Positions 1 to 46,061 of a stretch of DNA of 46,061 nucleotides are shown here, one piece after another. How positions within the stretch are numbered: position 1 is the stretch's first letter; each line of letters opens with the position of its first letter. Source of the DNA: Desulfitobacteriaceae bacterium (GTDB lineage Bacteria; Bacillota; Desulfitobacteriia; Desulfitobacteriales; Desulfitobacteriaceae); the NCBI GenBank assembly GCA_028704155.1, contig JAQVLN010000003.1:1-46061 (forward strand), written 5' to 3'. The notes beneath the pieces are model-generated. The model was not told the DNA's origin. It saw only the letters and a program-made list of their open reading frames with translations, and made no database searches. The translations under genes and the position numbers were made by a program.

Positions 1-130
1 TACGATTTCGCTATTGCTTCTTCTCTCCCACACCTCGCGATGTGAAACTTGCAAGTCCCTCTGGGGTTCGTCGGCAACTACGCCCCTTGTGGACTTTCAC
101 CACAGATTGACGGCATGCCCGTCATACGTA
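1..130. other. GC-rich edge segment, unidentified
   Basis: This stretch runs off the left edge and is clearly richer in G and C than the DNA that follows. It holds two short hairpins, GTGG/CCAC around 88-105 and GACGG/CCGTC around 109-124. An open frame on the plus strand reads through it into the downstream terminator, but it has no ribosome binding site and no recognisable domain. It may be the end of a mobile element or of a structured RNA; I cannot identify it. Confidence 0.3.
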
Positions 131-163
131 AAAGAGATCCCTGCTGCTGACAGGGATCTCTTT
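131..163 (-). terminator. Rho-independent terminator of the enoyl-CoA hydratase gene
   Basis: A perfect 13-bp stem, AAAGAGATCCCTG with its complement, encloses a 7-nt loop. It lies just beyond the stop of the minus-strand crotonase gene. The A/T runs at both stem ends mean it could work in both directions. Confidence 0.8.
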
Positions 164-176
164 CTATATGTTAACT

Positions 177-956
177 TTAATTACCAGAAAAATTGGGGCT
201 TCGTTTATTTGCAAAAGCATCCAACCCCTCTTTATGGTCATTAGTTTGTTTGCATATGCCCTGAATGTAGGCTTCATAAGCCAAAGTTTCATTTAAATCA
301 AGCGCAAAACTTCTGTTTAAGAGCAGTTTGGTGAAACCTAAGGCCCGGGGAGCACTGGCTGCTAATTGTCCGGCAATCTCCATAACAGCATTTTCCAGTT
401 CCTCCATCCTGACTACTTTAGTAATCAAACCAATCTTCTCTGCTTCTTCAGCACTGAGCATTTTTCCGGTCAGGATTATTTCCTGAGCTTTGCGCAGGCC
501 AATCAAACGAGGCATTAGGTAAGTACCGCCGCCGTCATTTACAAAAGCAAGAGGTAAAAATCCCTGACCAAAGCGAGCTTTTTCTCCTGCAATAACTATA
601 TCTGCCGCTATAGCCAAATTACAGCCTGATCCAACCGCAACTCCACTGACTTCAGCGATTACCGGTTTTTCCAAAGAAGTCACCAGCTTAATAATCCCGC
701 CGATTTTTTCTACATAATCACGTAAGCTCAGGGCATCAGAATTTTTGATAGTTTCAAGATCACCGCCGGCAGAAAAGGCTCTGCCTGCGCCGGCTAAAAC
801 AATTACTCTGATACCCTTGCAGTCAGCAGCATAATTCAGGGCGCTCTTCAATTCGTCAATAATTAAGTTAGATAATGAATTCAGCGACTCCGGCCTGTTA
901 AGCACGATACGGTAAGTTCCTTCTTTTTCTGTACACAGAATTTCTTTATAATCCAT
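177..956 (-). CDS. Enoyl-CoA hydratase/isomerase (crotonase) family protein
   Basis: This 259-aa protein has the usual crotonase length and acts on acyl-CoA thioesters in the cytosol. The oxyanion-hole motif AFSAGGDL is at residues 60-67, and the second signature (VSGVAVGSGCNLAIAADI) is at about 103-120. The segment FGQGFLPLAFVNDGGG at 129-144 lacks the first catalytic Glu of classical hydratases (PEI becomes GFL) but keeps an Asp at 141, as PaaG-type isomerases do. A Glu aligned with the second catalytic Glu is at about 159. This favours an isomerase or other crotonase reaction over plain hydration. A GGGGAGGA ribosome binding site precedes the ATG. The gene stands alone with its own terminator, so the pathway is unknown. 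Confidence 0.85.
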   Translation of the reverse strand: MDYKEILCTEKEGTYRIVLNRPESLNSLSNLIIDELKSALNYAADCKGIRVIVLAGAGRAFSAGGDLETIKNSDALSLRDYVEKIGGIIKLVTSLEKPVIAEVSGVAVGSGCNLAIAADIVIAGEKARFGQGFLPLAFVNDGGGTYLMPRLIGLRKAQEIILTGKMLSAEEAEKIGLITKVVRMEELENAVMEIAGQLAASAPRALGFTKLLLNRSFALDLNETLAYEAYIQGICKQTNDHKEGLDAFANKRSPNFSGN

Positions 957-1338
957 TATACAGTCCTCCCCCTAAAATCAGAATTACTTTTTTTGACCAA
1001 GCAGAAGCCAGTTGCCCAAAATTCCTCCTTTCATTAAAATTTTCTTAATCCTGAATAGATTATTTACTAACTCAAGTTTAACAGTTCAAACAATAAAAGG
1101 AAAGCTGCCAGAGGTCTATGCAAGAGACTTTAGTAAGAATACTTTGAATATTCAACAATTTCCTGGAATAATACTTCCGATCCCAGTATTATTCCTATTA
1201 AGATTTTCTCTATGAGATGATGTATACTATAAAAGGCTTGCTATTAACCAATGATGATTCAATCTCTGGATACATAAAAACAATGATATCTAAGGCATGT
1301 AATAATTACCTGATTTAATCTTTGGAGGTGCTAAAATC
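957..1338. other. Intergenic region between divergent genes
   Basis: This AT-rich gap separates the crotonase gene (minus) from the DUF2889 gene (plus) and must hold both promoters. I see no promoter pair that I would defend. A short plus-strand open frame at 1012-1215 has no ribosome binding site and no recognisable features. Confidence 0.5.
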
Positions 1339-1836
1339 TTGAAACTGTTTAACCGGAGCAAGTTCATCAGCGGCAAGGAAATTGAAAGGTTTATTGTTAA
1401 AATTGAGGCCGAACTCATTGACACAGTTCATGAAATGGACTTGTCAATTACAATTGATGTAAGAAAGATGGAGATTATCGATGCCCATTCCAGTATGCTT
1501 AGGGTTCCTTATGCTCATTGTCATGAGGTAGCTGATTTGGCCAAAAAACTTATAGGCCTGAAAGTAATCAGCGGCGGACAAGCTAAAAATGTATCCAAGC
1601 TGATGGGAGGAAGATGCGGCTGTCTGGTACTGGAAGAGTTAGCACAGGATGCTGTCAGGGCAGTCAGTCAGACCTCGGCTACAATCATACCACCCGAACA
1701 GCATGAACAAATCATTCACAAATTTTCGGACGGTACCTGCTATACTCATTGCATGCCAATAAAAGAAAAGACCGAAGCAGCCTACCCCCGATCCTATCAC
1801 AAAGATATCTATGAAAAATTGAAAACCCGCTTCTAA
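1339..1836 (+). CDS. DUF2889-family protein
   Basis: This 165-aa soluble protein matches the DUF2889 pattern as I remember it: an N-terminal beta segment with LIDTVHEMDLSITID, then RVPYAHC around residues 55-61, a 'L.GLKVISG' segment, and the GG(R)CGC..LEELAQDA block around 93-108. The family's biochemical role is not established. The start is TTG at 1339, supported by GGAGGTG seven to eight bases upstream; no ATG nearby has a comparable site. The C-terminal part (about 115-165) has additional His and Cys residues (TCYTHC), which could bind metal; that is inference. The gene appears monocistronic. Confidence 0.75.
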   Translation: MKLFNRSKFISGKEIERFIVKIEAELIDTVHEMDLSITIDVRKMEIIDAHSSMLRVPYAHCHEVADLAKKLIGLKVISGGQAKNVSKLMGGRCGCLVLEELAQDAVRAVSQTSATIIPPEQHEQIIHKFSDGTCYTHCMPIKEKTEAAYPRSYHKDIYEKLKTRF

Positions 1837-1897
1837 CATTGAAGTAAAAAACTTAATTAATATAAAGGCATTTATATATTCTGCTATTGTAAAGGTA

Positions 1898-1925
1898 TCG
1901 ACACAATTTTATTGAAGTGTATAAT
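1898..1925 (+). promoter_or_regulatory. Candidate sigma-A promoter
   Basis: TCGACA at 1898-1903 and TATAAT at 1920-1925 are separated by 16 bases. The pair lies about 80 bases upstream of the small gene starting at 2005. Confidence 0.5.
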
Positions 1926-2004
1926 ATTAATAATAGACTATTGTGACAAAAATATGTTCGGGATAAACTTCCTGATCAATCACAAAAATTATAGGAGGAA
2001 CAAA

Positions 2005-2244
2005 ATGAAACCATTAACATTAGCAGAATGGAATGAAATGCAAGGAACTCTGGCAGAACCGTTTGACATCGAAGATTTTAAGTGTTACTATGGGATATCT
2101 GATATAGAATTTAAATTTGCTATGGAGACAACAGCAAAATTAACCGAAAATGGAGGAACAGAGATTACCATCATCGGTGATGATGGGGATGGTATTGTTA
2201 TTCAAATAAATAATAATCAAATCACTTATATTAATGCGATATAA
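2005..2244 (+). CDS. Small acidic hypothetical protein (79 aa)
   Basis: I do not recognise this protein. An upstream in-frame codon opens the frame at 1912, but the ATG at 2005 follows a perfect AGGAGG at 1993-1998, so I place the start there (MKPLTLAEWNEM...). The product is acidic, with no signal peptide or membrane segment. Its C-terminal half looks beta-rich: TEITIIGDDGDGIVIQ and then NNNQITYINAI. A clear terminator follows, so it is expressed as a single-gene unit. The codon pattern and the strong ribosome binding site argue that it is real. Confidence 0.65.
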   Translation: MKPLTLAEWNEMQGTLAEPFDIEDFKCYYGISDIEFKFAMETTAKLTENGGTEITIIGDDGDGIVIQINNNQITYINAI

Positions 2245-2274
2245 GATGAAAAAACAAACAAACTTTTAAAGATA

Positions 2275-2317
2275 CAAAAACCCCTGCAGCCATAAAAATG
2301 GCGACAGGGGTTTCTTC
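2275..2317 (+). terminator. Terminator of the 79-aa gene
   Basis: The stem is AAACCCCTG with CAGGGGTTT, and an inner GCCAT/ATGGC stem extends it. TTTCTTC follows the 3' arm. Confidence 0.8.
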
Positions 2318-2412
2318 TATTTATCACGCTGACTCCATGAAATTCCAGGTTTCTTTACTGACTTTTAGAACATAATTTATATTAAGAAATTTTAATATAG
2401 GAGGATTTTATA

Positions 2413-2967
2413 ATGTCGATTAAAGCATTAAAGACATTTCATAAATTATACTTATTAGTCAAGCAAGGAAAATGTATTAAAGATTCAGTTGCCTTAGGAG
2501 CAATTGGTGGATTCCTCGGTTCTGTCGTAATGGCTCTCTCAAATTACATTATATATCGAGCCCACAAAACCGAAATTCTCTATGGACATATTGCCGGTTC
2601 GATATTTATGAGACCTTTTAAAACCAACGCACGTAAAAATTATATTCTCGGTCAAATATTTCACCTGGTTTCCGGAAGCGGCGCCGGGCTCCTTATGATA
2701 CAAATCTTTAAGATTTTTGGTACTGATTTTGCTCTTCTAAAAGGAACTATGGTAGGAATGTTTACCTGGCAAGGTCTATATAACGTTGGTCAAAGACTCA
2801 AAATTTATACGGCAAGTCCTCATCTCACTAAAACAGGTTACTCATCTCTCTGGAATAATTTCGTCTATGGAACTGTATGCGCCTATTCAATCAAGTGGTT
2901 GGCTCATCCTTCCGTATTTTTATCTGCCGAACACCGTACTAAATCACATAATTATAACAAACCTTAA
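2413..2967 (+). CDS. Small integral membrane protein, unknown function
   Basis: This 184-aa protein has about three or four hydrophobic helices: residues ~27-47 (VALGAIGGFLGSVVMALSNY), ~82-104, ~108-125, and a weaker one near 148-165. A helix-breaking, basic loop (RPFKTNARKNY) lies between the first two. I do not recognise a named family; similar small conserved membrane proteins occur in spore-forming Clostridia. The ATG follows AGGAGG at a good distance. The next gene downstream is the spore protein gene, so a sporulation role is possible but not shown. Confidence 0.7.
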   Translation: MSIKALKTFHKLYLLVKQGKCIKDSVALGAIGGFLGSVVMALSNYIIYRAHKTEILYGHIAGSIFMRPFKTNARKNYILGQIFHLVSGSGAGLLMIQIFKIFGTDFALLKGTMVGMFTWQGLYNVGQRLKIYTASPHLTKTGYSSLWNNFVYGTVCAYSIKWLAHPSVFLSAEHRTKSHNYNKP

Positions 2968-3125
2968 TTACAGTCAAACATACCGGGAACCAAATTCCGA
3001 GAATCTGAAGGAGGCTTGTAAGACTGGGTTTAGATACCATAACAATAAAACATTACCTTAATTTAAAAAGAGTTTATGTGTAATACTATTATTGTTTAAA
3101 AAATATTTTTCAGGAGGTAGAAATC

Positions 3126-3392
3126 ATGGCCGGAGAAAGAAATACAAATGAACCTGCACTTCAAGGGGCAAGCCAAAGCTTAGATCAATTCAAGTATGAA
3201 ATCGCCAATGAATTCGGAATTCAGCTTGGCGGCGACCGCACCAGCCGTGAAAATGGCCGTGTTGGCGGAGAAATGACCAAGAGAATGATTCAGTTTGCCG
3301 AACAACAACTCAAATCAGGGAACATGACTTCTGTAGTTAATCAACCCGGTGGTTTAAAACAACAAAATAATAATCAAGGTTCATGGTCCTAG
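3126..3392 (+). CDS. Alpha/beta-type small acid-soluble spore protein
   Basis: This 88-aa protein binds and protects DNA in the dormant spore and is degraded at germination by the GPR protease. The typical core is present: KYEIANEFG at residues 23-31, which includes the GPR recognition site, then GIQLGGDRTSRENGRVGGEMT (about 31-51) and MIQFAEQQL. An N-terminal extension and a Gln/Asn-rich tail flank this core. AGGAGG precedes the ATG. In known spore formers such genes are transcribed by sigma-G in the forespore; I did not find a convincing sigma-G promoter by eye. This gene is the best evidence that the host forms endospores. Confidence 0.95.
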   Translation: MAGERNTNEPALQGASQSLDQFKYEIANEFGIQLGGDRTSRENGRVGGEMTKRMIQFAEQQLKSGNMTSVVNQPGGLKQQNNNQGSWS

Positions 3393-3400
3393 ATCATATT

Positions 3401-3432
3401 TAAGCCAGGTCAAGTACCTGGCTTAATATTTT
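3401..3432 (+). terminator. Terminator of the spore protein gene
   Basis: A perfect 10-bp stem, TAAGCCAGGT with ACCTGGCTTA, has a 5-nt loop and is followed by ATATTTTAGTTT. Confidence 0.9.
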
Positions 3433-3540
3433 AGTTTATGGCAATATCTTATTCATAGAGTTCTTTCGACAGTTTTTCCCCGTTGTCATGGAAGTTAATA
3501 GAGCGTATTCTATAAATACCATGCGTAGTCTCCTCCACTT

Positions 3541-3563
3541 CCGCCTTGATTGGCGGTTTTTTT
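3541..3563 (+). terminator. Orphan terminator hairpin
   Basis: CCGCC and GGCGG enclose a short loop and are followed directly by seven T residues. The spore gene upstream already has its own terminator, so this one ends some other transcript, possibly a short RNA made from 3433-3563. Confidence 0.65.
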
Positions 3564-3651
3564 CGTAATGATATTGAGTGATACATCATAATATATGCTA
3601 TGATGTATTCTTGTCGCTATAGAAATATGATTTCGCAGGGAGTGAAGAACT

Positions 3652-3858
3652 TTGATAGATGTAGATTTTTTTGAACAAATTTGTGAAGAATGTCATGGCA
3701 GCGGTAAACTTACAAATAAATCCTGGGAAAAATACTTTTTAATAAAGAGTAATTTCGCTAATAAAAATATTAAATATAAAAAGCCGGAAAAACCAATTTT
3801 TTATTTATGTAAAAAATGCAGAGGCAGAGGCAGGGTTCTGTTTGAATATGAGGTATAA
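3652..3858 (+). CDS. Small DnaJ-type zinc-finger protein
   Basis: This 68-aa protein carries two CxxCxGxG-like knuckles, CEECHGSG near residues 11-18 and CKKCRGRG near 53-60. They are separated by a lysine-rich linker. This is the arrangement of a single zinc site from the DnaJ cysteine-rich domain, so the protein probably binds one zinc ion. No J-domain is present, so it is not a co-chaperone by itself. The start is TTG at 3652, preceded by GGGAG about ten bases upstream. It sits at the edge of a region of decayed mobile DNA, so it may be accessory. Confidence 0.6.
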   Translation: MIDVDFFEQICEECHGSGKLTNKSWEKYFLIKSNFANKNIKYKKPEKPIFYLCKKCRGRGRVLFEYEV

Positions 3859-3860
3859 AT

Positions 3861-3959
3861 ACGACCATGAACATTTACGCCCACATGACTAAAAACAGGA
3901 AAGAAGAGGCCTCTCCCTCTCTAAGTTTTCCATTTGCATTTATTAACAGAATAGGGTGA
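3861..3959 (+). pseudogene. 3'-end remnant of a tyrosine recombinase (integrase) gene
   Basis: The frame starting at 3861 reads TTMNIYAHMTKNRKEEASPS and ends at TGA 3957-3959. The TMxIYAH segment with the following lysine- and glutamate-rich helix is typical of the last 30 or so residues of phage/ICE integrases, including the active-site Tyr. Nothing upstream in this frame belongs to an integrase: the body of the gene has been lost, and the zinc-finger gene ends only two bases before the fragment. Confidence 0.65.
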
Positions 3960-4035
3960 TGGTCAATTGTAGATACTAAATAAAGAAAAATGCAAGATTC
4001 GTCTATAATTATACATACATAAGGGGGGAGTTAAA

Positions 4036-5154
4036 ATGTTATCTCTTTCTTCTTTTTTATCACCAAATCGTTCAGATGGTTTAAACTGTCAAGAAGCATA
4101 TAGTACATGGGATTTACTAGCAGCAAAATATCAATTTGCAGAAAAACTTCACTTTTGGCAAAATTTCGCACACGATAGAGATTTTGCAGATTTGCTTGAT
4201 GATATTGAAAAAGGCACGGCAAAAATAATACATTCGCTTGAAAAAATCTGTATTAAATATAATTTACCTGGTCCTGAAGTTGGAGTTACAGATGTCAAAA
4301 CAAGTGCAAATACTGAAGCCATCCGTGATGAATTAATAGCCCAAGATATTTTCTTGTGGCTTCAAGGTGTAATAGAATTGCTTTTAAGAGCTATTAGAAC
4401 CACAACAACGAGTGACGATATCAGGAAGGAATTTATAGATCTTATTAAATTAGATTTAGGTTATATGGATAAAATGGTTCCGTTTAAAAGGAATAAAGGA
4501 TGGGTTAATCCTCCATTACTATATCCAAATATACCTCCCGAAACAGACGAAAAACTCGATGCCGGTGAGGCATTCCATTTGTGGGATCACTTAACTTTTA
4601 GATATGATAACATCCACCAAACACAAATTTATAACGAATTAGCCAATGATTCAGAATTTAAAGTGTTACTTAATCTGGGGGTGCAACAGGTATTAAAGGG
4701 TCAAGTTAAAAAATTAGAAAACGGATGTTTAAAATTTGGAATATCTTTGCCGAAAAAGCCTGCTTAAGTTATTTCAGTACCTGCTACTACTCCCGGTTAT
4801 ATTAATGATGATTACCTATACCGAGTACTTTATGTTGGGATTATTGGTGCCACTTTAATACATGCTGCTGCCGTAAAACAATCTTTAACGAATGATCGTA
4901 TTCGCAAATATTTTATACATCTTTTATTTGAAGAAATTGATATTCAAAATATTTTGATAAAATATGGTAAAAATAAAAGGTTATTTAAATATTACACCAC
5001 GATTTGGTTTGCTTCAAACGACAAAATAATAAAGAATACCCGGGTTTTATATGATTTACCGGACATAAAGTATGCTTTTGACAAGCCTGTGCTTAAAGCT
5101 ATAGATGGAGATAAATTGGTTATAGCAGAAGATGCTGGAACAGCAATGGGATAA
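4036..5154 (+). pseudogene. DUF3231-family gene interrupted by an in-frame stop
   Basis: The first open part (4036-4767) encodes 243 aa of a DUF3231 protein, a family of duplicated ferritin-like four-helix domains found in spore formers. The TAA at 4765-4767 is followed in the same frame, without any shift, by more family sequence: VISVPATTPGYINDDYLYRV and then a KQSLTNDRIRKYFIHLL segment. The reading frame stays open to 5154. Intact members are about 330 aa, so one nonsense change cut off the last quarter. After about residue 315 the sequence no longer resembles the family, so the 3' end may also be rearranged. The start has a strong AGGGGGGAG site, and TATAAT lies at 4004-4009. A truncated product is likely still made. 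Confidence 0.7.
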
Positions 5155-5184
5155 GGAATGATAAAAGAAATAGTCGGTACAACG

Positions 5185-5281
5185 ATATGCTCCCCTTAAG
5201 TATAGACAGGTTAATAATAATCTGCCTGCCTTAAGGGGAGCATATTTTATGTCTAAAAGATGTAGGTACACACCCAAGTAA
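5185..5281 (+). mobile_element. Left-end remnant of an IS3-like element with the start of orfA
   Basis: The sequence from TGCTCCCCTTAAG at 5188 resembles an IS3-family terminal repeat. An ATG at 5249 opens a frame reading MSKRCRYTPK, a stop at 5279-5281, and then KYEIF. This resembles the start of IS3-type orfA (consensus-like RRYTPEEKYEI) with one Glu codon changed to a stop. The element is cut off at about 5295. A perfect 16-bp inverted repeat (5185-5200 with 5230-5245) pairs the element's end with the orfA ribosome binding site AAGGGGAG. Confidence 0.55.
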
Positions 5282-5291
5282 AAGTATGAAA

Positions 5292-5384
5292 TATTTCCAT
5301 AAAAATCCTAATAACGGGAAAGAAAAGGCCTCTCCAGCGTTCAGCGAACGAATGAAAGGCCTTACCGAAAAGCTTATTTTGTAA
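5292..5384 (+). pseudogene. Second integrase tail remnant
   Basis: The frame reads YFHKNPNNGKEKASPAFSER and then MKGLTEKLIL before the stop at 5382-5384. It parallels the tail at 3861-3959 (Y-x-H, then KE(E/K)ASP), so it is probably another recombinase C-terminus. No integrase body is present. The same DNA forms the groESL terminator on the other strand, so part of the resemblance could be coincidental. Confidence 0.4.
5318..5363 (-). terminator. Terminator downstream of groEL
   Basis: On the minus strand AAGGCCT (5363-5357) pairs with AGGCCTT (5331-5325), with an inner CGTTC/GAACG stem. TTTCTTT follows at 5324-5318. It lies about 115 bases after the groEL stop, with no closer hairpin of similar quality. 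Confidence 0.6.
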
Positions 5385-5478
5385 TTCTAAAATAATAAAT
5401 TGAATTTCGATGTCAACAAAATGTCAACAAATCAATAGTTACTCATTCTTAAGCCCTTAAGCAACAAGGATTTTTTTT

Positions 5479-7140
<1,662 letters not shown>

Positions 7141-7159
7141 TTATTTCATATGAAAGATA

Positions 7160-7444
7160 TTAGCCAATTATCGCCAGGATATCCATCTCTTTAAGAATCA
7201 GATATTCCACACCATCAAGCTTGATTTCGGTACCGGCATATTTTGAATAGATTACACGATCTCCCACTTTAACATCCATGGCAATACGTTCACCTTTGTC
7301 TACTTTTCCCGGTCCAACTGCGACAACTTCGCCTTCCTGTGGTTTTTCCTTGGCAGTGTCAGGCATAATAATTCCGCTTTTAGTCTTTTCTTCTGTCGGG
7401 ATCGCTTTAATAATAACCCGATCTGCAAGAGGTTTAATATTCAT
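7160..7444 (-). CDS. groES: Co-chaperonin GroES (10 kDa)
   Basis: This 94-aa protein forms the heptameric lid of the GroEL chamber. It has the typical N-terminal [25 protein letters not shown], the mobile-loop region around residues 17-34, and the core [30 protein letters not shown] pattern. The length is normal. The ATG at 7444 is preceded by AAGGAGGG. It is the first gene of the groESL operon, transcribed from the promoter at 7526-7554 and repressed through the CIRCE operator. Confidence 0.98.
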
Positions 7445-7486
7445 GTGGAAAGGTCCCTCCTTAAAATATTTTACTTATTCATGTTG

Positions 7487-7513
7487 TTAGCACTCATCTC
7501 ACTCGAGTGCTAA
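7487..7513. promoter_or_regulatory. CIRCE operator (HrcA binding site)
   Basis: A perfect TTAGCACTC-N9-GAGTGCTAA inverted repeat lies 42 bases upstream of the groES start. This is the consensus operator of the HrcA heat-shock repressor. No hrcA gene is in the window. Confidence 0.97.
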
Positions 7514-7525
7514 CATCTAGGTATA

Positions 7526-7554
7526 ATAATATTCAAGAGGCGCGGGGAAAGCAA
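7526..7554 (-). promoter_or_regulatory. groESL sigma-A promoter
   Basis: On the minus strand TTGCTT (7554-7549) and TATTAT (7531-7526) are separated by 17 bases. CIRCE begins just downstream, where repression would block the start of transcription. Confidence 0.65.
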
Positions 7555-7781
7555 ACCTCTTAAAAGCCCTAAAATTATAATTAAATCAAATTTTCTCTAC
7601 CTATCTAGCGTTTGCTTAATATTATTCTTTCTTAGGTCCTTTCGGATTCCTGTTCCTCCTTTCCATGCCCAAAATCCAGCAATCCCCAAAAAGTATCGTT
7701 GCCAATCTTTGATATTTTTATTCACACTTGTTCTTAGAATTTATCTCCTACGGACAGGGTTTAATCCAGTGTCTGAAAAAG

Positions 7782-8609
7782 TTAACTTCCCCGAATCAAC
7801 TTAAGATTTCGTTGATATACTTCGTCATACATTGCACCTAAAACATCCTTCACCTTGGAGTTTTCAAGATTAAGCAAATAGATTTTAGTCCGGCCAATCT
7901 TCAAACTTGCATCCGGGTGTTCACGTTCAAAGAGCATATCCTCCTTGAGCAACAACTTGATAAGTTCCTTGACCTGAGAAATTGAACGGCCAAGTTGTGT
8001 ACTTAAGGCTGCCCTTGCTTTAGTTGAGGCCACATAAGGTAATCTGGTTTGTAAATGGCCGATAATCCCGATTCCCTGTTCCAGGTCCTGTCCAGCCTGA
8101 TACCCGGTTTCTGAACAAGAAGCAATCAACTGATTAAAGACCTTCAAGTCAGAGCAATAAGGCTGCAGGGTTTGACTAATACTGCCTTCCACTCCAATGA
8201 CCTGAACTTCTTTTCCCCAGGAACGGATTTTACGGATTAAGGACAAAAAATCACCATCACCTGTGAGTAAAAGGAATAAATCGACTGTTGCCGGTCGAGT
8301 CAGTAATATCTCCTGCGCCTCAAGCATAAGTTCAATATCTGTAGCATTATGGCGCAAATCTGTCTTTGAAAAGTTGCTTTTGCCATAAATATGCCTGGTA
8401 AAAACATTAGTTCTTTCAAAGGCAGTTTGCATATGCCGGAATTCTTCCCTGTCAAAGTTGGCAAACAAATAAATAGCCGAAAGATCATTGTCAAAATAAT
8501 CGGCATATTGCTGTAATATATACACCAGCTGTTCCGGATTCAAAAATAATCCGCGTTCGGCTAATCCAGTCCAAATATTTTCATAATCCACAAAAGCTAT
8601 GGTTTTCAA
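7782..8609 (-). CDS. NYN-domain protein (LabA/DUF88-type putative ribonuclease)
   Basis: The N-terminal ~150 residues form a PIN-like NYN domain. The acidic residues expected for metal-dependent RNA cleavage are visible: D8 in FVDYENI, D91 in TDIELM, and D118/D120 in TGDGDF. The C-terminal ~100 residues (from about 175) look like a winged-helix module (STKARAALSTQLGRSISQVKELIKLL), which could bind nucleic acid or protein. The RNA target is unknown. The start is TTG at 8609, with GGGGG about nine bases upstream. The gene stands alone between groESL and the cyclo-ligase gene. Confidence 0.8.
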   Translation of the reverse strand: MKTIAFVDYENIWTGLAERGLFLNPEQLVYILQQYADYFDNDLSAIYLFANFDREEFRHMQTAFERTNVFTRHIYGKSNFSKTDLRHNATDIELMLEAQEILLTRPATVDLFLLLTGDGDFLSLIRKIRSWGKEVQVIGVEGSISQTLQPYCSDLKVFNQLIASCSETGYQAGQDLEQGIGIIGHLQTRLPYVASTKARAALSTQLGRSISQVKELIKLLLKEDMLFEREHPDASLKIGRTKIYLLNLENSKVKDVLGAMYDEVYQRNLKLIRGS

Positions 8610-8697
8610 ACTGTCTCAGCCCCCTTTCTATCGTCTGCTCGTATAATATATTACGTAAAAAACGGACAGGGGTGACAAGCCAGGACCGCAGTTATCA

Positions 8698-9264
8698 TTA
8701 AAATCGATATGCTTTTTCCTCAGTAATCAGCAAGGACATCTTTTTATCATGTTCAACAACCGGAACCCCAGCTATTATCTGACAATTAAATGCTACAGCC
8801 ACCCGGGGGACTGACGGTGAAAGGAGTCGGAAAAAACGATCATAATAACCCATACCATAGCCCAAACGGTTACCTGCCAGGTCAAAAGCTGCTCCCGGGA
8901 CAAGCACAAAGTCAATCTCCGAAATTTCAGCCTTAACCAATCTCTCCCCGGCAGGTTCCCTGATACCCCACATTCCGGTCACAAGTTCACCCAAATCTTT
9001 AATTACTGCCGGAATTATAATTCCTCCGGGTTCACAAAAAGGTAAGACCAACTGTTTACCACCAGCCAAAATATCTTCAGCCAATCCTTTTGTTTCAACC
9101 TCATCCCGGAAATTCATAAATAGCATTAAAGTCCGGGCTATCCGGTATTCAGCTAGAGCCATAACCTTTTTCTGAATAAGCAAACTTTTTTCTGTTCTTG
9201 CTGTCTCTCCCAGGCTTGCTCTTTTAGCCAAGACCTGCTTGCGTATTTCTTTTTTATCTTTCAT
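8698..9264 (-). CDS. 5-formyltetrahydrofolate cyclo-ligase
   Basis: The enzyme converts 5-formyl-THF to 5,10-methenyl-THF using ATP in the cytosol, returning folate to the one-carbon pool. The 188-aa protein has the family's N-terminal basic helix (KKEIRKQVLAKRASL) and the signature LVPGAAFDLAGNRLGYGMGY followed by YDRF near the C-terminus. An upstream GTG at 9288 adds eight residues but has no ribosome binding site; I prefer the ATG at 9264, which has a weak AAAGAGA upstream. The region upstream holds the DnaA-box array rather than an obvious promoter. Confidence 0.93.
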   Translation of the reverse strand: MKDKKEIRKQVLAKRASLGETARTEKSLLIQKKVMALAEYRIARTLMLFMNFRDEVETKGLAEDILAGGKQLVLPFCEPGGIIIPAVIKDLGELVTGMWGIREPAGERLVKAEISEIDFVLVPGAAFDLAGNRLGYGMGYYDRFFRLLSPSVPRVAVAFNCQIIAGVPVVEHDKKMSLLITEEKAYRF

Positions 9265-9349
9265 AATTATTCTCTTTTCAATAACCACTGTAATGTTTTC
9301 TTTTTACACTTCAGTCAAGCTAAATTAATAATGGTTAGCAAGCTTAAAA

Positions 9350-9519
9350 ATAACCACACAATTATCCCCAAAAAGAAAGTATTATTTAAGCCAAGTACCA
9401 CACTTATCCACATTATCCACAAAGGCCTGTGGGTAACTTTCGACATCGAGCACAATTATACCCGGATTCTGTTAGTTAACAGTTATTTATTAACACCCTG
9501 CTTATCCACATCATCCACA
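9350..9519. promoter_or_regulatory. Cluster of DnaA boxes
   Basis: Three perfect TTATCCACA boxes are at 9404-9412, 9413-9421 and 9502-9510. One-mismatch boxes are TTATCCCCA at 9362-9370, TCATCCACA at 9511-9519 and, on the minus strand, TTACCCACA at 9428-9436. A two-mismatch box is at 9350-9358. Two pairs are exactly head to tail with no spacer. The array fills the gap between tsaD and the cyclo-ligase gene, both read away from or across it on the minus strand. No dnaA or dnaN gene is nearby, so it is more likely a DnaA-titrating or regulatory cluster than oriC. Confidence 0.85.
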
Positions 9520-9536
9520 AAAAAACAGGGGTTAAG

Positions 9537-10565
9537 TTAGATTAAGCCTAACCCCGGTACAGCATTAAGTGTCCAGGGAGCAAAGTCTCCCTCCAAGTAG
9601 CGATAATATCCGGCGGTAGCTATCATCGCCCCATTATCTGTACAAAAAAGGGGAGGAGGAAATACCAGGCGCACCTGTTGATAAACTAATTCCCGGGCGA
9701 GTGTTTCCCTGAGTAATTCATTAGCTGCAACACCACCGGCCAGTACAAGGGTTTTTACTCTTGTTTGGTTTAAGGCAATTTTAGTTTTGCGAACCAGCAC
9801 ATCAACAATTGCTTCCTGAAAGGAAGCCGCGATATCTGCCGCATTCAATTCCTGCCCTTTCATACGGGCAGAATTCAGAGTATTCAGGACTGAAGATTTT
9901 ACTCCACTGAAACTAAAATCCAAACTCCCGGGTTCCAGCATTGCCCGCGGGAAATCAAAAGCTTTGGCATCTCCTTCCCTTGCCTTGCTTTGAATCTGCG
10001 GCCCACCGGGATAACCTAAACCAAGAACCCGGGCAATTTTATCCAAAGCTTCACCAGCTGCATCATCTCTGGTTTTTCCTAAAACCTGATAATCTCCGTG
10101 TCCCCTGAAAAGAATTAGATGAGTATGTCCGCCGGAAACCAACAAGGCTAACAGAGGAAACTCCAAATCAGGGTTGTGCAAAAAGTTAGCATAAATATGG
10201 CCTTCCAGATGATTAATGCCCAGCAAAGGTATATCCAAAGCGTAAGCCAGGGCCTTTGCTGCCGAAACTCCAACCAAAAGTGAACCTACCAATCCCGGCC
10301 CATATGTAACTGCAACTGCTGAAAGATCACTAAACTCAAGTTTGGCTTTCTCAAGAGCTTGTTGGACTACAGCCTGCCAATGCAGGGAATGCTCCCTCGA
10401 AGCAATTTCCGGAACAACCCCCCCGTATTTTTGGTGAGTTGCCGTTTGTGAAGTAATAATATGACTTAAAAGAGCAGTGCCATTTAACAACACTGCTGCC
10501 GAAGTATCATCACAGCTTGTTTCTATTCCTAATATACAGATTTTATTTTCAGTTTCGGTACTCAC
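9537..10565 (-). CDS. tsaD: tRNA N6-adenosine threonylcarbamoyltransferase TsaD
   Basis: TsaD transfers the threonylcarbamoyl group from TC-AMP to A37 of ANN-decoding tRNAs, working with TsaB and TsaE. The 342-aa protein has the ASKHA signature GIETSCDDTSAA at residues 13-24, the metal-binding histidines in the NHLEGHIYAN block near 117, and SGGHTHL near 143. The GTG start at 10565 overlaps the rimI stop by one base. It is the last gene of the tsaE-tsaB-rimI-tsaD run. Confidence 0.97.
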   Translation of the reverse strand: MSTETENKICILGIETSCDDTSAAVLLNGTALLSHIITSQTATHQKYGGVVPEIASREHSLHWQAVVQQALEKAKLEFSDLSAVAVTYGPGLVGSLLVGVSAAKALAYALDIPLLGINHLEGHIYANFLHNPDLEFPLLALLVSGGHTHLILFRGHGDYQVLGKTRDDAAGEALDKIARVLGLGYPGGPQIQSKAREGDAKAFDFPRAMLEPGSLDFSFSGVKSSVLNTLNSARMKGQELNAADIAASFQEAIVDVLVRKTKIALNQTRVKTLVLAGGVAANELLRETLARELVYQQVRLVFPPPLFCTDNGAMIATAGYYRYLEGDFAPWTLNAVPGLGLI

Positions 10566-11041
10566 TAGATGTTCACTTCCAGACTTTGATTTATATCAAG
10601 CTCCGCCCACATTATCAAAGCATCTTCGTGGTTATCGTTGTAATAGCCTTTGCGGACTCCTACTGCGACAAAACCAAGGCGTTCATAAAGCTTCCTTGCC
10701 GTCAGGTTAGATACCCGCACTTCCAGGGTCATCCGCTTAATACCCTTATCGGATATAATCCTCATCACCGAACCTATCAGAAATTCCCCGTAACCACGGC
10801 AGCGGTATTCGGGGGAGACAGCTAAATTTGTTACATGTCCTTCATTCAAAATTTCCCACAATCCCATGTACCCGACTACTTGTCCATCTGACATAAGACA
10901 AAAATAGCGAGCAAATTGATTATTTTCTAATTCATTTCTGAAAGACTCAAGCGACCAGGGAAGAGGAAACGACTGTTGTTCAATGACATATACAGCCTTC
11001 AAGTCCCCGACTTGCATTGCACGAATACTCTTAGCCCCCAT
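10565..11041 (-). CDS. rimI: Ribosomal protein alanine N-acetyltransferase RimI
   Basis: This 158-aa GNAT-fold acetyltransferase is expected to acetylate the N-terminal alanine of ribosomal protein S18 with acetyl-CoA. The acetyl-CoA loop is LAVSPEYRCRGYGEFLI near residues 72-88 (R/Q-x-x-G-x-G type). Other family features are the N-terminal IEQQSFPLPWSLESF and the C-terminal LEVRVSNLTARKLYERLGF. The ATG has GGAGG ten bases upstream. It overlaps the 3' end of tsaB by 11 bases and tsaD by one base, so translation is coupled. The tsaB-rimI-tsaD order is common in Firmicutes. Confidence 0.92.
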   Translation of the reverse strand: MGAKSIRAMQVGDLKAVYVIEQQSFPLPWSLESFRNELENNQFARYFCLMSDGQVVGYMGLWEILNEGHVTNLAVSPEYRCRGYGEFLIGSVMRIISDKGIKRMTLEVRVSNLTARKLYERLGFVAVGVRKGYYNDNHEDALIMWAELDINQSLEVNI

Positions 11042-11762
11042 TAATCTCGTTCCTCCGCCCTTGTTGTCTTTTTCTCCAGTTGACCTCAGCTTCCGAAAGA
11101 CGGATGTAATAAGGCTTAACCACTTCTCCTTCAGATTCAGTAAGCCATTTTTCCCATACTACCCTGGCAACATAAGCGCCACGGGGCAAACTTTCGAATT
11201 CAGGTAAAAAATTGGCTCTGTTTCCCAAAATACTGCATATCATCTCCCGGGCTTTGGCAACTGCATCACCGGAAAACCAGATTGGTTTCTGCAACCGGGC
11301 TAACCTTTCCAGCCACTCGCCTGGTTTCGCTGCACAAGGCCGGTCAAGACAAATTGCTTTACCTTGCTCCATATTCCAGGAATATCTGGCAGTATACCAT
11401 TCATTTTTACGGGCATCCAGAATAGGAACGATATCCCCATTATGCCCATAACCGGCCCAGGCCAAAGCATCAAGAGATAATACACCAAGGACGGGTAGTT
11501 TTAAGACCAGGGCTAAACCCTGAGCGGTAGCAATGCCAATCCTGATACCAGTAAATGAACCGGGTCCGCGGACAACGCCAATCATATCCAAATCATTGAG
11601 ACCCCAGGCAGCAGCATCTACAAGCTGTTTTAACATTGGAATTAACCGCTCAGAATGATTTAAGTTAGTATGCAGAAATCCTTCAGCCACCACCTGATCA
11701 TCCTCGGCCAGAGCCAAAGCTGTCACTTTGGTAGTAGTATCAATACAGAGATATTTCATCAT
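11031..11762 (-). CDS. tsaB: t6A biosynthesis protein TsaB
   Basis: TsaB is the inactive ASKHA paralogue that dimerises with TsaD and organises the t6A enzyme complex. The 243-aa protein has the N-terminal CIDTTTKVTALAL, the LNHSERLIPML segment near residue 35, and the central GVVRGPGSFTGIRIG motif near 62-76 that defines the family. AGGAG precedes the double ATG. The gene follows tsaE by 25 bases and overlaps rimI. Confidence 0.95.
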   Translation of the reverse strand: MMKYLCIDTTTKVTALALAEDDQVVAEGFLHTNLNHSERLIPMLKQLVDAAAWGLNDLDMIGVVRGPGSFTGIRIGIATAQGLALVLKLPVLGVLSLDALAWAGYGHNGDIVPILDARKNEWYTARYSWNMEQGKAICLDRPCAAKPGEWLERLARLQKPIWFSGDAVAKAREMICSILGNRANFLPEFESLPRGAYVARVVWEKWLTESEGEVVKPYYIRLSEAEVNWRKRQQGRRNEINGG

Positions 11763-11787
11763 TTGTATCTCCTAAAATATAAAAATT

Positions 11788-12267
11788 TTAAGTTTCAATT
11801 TTTAAACCCCGGAAACGCTCTCCCCAATCTCCCCCCCAGGACCGGAAAGTAATCTTGCGCGGCATCTCACCATTACCTTCAATCCTTACTTCCAGGATAT
11901 CATCCGGCAGATAATCCAGGGCTATTTCCGGCCATTCAATCAGGCAGATCGTTTCCTCGCGGAAGTAGTCCATAACCCCGATTACTTCAATCTCCTCAGG
12001 CTCCTGCAAACGATATAAATCCATATGAACAAGATGCAGTTCCTTTCCTCCGGACTCACAGTAGTATTCCTGGATCAAAGTAAAAGTCGGGCTGGTCATG
12101 GGAACTGTAACTTTTAAAGCCCGGCCCGCCCCTTGGGCTAAAGCCGTTTTGCCGGAACCTAAATCACCCGCTAAACATACTACATCCCCGCCACACAAAA
12201 GGGAACCCAGTCTTTGCCCCCACAAATTAGTTTCTTGGGCACTCTTGCTCCAGACGGTTAATTCCAT
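11788..12267 (-). CDS. tsaE: t6A biosynthesis ATPase TsaE
   Basis: TsaE is the P-loop ATPase that resets the TsaBD complex during t6A synthesis. The Walker A motif GDLGSGKTALAQG is at about residues 33-45, followed by SPTFTLIQEYY and then HMDLYRL. An ATG at 12276 abuts the GGGGG site without spacing. The ATG at 12267 has GGGGG nine bases upstream and is the better start, giving 159 aa. It begins the tsaE-tsaB-rimI-tsaD cluster. Confidence 0.95.
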   Translation of the reverse strand: MELTVWSKSAQETNLWGQRLGSLLCGGDVVCLAGDLGSGKTALAQGAGRALKVTVPMTSPTFTLIQEYYCESGGKELHLVHMDLYRLQEPEEIEVIGVMDYFREETICLIEWPEIALDYLPDDILEVRIEGNGEMPRKITFRSWGGDWGERFRGLKIET

Positions 12268-12293
12268 AACAAACATCCCCCTTTGTTTAATGA

Positions 12294-13478
12294 TTAATCA
12301 TTAATCATCTCTCCGTCAATCAAGACCTTTAGCGGTCGGGCTGTCAGAGAAAACGGATGTTCACTCCAAATAACCAGGTCAGCATCTTTACCAATCTCCA
12401 GGGACCCGATTCGATCAGTAACACCCAAAATTTCAGCGGCATTAATCGTGATCGCCTTTAAAGCTTCTTCTTCATTCATACCCTCCTTGACCGCTAAAGC
12501 TGCGCATAAAGGCAGCTTTTCGATCGGGGTTACAGAATGATCAGTCATAATAGCAACTTTTACTCCTGCCTTTGCCAAAATTCCGGGAGTTTTAAATGTC
12601 TTATCTTTTAACTCAACCTTAGACCTGTTTATCAAAGAGGGGCCAACAACAGCCGGATAGCCATATTCACTTAGCTCTTCGGCAATCTTATGCCCCTCTG
12701 TGCAATGTTCTATAACTAAATCCACTTTAAATTCCCGGGCAATTCGGATCGCAGTCATTATATCGTCAGCACGATGTGCATGAGCACGCAGAGGAATCTT
12801 GCCCTTTAGTACTAAATTTAGATTATCAAGCCCTAAATCACGTTCAGGTTTTTTATCTGGATCATTTTTCCCGAGTGCCAGCTTCTCCTGGTATGTCAGA
12901 GCATTAACCAGAGCTTGTCTTAAAAGTGAGGCCACGGCCATTCGGGTAATAGGCATCTTCTTTTGTTCCCCATAGACAAATTTAGGATTTTCTCCAAAAG
13001 CTACTTTCAATCCGGCTGGATTACGTAAAACCATTTTGTCAACTACTTTTCCTGCTGTTTTAAGAACAACACCCGTTCCCCCGATCACATTACCGCTACC
13101 CGGAACACTGAAAACCGCAGTCACACCTCCAAGGCGTGCATCCCTGAATCCTTCATCTTCAGGGTTGATTCCGTCAATAACTCTTAGTTCCGGTGTTAAT
13201 GGATCGGAGGTTTCATTGAGGTCGTCCCCTTCCAAACGATAGATCTCTTCCCCAATCCCAACATGACAATGGGCATCAATAAATCCCGGCAAAACCAGGC
13301 AGCCTGAAGCATCGATAACCTCAGCTTCCAGCGGGATTTCAAGTTCTTCAGCCAAAGCAGCAATTTTTGTTCCTTCAATCAGGATACAGCCGCTAAATTC
13401 CTTACCGGCCATTGTTTTAATCCAGCCATTTTTAATGAAAACTCGTCCAATGTGTTTAGTTTGTTTCTGTTTCGCCAC
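12294..13478 (-). CDS. Amidohydrolase-family protein (imidazolonepropionase-like)
   Basis: This 394-aa metal-dependent hydrolase has the TIM-barrel ligand pattern: DAHCHVG near residues 64-70, RAHAHRADDI near 229, IEHC near 255, and MTDHS near 308. It ends with a composite beta-domain containing GSLEIGKDADLVIWSEHP. The substrate cannot be read from the sequence. Relatives are annotated as imidazolonepropionase-like or prolidase-like, and no histidine-degradation genes are nearby. The GTG start has GGAGG seven bases upstream. The gene ends 27 bases before tsaE and probably shares its transcript. Confidence 0.85.
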   Translation of the reverse strand: MAKQKQTKHIGRVFIKNGWIKTMAGKEFSGCILIEGTKIAALAEELEIPLEAEVIDASGCLVLPGFIDAHCHVGIGEEIYRLEGDDLNETSDPLTPELRVIDGINPEDEGFRDARLGGVTAVFSVPGSGNVIGGTGVVLKTAGKVVDKMVLRNPAGLKVAFGENPKFVYGEQKKMPITRMAVASLLRQALVNALTYQEKLALGKNDPDKKPERDLGLDNLNLVLKGKIPLRAHAHRADDIMTAIRIAREFKVDLVIEHCTEGHKIAEELSEYGYPAVVGPSLINRSKVELKDKTFKTPGILAKAGVKVAIMTDHSVTPIEKLPLCAALAVKEGMNEEEALKAITINAAEILGVTDRIGSLEIGKDADLVIWSEHPFSLTARPLKVLIDGEMIND

Positions 13479-13565
13479 TGCTACACCTCCAGTTTAAAAG
13501 AATAATCCCTGCCAAAACCGAGCCGCCACCCACCCACTGTTTCCATTTTGGTAATTCAAATGTGC

Positions 13566-15731
13566 TTAATCCAGAATATCACGCATTGACAAGCTTAAAC
13601 GCTCACGGCCCCTGTCAATACCGATAACCCTCACTTTAACTATATCTCCGACTGCAGCAATCTCCATTGGGTGTTTAACAAATTTTTGGCATAATTGAGA
13701 GATATGCACCAGGCCGTCATGTTTAACTCCAACATCTACAAAAGCACCGAAATCAACAACATTGCGGATTGTTCCTTCCAATATCATTCCTTCACTGATT
13801 TCTTCCAAGCGGGTTATATCTTTTCGCAGTACCGGCTTGGGCAAATCTTCTCTTGGATCACGGCCGGGACGCTGCAAGGAATCAAGGATGTCACGTATTG
13901 TTGGCAGTCCGGCTGCAAATTCGAGTGCCAGTTGTTCCGGTTCAAGCAGAGATAAAGCCTTTTGGATTTCTGCCGTACGAGTCCGCAAATCTTCAGGTTT
14001 ATAACCTGCTTTTTGGAGGATCTTTCCGGCCAGTTCATAGGATTCCGGATGGACAGACGTATTTTCTATAGGATTTTCTCCCTCCGGCAAACGAATAAAG
14101 CCGGCACATTGAATATAAGTTTGTTCACCCAGTCGAGATACTTTTTTTAATTGTCTCCGCTGTTGGAATTTACCATTTTGCCTGCGCCAGGCAATAATAT
14201 TTTTCGCTATTGCCGGTTTTATACCGGCAACATATTGCAGAAGCGATGCCGAAGCAGTATTAAGGTCTACTCCAACAGTATTTACACATGATTCAACCAC
14301 CCCATACAGGGATTCTTCCAAGCGTTTAGGCTGAACATCATGCTGATATTGCCCCACTCCGACAGACTTGGGTTCAATCTTGACCAGTTCTGCCAAAGGA
14401 TCCTGCAAACGCCTGGCAATGGAAACTGCGCTGCGTAGGGAGAGGTCGAAATCAGGAAACTCTTCACCTGCCAGTTTTGAAGCAGAATATACTGAAGCCC
14501 CAGCTTCGCTGACAATAATATATTCTACAGCCAGATTCTTCGCATTAATTAATTCGGCAACTAGTTCTTCACTTTCCCTGGAAGCAGTGCCATTACCAAT
14601 GGCAATTATGTTTACCTTATGAACCTTAATCGCTTTTTCCAGGCTCTCCTTGGCTTCAATTCTTTTATTCTGCGGCAGATGAGGATAAATTACCCCAACC
14701 TCAAGCAGATTACCTGTATCATCAACTGCTGCCCATTTACACCCCGTACGGAAACCCGGATCCAAACCTAAAACAATTTTACCACGTACTGGCGGCTGAA
14801 GGAGTAGCTGACGCAAATTTACGGCAAAAACCCTAATTGCCTGTTCTTCCGCCCGGCTTGTAAGCTCACCGCGTACTTCACGCTCCAGCGAGGCAGCTAG
14901 CAAACGTTTATAAGCATCTTCAATAGCTTTGCGTACTAAAACAGCACAAGGCCCGATTTTAAGGTAATGCTGCTCGATTACTTTAAGCATTTCCGCTGTC
15001 GGGACTTCTATCTTAATACCAAGCACTTCCTCTTTTTCGCCTCTGTTAAGCGCTAAAATCCGGTGCGGCGGTATCTGACGCAGGGGTTCCCTATAATCAT
15101 AATACATCTCATAAGGAGAACGTTCTTCAGTTTTCTTTCCTGTCGCTGCGATATCTGCCAAACGTATCATCAATGCTCGTAGTTGTTTGCGAAGAGCCGC
15201 ATCATCAGAAATCATTTCAGCAATTATATCATTTGCTCCGGCCAAAACTTCCTCAATTGATTCTACGCCCAGCTCAGGAGAAAGATATTTTTCGGCTTCT
15301 CTATCAGGATTTTTGTCAAGAGACTGAGACAGGATCCACAAGGCAAAAGGCTCAAGCCCTTTTTCCTTAGCTATTGTTGCCCGCGTACGGCGCTTTTGTT
15401 TATAAGGACGATAAAGATCTTCCACCTCTTGTAAAACAGTTGCTGCCGTTATCTTAGCCTGCAAATCGTCAGTAAGTTTACCCTGTTCCTCGATTAAGCG
15501 CAGGACCTCGGTTTTGCGCTGTTCAATATTTCGCAGGTACTCTAACCTCTCAACCAAACTTCTTAAAACATTCTCATCCAGTTCACCGGTAACCTCCTTA
15601 CGGTAGCGGGCAATAAAAGGTATGGTATTACCGGCATCCAATAAGACAATAGTTTCGGTTACCTGACTTTTTTTCAATCCAAATTCCCCGGCAATAACTC
15701 CAGGAATATCTAATACTTTCGGAAATGTCAA
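13566..15731 (-). CDS. tex: Tex-family nucleic-acid-binding protein
   Basis: This 721-aa protein has the full Tex architecture. The N-terminal helical region contains GNTIPFIARYRKEVTG near residues 34-49. A YqgF-like RNase H fold begins VLGLDPGFRTGCKWAAVDD near 326. A helix-hairpin-helix module holds SLLQYVAGIKPAIAKNI near 501, and a C-terminal S1 RNA-binding domain holds GTIRNVVDFGAFVDVGVKHD near 652-671. Tex proteins bind nucleic acid and affect transcription and stress tolerance; their exact reaction is not settled. The start is TTG at 15731 with GGGGG upstream, which fits the conserved N-terminus. Confidence 0.96.
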   Translation of the reverse strand: MTFPKVLDIPGVIAGEFGLKKSQVTETIVLLDAGNTIPFIARYRKEVTGELDENVLRSLVERLEYLRNIEQRKTEVLRLIEEQGKLTDDLQAKITAATVLQEVEDLYRPYKQKRRTRATIAKEKGLEPFALWILSQSLDKNPDREAEKYLSPELGVESIEEVLAGANDIIAEMISDDAALRKQLRALMIRLADIAATGKKTEERSPYEMYYDYREPLRQIPPHRILALNRGEKEEVLGIKIEVPTAEMLKVIEQHYLKIGPCAVLVRKAIEDAYKRLLAASLEREVRGELTSRAEEQAIRVFAVNLRQLLLQPPVRGKIVLGLDPGFRTGCKWAAVDDTGNLLEVGVIYPHLPQNKRIEAKESLEKAIKVHKVNIIAIGNGTASRESEELVAELINAKNLAVEYIIVSEAGASVYSASKLAGEEFPDFDLSLRSAVSIARRLQDPLAELVKIEPKSVGVGQYQHDVQPKRLEESLYGVVESCVNTVGVDLNTASASLLQYVAGIKPAIAKNIIAWRRQNGKFQQRRQLKKVSRLGEQTYIQCAGFIRLPEGENPIENTSVHPESYELAGKILQKAGYKPEDLRTRTAEIQKALSLLEPEQLALEFAAGLPTIRDILDSLQRPGRDPREDLPKPVLRKDITRLEEISEGMILEGTIRNVVDFGAFVDVGVKHDGLVHISQLCQKFVKHPMEIAAVGDIVKVRVIGIDRGRERLSLSMRDILD

Positions 15732-15749
15732 AAAAGCGCCCCCTTATTC

Positions 15750-15804
15750 AAAAAAAAGAATCCTTCATTTCGGGCCTATGACCCTAAGTTAGGATGCTTT
15801 TTTA
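15750..15804 (-). terminator. Terminator of the tcdA-M20 unit
   Basis: On the minus strand AAAAAAGCATCC pairs with GGATTCTTTTTTTT across a roughly 26-nt loop, with one mismatch in the stem. It follows the M20 peptidase gene and separates it from tex. Confidence 0.65.
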
Positions 15805-15841
15805 TTATAACATTTTTATGAAATAAAGAAAAACTCTTGCC

Positions 15842-17017
15842 CTAACCAAGCAATTTCAAAGTAGTGTGGACAAATATCCTGACTCCATTTATCATTCCTT
15901 CTTCATCTATATTAAACCGAGGGTGGTGATGAGGATAAGACAGCCCTTTTTCCTTGTTTCCTGCTCCCACAAAAAAGAATGTTCCCGGGGTTTTCTGCAG
16001 ATAGGCCGAAAAATCTTCTCCTCCCATGCTGGGCCTGACAAAGATCAAAGCCTCTTCACCTAAAACCTCTTTGACTGTATCGGCAATTACTTTAGTAACC
16101 TCCTGAGAATTAATAACAGTCCGATAACCCTCGTAATAATTATAAATACAGGTTGCCCCATGCGCTTCAGTTATCCCTTTTGCGATCCGCTCGATCAGTT
16201 GGGAAATCTTCCGGCGTATTTTTGGATCAAAAGTCCTGACAGTACCGCTAAGTTCAGCTGAACCGGAAATTATATTATCTGTATTACCAGCCTTGAACTG
16301 GGTAACTGAAACAACAACATTTTCTAAAGGATCTATGTTCCTGGCCACTATATGCTGTAAATTAGTAACAATCTGGGCCCCGATCGCTATGGGATCATTT
16401 GTTTGATGCGGCAGGGCAGCATGCCCTCCCCGACCTTTGATAGTTATCCGAAAGCCGTCCGGTGAAGCCATTATCGAACCATAACCGATACCGATTGTAC
16501 CTACTTTTAATGAAGCCCAAAGATGAGCCCCAATTACCCAATCGGCCTTTTCCATTACGCCGGCCTGTACTAGTTCCTCTGCACCGCCCGGATATTTTTC
16601 TTCGGCATGCTGAAAGATAAAGCGTACTTCTCCCTTGATTTGATCCCGGAGAGAAGCAAGCACTTCTGCAGTCGCCATTAACATGGCAATATGGCCATCA
16701 TGGCCGCAGGCATGCATTATTCCGGGTTTCCGGGAAGCATACTCCAGGTCATTTTCTTCCTGAACCGGCAAAGCATCCGTATCAGCCCGGATAACCAGAA
16801 CCCTGCCAGGCTCACAGCCATGCAAACGGGCCATTACACTGGTTGGTGTCGGTCTGCTAAGTTCAATATTTTCCAGTTTCTCCAAAGTTCTGTACACAAA
16901 CCGGGCAGTTTCATGCTCTTGATAAGACAATTCGGGAAATTTATGAAGATGTCGTCTCCAGTCAATCATTGTAGATTTATATTTTTCTATCAGGTTGTCT
17001 ATATCTCTTGCTGCCAT
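15842..17017 (-). CDS. M20D-family amidohydrolase (N-acyl amino acid hydrolase type)
   Basis: This 391-aa cytosolic metallo-amidohydrolase resembles hippurate, IAA-amino acid and N-acetyl-diaminopimelate hydrolases. Metal-site features are HACGHDGH near residues 103-110, QHAEEKYPGGAEEL near 138, the dimerisation/lid segment KGRGGHAALPH near 195, and MGGEDFSAYL near 336. The physiological acyl-amino acid is unknown. The start follows GGGGG by ten bases. It lies 19 bases after tcdA and shares its transcript. Confidence 0.92.
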   Translation of the reverse strand: MAARDIDNLIEKYKSTMIDWRRHLHKFPELSYQEHETARFVYRTLEKLENIELSRPTPTSVMARLHGCEPGRVLVIRADTDALPVQEENDLEYASRKPGIMHACGHDGHIAMLMATAEVLASLRDQIKGEVRFIFQHAEEKYPGGAEELVQAGVMEKADWVIGAHLWASLKVGTIGIGYGSIMASPDGFRITIKGRGGHAALPHQTNDPIAIGAQIVTNLQHIVARNIDPLENVVVSVTQFKAGNTDNIISGSAELSGTVRTFDPKIRRKISQLIERIAKGITEAHGATCIYNYYEGYRTVINSQEVTKVIADTVKEVLGEEALIFVRPSMGGEDFSAYLQKTPGTFFFVGAGNKEKGLSYPHHHPRFNIDEEGMINGVRIFVHTTLKLLG

Positions 17018-17035
17018 ATTCGGAAAACCCCCAAT

Positions 17036-17779
17036 TCACTTATATTTTTCCCGAGGAAAATTAAGGAGATCACGGATAACCTCACCTGCTATAAGCAACC
17101 CCACTACGGAAGGTACAAACGAAATACTGCCGGGAATTGACCTGTTTTTATCACTGCAATGACTGGAATGGTTGGGTATTCCCAAAAGTTTCAGCGGAAG
17201 ATCCGGTGAGAAAACAACTTTAATACCCTTGGAAATCCCTTGCTGACGAAGCAATTTGCGCATTGCTTTTGCTAAAGGGCAGCCGCTGGTTTTCGAAATA
17301 TCCGCTACCCGAAAATTTGCTACTGTCAGGCGATTGCCGGCTCCCATACTCGAGATAAAAGGTATGTTTCGCTGCAGGCACTCCTTAGCCAGGCTCACTT
17401 TGCCGGCAACTGTATCTATAGCATCGACAACATAGTCCATTTTTCTATTTAGGAATTTATCGGCATCGTTTTCTGTGTAGTAACTTTTAAACACTTCAAT
17501 TTCGATAGCCGGATTTATATCTAAAATCCTTTGTTTCATAACCTCAACCTTGGATTTTCCAAGAGTTGAATGTAAAGCATGCAACTGACGGTTAAGGTTA
17601 GTCAAACAAATGTGGTCATTATCAACCATAATCAGGCGGCCCACTCCGGCACGCGCCAAGGCCTCCACCGTAAATGAGCCAACCCCGCCTATGCCAAAAA
17701 CCAAAACAGTACTGGATTTTAATCTATTCAAACCATCCTGCTCGATTAGTATTTCAGTTCTGGAAAATTGTTTTTGCAT
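17036..17779 (-). CDS. tcdA: tRNA threonylcarbamoyladenosine dehydratase TcdA
   Basis: This E1-like (ThiF/MoeB fold) enzyme uses ATP to cyclise t6A37 of tRNA to ct6A. The nucleotide-binding loop FGIGGVGSFTVEALARAG starts near residue 29, followed by DNDHICLTNLNRQLHA and then DAIDTVAGK near 120. The 247-aa length and the N-terminal FSRTEILI..GLNRL are typical of TcdA rather than of ThiF or MoeB. A GTG at 17785 is possible, but the ATG at 17779 has the better-placed GGGG site. It is followed at once by the M20 peptidase gene. Confidence 0.88.
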   Translation of the reverse strand: MQKQFSRTEILIEQDGLNRLKSSTVLVFGIGGVGSFTVEALARAGVGRLIMVDNDHICLTNLNRQLHALHSTLGKSKVEVMKQRILDINPAIEIEVFKSYYTENDADKFLNRKMDYVVDAIDTVAGKVSLAKECLQRNIPFISSMGAGNRLTVANFRVADISKTSGCPLAKAMRKLLRQQGISKGIKVVFSPDLPLKLLGIPNHSSHCSDKNRSIPGSISFVPSVVGLLIAGEVIRDLLNFPREKYK

Positions 17780-17801
17780 ATTCACCCCTGCTTAAAACAG
17801 A

Positions 17802-17824
17802 TAATAAAAATGCCCCCACGGGCA
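17802..17824 (-). terminator. Terminator after the biotin-carrier gene
   Basis: On the minus strand TGCCC and GGGCA form a short stem followed by TTTTTATTAT. It lies between the carrier gene and tcdA. Confidence 0.6.
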
Positions 17825-17883
17825 AACTACTGCTTTCGAGGGGGACAAAATACCTAACTTAGAGTCAGATCAATATCAAGAAA

Positions 17884-18096
17884 CTACTCTAAAACTACCA
17901 AAACCTGGTTCTCTTTAACACTATCTCCTTCTTTGCATTGTATGCTAGCTACTTTGCCTCCTTCGGCAGCATAAATTGGAGTTTCCATTTTTAAAGCTTC
18001 AACGACAACAACTTCATCGTCCTCTTCTATTACGTCTCCAACATTTACACTAATGCCGACAACTTTACCATCTAACGGGGAAACGATATCTGCCAT
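17884..18096 (-). CDS. Stand-alone biotin/lipoyl carrier domain protein
   Basis: This 70-aa protein is a single biotinyl domain: IVSPLDGKVVGISVNVGDVI at the start, VVVEALKMETPI in the middle, and EGDSVKENQVLVVLE at the end. The lysine in the ALKMETP loop is the expected attachment site; classical biotin carriers have AMKM. Such small carriers serve multi-subunit decarboxylases or carboxylases, but no partner subunit is in the window. The frame opens farther upstream at 18138, but the ATG at 18096 has GAGGTG seven bases before it. The carrier ends with its own terminator. Confidence 0.85.
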   Translation of the reverse strand: MADIVSPLDGKVVGISVNVGDVIEEDDEVVVVEALKMETPIYAAEGGKVASIQCKEGDSVKENQVLVVLE

Positions 18097-18313
18097 GTAA
18101 TTACACCTCCTCTCCCTACTATCAAATAACATTTCCAATAATTTTGTAAAAATACATTATATTGATTTGCATACGCATAATCCATACTGAATGTATTTTC
18201 ATTTTTTCACCTTATCAATATTAACTTGTTTTAGGTAAAGATTCAAGCAAGTTCTCCGCAAGCAGTTAATAAATAGGATTAATCTGTTATATATTGATCC
18301 TGAACAGTATTTT

Positions 18314-19030
18314 TTATTCGCAGCCAAAATAACTGCATGCGGTTACCAAGCCTTTAAAGAGAGCCATGCTGTGTTCTGCTTCGGGCATACTTTCCGGGTG
18401 CCATTGAACACCCAGACAGAATTCAGCGCCAATTTTCTCAATCCCCTCAATTATTCCATCTCCGGCTAAGGCATTGACCCGAAAACCCTCAGGCACCTTT
18501 TCTACAGCCTGATGATGCAGACTGTTGACACCTATACTTTCCGCCGTTAAAACCTGTATCAACCTGGATTCCAATATTTCTACATCATGCCAGGGATATT
18601 GACGAGGAGCTGTTTGTTTATGCAGAAATGACCGGGGAAATTGCCTTTTAATATCCTGGAAGATTCTTCCCCCCGCAGCCACTGCCAAAATCTGAATTCC
18701 GCGGCAAATCCCCAAAATCGGGATGTTTTTCCGTAAAGCCAATCTTGTTAATCGCAGTTCGCTCAAATCTCGTGCCGGTAGACAGCCGCCGATACGCCGT
18801 TCCGGATTTTCTCCCATCACAAAAGGAGAAATATCACCACCTCCGCTTAATAACAAACCATCAATCAGATCCAGTGTTTCCAGGGCCGTACCCGGATCAT
18901 CAAGCGGCGGTATAAGTATGGGAAATCCTCCTGCTCTTTTAATACAATAAACATAGTTTTCCCGTGGAAAAGTATTTAATTCTTCCTGACAATGAGCCAC
19001 TGTTATTCCAATAACAGGCTTTTTCAACAC
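18314..19030 (-). CDS. Class I glutamine amidotransferase-like hydrolase (peptidase C26)
   Basis: This 238-aa enzyme belongs to the gamma-glutamyl-GABA hydrolase (PuuD-like) family. The nucleophile elbow ILGICRGIQIL and the catalytic VQWHPE triad segment near the C-terminus are both present, together with LLLSGGGDISP. It probably hydrolyses gamma-glutamyl amides; the exact substrate is not visible. The frame can be extended to an ATG at 19060, but the codons for ERRRW in that extension are themselves an AGAAGGAGGTGG ribosome binding site. I therefore place the start at GTG 19030, nine bases after it. Confidence 0.85.
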   Translation of the reverse strand: MLKKPVIGITVAHCQEELNTFPRENYVYCIKRAGGFPILIPPLDDPGTALETLDLIDGLLLSGGGDISPFVMGENPERRIGGCLPARDLSELRLTRLALRKNIPILGICRGIQILAVAAGGRIFQDIKRQFPRSFLHKQTAPRQYPWHDVEILESRLIQVLTAESIGVNSLHHQAVEKVPEGFRVNALAGDGIIEGIEKIGAEFCLGVQWHPESMPEAEHSMALFKGLVTACSYFGCE

Positions 19031-19163
19031 CCTTGGCCACCTCCTTCTCTCATAACTCAACTATGCACCTTTCAGTAATTTTAGTACGGGTTTATTCGTA
19101 AAAACCCGGCTTTCAACTTCTACGATACTTGGCCAATCCATAGCCTGCGTCGGCCTAAAACAG

Positions 19164-19196
19164 AAAAACAGCGTTAGCTTCATAAAGCAACGCTGT
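19164..19196 (-). terminator. Terminator of the mazEF pair
   Basis: The stem is ACAGCGTT with AACGCTGT, extended by GCTT/AAGC with one bulge. TTTTTCTG follows on the minus strand. Confidence 0.85.
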
Positions 19197-19214
19197 ACAA
19201 TTTTCGAAAATTCT

Positions 19215-19565
19215 TTATAAATCTGTCAAACCTAAACTAATTTCAATGGCTTGATCAACCCGGTTCATTATTTCTTCATCCAAAATGGCAACTTTTTCTT
19301 TCAATCTGCTTTTATCAATTGTGCGTATCTGTTCAGTGAGAATAACCGAGTCTCGGTCCAGGCCACTGCGTTTAGCACGAACTTCAACATGAGTAGGCAA
19401 TTTAGCTTTCGCAATTTGAGATGTAATAGCGACTATAATTGTTGTTGGACTAAATTGATTCCCAATATTATTTTGTATCACCAGGACAGGCCTTGTCCCG
19501 CCCTGTTCGGAGCCTATGACGGGGTTTAATTCCGCATAATAAATTTCCCCGCGCTTAATTATCAT
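19215..19565 (-). CDS. ndoA: MazF-type endoribonuclease toxin (NdoA/EndoA)
   Basis: This toxin cleaves single-stranded RNA at short specific sequences and is held inactive by the ribbon-helix-helix antitoxin encoded just upstream. From the ATG at 19565 it has 116 aa, the length I recall for Bacillus EndoA, starting [13 protein letters not shown]. Conserved parts are [16 protein letters not shown] near residues 18-33, an ITSQI segment, KLPTHVEV, and [14 protein letters not shown] near 72-85. An earlier GTG at 19574 is less likely. The ATG overlaps the antitoxin stop (ATGA) and has GGAG eight bases upstream inside the antitoxin gene, so translation is coupled. Confidence 0.95.
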
Positions 19566-19840
19566 CTCCGCCACTCCACATTACTTTCTTCATAATATAA
19601 AAAAACCTCTTGTTCAACATTAAATAATTCCCTGCTTATAGCTAAATTCAACTGAGCCATTTCCAAGTAACCGTTGCGCATCTGCTCACGGATCCCCTTC
19701 TTCCGGCGCTCCTGGAGAATACTGATAATAGCTTCCCGGATAAATTCACTGCGGTTTCTATTTTCAATAGTTACTATACCATCTACTTCTGCAAGCAAAC
19801 TTTCAGGTAAACTGATAATAATCCGCTTACTCTCTGTCAC
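19562..19840 (-). CDS. ndoAI: Ribbon-helix-helix antitoxin (NdoAI-like)
   Basis: This 92-aa CopG/MetJ-type protein neutralises the MazF toxin and probably represses its own operon. The RHH fold is seen at residues 5-45: [17 protein letters not shown] (strand and helix 1), then [14 protein letters not shown] (helix 2). The C-terminal half is the toxin-binding tail. The start is GTG at 19840 with GGGGTG five bases upstream. In Bacillus the pair follows alr; here alr is 16 kb away and the pair has its own promoter. Confidence 0.93.
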
Positions 19841-19878
19841 ATCAGCACCCCCAAGTCATTTAGCTAAAGCTATACTTT

Positions 19879-19908
19879 ATTATAGACAAAACCGTTTAAA
19901 AGTGTCAA
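19879..19908 (-). promoter_or_regulatory. Sigma-A promoter of the mazEF pair
   Basis: On the minus strand a perfect TTGACA (19908-19903) and TATAAT (19884-19879) are 18 bases apart, about 40 bases upstream of the antitoxin start. Confidence 0.85.
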
Positions 19909-20066
19909 TTAAGGCAGTGGAACAGACAAGCAAAATAGTGTTGCAGATAAGCTATTCCGGACATGTAAATAATGGAAAGGCTCTTTATATAGCTACAACC
20001 CTTCCTTAAAATATATATATTATAGCACTTATTAAAATACTATTCATTAAATAATAAAAATATTTT

Positions 20067-20786
20067 CTAATTCTTGATCAGTTTTTTGAGCATAGCCTGG
20101 TGAGCTAATCTCTCAATATTATCGTCAAGCAACCCCAGTTGCTCTATATATCCTCGCCTTTTCAAAGCCAGTTGCAAAAGCAAATCAGCAAAATCAGGGT
20201 TTTTCGGTAAAAGAGGCCCATGCAAATAAGTGCCGAAGATATTTTTACACCTGACACCCTCTGTCTTATCCTGCCCGTTATTTCCATAACCGACAAGCAC
20301 CTTCCCCAGTGATTCCAGACCGGAACCAAGATAGGTTTTTCCGGAATGATTTTCAAACCCGACCAAAGTACCCAACGGGGTTTCCACAACAACATTACCG
20401 ATCATCCGTTTAGGACCGGCTATGGTCCATAAGTCTAAGATTCCCAGACCTGGAATCTTCTTTCCTTCTGCAGTCTGATAATATTGGCCCAATAATTGAT
20501 AGCCTTCACAGATTGTCAACATAACCAGACCATCCTCTATTGCTGCCTGCAAATCAGTTTTTCGCCGCATCAGGTCTTGGACAAGCAGGTTTTGTTCTCG
20601 GTTAGATCCTCCGCCTATAAAGAGGATATCTATATTATGAAAATCAAGCTTATCCCCCAGGGAGGCACGCTGGACTACAGTTTCTATCCCCCGCCAGCAA
20701 CTACGTGCCGATAAGGCCAGAATATTGCCCCGGTCTCCATATAAATCCAGTAGGTCAGGATATAAGTGACAAATATTCAGATTCAT
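20067..20786 (-). CDS. gatD: Lipid II isoglutaminyl synthase, glutaminase subunit GatD
   Basis: GatD releases ammonia from glutamine and passes it to MurT, which amidates the D-Glu of lipid II. The 239-aa protein has the CobB/CobQ-like GATase pattern: HLYPDLLDLYGDRGN at residues 7-21, IGGGSNREQ near 56, the nucleophile Cys in TICEGYQLLG near 91-100, and the catalytic His in GTYLHGPLLPKNP near 186. The usual CGG after the nucleophile is CEG here. The start overlaps the murT stop by four bases. Confidence 0.95.
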   Translation of the reverse strand: MNLNICHLYPDLLDLYGDRGNILALSARSCWRGIETVVQRASLGDKLDFHNIDILFIGGGSNREQNLLVQDLMRRKTDLQAAIEDGLVMLTICEGYQLLGQYYQTAEGKKIPGLGILDLWTIAGPKRMIGNVVVETPLGTLVGFENHSGKTYLGSGLESLGKVLVGYGNNGQDKTEGVRCKNIFGTYLHGPLLPKNPDFADLLLQLALKRRGYIEQLGLLDDNIERLAHQAMLKKLIKN

Positions 20787-22186
20787 TCCTCAGATGACAC
20801 CACCTTATTGCCAGAATGGGATATTTTTACGGATTCTGCCCGTGATTGCAAAAGCTTGCGCATAGGAAATAAGTTGGTATAGGTAGGCAAAACAAAAACG
20901 TTTTCATCAATTTTTCTGTTACCTAACAGAATCCCCACAGCATTCTCCAGAGAATGTTCTATAACTAATTTTTCCGAATTAATACCAGCATATTTTAACC
21001 GTAGAGCTATTTCCTCCGCTCTTAGCCCTGAACAAACCACCTGATAAACCATTCTTTCATTATTTCCCAAATATTCAAAGTCAACATCCCAGAGCCAGGA
21101 AATATCCCTTCCGTCTGCTGCTAAATCATTAATGGCAATCAGAAGCCTGACATTTTTACTGTAGGCGAGAATTGTTCGAATGACCTGATTAAATCCGGCA
21201 GGATTTTTAACCAGGATTAGAATTAAATCACCTTCCGGCAGATTAAAGCGTTCCATTCTCCCTGCTTGAGGAATAAACTCCCGCAAACCCACTTCAATAT
21301 CTTTCTGTGAAATATTTAATTGCCGGGCAACAGTGATGGCTGCCAGTGAATTATATAAATTATAATAACCTTGAAGTACTGTAAGATAGGTGTCTGAAGC
21401 AATCGAAAATTTCAGGCAATCAGGTTCCTGACTGACCCGATTAACCAAGACGTTGGGTTGAGGCCGTTTAAAGCTGCAATTATGACAATAATAAAAACCT
21501 AATTGACCATAATGAAAAAACTCATATTCCAGGGTTTGTCCGCAATTGGGACAAAATTTTGCTTCTCTTATCTCCCGGCTCTCTGTTTGGCTGTCCGGTG
21601 TGCGGTCTACCCCATAATATTGAACCCGGGAACGTTCAAAACCAAAATAGGCTACTAAGGGATCGTCAGCATTCAGTATCAAGAGAGTTTTTTCAGGTAA
21701 AGCATCCTTAACTAATCGTATCGTTGTATCCAGCTCACCATAACGGTCTAATTGATCACGAAAAAAATTTGTTACAACAGCAATATCCGGATTGGCTTCA
21801 GTACAAAATTTAGGTACTGTAGCTTCATCAACTTCGAGCAGTGCCAGTCTTACCCCGGATTTTCCCTTCCAGTTACAGCTTTGCAGGAGAGCCCCGGCAA
21901 TTCCGGTTACAAGATTAGCGCCGGCTTGATTAAAAGCAAACTTTTTTCCTGCTGTTTTCAAAATATTAGCCAGTAAATTTGCCGTAGTTGTCTTACCGTT
22001 CGTACCTGTAATCATGATAATCCCATCACTGAAGGATGGGATAAGATGTTTAATGATGTCCCTGTCCAGACGGTAAGCAAGAAATCCCGGTAGTGTCGTA
22101 CCGCTTTTACCCAATAATTTCAGTGTGAATGCCGCAATCTTACCCGTCCATAAAGCCAGCCAAAAATTCCATGTCCGCACGCCCAT
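20783..22186 (-). CDS. murT: Lipid II isoglutaminyl synthase, Mur-ligase subunit MurT
   Basis: MurT is the ATP-dependent amide ligase partner of GatD and acts on lipid II at the inner face of the membrane. The 467-aa protein has a Mur-ligase P-loop (ITGTNGKTTTANLL, about 59-72) and an inserted zinc ribbon with FCPNCG near 211 and YYCHNCS near 232. The C-terminal DUF1727 domain contains NDLAADGRDISWLWDVDFE near 354-372. The ATG has AAGGAG only two bases upstream, so the GTG two codons later (22180) is a possible true start. The window has no other amidation genes. Confidence 0.95.
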   Translation of the reverse strand: MGVRTWNFWLALWTGKIAAFTLKLLGKSGTTLPGFLAYRLDRDIIKHLIPSFSDGIIMITGTNGKTTTANLLANILKTAGKKFAFNQAGANLVTGIAGALLQSCNWKGKSGVRLALLEVDEATVPKFCTEANPDIAVVTNFFRDQLDRYGELDTTIRLVKDALPEKTLLILNADDPLVAYFGFERSRVQYYGVDRTPDSQTESREIREAKFCPNCGQTLEYEFFHYGQLGFYYCHNCSFKRPQPNVLVNRVSQEPDCLKFSIASDTYLTVLQGYYNLYNSLAAITVARQLNISQKDIEVGLREFIPQAGRMERFNLPEGDLILILVKNPAGFNQVIRTILAYSKNVRLLIAINDLAADGRDISWLWDVDFEYLGNNERMVYQVVCSGLRAEEIALRLKYAGINSEKLVIEHSLENAVGILLGNRKIDENVFVLPTYTNLFPMRKLLQSRAESVKISHSGNKVVSSEE

Positions 22187-22339
22187 AACTCCTTATATGA
22201 ATATTTAACCCCTGATTATATAACTGATTTATCATTTATCCTTATTCTTGTATTATCAACCATAATCACACTCAGGTAAACTATTTTTATTATTTTTTTC
22301 TTTTCAGGATAAATTCAAAAATTATTCAATAAAATTATA

Positions 22340-22378
22340 AAGTACCCTTATTGCCTCGGAAGAAGGCAAAGAGTACTT
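22340..22378 (-). terminator. Terminator of the small membrane protein gene
   Basis: AGTAC/GTACT and GCC/GGC arms form an imperfect stem. On the minus strand it is followed by TTTATAATTTT. Confidence 0.6.
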
Positions 22379-22391
22379 CTTTCTGCTCATG

Positions 22392-22643
22392 TTAAAATGT
22401 CTTATATCCGGCAATACTCTGAAATACCAAACTGTCTAGCAAGGGTCCTATAATATAGCTTAGAAACACTCTGAATCCTTCTGCTAAAATCAGGATTACT
22501 GCAAAGCGTAGAAGGAGGCGGCCCCAACGAGAAGTTGAGCGTCGCAAGATTCCATCATAATCCAACACTGAAGCAGCGCACCATCCCAGTACGAGGCAAA
22601 ATATGAAATAGCCGTAACTTAACCAATCAGCCAGATTTGACAT
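22392..22643 (-). CDS. Small membrane protein, DUF1146 (YwzB)-like
   Basis: This 83-aa protein has two predicted membrane helices: residues ~9-27 (SYGYFIFCLVLGWCAASVL) and ~44-66 (LLLRFAVILILAEGFRVFLSYI). A short basic loop (LRRSTSRWGR) connects them. The length and layout match the DUF1146 family of short two-helix proteins, whose role is unknown; in Bacillus relatives lie near ATP synthase and murAA genes, which are absent here. A GGGGGGCGG site precedes the ATG. The family assignment is by pattern only. Confidence 0.6.
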   Translation of the reverse strand: MSNLADWLSYGYFIFCLVLGWCAASVLDYDGILRRSTSRWGRLLLRFAVILILAEGFRVFLSYIIGPLLDSLVFQSIAGYKTF

Positions 22644-22747
22644 AGGCCGCCCCCCTCTACTGCTATTTTATGAATAGGGGAGGCGCTTTAGAACACAATT
22701 CACGGCTTTCAATTGTGGATGTAGTTGCCAAAACATATTTTACCCCC

Positions 22748-22797
22748 TTTTATCCAATCGTAAGACTCCTACTTGAAGTGGGAGTGGGGCCTCTGTA
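22748..22797 (+). repeat. Dispersed hairpin repeat, copy A
   Basis: This copy carries the shared block TATCCAATCGTAAGACTCC followed by a hairpin at 22765-22785 (ACTCCTACTT with AAGTGGGAGT) and TGGGGCC. The same block occurs at 23782 (plus) and at 30356 (minus). It resembles the structured end of an IS200/IS605-type element or a small non-autonomous derivative. No transposase is nearby. Confidence 0.6.
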
Positions 22798-22857
22798 CTC
22801 TCTCTATTACTTTTTACTTGTATTTTTCCCGTTATATTTATAGGATATTTATATCAT

Positions 22858-23667
22858 CTATTCTCCGGCAAATTCCCTTTCCATCTCGGCTGCCCGTTTG
22901 GCCGCCGAGATGGCTGCCGTCAGTACGATATCCTTTAAGTTAGCTTGTTCAAATTGTTGTATTGCTGCATAGGTTGTCCCGTTAGGTGAGGTTACATCCT
23001 CCCGCAAGCGATTTGGGCTTTTCCTGCTGCTGATAAGCAGCTGACTGGCTCCGACAAAAGTTTCCTGAGCCAATAGTCTTGCTTCCTCTGCCGTTAAGCC
23101 CAGTTCTGCCCCAGCCGCAGCCAGGCACTCAGTGAAAAGATAATAATAAGCCGGACCACTGCCGCTGACAGCTGTAACAGCATTAATCTTGTCCTCGGCA
23201 ACCCACAGAACCTTGCCAACTCTACAGAAAATATCCTCAGCCAATAACTTATCCTCGTCAGATGCCAAACTTCCAAGTACCATTCCTGTCATGGAAAGCA
23301 GCACTGCACAAGAGGTATTAGGCATCACCCTCACAACTGCAACTCCGGGTAAACCTTTTTCCAGCATTTTCAGTGGAATCCCAGCAGCTGCGCTGATCAC
23401 CAGTTTACCCTGCAAAAAAAATCCTGCCAGGGATTTCAACAGTGCTGCAATATCTTTTGGTTTCACAGCTAAGATAAGAACGTCAGACTCTTCAACAACC
23501 TGCGCTAATCCTCCGGTGAATACACCGTATTTTTCTTTAAGTACATTTAAACGTTCTTCCAATAAATCTGTAACTATAATCGAGGTCTTTTCCTTTCCCA
23601 AACTAAGCCCTTTTATAATTGCTTCCGCCAGATTGCCTGCACCAATAAACCCTACTTTTTTTAACAT
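22858..23667 (-). CDS. proC: Pyrroline-5-carboxylate reductase
   Basis: ProC catalyses the last step of proline synthesis, reducing pyrroline-5-carboxylate with NAD(P)H. From the ATG at 23667 the protein has 269 aa, the usual length, and starts MLKKVGFIGAGNLAEAI with the Rossmann glycine motif. Later motifs are VRVMPNTSCAV near 114, AVSGSGPAYYYLF near 160, and DVTSPNGTTYAAI near 220. The frame stays open upstream to 23808, but that part overlaps repeat copy B and is not family-like. GGAGG lies 11 bases before the chosen ATG. Confidence 0.95.
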   Translation of the reverse strand: MLKKVGFIGAGNLAEAIIKGLSLGKEKTSIIVTDLLEERLNVLKEKYGVFTGGLAQVVEESDVLILAVKPKDIAALLKSLAGFFLQGKLVISAAAGIPLKMLEKGLPGVAVVRVMPNTSCAVLLSMTGMVLGSLASDEDKLLAEDIFCRVGKVLWVAEDKINAVTAVSGSGPAYYYLFTECLAAAGAELGLTAEEARLLAQETFVGASQLLISSRKSPNRLREDVTSPNGTTYAAIQQFEQANLKDIVLTAAISAAKRAAEMEREFAGE

Positions 23668-23781
23668 TAACCCGGAATCCTCCTTACTTTTTTGCTTTAT
23701 TTTATTTTTTATATTAAATTCGATGGTGTTTTTCATGATTATGCCAAGTAAACACAGGTTTTGTTGCCTTTTTGTCGAATA

Positions 23782-23848
23782 GTTTATCCAATCGTAAGAC
23801 TCCCCCACCGAAGTCTCGATGTTCAGCTTAAGCTGAACGAGTTCACTT
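23782..23848 (+). repeat. Dispersed hairpin repeat, copy B
   Basis: This copy has the TTATCCAATCGTAAGACTCC block. It continues into an 18-bp perfect palindrome at 23821-23838 (GTTCAGCTTAAGCTGAAC) and ends GAGTTCACTT. Copy C shares this second half, whereas copy A has lost it. It lies directly upstream of the SEC-C gene. Confidence 0.65.
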
Positions 23849-23903
23849 TAACTTTATATAAATCAATTAACAAAATAACTAAAATTTATGCGAGGTGTAA
23901 AAT

Positions 23904-24728
23904 ATGACAGACAGAAACAGTCCGTGCCCATGTATGAGTGGATTAAAATATAAAAAGTGCTGTTTAAAAAGAGAATTTATTTTGAAACATATCCCCTGTC
24001 AAACATATATTGAGAGTTATGCACTTCAAAATCTGCTTGCATCTTCTCCTGAGTTTAAATCTTTCTATAATACTGAAAGGTCTAAAATAAGAAGAAATAT
24101 TATTTGGGCCCATGACCCGGAGCTTAATTCAAATGTGCGGGCAACTTATCTTTTTAAACCAAAAGAGCATTTGCTGGCTTTTAGTACCCTTCCCATACCT
24201 CCTGATGATGGCTTTGATACAGCCCATGAATTACAACATTTTATCTGTTCTGAAGAAGGATACCCTTCTGTCGGTATCTCGGATATCTTAATGCAAACAA
24301 GCACAAATTTAGCCTCAGCCCTCAGCAGCGCCCTGAATGATCCAATCGCCAATAAACGTCTGGTTCCTTTTGGCTTTGATCTCTGGGCACAGTATGATCA
24401 AGCCAGTACTAATGAGAAAAAATACTTCGAAAGTACAGATGAACCACAAGCACCAACTGAAAAACTTTATTCCACTGCTTTTTATATCTCCAAAACACTT
24501 AATTGGGATGTCAGCTGTTTGTTTTCACCCAGGAAAAAAAATGATTTTCTGGAATGGTATGATGCCAAATTCCCTAATTTTTCGAAAGAGGCCAAAGAGT
24601 CCCTTGCTTTAGTGAGAAAAATCGGCTATGAAACCCCGGAGGAAGCTACTGCTGTTTTTACAGAGTTGATTGCCAGATTTGAGTTGGATAAATCACTGAA
24701 AATCATCACTTATCCTTTTGATGAATAA
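23904..24728 (+). CDS. SEC-C motif protein with an HExxH-like motif
   Basis: The N-terminus is a SEC-C zinc motif, SPCPCMSGLKYKKCC at residues 6-20, the module that SecA and many unrelated proteins carry. The remaining ~250 residues match no family I recognise. They contain TAHELQHFICSEEGYP near 106-121; HELQH fits the HExxH zinc-protease motif, with further Glu residues close behind. A metalloprotease role is thus possible but unproven, because the third ligand is not obvious. The protein has no signal peptide. The ATG has GAGGTG upstream. The gene stands alone between repeat copy B and a terminator, which suggests an acquired unit. Confidence 0.7.
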   Translation: MTDRNSPCPCMSGLKYKKCCLKREFILKHIPCQTYIESYALQNLLASSPEFKSFYNTERSKIRRNIIWAHDPELNSNVRATYLFKPKEHLLAFSTLPIPPDDGFDTAHELQHFICSEEGYPSVGISDILMQTSTNLASALSSALNDPIANKRLVPFGFDLWAQYDQASTNEKKYFESTDEPQAPTEKLYSTAFYISKTLNWDVSCLFSPRKKNDFLEWYDAKFPNFSKEAKESLALVRKIGYETPEEATAVFTELIARFELDKSLKIITYPFDE

Positions 24729-24741
24729 TTCAAAATAATAG

Positions 24742-24775
24742 ACCCCTGCATAAATATGTAATATGCAGGGGTTGC
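24742..24775 (+). terminator. Terminator of the SEC-C gene
   Basis: ACCCCTGCAT pairs perfectly with ATGCAGGGGT across an 11-nt AT-rich loop. The downstream T-run is weak. Confidence 0.7.
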
Positions 24776-24805
24776 ACACAAAACTTAGTGATGATTATTC
24801 GGCAA

Positions 24806-25039
24806 TTATTCCTTTTCAGCAGGTTCCTCATCCTCTAATTTCGTATGATCAAACACCCAGGACCCTCCCCAGAGATCTGATATAGCTACTTCGTGTTTTG
24901 GACATATGTGAAAAGTCTTTGAACCTATTGTTTTATTCACCTTCAGCTCAAACCAATTAACGGGCAACCCACCATCATCGTTGAGGCCTTTATTTCCACA
25001 ATACTCATAATCACAAATATAGATTTCCCTTTTTGCCAC
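24806..25039 (-). CDS. Small putative zinc-binding protein
   Basis: I do not recognise this 77-aa protein. Its N-terminal half contains YICDYEYCGNKG and its middle FHICPKH, so a C-x4-C plus C-x2-H site is plausible. The C-terminus is highly acidic (EDEEPAEKE). No signal peptide or membrane helix is present. The frame opens at 25063, but GGGGGGG lies five bases before the GTG at 25039, which I take as the start. It may share a transcript with the unknown gene upstream at 25117-25674. Confidence 0.55.
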   Translation of the reverse strand: MAKREIYICDYEYCGNKGLNDDGGLPVNWFELKVNKTIGSKTFHICPKHEVAISDLWGGSWVFDHTKLEDEEPAEKE

Positions 25040-25116
25040 CTTTACCCCCCCTTGGACCCGCAATCTTCTTTAAAACACTCTGTAATTATAACACAAGCAG
25101 GCCTGCTTCACTACCT

Positions 25117-25674
25117 TCAATCATAACCAACAACAGACCAAATGCCTGACTCGTCCTGACGGATCAACCGTTTCAGGTAAACCTGTTTAATCGGGCTGTC
25201 GGCAACCGCCACTACAGCCTCAATGCCATTGCTTGCTGCCAGTTTAAATGAAGTCATCGGCACCTTCGGTTCGCCAAAAATTCCCTCCGGCGATACTTTC
25301 AGGTTTACAAAAGTTAGAGATACCTGCAGAGAGTCAAGCTGCCAAGGACTGCTTCCCTGATCCACCTGCTGCTGATCAGCCCTGGCAGTGTCCATATCTA
25401 CAGCAACCTTTACCCGGGCTTTATTCGTCAAACCGGCATCCATATCCGGAAGAGTAAGATCAGTGGCAATCTGTTCAGCCAATTCTAACCGGCGTGACCC
25501 TTCAACCTTAATTTCCAGCCCATTTTGGTGCCAGCGCAAGTGTTGTCCCCCTACTTTTAATTGACCGCCGCCAGCAATGCCAAGCGCAAAATTAGCAGCC
25601 GGTTCAAATGGCCTCTCAGAGGATTTTTCTACAATTGTTGTATCTCCATAATCCAAAACGATACGGGCCTTCAT
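25117..25674 (-). CDS. Hypothetical protein (185 aa)
   Basis: I do not recognise this protein. It is soluble and looks mostly beta-stranded, with a central Gln/Asp-rich stretch near residues 97-109. The final part contains SFKLAASNGIEAVVAVADSP. No signal peptide is present. The ATG at 25674 follows a stop codon in frame and lacks a good ribosome binding site; a TTG two codons earlier is equally weak. Just upstream lies an ECF sigma-factor remnant on the same strand, so this may be the surviving partner of a former sigma operon, possibly itself decaying. Confidence 0.5.
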   Translation of the reverse strand: MKARIVLDYGDTTIVEKSSERPFEPAANFALGIAGGGQLKVGGQHLRWHQNGLEIKVEGSRRLELAEQIATDLTLPDMDAGLTNKARVKVAVDMDTARADQQQVDQGSSPWQLDSLQVSLTFVNLKVSPEGIFGEPKVPMTSFKLAASNGIEAVVAVADSPIKQVYLKRLIRQDESGIWSVVGYD

Positions 25675-25774
25675 AAGCAAAAATACGGACTGGCGCTTCT
25701 TTCGCTAACAACGGGTTATCTGACTCAGAGCGGCAGCTTCCTCCACAGTAGCTACCAATTGCCCAGGATTCTCT

Positions 25775-25927
25775 TCAGTCACCTTGGGTAATATCCTCCG
25801 CTTCCTCACGATTTTGTACTTTAAAATAGATAAACCTGTAAAGAGGTTCCCAGGTAGCTAAGCATATCTATTCTATAGCCTTACGATCACCTTTTTTAGC
25901 TTTTTTAAGTTCATCAATCGTAAACAC
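25775..25927 (-). pseudogene. ECF sigma factor remnant (region 2)
   Basis: From GTG 25927 the frame reads VFTIDELKKAKKGDRKAIE, a TAG stop at 25870-25868, then ICLATWEPLYRFIYFKVQNR and EEAEDITQGD before a TGA at 25777-25775. WEPLYRFIY..VQNREEAEDITQ is sigma-70 region 2 of an extracytoplasmic-function factor. A Gln codon changed to TAG breaks it, and region 4 is missing. A short other-frame stretch follows (to about 25709), suggesting an internal deletion. Confidence 0.75.
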
Positions 25928-26093
25928 TAATCCTTACACCTTCTTTCCCGGCCGGTACTTTCACTAATAATGACGATTGATTCAAGCAAAATGTTACATA
26001 GAAAATTCCCTTTATGTGAATAAATTCCTTTCCATTTTTTATTATTTTCTCAAGTAAATCGTTATTGTAACTTAAATATATGGATGTTCATGG

Positions 26094-26099
26094 TATAAT
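26094..26099 (+). promoter_or_regulatory. Extended -10 promoter of the wall amidase gene
   Basis: TGGTATAAT gives a TG-n-TATAAT extended -10 element. A good -35 box is absent, as is usual for this class. It implies a leader of about 115 nt before the ATG at 26222. Confidence 0.6.
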
Positions 26100-26112
26100 C
26101 GACATATAAAAG

Positions 26113-26207
26113 TTGAAGTTCCACTTGCTTTATAGCGGACCTTTTGATGAAACTCACTTTTACAGACGAGAGTTATTTCGGCATTATTTCTTAAGTGTGA
26201 AACTTCA
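26113..26207 (+). ncRNA. Structured 5' leader (candidate cis-regulatory RNA)
   Basis: TGAAGTTCCACTT at 26114-26126 is complementary to AAGTGTGAAACTTCA at 26193-26207 (7 bp plus 5 bp, with bulges). It encloses a second hairpin, AACTC 26151-26155 with GAGTT 26169-26173. I see no match to the c-di-GMP or other riboswitch consensus sequences that I know. It may be a new leader element or chance pairing. Confidence 0.3.
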
Positions 26208-26221
26208 CTAAACAACACATA

Positions 26222-28240
26222 ATGAAAGGATGGAGACTTCTGAAAAAGATTTTATTGTTAATAATTACAGCATTTCTATTAATGTCAGGTATCCCATTAA
26301 TATCAAATGCAAGTCCATTAGCATACCCGACAGAACGCCTATCCGGTCAAGACCGTGTAGAAACAGCACTCAGCATAGCCCAAAAAGGCTGGAACTCAGC
26401 TCAAACGGTTATTTTATGTGAATACTCCGATTACCCGGATTCGATTGCCTCAACACCTTTTGCTGCCAGTTTAGATGCCCCTTTGCTGCTTACCCAAGGT
26501 GACTCTATCGACTCGCGTGTCGTTGCAGAATTAAAAAGATTGAAACCACAAAAGGTTATTCTTCTTGGCGGCACCGGTTGTCTTAAACCGGCAATTGAAA
26601 AACAGCTTGACCAATTATTCATAAAGTGGGAACGAATCGGCGGAGCAGATCGCTATGAAACTTCAATCCTGCTTGCCAAACATATAAACAGTGATTTTAT
26701 GATTCTTGCTAATGGTGATGATTTTCCGGATGCTTTGTCCGCCGCAAGCTTTGCAGGAGTCAGACAGATCCCCATTGTCCTGACATCAAAAAAAACTCCC
26801 GATTGTGTACTTCAATACTATAAAGAAATCCAACCCCGGCATTTAATTGTTATCGGTGGAGAAGGTATCATACCTTCCGCCGAGTTGCTTAAAAACAATT
26901 TTAAAATTGAAACACGTTTGGGAGGCAAAGACCGTTACGAAACAAATGCCAAGGTTATTTCCTATGCAAAAGATATTTATAAATCAAATGATCTCTTCCT
27001 GGCATCAGGTCTTACTTTTCCGGATGCTGTAGCCGGTACTGCCCTTGCTTCCAAGATTAAGGCTCCCCTTTTACTTACGGAAAAAGATGATATCCCGCCA
27101 GCCGTTTATACTCTAATGCGTGAACATATGATAATTGAACCACCGCTTGAAAATGATCCCAATGAACCTGGCGAGGACCTTAAGAAGGGAAAAATTACTG
27201 CATTCGGAGGTCTAAATCTTAGGGAAACACCCTCCTTGACTGGAAAAATCCTTTTGACAATACCCAATGGCACAACAATTAATTTTATAGATCAACAAAA
27301 TGATTGGCTAAAAACAACATACCAAGCAACAACAGGCTGGGTTGCGGATAACTATGTTATTCCTTCATATCCTGACTCCGTTGATTTGAGTATAAACGGC
27401 ACTGTATATATATTAGGTGGAACAGGTACTATCAGTTCCAATACCCAAAAAATAATTGAGGGAAAAACTTCTACAAAATATCCTGATAATCAAAGAGACT
27501 TTCCTCCGCTTCCCCCAAAGATTAAGCATACCGATTCTCCATCAAGAGGCGAGGATATTATAATTGATGTTCCTGCTGATGGCACTGAAAACCAGGCAGA
27601 TACCATTGCTTATGATCCTGCAACCGAAATCCTGATTGACCCTTATCAGGGAATCCCGGCCAACGCTTTATTAGGTAAAAGCATTTTATTAGACCCCGGA
27701 CATGGCGGAAAGGACCCCGGAGCAATAGGTCAAACTGGCAGTTATGAAAAAATCAATAATTTGGCCATTGCTCTTGTATTAAGAGAAATTTTAACAAAAG
27801 CAGGAGCGGAGGTAATCCTGACCCGGGAAAAGGACATCTCTCCAGCCATAAATTACTCTGTAACAGCAGATCTGCAAGCCCGGGTAGACTTAGCCGCTGA
27901 ATATAATCCTGATTTATTTATAAGTATTCATAATAATGCTGCTTTAAATAGTGAGCTTAAAGGCACTTCAGTCTATTATTCCCTTGCTAATTCCCAGTAT
28001 AGTGAAAGTCAAAAACTTGCTGACAAAATCCTGTCTTCCGTAATAAAAATAGTTGGAACCAGTGATCTGGGTGTTAGAACAGCAAATTTCTACGTAATTG
28101 CTAATACTAGCATGCCGGCAGTCCTGATTGAAGCAGCCTTCATCTCAAATCCTTATGAAGAAGCCAGATTACAAAACGACACTTTCCGAAAAAATTTAGC
28201 CGCTGCAATTTTCCATGGCATCTACAATTATTGTAAATAG
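26222..28240 (+). CDS. Secreted N-acetylmuramoyl-L-alanine amidase with cell-wall-binding repeats and an SH3 domain
   Basis: This 672-aa exported protein cuts the lactyl-peptide bond of peptidoglycan. A signal peptide (KKILLLIITAFLL, residues 8-20) is followed by CWB2 wall-binding repeats at about 37-128 and 137-228. A third repeat begins at 232 and breaks off near 302. A bacterial SH3 domain (about 324-380, with LNLRETPS and GWVADNYV) comes next. Then INGTVYILGGTGTISSN at 391-407 supplies the missing end of repeat three. After an acidic linker, the Amidase_3 domain (487-672) has the zinc ligands in DPGHGGKDPG (H494), E509 in SYEKIN, and the SIHNNA His, plus the catalytic Glu in LIEAAFIS. No ribosome binding site precedes the ATG; GGATGGAG inside the first codons would fit a start at CTG 26240, giving a classic MKKILLL-type signal peptide. 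Confidence 0.93.
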   Translation: MKGWRLLKKILLLIITAFLLMSGIPLISNASPLAYPTERLSGQDRVETALSIAQKGWNSAQTVILCEYSDYPDSIASTPFAASLDAPLLLTQGDSIDSRVVAELKRLKPQKVILLGGTGCLKPAIEKQLDQLFIKWERIGGADRYETSILLAKHINSDFMILANGDDFPDALSAASFAGVRQIPIVLTSKKTPDCVLQYYKEIQPRHLIVIGGEGIIPSAELLKNNFKIETRLGGKDRYETNAKVISYAKDIYKSNDLFLASGLTFPDAVAGTALASKIKAPLLLTEKDDIPPAVYTLMREHMIIEPPLENDPNEPGEDLKKGKITAFGGLNLRETPSLTGKILLTIPNGTTINFIDQQNDWLKTTYQATTGWVADNYVIPSYPDSVDLSINGTVYILGGTGTISSNTQKIIEGKTSTKYPDNQRDFPPLPPKIKHTDSPSRGEDIIIDVPADGTENQADTIAYDPATEILIDPYQGIPANALLGKSILLDPGHGGKDPGAIGQTGSYEKINNLAIALVLREILTKAGAEVILTREKDISPAINYSVTADLQARVDLAAEYNPDLFISIHNNAALNSELKGTSVYYSLANSQYSESQKLADKILSSVIKIVGTSDLGVRTANFYVIANTSMPAVLIEAAFISNPYEEARLQNDTFRKNLAAAIFHGIYNYCK

Positions 28241-28271
28241 GAAAGATACTTTAAGCGCTTTCTTAAAATAA

Positions 28272-28316
28272 AAATACCGATTGGGGCTGTGGCAGCCCCA
28301 ATCGGTATTTTTATTT
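28272..28316. terminator. Strong bidirectional terminator
   Basis: An 18-bp perfect stem (AAATACCGATTGGGGCTG with its complement) has a 3-nt loop and T-runs on both sides. It separates the amidase gene (plus) from the convergent glycosylase gene (minus). Confidence 0.95.
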
Positions 28317-28334
28317 TGGACTGTTCAAAAACAA

Positions 28335-29021
28335 CTATGATCTCTTAATAAAGCTTGTTTTTTTTGACCTTGAAGATAGAATATCGGAAATCAGTTTTTG
28401 GCACCCAGATTCAAGAGGACACTCCTCGCAAAGCGGTATTTTTTTGCAGAAGCATTTGGAATGCTCGACAATAAGGGCATGGAACTCATTATAAACTGCC
28501 AAATTTCTTGGTATATTCCTTTCAATACAGAGACGCAAATCGTCATATGTTTGAGGTATCTCAAAGCCTAATCTGACCAGCAAACGTTTAGTATAAGAAT
28601 CAACAACAAAAAAAGGTTTGTTTAAAGCATAAGTAAGAATCGAATCAGCAGTTTCCCGCCCTACGCCTTTGATTGACAATAATTCACTACGTAATAAAGC
28701 CCCATTTACTTTCCTTGCTTTTTCGATATCATAGGCATACCTTTCAAACCACTTCGTAACTTCTTTTAACTTAATTGCTTTTTGATTATGATACCCACTG
28801 GAGCGGATTATAAGAGCAAGTTCTCCATTTGGAACAGAAGCAATAAACTCCGGAGATAAGTTTTCACCAAAATTAACTATAGATTTTTCAACATTTGTCC
28901 AGGCGGTATTTTGAGTAAGGATTGCTCCAACAATCATTTCAAAAGGTGTTTTCGCAGGCCACCAGTTTCTTGGGCCGTAGGTTTCCAGTAGTGTCTTATA
29001 AATCTGATTTAATTGTTCCAT
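28335..29021 (-). CDS. HhH-GPD DNA glycosylase, endonuclease III / MagIII-like
   Basis: This 228-aa base-excision repair enzyme has the helix-hairpin-helix LLSIKGVGRETADSILTYA at about residues 113-131 and the catalytic Asp in FFVVDSYTKR near 140. The lysine that makes endonuclease III a lyase (GVGRKTA) is Glu here (GVGRETA), as in MagIII-type 3-methyladenine glycosylases, so it is probably monofunctional. A C-terminal 4Fe-4S cluster motif is present (CKKIPLCEECPLESGC). The ATG is followed by the typical N-terminus ending WWPAKTPFEMIVGAILTQNT. Which alkylated base it removes is inference. Confidence 0.85.
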   Translation of the reverse strand: MEQLNQIYKTLLETYGPRNWWPAKTPFEMIVGAILTQNTAWTNVEKSIVNFGENLSPEFIASVPNGELALIIRSSGYHNQKAIKLKEVTKWFERYAYDIEKARKVNGALLRSELLSIKGVGRETADSILTYALNKPFFVVDSYTKRLLVRLGFEIPQTYDDLRLCIERNIPRNLAVYNEFHALIVEHSKCFCKKIPLCEECPLESGCQKLISDILSSRSKKTSFIKRS

Positions 29022-29724
29022 AAAAACTTGCTCCTTTAGGAATCACAATGTTCACTTCAGATAAAATATTCCAGGGAAATTCCGAATCGTTTATTTCCTT
29101 ATGGAATTTACATAAAATATTGTATTATCATACTGGATAATTATCAAATTCTTAAGAAAAACTTGGCTTGCGCCGAGTCTTAAACTATTATAATTTTTTG
29201 TGTCTGCTCATTAAGCATATAATAGTTAAACAAATTTATAATATAGACAAAGTTTGAGAAATAAGATACAATGTCGGTAATAATTAGTATTAGAACCTTC
29301 ACAATATGAACCTTCACAAATGGTTAATTTTAATAAGATCTTAGAAATTTTAAAAGATATAAAAAAGAATCCAAAACATACTCTTTAAATTTGCCCTATC
29401 ACCTTAAACGGAAGCCAAAATTCAAGAAAAAAACATTTAACTGCAGTAAAAATAAAACTGCAGAAATTTTAATTTCTTTTTTTAAGATAACATGGATATC
29501 TTAATATAGTCAATGAATTGTTTAAAAATAACAAATGATAAATTTCCAAGGTTTAAACATTAATTGAGAATTGAATTCTTGCAAGGGATTCCTCTATGGT
29601 TTTTAATGTATATATTGCCGAAAACACTGCATGGAAATAGATGTTATTCGTAATTGACACTATATTTGATTAGATGATATATTGATAGATATGCAAGATC
29701 CCACTAACATTCGAAAAGAGGTGT
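29022..29724. other. Long AT-rich intergenic region
   Basis: I see no gene in these 700 bases. There is a GC-rich hairpin ACTTGGC/GCCGAGT at about 29162-29180, a 12-bp direct repeat GAACCTTCACAA at 29292-29303 and 29308-29319, and a CTGCAGT/ACTGCAG hairpin at about 29442-29465 followed by an AT-rich stretch ending in T residues. The right end holds the promoter of the zinc-ribbon gene. Confidence 0.5.
29654..29683 (+). promoter_or_regulatory. Sigma-A promoter of the zinc-ribbon gene
   Basis: TTGACA at 29654-29659 and TATATT at 29678-29683 are 18 bases apart, about 48 bases upstream of the ATG at 29731. Confidence 0.7.
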
Positions 29725-29730
29725 TTGTTT

Positions 29731-30240
29731 ATGGCTCTGATTGATAAGTTGTCAAAAATCGCCAAATCATTCAGCGATGAAGCAGCAAACGCAGCAAAGA
29801 AATCCGGAGAGTTAATTGAAATAACAAAACTTAACCATACAATATCAAATGAAGAAGATAAGATTAATGCCATACTGCCGAAAATGGGAAATATCTCTTA
29901 TCAGAAATTTAAAAACGGCGAAAATATTGACCCTGATCTGTTAAATTACTGTAATAGGATTGAAGAAATAAAATCTACTATAGCTAGTCTTAAGCAAAAG
30001 ATTTTAGAAATTAAGAATGTCAGGATCTGTCAGCCCTGTGGAAGCGAATTAGGCCTCGACATTACTTTTTGTCCTAAATGCGGGGCCAAACAAGATACCC
30101 CGGAAACAACAATAATCGAAGATATGAAAACTTGTCCCAATTGTGCCGCTCGTGTTCCCTTGGGTTCTGCTTTTTGCACATCATGCGGAGCTAAAATTTT
30201 ACTATTAAAAAGCTTAAATATACCTGCAAGGGAACTATGA
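29731..30240 (+). CDS. Coiled-coil protein with two zinc ribbons
   Basis: This 169-aa cytosolic protein has an alpha-helical, coiled-coil N-terminal part (about residues 1-95, rich in Lys, Glu, Ile and Asn). Two zinc ribbons follow, each built from two Cys pairs: ICQPCGSE..FCPKCGAKQ near 98-120 and TCPNCAARV..FCTSCGAKI near 132-155. Such proteins usually act as scaffolds or nucleic-acid-associated factors, but no function can be assigned. A TTG at 29725 opens the frame; the ATG at 29731 has AGAGGTG seven bases upstream and is preferred. It has its own promoter and terminator. Confidence 0.75.
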   Translation: MALIDKLSKIAKSFSDEAANAAKKSGELIEITKLNHTISNEEDKINAILPKMGNISYQKFKNGENIDPDLLNYCNRIEEIKSTIASLKQKILEIKNVRICQPCGSELGLDITFCPKCGAKQDTPETTIIEDMKTCPNCAARVPLGSAFCTSCGAKILLLKSLNIPAREL

Positions 30241-30243
30241 TTC

Positions 30244-30277
30244 AAACTCCTTCTAATTTGGTGAGAAGGAGTTTATT
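30244..30277 (+). terminator. Terminator of the zinc-ribbon gene
   Basis: AAACTCCTTCT pairs perfectly with AGAAGGAGTTT across a 9-nt loop and is followed by ATT. Confidence 0.8.
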
Positions 30278-30287
30278 ATGGACAAAG

Positions 30288-30356
30288 AGTGAACTCGTTC
30301 AGCTTAAAAGGACCCACTCCCACTTGTAGAAGTGAGAATCTTACGATTGTGTAAAA
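30288..30356 (-). repeat. Dispersed hairpin repeat, copy C
   Basis: Read on the minus strand, this copy has ACACAATCGTAAGATTCTC, a hairpin built from CACTT/AAGTG arms, then GGGAGTGGGTCC and TTAAGCTGAACGAGTTCACT. The first part matches copies A and B and the last part matches copy B. Its orientation is opposite to the other two. Confidence 0.65.
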
Positions 30357-30433
30357 CAGCCAAATCAAGTAAGTAGGAGAAAAAAGATAAAATATAAATA
30401 AAATCAGCTGATATTAATTTTGAAGCGCTATTA

Positions 30434-30463
30434 TTGACATATTAGCCGATTTTCACATATAAT
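30434..30463 (+). promoter_or_regulatory. Sigma-A promoter of the Mg2+ operon
   Basis: Perfect TTGACA (30434-30439) and TATAAT (30458-30463) boxes are 18 bases apart. The M-box aptamer begins about 20 bases downstream. Confidence 0.9.
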
Positions 30464-30484
30464 AAATTGTCTTTGAAATGAATA

Positions 30485-30652
30485 AAATTCTCTGTTAGGT
30501 GAGGCTCCTGCATAAACATAGGCCACTGCCCAGAAATGTCGAGAGACGCCAATTGGGTAGAACAGGTACTACCGGCATAAGGTTTTACTTAATGTGGCTG
30601 AGAAAACTCTACGGTATGCAGTGCTAAAACTCAACGAATAGGGAGGTTCTGG
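30485..30652 (+). ncRNA. M-box (ykoK) magnesium riboswitch
   Basis: The conserved blocks of the M-box aptamer are all present: GTTAGGTGAGGCTCCTGCAT at 30494-30513, AGGCCACTGCCCAGAAATGT at 30520-30539, CGAGAGACGCCAATTGGGT, GGCATAAGGTTTTACTTAATG, and the closing CAGTGCTAAAACTCAACGAA. In this class Mg2+ binding stabilises the fold and releases a terminator, switching off Mg2+ uptake genes. The 5' arm TTCTCT pairs with AGGGAG at 30640-30645 to close helix P1, hiding the antiterminator strand. Confidence 0.97.
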
Positions 30653-30664
30653 TTAGTGTTTATC

Positions 30665-30700
30665 GACCTCCTATTTTTCCTATGGAGGTCTTTTTATTTT
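30665..30700 (+). terminator. Riboswitch-controlled intrinsic terminator
   Basis: GACCTCC (30665-30671) pairs with GGAGGTC (30684-30690) ahead of TTTTTATTTT. The competing antiterminator is GGAGGT at 30642-30647, which can pair with ACCTCC at 30666-30671. That strand is taken up by P1 when Mg2+ is bound, so the terminator then forms. Confidence 0.9.
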
Positions 30701-30773
30701 ACAATTTTCCAATCCGAACAAACAAGTAAATTGGCTGTTTGCGGGAACTTTAATTAAAAAAGGAGGTGGTTTT

Positions 30774-30866
30774 ATGGATTCCGGCCCTGGTTATTTGTGT
30801 TTTTATCAAATATATAATCATATCGGAGTTATCTGTACAGCAGGTGCCGGACTCCAAAACGGATAA
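30774..30866 (+). CDS. 30-aa small ORF between the M-box and the Mg2+ transport genes
   Basis: The ATG at 30774 follows a perfect AAAGGAGGTGG and opens a 30-codon frame ending at TAA 30864-30866, 13 bases before the next gene. The peptide reads MDSGPGYLCFYQIYNHIGVI and then CTAGAGLQNG. It is moderately hydrophobic but has no clear membrane helix. It could be a leader peptide that adjusts downstream translation, or a small partner of the transporter; neither is shown. Its ribosome binding site is better than that of many larger genes here. Confidence 0.5.
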   Translation: MDSGPGYLCFYQIYNHIGVICTAGAGLQNG

Positions 30867-30879
30867 AGGAGAGGCGTAA

Positions 30880-32181
30880 ATGAATAGCTTAAAAGTCTTG
30901 GGAGAATTTTATTTTAGCCAGTTATTAAATAAACCAATCTGGAATAACAATGGAAAGCGGATTGGTCGGTTAAAGGATATGACCATGCGCTGGGACAGTG
31001 TCTCTCCACACGTTACCGCCATTAGATATGCCAAAGAAGTTAATGCTTTAATCCCTTTTGAATGGGTTGATTCCCTGGATGATAAAGGGATGCTTCTTAA
31101 TTCCGCATTTAATCCCCTACAGACATACCCGCTGCATGAAGACGAAACATTTATTGGCAAATGGCTCCTGGATAAACAAATTATTGATATGAAAGGTTCC
31201 AAACTTGTCAGAGTAAATGATATATCCTTTTCATGGATATCCCATGATGACAAAAATTATCTCGTAATGATTGCGGTTGATATAGGTATACGCGGTTTAT
31301 TCCGCCGCTTGGGCATAGAATTTTTCTTAAGTCGTCATATCTCCAATAATTTTGTTGGATGTCAGTATATAAAACCTTTGGAAAGCCGGACCTCTGACCT
31401 TCAGCTTACCAGAGAAAAGGAACAGCTGCGCCAACTTCATCCGGCAGATATCGCAGATATTATTGAAACTATGGACTATAAACAAAGGGCTGTTTTCCTG
31501 AATACCCTCGATTCTCAACAAGCAATCGATGCCTTGGCCGAAATGGAATTGGATGCCCAGGTTGAAATGATTAAGCAAATGGACGAAAACAGGGCTTCCG
31601 ACATTCTGGAAGAAATGCCGCCAGATGATGCAGCAGACATTTTAAGTGAATTACCGCAGGAGAAATCTGAAGAACTTTTGCGTTTAATGGAATCAGATGA
31701 TGCCAAAGATGTACGGGAATTAATGCAATATGAAGAAGACTCAGCCGGCTCCCTGATGACTACGGAATATATTAGTTTATCACTCAGGCTTACTGCTGAA
31801 CAAGCTATTAATGAACTAAGATGCTTAGCCCCGGAAGCAGAAACAATCTATTATCTTTATGTGGTCAATGAACGCAAGGCCCTGGAAGGTGTCCTTTCCT
31901 TGCGCGAACTGATTATTGCTTCGCCTGATACTCAACTTAAGGACATAATGCATACCAAGATTGTTAAAATCTCCGCCTATGACGATCACGAAAAGGTAGC
32001 CGAAGTCTTTCACAAATACGGGTTGCTGGCTCTTCCCGTTGTCAATGATCAGAATGAAATCCTGGGAATCATCACAGTTGACGATGTTTTAGAATTATTA
32101 ATGCCGGAACGCTCACGTGGTGAGATCTATTCCAGCCTCCTTATCCGTCGGCATCAGTCGAAAGGAGGGCAAGGTGAATGA
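30880..32181 (+). CDS. MgtE N-domain and CBS-pair protein, regulator of the Mg transporter
   Basis: This 433-aa protein has two PRC-barrel-like segments at about residues 10-70 and 90-165, with PIWNNNGKRIGRLKDM at 18-33. The MgtE N-terminal superhelical domain follows (about 190-290, LHPADIADIIETM, then repeated DxAxxxLxxMP motifs). A CBS pair closes it (about 295-420, DSAGSLMTTEYISL, LKDIMHTKIVKI). The MgtE membrane channel domain is missing, so this is a cytosolic Mg2+-sensing partner. Its stop overlaps the start of the Nramp-related gene by four bases (ATGA). Transcription is under M-box control. Gating of the adjacent transporter is inference from MgtE. Confidence 0.9.
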   Translation: MNSLKVLGEFYFSQLLNKPIWNNNGKRIGRLKDMTMRWDSVSPHVTAIRYAKEVNALIPFEWVDSLDDKGMLLNSAFNPLQTYPLHEDETFIGKWLLDKQIIDMKGSKLVRVNDISFSWISHDDKNYLVMIAVDIGIRGLFRRLGIEFFLSRHISNNFVGCQYIKPLESRTSDLQLTREKEQLRQLHPADIADIIETMDYKQRAVFLNTLDSQQAIDALAEMELDAQVEMIKQMDENRASDILEEMPPDDAADILSELPQEKSEELLRLMESDDAKDVRELMQYEEDSAGSLMTTEYISLSLRLTAEQAINELRCLAPEAETIYYLYVVNERKALEGVLSLRELIIASPDTQLKDIMHTKIVKISAYDDHEKVAEVFHKYGLLALPVVNDQNEILGIITVDDVLELLMPERSRGEIYSSLLIRRHQSKGGQGE

Positions 32182-33404
32182 TTAAAAAAAGACATCTGAC
32201 CCTTTTTCTGGCCATTATGGGCCCGGGAATAATCACTGCCTTTGCCGACAATGATGCGGGGGGAATTGCAACTTATTCTGCGGCAGGTGCCAAATATGGC
32301 TATTCCCTTATTTCTACCTTGTTCCTCAGTGTTGCCCTTCTGGCTATTGCCCAGGAGACCTCTGCACGTACTGGAGCCGTAACTGGACGGGGACTCTCTG
32401 ACCTGATCCGGGAGCATTATGGTGTTAAGTGGACTTTTTTTGCCATGAGTGTCCTTCTGATTGCAAACCTTGGGACAACCGTTTCCGAGTTTTCCGGAAT
32501 TGCCGCCAGCTTTGAAATTTTCGGGATCAGTAAATATATCTCTGTCCCGCTGATAGCATTCATTATCTGGTGGCTGGTTATCAGAACAGACTATGGCAAA
32601 ATTGAAAAAATCCTCCTGCTCCTGTGTTTGACTTTTTTTAGCTATGTAATTTCTGCTATAATAATTCACCCACCCTGGCCTCAGGTCCTGACCGAATCTG
32701 TTACCCCCGTATTTTCTGGAACACCTGATTTTCTGCTAATGGCTATCGGAGTAATCGGCACAACAATTGCCCCTTGGGGACAGTTCTATATTCAGTCTTC
32801 AGTAGTTGATAAAGGAATTACCGCCAAGGATTATCGTTATACCCGCTGGGATGTCCTGATTGGTACCTTTTTTACCGGATTTATCGCCTTCTTTATCATT
32901 GTTGCTACAGCCGCAACACTCTATGTCAATAAAATCCCTATTGAAACAGTTAAAGATGTTGCCCTCGCCTTAAAACCATTAGCAGGAGAATATGCCAGTT
33001 TTCTGTTTGGCTTCGGTTTACTCGGTGCTTCAATGCTGGCAGCCTTTGTTCTGCCCCTGAGCACTGCTTATGCTATCTGCGAAGCGTTCGGTTTCGAGCG
33101 TGGAATCAGCAAACCTTATAAAGAAGCACGCATATTCTTCGGACTGTATACTGTTATCATTGTGTTAGGGGCTGCTATAGTTTTGTGGCCAAAATTGTCT
33201 TTATACCATGTTATGTTGATAACTCAAGTTGTCAACGGTATACTGTTGCCGCCTATCCTTATCTTTATGGTTCTGATTGCCAGTAAGAAAAGCATTATGG
33301 GCGAATATGCCAACACAAAATTCTTCAATATTATCTCCTGGTTGTTTACATTTATCTTGATTTTCCTCACTATATTATTGCTTATTGCCACCCTGTTTCC
33401 ATAA
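32178..33404 (+). CDS. Nramp-related magnesium transporter (NRMT type)
   Basis: This 408-aa membrane protein has about eleven helices of the Nramp/LeuT fold. The metal-binding motif of ordinary Nramps in helix 1 (DPGN) is replaced by ADNDAGG at residues 23-29, and the helix-6 A-x-MPH motif by GTTIAPWGQFYIQ near 194-206. These replacements mark the Nramp-related Mg2+ transporters, which carry a larger, hydrated ion. The M-box upstream and the MgtE-type regulator fused into the same operon support Mg2+ as substrate. Translation is coupled to the preceding gene by ATGA overlap. Confidence 0.93.
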   Translation: MIKKRHLTLFLAIMGPGIITAFADNDAGGIATYSAAGAKYGYSLISTLFLSVALLAIAQETSARTGAVTGRGLSDLIREHYGVKWTFFAMSVLLIANLGTTVSEFSGIAASFEIFGISKYISVPLIAFIIWWLVIRTDYGKIEKILLLLCLTFFSYVISAIIIHPPWPQVLTESVTPVFSGTPDFLLMAIGVIGTTIAPWGQFYIQSSVVDKGITAKDYRYTRWDVLIGTFFTGFIAFFIIVATAATLYVNKIPIETVKDVALALKPLAGEYASFLFGFGLLGASMLAAFVLPLSTAYAICEAFGFERGISKPYKEARIFFGLYTVIIVLGAAIVLWPKLSLYHVMLITQVVNGILLPPILIFMVLIASKKSIMGEYANTKFFNIISWLFTFILIFLTILLLIATLFP

Positions 33405-33469
33405 TTTACAAAATGATAAGAACAATTCCCGTAATCCACCAACCATATTTAATTCCTGACCTCAATATA

Positions 33470-33502
33470 AAAAGCAAGGATTAACCTTGCTTTTGTGTTT
33501 TT
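33470..33502. terminator. Terminator of the Mg2+ operon
   Basis: AAAAGCAAGG pairs with CCTTGCTTTT across a 5-nt loop, with T-rich tails on both strands. It lies between convergent genes and can serve both. Confidence 0.9.
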
Positions 33503-33533
33503 ATGCATCATTATTAAGAAATATATCCGAATA

Positions 33534-34166
33534 TTAAATTAGGGTTAAAATTGCTTTCAATAAAAAACTGCCGCCAAAGAAAATTAATAACCCACCAAGT
33601 AATATAATGATAATACGATAAAGGTTTTCTTTAATGAATTTACGAGTTTTACCAACAATCATGGAAATCGACCCATACCAGGCAAAATCAGCTAGAATAT
33701 GACCGGTATAGAAGACTAATACACCTGCAGTACCAAGTAATTTATAAGCCTGTATAAGAAATCCCAAACCGATAATTGCCCACCATAATAAAAAGTAAGG
33801 ATTAACCGCACTAATCACAATCCCGGAAAGGAACATATTTTTGGAATTGGCTTTAGTAAAATCAAGTTCAATTTTGATTTTATTTTTTAAAGACCCTAAG
33901 ACCATATCTAAACCCATATATATTAACAATACTCCACCTATAAGGCCAATACTAATTTGGGCAAAGTTGGATTGCAAAATAGTATTAAATCCCAAGAATA
34001 TTAAGACAATTAAAATGAGTTCCAATACAGCATGTCCGGCTATAATAATGAATCCGGAATAAGGACCGGAATTTAGTGCTTGCTTAATAGTGTATGTAAG
34101 GACCGGCCCAGGCATCATAGCACCTGAAAAAGCTAATGTGAACGCAGATAAAAAAATCACAAACAT
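33534..34166 (-). CDS. LysE-family amino acid exporter
   Basis: This 210-aa inner-membrane protein has about six helices and the family motif GAMMPGPVLTYTI near residues 15-27. Typical later parts are GGVLLIYMGLDMVLGSL near 77-93 and AVNPYFLLWWAIIG near 120. The family exports lysine, threonine, homoserine or other small metabolites; the substrate here is unknown. A cluster of positive residues between helices 3 and 4 marks the cytosolic loop. The ATG has AGGAAGGTG upstream. The gene appears monocistronic. Confidence 0.85.
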   Translation of the reverse strand: MFVIFLSAFTLAFSGAMMPGPVLTYTIKQALNSGPYSGFIIIAGHAVLELILIVLIFLGFNTILQSNFAQISIGLIGGVLLIYMGLDMVLGSLKNKIKIELDFTKANSKNMFLSGIVISAVNPYFLLWWAIIGLGFLIQAYKLLGTAGVLVFYTGHILADFAWYGSISMIVGKTRKFIKENLYRIIIILLGGLLIFFGGSFLLKAILTLI

Positions 34167-34228
34167 GAAACAGACACCTTCCTGATCTTATGTCTAATGT
34201 TCATTTGGGGGACTTTTGTTTTTAATGT

Positions 34229-35200
34229 TTAAAACCGGCAGCAACTTCCCTTAAGGGCTTTTATCCATTTACAGTGGCCTTCCTGCCACTTTTGTACATA
34301 ATGCCGCCAGCTTACCTGGTGGTGAATATTAAATAATTTACGCTGCAAAGAATCGTATATCTTAGTAGAAGCACCGGCCCCCAAACCCAGGATGTTTTCT
34401 TTCCTCAATAATAGAGATATTATACAAGCACTCTTGGCCCGCTTTGGCATAGCCGATATTTTCCAGATTCCCGGCTATTCGTTTTTGGCGATAGAGATAA
34501 AAGGCTTAAGCCCCCATAAATCTGCTGTCCCGGCAGCCAACTCCTGCATTTTTTCCATTTCTGAAGCTGCCTTATGTTTAAAACCTGTCTCAAATTCCTG
34601 TGATCCTCTTTTTATGGCCAGGATATGAACGGTTAAATTATCCGGCTGTAAGTTTGCAACTTGGTCTAAGGTATCCTGTACATCCCCTAAACTCTCACCA
34701 GGCAATCCCAGAATCAGATCCATATTAATAATCCAGTCAGAAAATTTTCTGGCCAACTGATAAATATGTTGCACTTCGGCCGCGCTGTGAGACCGCCCAA
34801 TACGGGCTAGGGTACTATCCTGCATAGTCTGGGGATTAATACTGAGACGATTTACCCCACACTTCCGCAATACTTCAAACATCTCCCGAGATAATGTGTC
34901 CACTCGTCCGGCTTCTACGGTAAATTCGCGGCACTCCTGCCAGGGAAAGCTATTTTTGATCTCTTCAATCAGATTATTCATTTCCTGCGGCATCAAGATT
35001 GTTAGTGTCCCCCCGCCAATATAAACAATTTCCGGAACCAGAGCAAACTTATCCATCAGTCGGCCTGCTGCACGGATTTCAAACTGTAATGTCTGCAAAT
35101 ATGAAGCAAGTTCTCCACGATCCTTGCTTAAACGATTGGCTGGGAATGAACAATAAGTACAGTGGGTCGGACAAAAAGGAATACTGAACAAACACCACAA
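34229..35200 (-). pseudogene. hemZ: Decayed hemZ-like radical SAM gene
   Basis: The main frame (35200-34475) encodes the radical SAM core of a HemZ-type coproporphyrinogen oxidase homologue: SIPFCPTHCTYCSFPA with the CxxxCxxC cluster site, IGGGTLTIL, FTVEAGRVDTL, SINPQTM, and MDLILGLPGE. After GLKPF the frame shifts by one base into YLYRQKRIAGNLENIGYAKA and on to NISIIEERK, then shifts again into ENILGLGAGASTKIYDS. Both shifts are single-base losses in T or A runs. The family's N-terminal ~150 residues are also missing, with only about 190 bases left before the next gene. If the shifts are not sequencing errors, the gene is dead. Confidence 0.75.
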
Positions 35201-35397
35201 ATTTGGGACAGCAATTTGTGTATCCCATGTTTCAGAAGCAACTTGGATAGTGCTTCGGTATTGATTACAGGTTGGACCAGGATATTCTCTATTTCACTAC
35301 TTGTTAAATCAACTCGAAAATAATGAGGGAGGGATTGAGACAGCCCAGTCTCCCGATCCCTGTCAAATCCTTTCGTTAATCTCCAGAAAAGTTCTAA

Positions 35398-35607
35398 TTA
35401 AGTTGTTATTCCCAGTTGGGCTTCGATAAAGATTACTGCCTGGATTTCTCCTTCGGTATTTTCAACTTGTCCCGGAATCAAATCCCCTGCCTGCCCGTTC
35501 CTGTCCATCCTTACCTCAGCCCCAATAAAAAAGGCTCTTATCAGATCAAAAGCAGATTTTAATACGTCCTCAGAAATTGTATTGCTGCTTAATATGAGCT
35601 TAATCAA
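35398..35607 (-). CDS. Hypothetical protein (69 aa)
   Basis: I do not recognise this protein. The frame opens at 35700, but GGGGG lies five bases before TTG 35605-35607, giving MIKLILSSNTISEDVLKSAF and onward. The C-terminal part is beta-rich with EIQAVIFIEAQLG. No signal peptide or clear membrane helix is present. It lies between alr and the decayed hemZ on the same strand and may be co-transcribed with alr. Confidence 0.45.
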   Translation of the reverse strand: MIKLILSSNTISEDVLKSAFDLIRAFFIGAEVRMDRNGQAGDLIPGQVENTEGEIQAVIFIEAQLGITT

Positions 35608-35738
35608 AATCACCCCCAAAAAATCAGAATAGCAACCGTAAAGCCATGGCTGATCCAAAGTAAAGGGGGGCCCAGTTATCAACTTTATCATACAAGACAC
35701 CGGCTGTAGTAATGGCAGAAAAATCCTTAATGAAGTTT

Positions 35739-36947
35739 TTATCCGAGAGTTGATCCAGGTACTATTTTCTCGATATTCAAATAATTAACTACTTTATATA
35801 TTTCAGAATTCTTAATATACACCCGAGGAATTCTCCGACCAACAATACAGCACAGCTCATAATTTATCTGACCTGCTTTTCGGGCAACATCATCGATACC
35901 TATCGAATTTTCTCCTTGGGAACCATAGATAGCCACTTCATCGCCTACATTAACTTCTCCCTTGATATTGGTAATGTCAATCATACATTGGTCCATACAG
36001 ATTCGCCCGATAATATCTGCTTTTTGACCGGCAACCAATACTTGTCCCTTATTACTTAAATTTCTGGTCAAACCATCTGCATAACCGACCGAAAGAGTTG
36101 CAATAATAGTTTCTTTATCAGTCACATAAGTTCTATTATAACTTATCCCTGTCCCGGGTGGGACTGCCTTAATCTGAATAATATTTGCTTTGAAAGTCAT
36201 TGCCGGTTTGATATCAATTTTGCTTTGTTTGCGGACTATCTCTGACGGATACATTCCGTACAAAATCAGGCCGGCACGGACCATATTTAAATGAGTATTG
36301 GGATAACAAATAATTGCAGCGCTATTAGCCGCATGCAATATTGGAATATGAATTCCAATTCTGTTCAATTCATTATTTAAACTTATAAAATATTCAAACT
36401 GTTCATTAGTAAAATCACGCGTTTCTTCATCTGCGGACGAGAAATGAGTAAACATTCCTTCAATAATAATGTTTTTTAGTGTTAAAATCTGCTTGAGCTC
36501 TTTTACCGCCCTATAACCCGGAAGAAACCCTATGCGAGACATTCCGGTATCGACTTTGACATGAACTTTGGCAATTTTATTTAATTTTACTGCCGCGTTA
36601 GAAATACTTAAAGCTAACTCTTGCTCAAATATACTTTGGGTTATACCAAAACGTACTATTTCTTCAGAACGGCGGGGATCAGTATAACCTAAGATAAGAA
36701 TAGGTACTTTAATACCTAATTTTCGTAATTCAATCGCTTCATCAAGCATTGAAACAGCAAATCTATCGATAAATTTTGTTTCCAGGATAGCCTGAGCAAC
36801 CTCTTTGACACCATGACCATAAGCATCAGCTTTGACTACAGCCATAATTTTGGTATTCTTATCGGTTACTTCCCTGATTTTCCTGACATTATGAATAATA
36901 TTATCCAGGTTTATCTCTACCCAGGCCCTGTTTAACTTAAATTCCAT
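35739..36947 (-). CDS. alr: Alanine racemase
   Basis: This PLP enzyme makes D-alanine for peptidoglycan. From the ATG at 36947 it has 402 aa. The PLP lysine is K39 in VVKADAYGHG. Other landmarks are HVKVDTGMSRIG near 128-139, THFSSAD near 164, AANSAA near 202, the catalytic Tyr in GTGISYNRTY near 264, and GRICMDQCMID near 312. The frame is open upstream to 36989, but GGAGG is placed five bases before 36947. The C-terminus is longer than usual by about 15-20 residues (VYIKNSEIYKVVNYLN...). Confidence 0.95.
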   Translation of the reverse strand: MEFKLNRAWVEINLDNIIHNVRKIREVTDKNTKIMAVVKADAYGHGVKEVAQAILETKFIDRFAVSMLDEAIELRKLGIKVPILILGYTDPRRSEEIVRFGITQSIFEQELALSISNAAVKLNKIAKVHVKVDTGMSRIGFLPGYRAVKELKQILTLKNIIIEGMFTHFSSADEETRDFTNEQFEYFISLNNELNRIGIHIPILHAANSAAIICYPNTHLNMVRAGLILYGMYPSEIVRKQSKIDIKPAMTFKANIIQIKAVPPGTGISYNRTYVTDKETIIATLSVGYADGLTRNLSNKGQVLVAGQKADIIGRICMDQCMIDITNIKGEVNVGDEVAIYGSQGENSIGIDDVARKAGQINYELCCIVGRRIPRVYIKNSEIYKVVNYLNIEKIVPGSTLG

Positions 36948-37015
36948 GAATACCTCCATTTGATATCTATCAAATGTCTCCAGAACCAATTAATGTCAAG
37001 GCTAACTCCTGAAAG

Positions 37016-38482
37016 TTACTTATTAAAGTACTCCTCTACTGTTTCCCGGTCATTAAAGTGTTTGATATGATTCATGAATACCTGATAGGTTTCTTGTCCT
37101 TTACCCGATATTACCAAAGCATCGTCGTCTGTCAACCTAGCCAGAGCTTTGAAAATTGCCATCCTCCTGTCTTCAACCTTCTCATAAGCACAGCCTGTCT
37201 CCTTTAATCCCTCTTCAATGTCATTAATAATAGTGATCGGTTCCTCGGTCCGGGGATTGTCAGTTGTAATCAGGCAATAGTCTGCATGTTCCCCGGCAGC
37301 TATCCCCAGCTCCCGTCTGCGTTTCTTATCCCTGTCACCGCCACAGCCGAATACAGTAATAATCTTTCCCGGAATAATATCCTTGACCGTTAATAACAAG
37401 TTTTTTAAGGCACACGGAGAATAGGCACTATCTATTATTATCAAATGGCCCCGGGGATTTTTTACGGTTTCAAATCTTCCCTTTATACAATTAATGTCAG
37501 CAATTGCCGCCGCTATTTTTTTTCGGCTAATACCCAACTTATAACAACCGGCTATTGAGGCCAGTAAATTCTCCAGAAAACTTTTACCGGGGATTTGATA
37601 ACTGATCATTTTATAAGTGCCGTCCGGAAAACAAAGATCGAAAACAGTACCCTCTTTTTTGTATATAATATTGTCTGCCGATACATCTTGATCTTTATTC
37701 AGTTTGATCCCATATGTTACAAAATCCAGGGCTTGCGATTGCCTGCTTAAATTGATGCTCAGCATATTCAATGTACTTGTCACAAAACTCTCTGTCGCCT
37801 GGATTAGATCAGAAAACTGTTTTATAGAGTTTCCTTGCCGGAACAAGTTGTTATCCGGATCTTCATTGGAGTTAAGGATAATACATAATTTAAATTTACA
37901 ACCATAATATTTATATTCCAAAAGAGCTGACGGGGATATCTCTGTAATTATTTCGGTAACTCCGCTGTTAAGTAGTTCATTTATGTCATTATTTAATTTA
38001 ATTGAATCAGGTACATTAGGGTGAGACTTAATGAAAACTATCTTTTCATTATTTTCCGAAGAATTCAGATTATCGATAATGCCTGTTTTTCTCCCACAAG
38101 AACTCAGTAGTATTCCTAATAACCAGGCAACAGATGATTTGCCTGACGAACCTATGACACCTATTAAATTACACTTCGCCGTTGGATTATTATAGTAAGT
38201 TCTTGCTATACAGGCCATTGCCAATTTTGTATCCTGAACTTTAATAATCGTAACATCCGGAGAAATATTGTCTATATCATGCTCGACAACTAAAGCTACT
38301 GCTCCCGCTTGTATAGCAAGCCGAGCATAATCATGCCTGTCAACAGTTTTCCCTTTTACACAAATAAAGAGTGATTGATTCTCAACATTTCTTGAATCCC
38401 AGGCAATTGAAACTATTTCTGTATTATCATCCCCTTGGATCAGCGTATAAGTTATATTATTTAAAAGTTCTTTTAACTTCAT
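37016..38482 (-). CDS. MurE-like Mur ligase paralogue with altered active site
   Basis: The 488-aa protein has MurE length and order. The N-domain contains SIAWDSRNVENQSLFICVKG near residues 25-44. The Rossmann C-domain has VFGCGGDRDKKRRRELG and the diaminopimelate-type motif TTDNPRTEEP near 393-425. The central domain is degraded: the P-loop is GVIGSSGKSS (108-117) instead of GTNGKTT, the EVSSH motif is EISPS, the DHLDxH block is EDPDNN, and DYAHTPD is DSAYSPC. Substrate positioning and catalysis are therefore doubtful. The ATG at 38482 has AAGGTG upstream; the open frame extends to 38638 inside nnrD. Confidence 0.8.
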   Translation of the reverse strand: MKLKELLNNITYTLIQGDDNTEIVSIAWDSRNVENQSLFICVKGKTVDRHDYARLAIQAGAVALVVEHDIDNISPDVTIIKVQDTKLAMACIARTYYNNPTAKCNLIGVIGSSGKSSVAWLLGILLSSCGRKTGIIDNLNSSENNEKIVFIKSHPNVPDSIKLNNDINELLNSGVTEIITEISPSALLEYKYYGCKFKLCIILNSNEDPDNNLFRQGNSIKQFSDLIQATESFVTSTLNMLSINLSRQSQALDFVTYGIKLNKDQDVSADNIIYKKEGTVFDLCFPDGTYKMISYQIPGKSFLENLLASIAGCYKLGISRKKIAAAIADINCIKGRFETVKNPRGHLIIIDSAYSPCALKNLLLTVKDIIPGKIITVFGCGGDRDKKRRRELGIAAGEHADYCLITTDNPRTEEPITIINDIEEGLKETGCAYEKVEDRRMAIFKALARLTDDDALVISGKGQETYQVFMNHIKHFNDRETVEEYFNK

Positions 38483-38531
38483 CCTGAAATCACCTTGTCT
38501 TCTGCTCTGAAAATTATTTTTTAGAAAATAT

Positions 38532-40094
38532 TTAAGATTCAATTTGCCGCCGCGCTTTAGGTAAAGTATCGGCAAGCTCTGAAGCGGTAAATCCGGACCA
38601 GCCATATTCTTTCGCCAGTATTTCAGCAGCTTTGCCATGTAAATATACTGCCAGGCAAGCAGCTTCCAGCGGCTGCACTCCTTGCGCCAGCCAACTGAGG
38701 ATACTGCCTGTCAAAACATCTCCTGTGCCCCCGGTTCCCAATCCGGGATTTCCGGTTGGATTTAGAAAAGCCCGACCGTCAGGGGCTGCTACAACAGTGA
38801 TGCTCCCTTTCAAAACAACAACAGCCCCCCATTCTACAGCCTTGTTAACTGCCAATTCCAGACGGTTTTCTTGTACTTCGGGAGTGGTTAGATTACATAA
38901 ACGGGCCATTTCTCCGGGGTGCGGTGTAAGAATCAACGGACCGCGGCCTTTACGACTTTGTAAGATTTCCGGTTTTAAGGCAACAAGATTTAAGGCATCG
39001 GCATCCAGGATTACAGGTAAGGCAATATTTTGAAAGACTTTCTCCAGAACAAAGTAAAATTGGTTATTCAGTCCTAAACCAGGTCCCAGAGCTAAGGCCT
39101 GAGCACCCTGACAATGTTCCTCAATTACAGGCCAGGCATCAGCATCCAAGTTAGCATCCCCGCCGGCCGGCCAAACTGTTCCTTCAATTACCCCATTTGC
39201 GACGACCGGAACAACTCCTCTTGGGGTTACAATCTGCAACAGGCCTATACCGGTACGTATTGCCGATCTCCCGGATAAAATTGCCGCACCACTCATCCCC
39301 AGGGATCCCGCAGCCAATATTCCTTTGCCATGAGTCCCTTTATGATTCTGTAATTGACGTTTCGGAATAATTGTCCGCATGGCTTGCTCAGTCAAAATAA
39401 AATTGGAAATTTCTTCATCCTGAAGATAACTGGGAGGAATAGAAATAGCGTCGACGATAACCTGGCCGCAAAACTCCGGTCCCCGCCCCAGGAAATGACC
39501 TAATTTGGGCAAACCAAAAGTGACCGTCAGATCGGCACGGACAGCTATACGATAAACCTTTCCTGTATCAGCTTCTACACCGCTGGGAACATCTACAGCA
39601 ACAACCCAAGCCTTAGTCTGATTAATTTCTTCAATATATTCTTCAGCAATACTGGGCATAGCCCCGCGTAAACCTGTCCCGTAAAGAGCATCGACCACAA
39701 CATCTGCCTGTGAGAATGCAAATCTGGCCAGTCTTCTTTGCTTCTCACCTTCGATAACAAATAATTTACCTCCTGTACCGGAGAAAAGTCGAAAATTAAG
39801 TTTGGCATCGCCCGTCAGATCTTGGGATTTAGCCAGCAAGAAAACAGTTACCTCAAACCCGATCAGGGTTAAGTGCCGGGCAATAGCCAAGCCATCCCCA
39901 CCATTATTTCCCTTACCCGCTAAAACAGTTGCCTTCAAACCGATCAGGTTTCGTTTTTTAGCAGCGAAAAATTGGCAAATCTCTCTGACTACAGCCATGG
40001 CTGCATTTTCCATTAGCAAAATACTTGGTATTCCGAAGTTCCCGATCGCCTTATCCTCAAGACGGCGCATTTGCCGGGAAGTTACCAAACGCAT
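38532..40094 (-). CDS. nnr: Bifunctional NAD(P)HX epimerase / ADP-dependent dehydratase
   Basis: This 520-aa enzyme repairs hydrated NADH and NADPH. The N-terminal YjeF epimerase domain (about residues 1-215) has GKGNNGGDGLAIARHL near 60-75 and AVDVPSGVEADTG near 158. The C-terminal ribokinase-like dehydratase domain (about 230-515) has KGTHGKGILAAGS near 258, ALGPGLG near 345, LTPHPGEMARL near 400, and TGGTGDVLTGSI near 462. The ATG has GAGG seven bases upstream. It follows acpS on the same strand, a common pairing in Firmicutes. Confidence 0.96.
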   Translation of the reverse strand: MRLVTSRQMRRLEDKAIGNFGIPSILLMENAAMAVVREICQFFAAKKRNLIGLKATVLAGKGNNGGDGLAIARHLTLIGFEVTVFLLAKSQDLTGDAKLNFRLFSGTGGKLFVIEGEKQRRLARFAFSQADVVVDALYGTGLRGAMPSIAEEYIEEINQTKAWVVAVDVPSGVEADTGKVYRIAVRADLTVTFGLPKLGHFLGRGPEFCGQVIVDAISIPPSYLQDEEISNFILTEQAMRTIIPKRQLQNHKGTHGKGILAAGSLGMSGAAILSGRSAIRTGIGLLQIVTPRGVVPVVANGVIEGTVWPAGGDANLDADAWPVIEEHCQGAQALALGPGLGLNNQFYFVLEKVFQNIALPVILDADALNLVALKPEILQSRKGRGPLILTPHPGEMARLCNLTTPEVQENRLELAVNKAVEWGAVVVLKGSITVVAAPDGRAFLNPTGNPGLGTGGTGDVLTGSILSWLAQGVQPLEAACLAVYLHGKAAEILAKEYGWSGFTASELADTLPKARRQIES

Positions 40095-40129
40095 TCTCCC
40101 ACCTCAATTCATGATCACTAAAATCTCTG

Positions 40130-40486
40130 TTAACATAAAATCGCCAAAGCAATAGCCTTGCTCCGGTCATGAGAAATACTTACCCTTACTGCAGATCCCC
40201 CGCGCGCTTTGACTTGATCTTCCGCACGTTTACTCAGTAAAGCTAGAGGCTCACCCTTTGGTCCATTGACAATTTCTATATCCTGCCAGGTAATTCCCTG
40301 CAAGCCTGTTCCTAAAGCCTTGAGAACTGCTTCTTTGGCAGTAAAACGGCCGGCCCAACTTTGAATGCTTCTACCAAGCAAATCATTCCGCTCCCGAGGC
40401 GTAAACAAGCGGTCCACAATTTTGGGCTGACGCCGGCATGCCTTGGCAAAGCGTTCAATCTCGATAATATCCACTCCGGGAAACAT
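40130..40486 (-). CDS. acpS: Holo-[acyl-carrier-protein] synthase
   Basis: AcpS transfers 4'-phosphopantetheine from CoA to a serine of acyl carrier protein. From the ATG at 40486, seven bases after GGGAGG, it has 118 aa, the normal length. The metal and catalytic motifs are GVDIIEIERF at residues 4-13, WAGRFTAKEAVLKALGTG near 45-62, and VSISHDRSKAIALAI near the end. A GCGTGAT/ATCACGC hairpin at 40506-40525 lies just upstream of the ribosome binding site. The nnr gene follows 36 bases later. Confidence 0.95.
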   Translation of the reverse strand: MFPGVDIIEIERFAKACRRQPKIVDRLFTPRERNDLLGRSIQSWAGRFTAKEAVLKALGTGLQGITWQDIEIVNGPKGEPLALLSKRAEDQVKARGGSAVRVSISHDRSKAIALAILC

Positions 40487-40670
40487 AAAAAAACCTCCCT
40501 GAATCAGCGTGATGGCCACATCACGCAACCTTGTTTTCCCTTGCCGAGGTTAACGGCAGATTCAATGTCACTGTTGTCCCCTTTCTGGACTGACTCTCTA
40601 TCTTCTCCTGACTTCTGATTAATTACATTAGATATTAATGAACTCCGCATATTCAATTTTCGACATTATC

Positions 40671-41588
40671 CTAAAAAGCTCCTGCCTTTTTTCCCTGTCG
40701 GCTATCCCGCCGTTCTAATTCTGCATCGATTGCATTTAATGTTTCCCATTTTTTTCGGCTCCAAAGCGGGCCAATCAGATCATCAGGCGGCCCATCACCG
40801 GTAAGGCGCTGAATAATCATCTCCGCCGGTAATAATTCCAATATATCAACGATTATATTAATATACTCTTCTGCAGTCAGAAGAGGAAAAGGGTTTTTTC
40901 TATAGATTTTAGCCAACGGAGTTCCCGCCAGGACGTGAAGCAAATGTAATTTTATACCCTGCAAGGGCAAAGCCGCAATTGCCCGGGCTGTAACCAACAT
41001 GTCTTCCTTACTTTCACCGGGCAAACCCAAAATAATATGCCCGCACACCTTAATATCCCTGTTTCTTAATTCAGTAAGCGCTTGGCAAAATGCTGCATAA
41101 TCGTGCCCTCGTCCAATCCAGTCCAAAGATTTTTGATGAATTGACTGCAGCCCTAATTCAACCCATAAATAAGTTACCCGATTAAGCTCTTCCAAATAAT
41201 CCAAAACGTCTTTAGGCAAACAATCAGGTCTTGTGGCAATTGCTATCCCTACTACCCCCGGCAAATTCAATACCTGCCCATAAATCTCCCGCAAACGCCC
41301 TGACGGGGCGTAAGTATTGGTATATGCCTGGAAATAGGCGATATACTTTGCCTTCGGCCATTTTTTAAGCATCATCTTCCTTGACTGCTCAAATTGCTCT
41401 GGTAAAGAGAGCTTCTGCTCACCGGCAAAATCCCCTGACCCACGGGCACTGCAATAAATACAACCCTCCCACCCTAAAGTACCATCACGATTTGGACAAG
41501 TAAAACCCGCATCCAAGGGGACCTTGAAAACCTTTTCGCCAAAAACTGCCCGCAAATGTTGATTAAAAGAATTATAGTGTTTACTCAT
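40671..41588 (-). CDS. YhcC-type radical SAM protein (TIGR01212 family)
   Basis: This 305-aa protein binds a 4Fe-4S cluster through C-x14-C-x2-C in the segment from TCPNRDG to GCIYC, near residues 30-47. Other conserved parts are YIAYFQAYTNTYAP near 82-95, IATRPDCLP near 117, ELGLQSIHQKSLDWIGRGHD near 144, and HIILGLPGE near 183. The reaction is not established for the family. The ATG has AAAGGG upstream. It is transcribed away from the divergent membrane protein gene. Confidence 0.88.
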   Translation of the reverse strand: MSKHYNSFNQHLRAVFGEKVFKVPLDAGFTCPNRDGTLGWEGCIYCSARGSGDFAGEQKLSLPEQFEQSRKMMLKKWPKAKYIAYFQAYTNTYAPSGRLREIYGQVLNLPGVVGIAIATRPDCLPKDVLDYLEELNRVTYLWVELGLQSIHQKSLDWIGRGHDYAAFCQALTELRNRDIKVCGHIILGLPGESKEDMLVTARAIAALPLQGIKLHLLHVLAGTPLAKIYRKNPFPLLTAEEYINIIVDILELLPAEMIIQRLTGDGPPDDLIGPLWSRKKWETLNAIDAELERRDSRQGKKAGAF

Positions 41589-41726
41589 TTTAACCCTTTC
41601 GAAAACCGGTTTTTCATTTTATTTTCAATCATTTTAACAAAAAAAGCAACTTAAAAGATATTAGCCAATCTTTGATTGAACAAGTCCGAAATTGAGTATA
41701 CTAAAAAAAACTTACGGGGGTTTAAA

Positions 41727-42986
41727 ATGGCTCGTCCAGCATCTAATTCCTCAAAACGCCGTTACGTTACTTATATCGGTACCTTGGGCACAACACATCT
41801 CCACTTGAGAAACCCTTATGTGATAGCCTTTTGGTCATTTGTTTTTCCCGGTTTGGGACACATAATGTTAGAAAAATACCTGATGGGATATCTTCTGTTT
41901 CTCTGGGAAGTATTTATCAATCTAAAAGCGCATATTAACCTGGCAATTCTCTATTCCTTTACCGGCAGATTTCAAACAGCCAAAGATGTTCTTGATATCA
42001 ATTGGGTCCTGTTATATTTCCCAACTTATCTTTTTGCCGTCTGGAATTCATATCGTCTAACTATTGACCTTAACCATCAATATAAGTTAGCAGTCAGAGA
42101 GGATGCCGATATTGAGATATTTAACATAAATACGATTGAGATCAATTATTTAGACAAGAAGATTCCCTGGCATACGGCTATCTGGTCCGCATTGATGCCG
42201 GGATTGGGACAGCTTTTATGTCATCGAATCCCTGCAGGAATATTTTTAGCAATGTGGTTTCTAACAATTGCCTATCTGTCCAAACTGCCTCCAGCATTCC
42301 ACTATACTTTTCTGGGACAGTTTAATTTTGCTAAATCAATTATCGATCCCCAGTGGTTTCTGAATATCCCCAGTATCTATTTTGGCAGCATCTATGGAGC
42401 CTATACTTCTACTGCAACAGATAATAGAATATTTGATTGGGAACAAGCAAAATTTCTTAAAAAGAATTATCAGAACGTTAACTTTAAACTGCCCTTCGCA
42501 AAAATAGCCGGGAGAGATGAACGTATGTATATTGTCTCAACATTTGAACACTCAAACTATCTGGAATTAGCTATTACGGCAATTCAAATGAAGGGAATCG
42601 CTAAAGATAATATTCTTGCCATCCCTTTGGACAAAAGAGGAGAACAGAAACAATTATTTGATACCCTTCATTCTTCTGATGGTTTAAGCTTGTTTGATCT
42701 GCCAATGATTCTGGCAACTATGTTTTGTATATTTGGCAGCATCTATGGCTTTATCCTGACATGGGGACCGGTTATCTGGGGAATAATTGCTTTATTTACC
42801 GGCTTTGCATTGGGTCTTATTATAAAGTTGATATCCACTAAAAAATACACTAACAGACAAAAAAAACAAAAAGCAACAGAGGTTATCTTAATCATCGAGT
42901 GTCAGGAAAACCAGTTGGAGTCGGTTAAAGATACATTATGGAATCATAACGCTCTCGGAGTCAGCAAATTAAGTTTGGATAATTAA
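41727..42986 (+). CDS. Membrane protein with two TM2-like modules and a C-terminal soluble domain
   Basis: This 419-aa protein contains the same membrane module twice: AFWSFVFPGLGHIMLEKY near residues 34-51 and AIWSALMPGLGQLLCHRI near 151-168. Each is followed by a long hydrophobic helix. This is the P-G-L-G-x-(hairpin) pattern of TM2-like domains. The C-terminal third has a soluble segment YIVSTFEHSNYLELAITAIQ near 274-293, then two membrane helices (about 333-375), then a short beta-alpha tail (VILIIECQEN). An opening TTG at 41676 lacks a ribosome binding site; the ATG at 41727 has GGGGG eight bases upstream. Its role is unknown. Confidence 0.7.
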   Translation: MARPASNSSKRRYVTYIGTLGTTHLHLRNPYVIAFWSFVFPGLGHIMLEKYLMGYLLFLWEVFINLKAHINLAILYSFTGRFQTAKDVLDINWVLLYFPTYLFAVWNSYRLTIDLNHQYKLAVREDADIEIFNINTIEINYLDKKIPWHTAIWSALMPGLGQLLCHRIPAGIFLAMWFLTIAYLSKLPPAFHYTFLGQFNFAKSIIDPQWFLNIPSIYFGSIYGAYTSTATDNRIFDWEQAKFLKKNYQNVNFKLPFAKIAGRDERMYIVSTFEHSNYLELAITAIQMKGIAKDNILAIPLDKRGEQKQLFDTLHSSDGLSLFDLPMILATMFCIFGSIYGFILTWGPVIWGIIALFTGFALGLIIKLISTKKYTNRQKKQKATEVILIIECQENQLESVKDTLWNHNALGVSKLSLDN

Positions 42987-43079
42987 CTGTAATTTTTGAC
43001 TTTTATTATTCGCTATTAATTTATATGTGCATTAGTTAATTTACTCCTATTACATCTTAAACCGGCAATTTAGCAAATG

Positions 43080-43703
43080 CTATTTTTCACCAATGACAAT
43101 CAATACATCCTTTTCCTTAATCTTCGTATCTGATCCCGGAGCAACAATTATCCTGGTTCCCCTTTTAATGGCGATTACACTTACCCCATGAGCGGCTCGC
43201 AGATTCAATTCACCCAGTGTTTTATTAATAAACAAGGCCGGCGCAATCACTTCATAAACACTTTGATTGGCTGATACTTCAATAAAATCCAAAACATTGG
43301 AACCTGTCAGGTTATGGGCAAGCCGAATCCCCATGTCCTTTTCCGGATAAATAATTTTATCCGCCCCGATTTTTTCCAAAACCTTGCCGTGTTGAAGTGA
43401 TTGGGCTTTAGCCACAATGAAAGGTGCTTTCAGCTCTTTCAGCATCAGGGTTATTAGTATATTTGCTTCCAGATTATCACCAATCGCCACGACAGCAGCA
43501 TCAAAATTACGAACGCCTAAAGACTTAAGCGTTTCTTCTTCCAAAGCATCAGCTTGAACGGCATGTGTCACATTATGCATAATGCTCTGGACAGTATGTT
43601 CATTATTATCAATAACCATTACTTCATGTCCCAATTTAAAAAGTGTTTCAGCCACACTCTTCCCGAATCTTCCTAAGCCAATAACCACAAACTGTTTGCG
43701 CAT
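43080..43703 (-). CDS. ktrA: Potassium uptake regulatory subunit KtrA (TrkA/RCK type)
   Basis: KtrA is the cytosolic nucleotide-binding ring that gates KtrB. The 207-aa protein has an RCK_N domain with VIGLGRFGKSVAETL near residues 7-21 and VIDNNEHTVQ near 30, then an RCK_C domain (about 130-207, VIAIKRGTRIIVAPGS). The ATG at 43703 has GGAG seven bases upstream and is chosen over an opening codon at 43721. It lies 10 bases after the ktrB gene in the order ktrB-ktrA, so both subunits are made together. Confidence 0.94.
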   Translation of the reverse strand: MRKQFVVIGLGRFGKSVAETLFKLGHEVMVIDNNEHTVQSIMHNVTHAVQADALEEETLKSLGVRNFDAAVVAIGDNLEANILITLMLKELKAPFIVAKAQSLQHGKVLEKIGADKIIYPEKDMGIRLAHNLTGSNVLDFIEVSANQSVYEVIAPALFINKTLGELNLRAAHGVSVIAIKRGTRIIVAPGSDTKIKEKDVLIVIGEK

Positions 43704-43713
43704 GCTTATTCTC

Positions 43714-45045
43714 CTATCCAATTAAGATTTGTTCGTCCGGAAATTTGATATGCGCTATTGGATTTTTTGTTCTCTGAGCCAGGAAATAAACCAAAGTTAA
43801 TAGACCTACTCTGCCGATAAACATTGCAATAATTATCATTACTTTACCAAATGCAGAAAGAGCCGGAGTAATGCCCAGGGACAGGCCGGTTGTCGTCAAA
43901 GCGGAAGTTACTTCAAAAAATAAAGAAAATAAACTCGCCTCTTCAGTTATGGAAAGTATAAATGTTACAAAAATAATTAAAAAGATTAAAGATATCGTAA
44001 TAGCTAAAGCTTTCCTGATAATTTCAAACGGTATAGTTCGTTCCTTGATAACAACATAGGGTTTGCCCTGAAATGTGCTTAAGACGGAATATATAATCGC
44101 AATAAAGGTTGTAGTTTTAATCCCTCCCCCGGTAGATCCCGGTGAAGCCCCTATAAACATCAGCATAACCATAAACAGCAGCGTTGTATCATACATATTA
44201 AAAATATTAACGGTGCTAAATCCTGCAGAACGTGGGGAAACTGCCTGAAAAAAAGCTGCCAGGACTTTTGTTCCCCAAGGGAGCGGCCCAAGTGTCAATG
44301 GATTCAGATACTCGAGCAATAAGATAATTACTGCTCCCAACAAAACAAGGATTCCTGAAGCCTGGAGGACAATCCTGGCATGAAGCGATAATTTCCTTTC
44401 CCGATATGTATATATTCCAACTAAAACAGTAAAACCTAACCCACCCAAAATAGTCAGGAACATTATAGTAAGATTGATGATTACATCTCCTGAGTAGGTC
44501 ATAAGGCTGGAAAAATTTCCAAACAGATCAAAGCCGGCGTTATTAAAAGCAGAAACAGCATGAAAAAGACCATAAAAAAACGCTTTACTCAAGCCAAACT
44601 CAGCTGACCAGCGCAAAGTTAATATAAATGCACCCAATGCTTCGATGGCAAAAGAAACCTGGATAACATACTTGGTCAAACGAACAATACCTGCTAAAGA
44701 AACTTGGTTAAGGGCTTCTTTAAGCAGCAAACGTTCCTTTAGAGTAATCTTCTTTCCCAGGATAAGCGCAAATAAAGCTGCAAAGGTCATAAAACCCAGG
44801 CCTCCAACCTGGATAAGCATCAGAATGACTGCTTGCCCAAAAAGGGAAAATGTCATTCCAACATCAACAACTGAAAGGCCTGTTATACATACAGCCGACG
44901 TTGAAGTAAAAATTGCATTCAAAAAAGATATCCTGTTCCCGTCCTGAGTAGCTTGAGGTAAGGCCAGTAACAGGGCCCCTAACAGGATCAGCAAAGCAAA
45001 TCCTACTACTAAAACCCGTGAGGGAGTAATAAATTTAGCGTCCAT
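43714..45045 (-). CDS. ktrB: Potassium uptake membrane subunit KtrB (TrkH/KtrB family)
   Basis: This 443-aa membrane protein moves K+ (often with Na+) into the cell. The four M-P-M selectivity-filter segments are visible: SAVCITGLSVVD near residue 49, SAFNNAGFDLFG near 172, SPRSAGFSTV near 275, and SALTTTGLSLG near 389. The flexible gate loop of the third repeat (GASPGSTGGGIKTT) is near 302. The length fits KtrB, not the longer TrkH. The ATG at 45045 follows AAAGG at eight bases; a farther upstream opening at 45084 is not conserved-looking. Confidence 0.95.
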   Translation of the reverse strand: MDAKFITPSRVLVVGFALLILLGALLLALPQATQDGNRISFLNAIFTSTSAVCITGLSVVDVGMTFSLFGQAVILMLIQVGGLGFMTFAALFALILGKKITLKERLLLKEALNQVSLAGIVRLTKYVIQVSFAIEALGAFILTLRWSAEFGLSKAFFYGLFHAVSAFNNAGFDLFGNFSSLMTYSGDVIINLTIMFLTILGGLGFTVLVGIYTYRERKLSLHARIVLQASGILVLLGAVIILLLEYLNPLTLGPLPWGTKVLAAFFQAVSPRSAGFSTVNIFNMYDTTLLFMVMLMFIGASPGSTGGGIKTTTFIAIIYSVLSTFQGKPYVVIKERTIPFEIIRKALAITISLIFLIIFVTFILSITEEASLFSLFFEVTSALTTTGLSLGITPALSAFGKVMIIIAMFIGRVGLLTLVYFLAQRTKNPIAHIKFPDEQILIG

Positions 45046-45116
45046 ATTAATAACCTTTCCCTTAAATCCAAGATAAAAAAGCATCTGTTTCAGGACCTAC
45101 TTCTTTATAATATTTT

Positions 45117-45665
45117 TCATTTATCGCCTCTCTTTTGTATAATCGCCCTTTCAAGCTGTAATAGTCTTACTTTAAGATCCAGCCCATATCGGTAACCGAT
45201 AAGGCTGCCATTTTGACCAATGACACGATGACAAGGAATAAGTAAAGGAATTGGATTTTTATTATTAGCCAAACCTACAGCCCTGCAGGCTTTTGGACAA
45301 TCTATTTGCCGGGCAATAAAAGCATAACTGCGGGTTTGCCCAAAAGGTATTCGGCATAGTTCCTCCCAAACCCGGATTTGAAAAGGCGTACCTTCAAGGT
45401 GCAAGGGAACTGTAAATTCCTGAAGCCTACCTGCCAGATAATCCCGTATCTCCTTGAAGAATCTCCGGTTAACCTGTCCCGCCCGAACTAACCGATAATC
45501 AGGAAACCAGCGCCTGGCCCAAACCGCCAAAGCTTCTTCCTCTTCAAAAGTCTGTCCTAAGCCCAGCCGGCAAACCCCCTGGGATGTTGCAGCTAAAGTC
45601 AAATCATAATTCCAATCCTCAATACCTACAGGCTGTGTCCAAAAACAGATCTCTCTCTTTGGCAA
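45117..45665 (-). CDS. ogt: Methylated-DNA--protein-cysteine methyltransferase
   Basis: This suicide enzyme removes O6-methyl groups from guanine in DNA. The 182-aa protein has the helix-turn-helix segment RSYAFIARQIDCPKACRAVGLAN near residues 112-134, the active-site IPCHRVIG near 142-149, and then GYRYGLDLKVRLLQLE. The length and the N-terminal domain fit Ogt. The start is TTG at 45665, seven bases after AAGGG. It lies 70 bases upstream of ktrB on the same strand, but a functional link is not evident. Confidence 0.93.
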   Translation of the reverse strand: MPKREICFWTQPVGIEDWNYDLTLAATSQGVCRLGLGQTFEEEEALAVWARRWFPDYRLVRAGQVNRRFFKEIRDYLAGRLQEFTVPLHLEGTPFQIRVWEELCRIPFGQTRSYAFIARQIDCPKACRAVGLANNKNPIPLLIPCHRVIGQNGSLIGYRYGLDLKVRLLQLERAIIQKRGDK

Positions 45666-46061
45666 TCCCTATCCCTTCCATTTCAGTCGAAGTTCGCATC
45701 CTATGTAATTATACCAGAATCGACCTCTCTTGATAGTATGGAATATATTAAGTTTTGTTACCTTTATTTAAATACTGAATCTATCAGATAGTATAAAATA
45801 AACCGGCTTTGTTGGCTCAAAATCCGAACAAAGCCGTTCTGAGAATAACCAGTCAGCAAGAATCATAGAAATTAATACATTAATCATCATGTTTACTTTG
45901 CTGCCAATATGGACTTTCCGGTAAAAGTTCTTCCCCAAAGTTTATTCACTTTACAAACATAAAATTCCCCTTAAGAGCTTAAAACATACAAAAAGCAACG
46001 TTTTTTTAAATCGGTGACATTACAATTGCGCTGGGAAAAATCCCATATGGAACATTCTATC
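45666..46061. other. AT-rich right-edge region without genes
   Basis: I see no gene here. The stretch contains a terminator hairpin (45804-45836) and the upstream region of ogt. No good promoter pair stands out, and the sequence runs off the right edge. Confidence 0.5.
45804..45836 (-). terminator. Terminator-like hairpin at the right edge
   Basis: CGGCTTTGTT pairs perfectly with AACAAAGCCG across 13 nt. On the minus strand GTTTATTTTATAC follows, so it probably ends a transcript entering from beyond the right edge. Confidence 0.65.

Follow-up and report, generated by a model that had tools for sequence, protein, structure and literature searches.

What role could a dense array of DnaA boxes play directly behind tsaD, away from any replication gene? 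The question arises from contig JAQVLN010000003.1 of a Desulfitobacteriaceae bacterium (GCA_028704155.1), from which a stretch of 46,061 nucleotides, here called the window, was analysed. A preliminary description of this DNA listed three perfect and three one-mismatch boxes, two exactly contiguous pairs among them, and regarded the array as an off-origin cluster which titrates DnaA or couples t6A and folate gene expression to replication.

A box scan returned all six boxes and both contiguous pairs as described (Table 1), and a further weak box at 9350, the start of the interval given in that description. The density is indeed far above chance, since all six boxes, none with more than one mismatch, fall inside 158 bp, where about 0.05 would be expected per 160 bp from the shuffled average of the window. 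The whole window holds 22 such boxes against 13.7 expected, and outside the cluster no other 160-bp stretch of it contains more than two. Genome-wide (2.26 Mb) there are 38 perfect boxes, three of which belong to the tsaD cluster.

Table 1. Features of the tsaD-cyclo-ligase interval of the window, and the datA boxes of E. coli K-12 used for comparison
Feature	Position	Strand	Remarks
5-formyltetrahydrofolate cyclo-ligase gene	8698..9288	-	TIGR02727; downstream neighbour, lineage-specific
Conserved module box-12-box-42-box-9-box	9344..9423	+	model R1: 40.1 bits; E 4.5e-10 in whole genome
Weak DnaA box ATAACCACA	9350..9358	+	2 mismatches; 12 bp ahead of next box; fills a box position of model R1
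DnaA box TTATCCCCA	9362..9370	+	1 mismatch; 42 bp ahead of the 9404/9413 pair
Perfect DnaA box TTATCCACA	9404..9412	+	opens contiguous pair
Perfect DnaA box TTATCCACA	9413..9421	+	closes the contiguous pair begun at 9404
Opposed DnaA box TTACCCACA	9428..9436	-	1 mismatch; likewise opposed in Desulfosporosinus relatives (L001, L002, L111-L113)
Partial second module around the 9502/9511 pair	9484..9525	+	model R1: 23.3 bits, E 1.7e-6
Perfect DnaA box TTATCCACA	9502..9510	+	opens second contiguous pair
DnaA box TCATCCACA	9511..9519	+	1 mismatch; closes second contiguous pair
Terminator-like hairpin, U7 tail, at tsaD 3' end	9519..9558	-	MFE -13.4 kcal/mol, z -1.97; abuts outermost box
tsaD (gcp)	9537..10565	-	TIGR03723, E 2.3e-134
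E. coli K-12 datA boxes	4392677, 4392744, 4392906, 4392918	+, +, +, -	within 4392677-4392926 (L249:4678-4927)

The genes are arranged in the order groEL-groES-NYN-cyclo-ligase, the boxes, and tsaD-rimI-tsaB-tsaE, groES being assigned solely from its position and size. Among named organisms, the closest relatives of the window's TsaD come from Desulfosporosinus (76% identity). The hairpin at the end of tsaD was missed by a simple terminator scan, which restricts loop size.

The conservation of this arrangement was investigated in the tsaD 3' flanks of 110 genomes belonging to 78 families of Bacillota, Bacillus-like and Paenibacillus-like genomes among them. Perfect boxes were scored as 2 and one-mismatch boxes as 1, and a sum of at least 4 within 250 bp was taken as a cluster. 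Clusters were found within 700 bp 3' of tsaD in 67 of the 110 flanks and in 49 of the 78 families, examples among named species being Desulfosporosinus nitroreducens, Alkaliphilus peptidifermentans, Thermovorax subterraneus, Thermosediminibacter litoriperuensis and Syntrophomonas zehnderi. A separate sample of the class Bacilli gave a cluster in 42 of 70 flanks within 700 bp, and in 48 of 70 when the whole flank read was considered. None of the 110 tsaD 5' flanks (700 bp) contained a cluster, the reversed pattern produced none in the phylum sample and 0/70 in Bacilli, and shuffling (50 per flank) essentially none. At 57 tsaD loci mostly outside Bacillota there was no 3' cluster, and the score never exceeded 2. 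These counts bear out the earlier proposal that the location may be conserved across Firmicutes. Some flanks without a cluster immediately after tsaD have one 1-3 kb on, past inserted genes. About one third of the sampled families have no detectable cluster near tsaD, and the element is therefore dispensable or shifts its place. These cluster-free lineages tend to be GC-rich, so that some absences may represent boxes too diverged for the search pattern.

The boxes also keep a fixed geometry. In the phylum flanks 316 of 359 boxes point against tsaD, and the common layout, read in box orientation, is a box followed by others in successive steps of +9, +12, +42 to 44 and +9, giving conserved offsets of about 0-9-21-63-72. 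Spacings of 9, 12, 21 and 42-44 bp exceeded all 500 randomisations in the phylum and Bacilli sets alike; the control spacings of 16, 28 and 57-59 were depleted in the same test. No conserved sequence was seen in the DNA between the box groups, and therefore the boxes and their spacing are what is kept. In the window the best-kept part of the layout comprises the boxes at 9350 (weak), 9362, 9404 and 9413. Position and layout are common to Bacilli and Clostridia. Since an array with the same spacing follows tsaD across much of Bacillota, the cluster is probably an ancient control element, acting on the timing of replication.

A model (R1) was built from 20 modules, all from tsaD flanks of Bacilli, and used to search a 150-genome sample of the phylum, with at most 26 candidates scored per genome. 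In the genome of the window the model matches best at the module in the tsaD cluster (Table 1). Among the best 150 matches listed, those within 5 kb 3' of tsaD number 80, every one antiparallel to the gene, with none in the 5 kb on its 5' side. The other 70 include 29 within 3 kb 3' of comF, of which, among the matches listed, 28 have the same orientation as comF; several of the remaining listed matches precede hpf, apparently in the same neighbourhood. At least 29 of the phylum genomes searched have a match at this second site. The window's own genome has a module with offsets 0-9-51 between comF and hpf (C46:39112-39184; L196:2613-2685).

The B. subtilis cluster near gcp, to which the preliminary description had referred, is confirmed in the literature: that species has eight high-affinity DnaA regions, and one of them lies 3' of gcp, its tsaD (PMC4447404). 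Downstream of gcp and ydiF there are 10 sites, to which DnaA binds with a Kd of 0.15 uM for ATP-DnaA and a 16-fold preference for ATP at 55 nM (PMC4447404). The gcp site is therefore already known, and the window cluster joins the same kind. Both consist of multiple DnaA boxes, off-origin but oriC-proximal, directly 3' of tsaD; the likeness in place rests on the published position, and spacing was compared through a Bacillus-like genome (G129) in which a convergent ABC-F gene adjoins tsaD and boxes at flank positions 156-165-207-219 repeat the 0-9-51-63 spacing of the window. The Bacillus-like and Paenibacillus-like labels used here are inferred: these genomes match YabA strongly and show the tsaD/ABC-F arrangement. 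The two loci differ in the gene downstream, which is the convergent ydiF in B. subtilis and the co-directional folate cyclo-ligase gene in the window; DnaA binding has been measured at the B. subtilis site. The ywlC, ywcI/vpr, sda, trmE and yydA clusters of B. subtilis share the kind of element and the proposed role; they sit upstream of genes, several of them DnaA-regulated (PMC4447404), whereas at tsaD the boxes follow the 3' end of a gene. A tsaC-linked cluster like that at ywlC was sought in the window's own genome, but the tsaC region has scattered one-mismatch boxes only.

Deletion of six off-origin clusters in B. subtilis leads to early initiation (reviewed in PMC5295017; PMC13220808), and putting one cluster back partly restores its timing (PMC5295017). 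From this deletion work titration or restraint of DnaA would be the favoured function. The ATP-preferring binding and the deletion effect together lead us to propose restraint by an ordered ATP-DnaA complex. It is accordingly likely, in our view, that the window holds an off-origin DnaA-box cluster, orthologous to that of gcp/ydiF and inherited in position since early in the Bacillota, which restrains initiation via ATP-DnaA; we infer that native DnaA would bind the window DNA and act there in this way. ATP-DnaA would bind the co-oriented boxes cooperatively, in a geometry near whole helix turns, with offsets of about 0, 21 and 63 in one set and of 9 and 72 in the other. Such a complex would draw DnaA away from oriC, and since replication reaches tsaD fairly early in every round, duplication of the site would help to prevent re-initiation. 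In 23 complete genomes of the phylum tsaD is mostly oriC-proximal, at 9-36% of chromosome length from dnaA (median 18.6%), which fits restraint. As overproduction of DnaA in B. subtilis did not cause over-initiation (PMC13220808), more than simple titration may be at work. A fixed spacing is not needed for passive titration, and this suggests something more specific.

In E. coli, the datA locus carries an IHF site and serves DnaA-ATP hydrolysis, while DARS1 and DARS2 accelerate nucleotide exchange on ADP-DnaA. A catalytic role of this type is retained as a rival because the preserved spacing exceeds what plain titration needs. The fixed geometry would then build, instead of a sink, a DnaA oligomer stimulating ATP hydrolysis (datA-like) or nucleotide exchange (DARS-like). 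Spacings near multiples of the helical repeat, an orientation kept in all 80 tsaD-linked matches among those listed and the marked preference for ATP at the orthologous site in B. subtilis (PMC4447404) are in keeping with such a scaffold, but the unconserved gaps yielded no accessory protein site, and control of DnaA in B. subtilis is ascribed mainly to proteins acting on cooperative binding, not on the ATPase (PMC4447404, PMC5295017). We consider it unlikely. The comparison with datA cuts both ways. Like the tsaD cluster, datA is a set of DnaA boxes outside the origin that follows a terminator; it affects initiation, as is proposed for the tsaD cluster, and it lies 2.7 kb from tsaE, so that both loci compared are near t6A genes, possibly by chance. 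It differs in requiring IHF (PMC10950094), in not being beside tsaD and in its box layout, with offsets of 0, 67, 229 and 241 as opposed to 0-9-21-63-72 in the window. A wider proposal, which we put forward as doubtful, is that the Bacillota share an ancient geometry-defined DnaA element at two off-origin places of fixed orientation, 3' of tsaD and 3' of comF, where a specific ATP-DnaA complex would act catalytically on the DnaA cycle like datA/DARS. If true, it would add a class of locus with no known example in the Bacillota.

Bound DnaA might alternatively regulate the neighbouring genes, by repressing the cyclo-ligase promoter or by blocking read-through from the tsaD operon. In the window the distance from the boxes to the cyclo-ligase start is 74-231 bp, the terminator-like hairpin extends as far as the first box, and several B. 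subtilis genes are repressed by DnaA (PMC4447404). Against this, the downstream gene varies among lineages: it is co-directional in 54 cases and convergent in 13, an ABC-F gene being the convergent neighbour in Bacillus-like and Paenibacillus-like genomes, and clusters persist where inserted genes displace them 1-3 kb from tsaD. This variation speaks against a conserved regulation of the downstream gene and leaves the coupling of t6A and folate expression, as first suggested, unsupported as a conserved function; local regulation is thus quite improbable as an account of the cluster.

A second replication origin, or the remnant of a former one, is a very improbable reading of the region. Its box density is like that of an oriC and, as further common ground, dnaA loci give partial matches to model R1; but the sole full-length dnaA of the genome lies with boxes of its own on another contig (C93, 56268-57572), and the tsaD cluster is not accompanied by adjacent dnaA and dnaN genes. 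GC skew is negative throughout 6 to 26 kb, with no change of sign around 9.4 kb, and the distance separating tsaD from dnaA in the phylum's complete genomes also speaks against an origin. The location of dnaA and the skew together rule the cluster out as oriC and uphold its original reading as several DnaA boxes clustered off-origin. Chance or compositional clustering, which could draw on an AT-rich genome where lone one-mismatch boxes are common, is refuted by the comparative data (essentially no clusters in shuffled flanks, none with the reversed pattern or upstream of tsaD, and independent recovery in Bacilli), and its probability is negligible.

To our knowledge, off-origin DnaA clusters in the Bacillota have been known from one model species. 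In the open literature that was searched there was no report of phylum-wide conservation, of the fixed geometry or of the comF counterpart. The same gene, orientation and spacing across Bacilli and Clostridia imply that selection has kept the element from an early stage of the phylum onwards. According to Smith and Grossman, the regions were too few to tell which features make some DnaA sites ATP-specific (PMC4447404); the present comparison supplies more than 100 regions for this question and points to spacing. The site 3' of comF provides a second conserved place, usable for deletion tests.

Several other clusters were observed. On contig C23 of the window's own genome (L190:4816-4874) four boxes, three of them perfect, lie within 59 bp with alternating strands beside a transposase-like ORF; with cobalt/precorrin and transposase genes as its neighbours, this cluster was ruled out as oriC. 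Six perfect boxes within 160 bp were found upstream of a LacI/CcpA-family regulator gene in one genome (G138; L237:1976-2134), apparently a lineage-specific feature. In another genome (G110; L240:1818-1939), a member of a family (f37) where no tsaD cluster was found, a cluster with the 9-12 spacing lies directly upstream of an RNase J gene.
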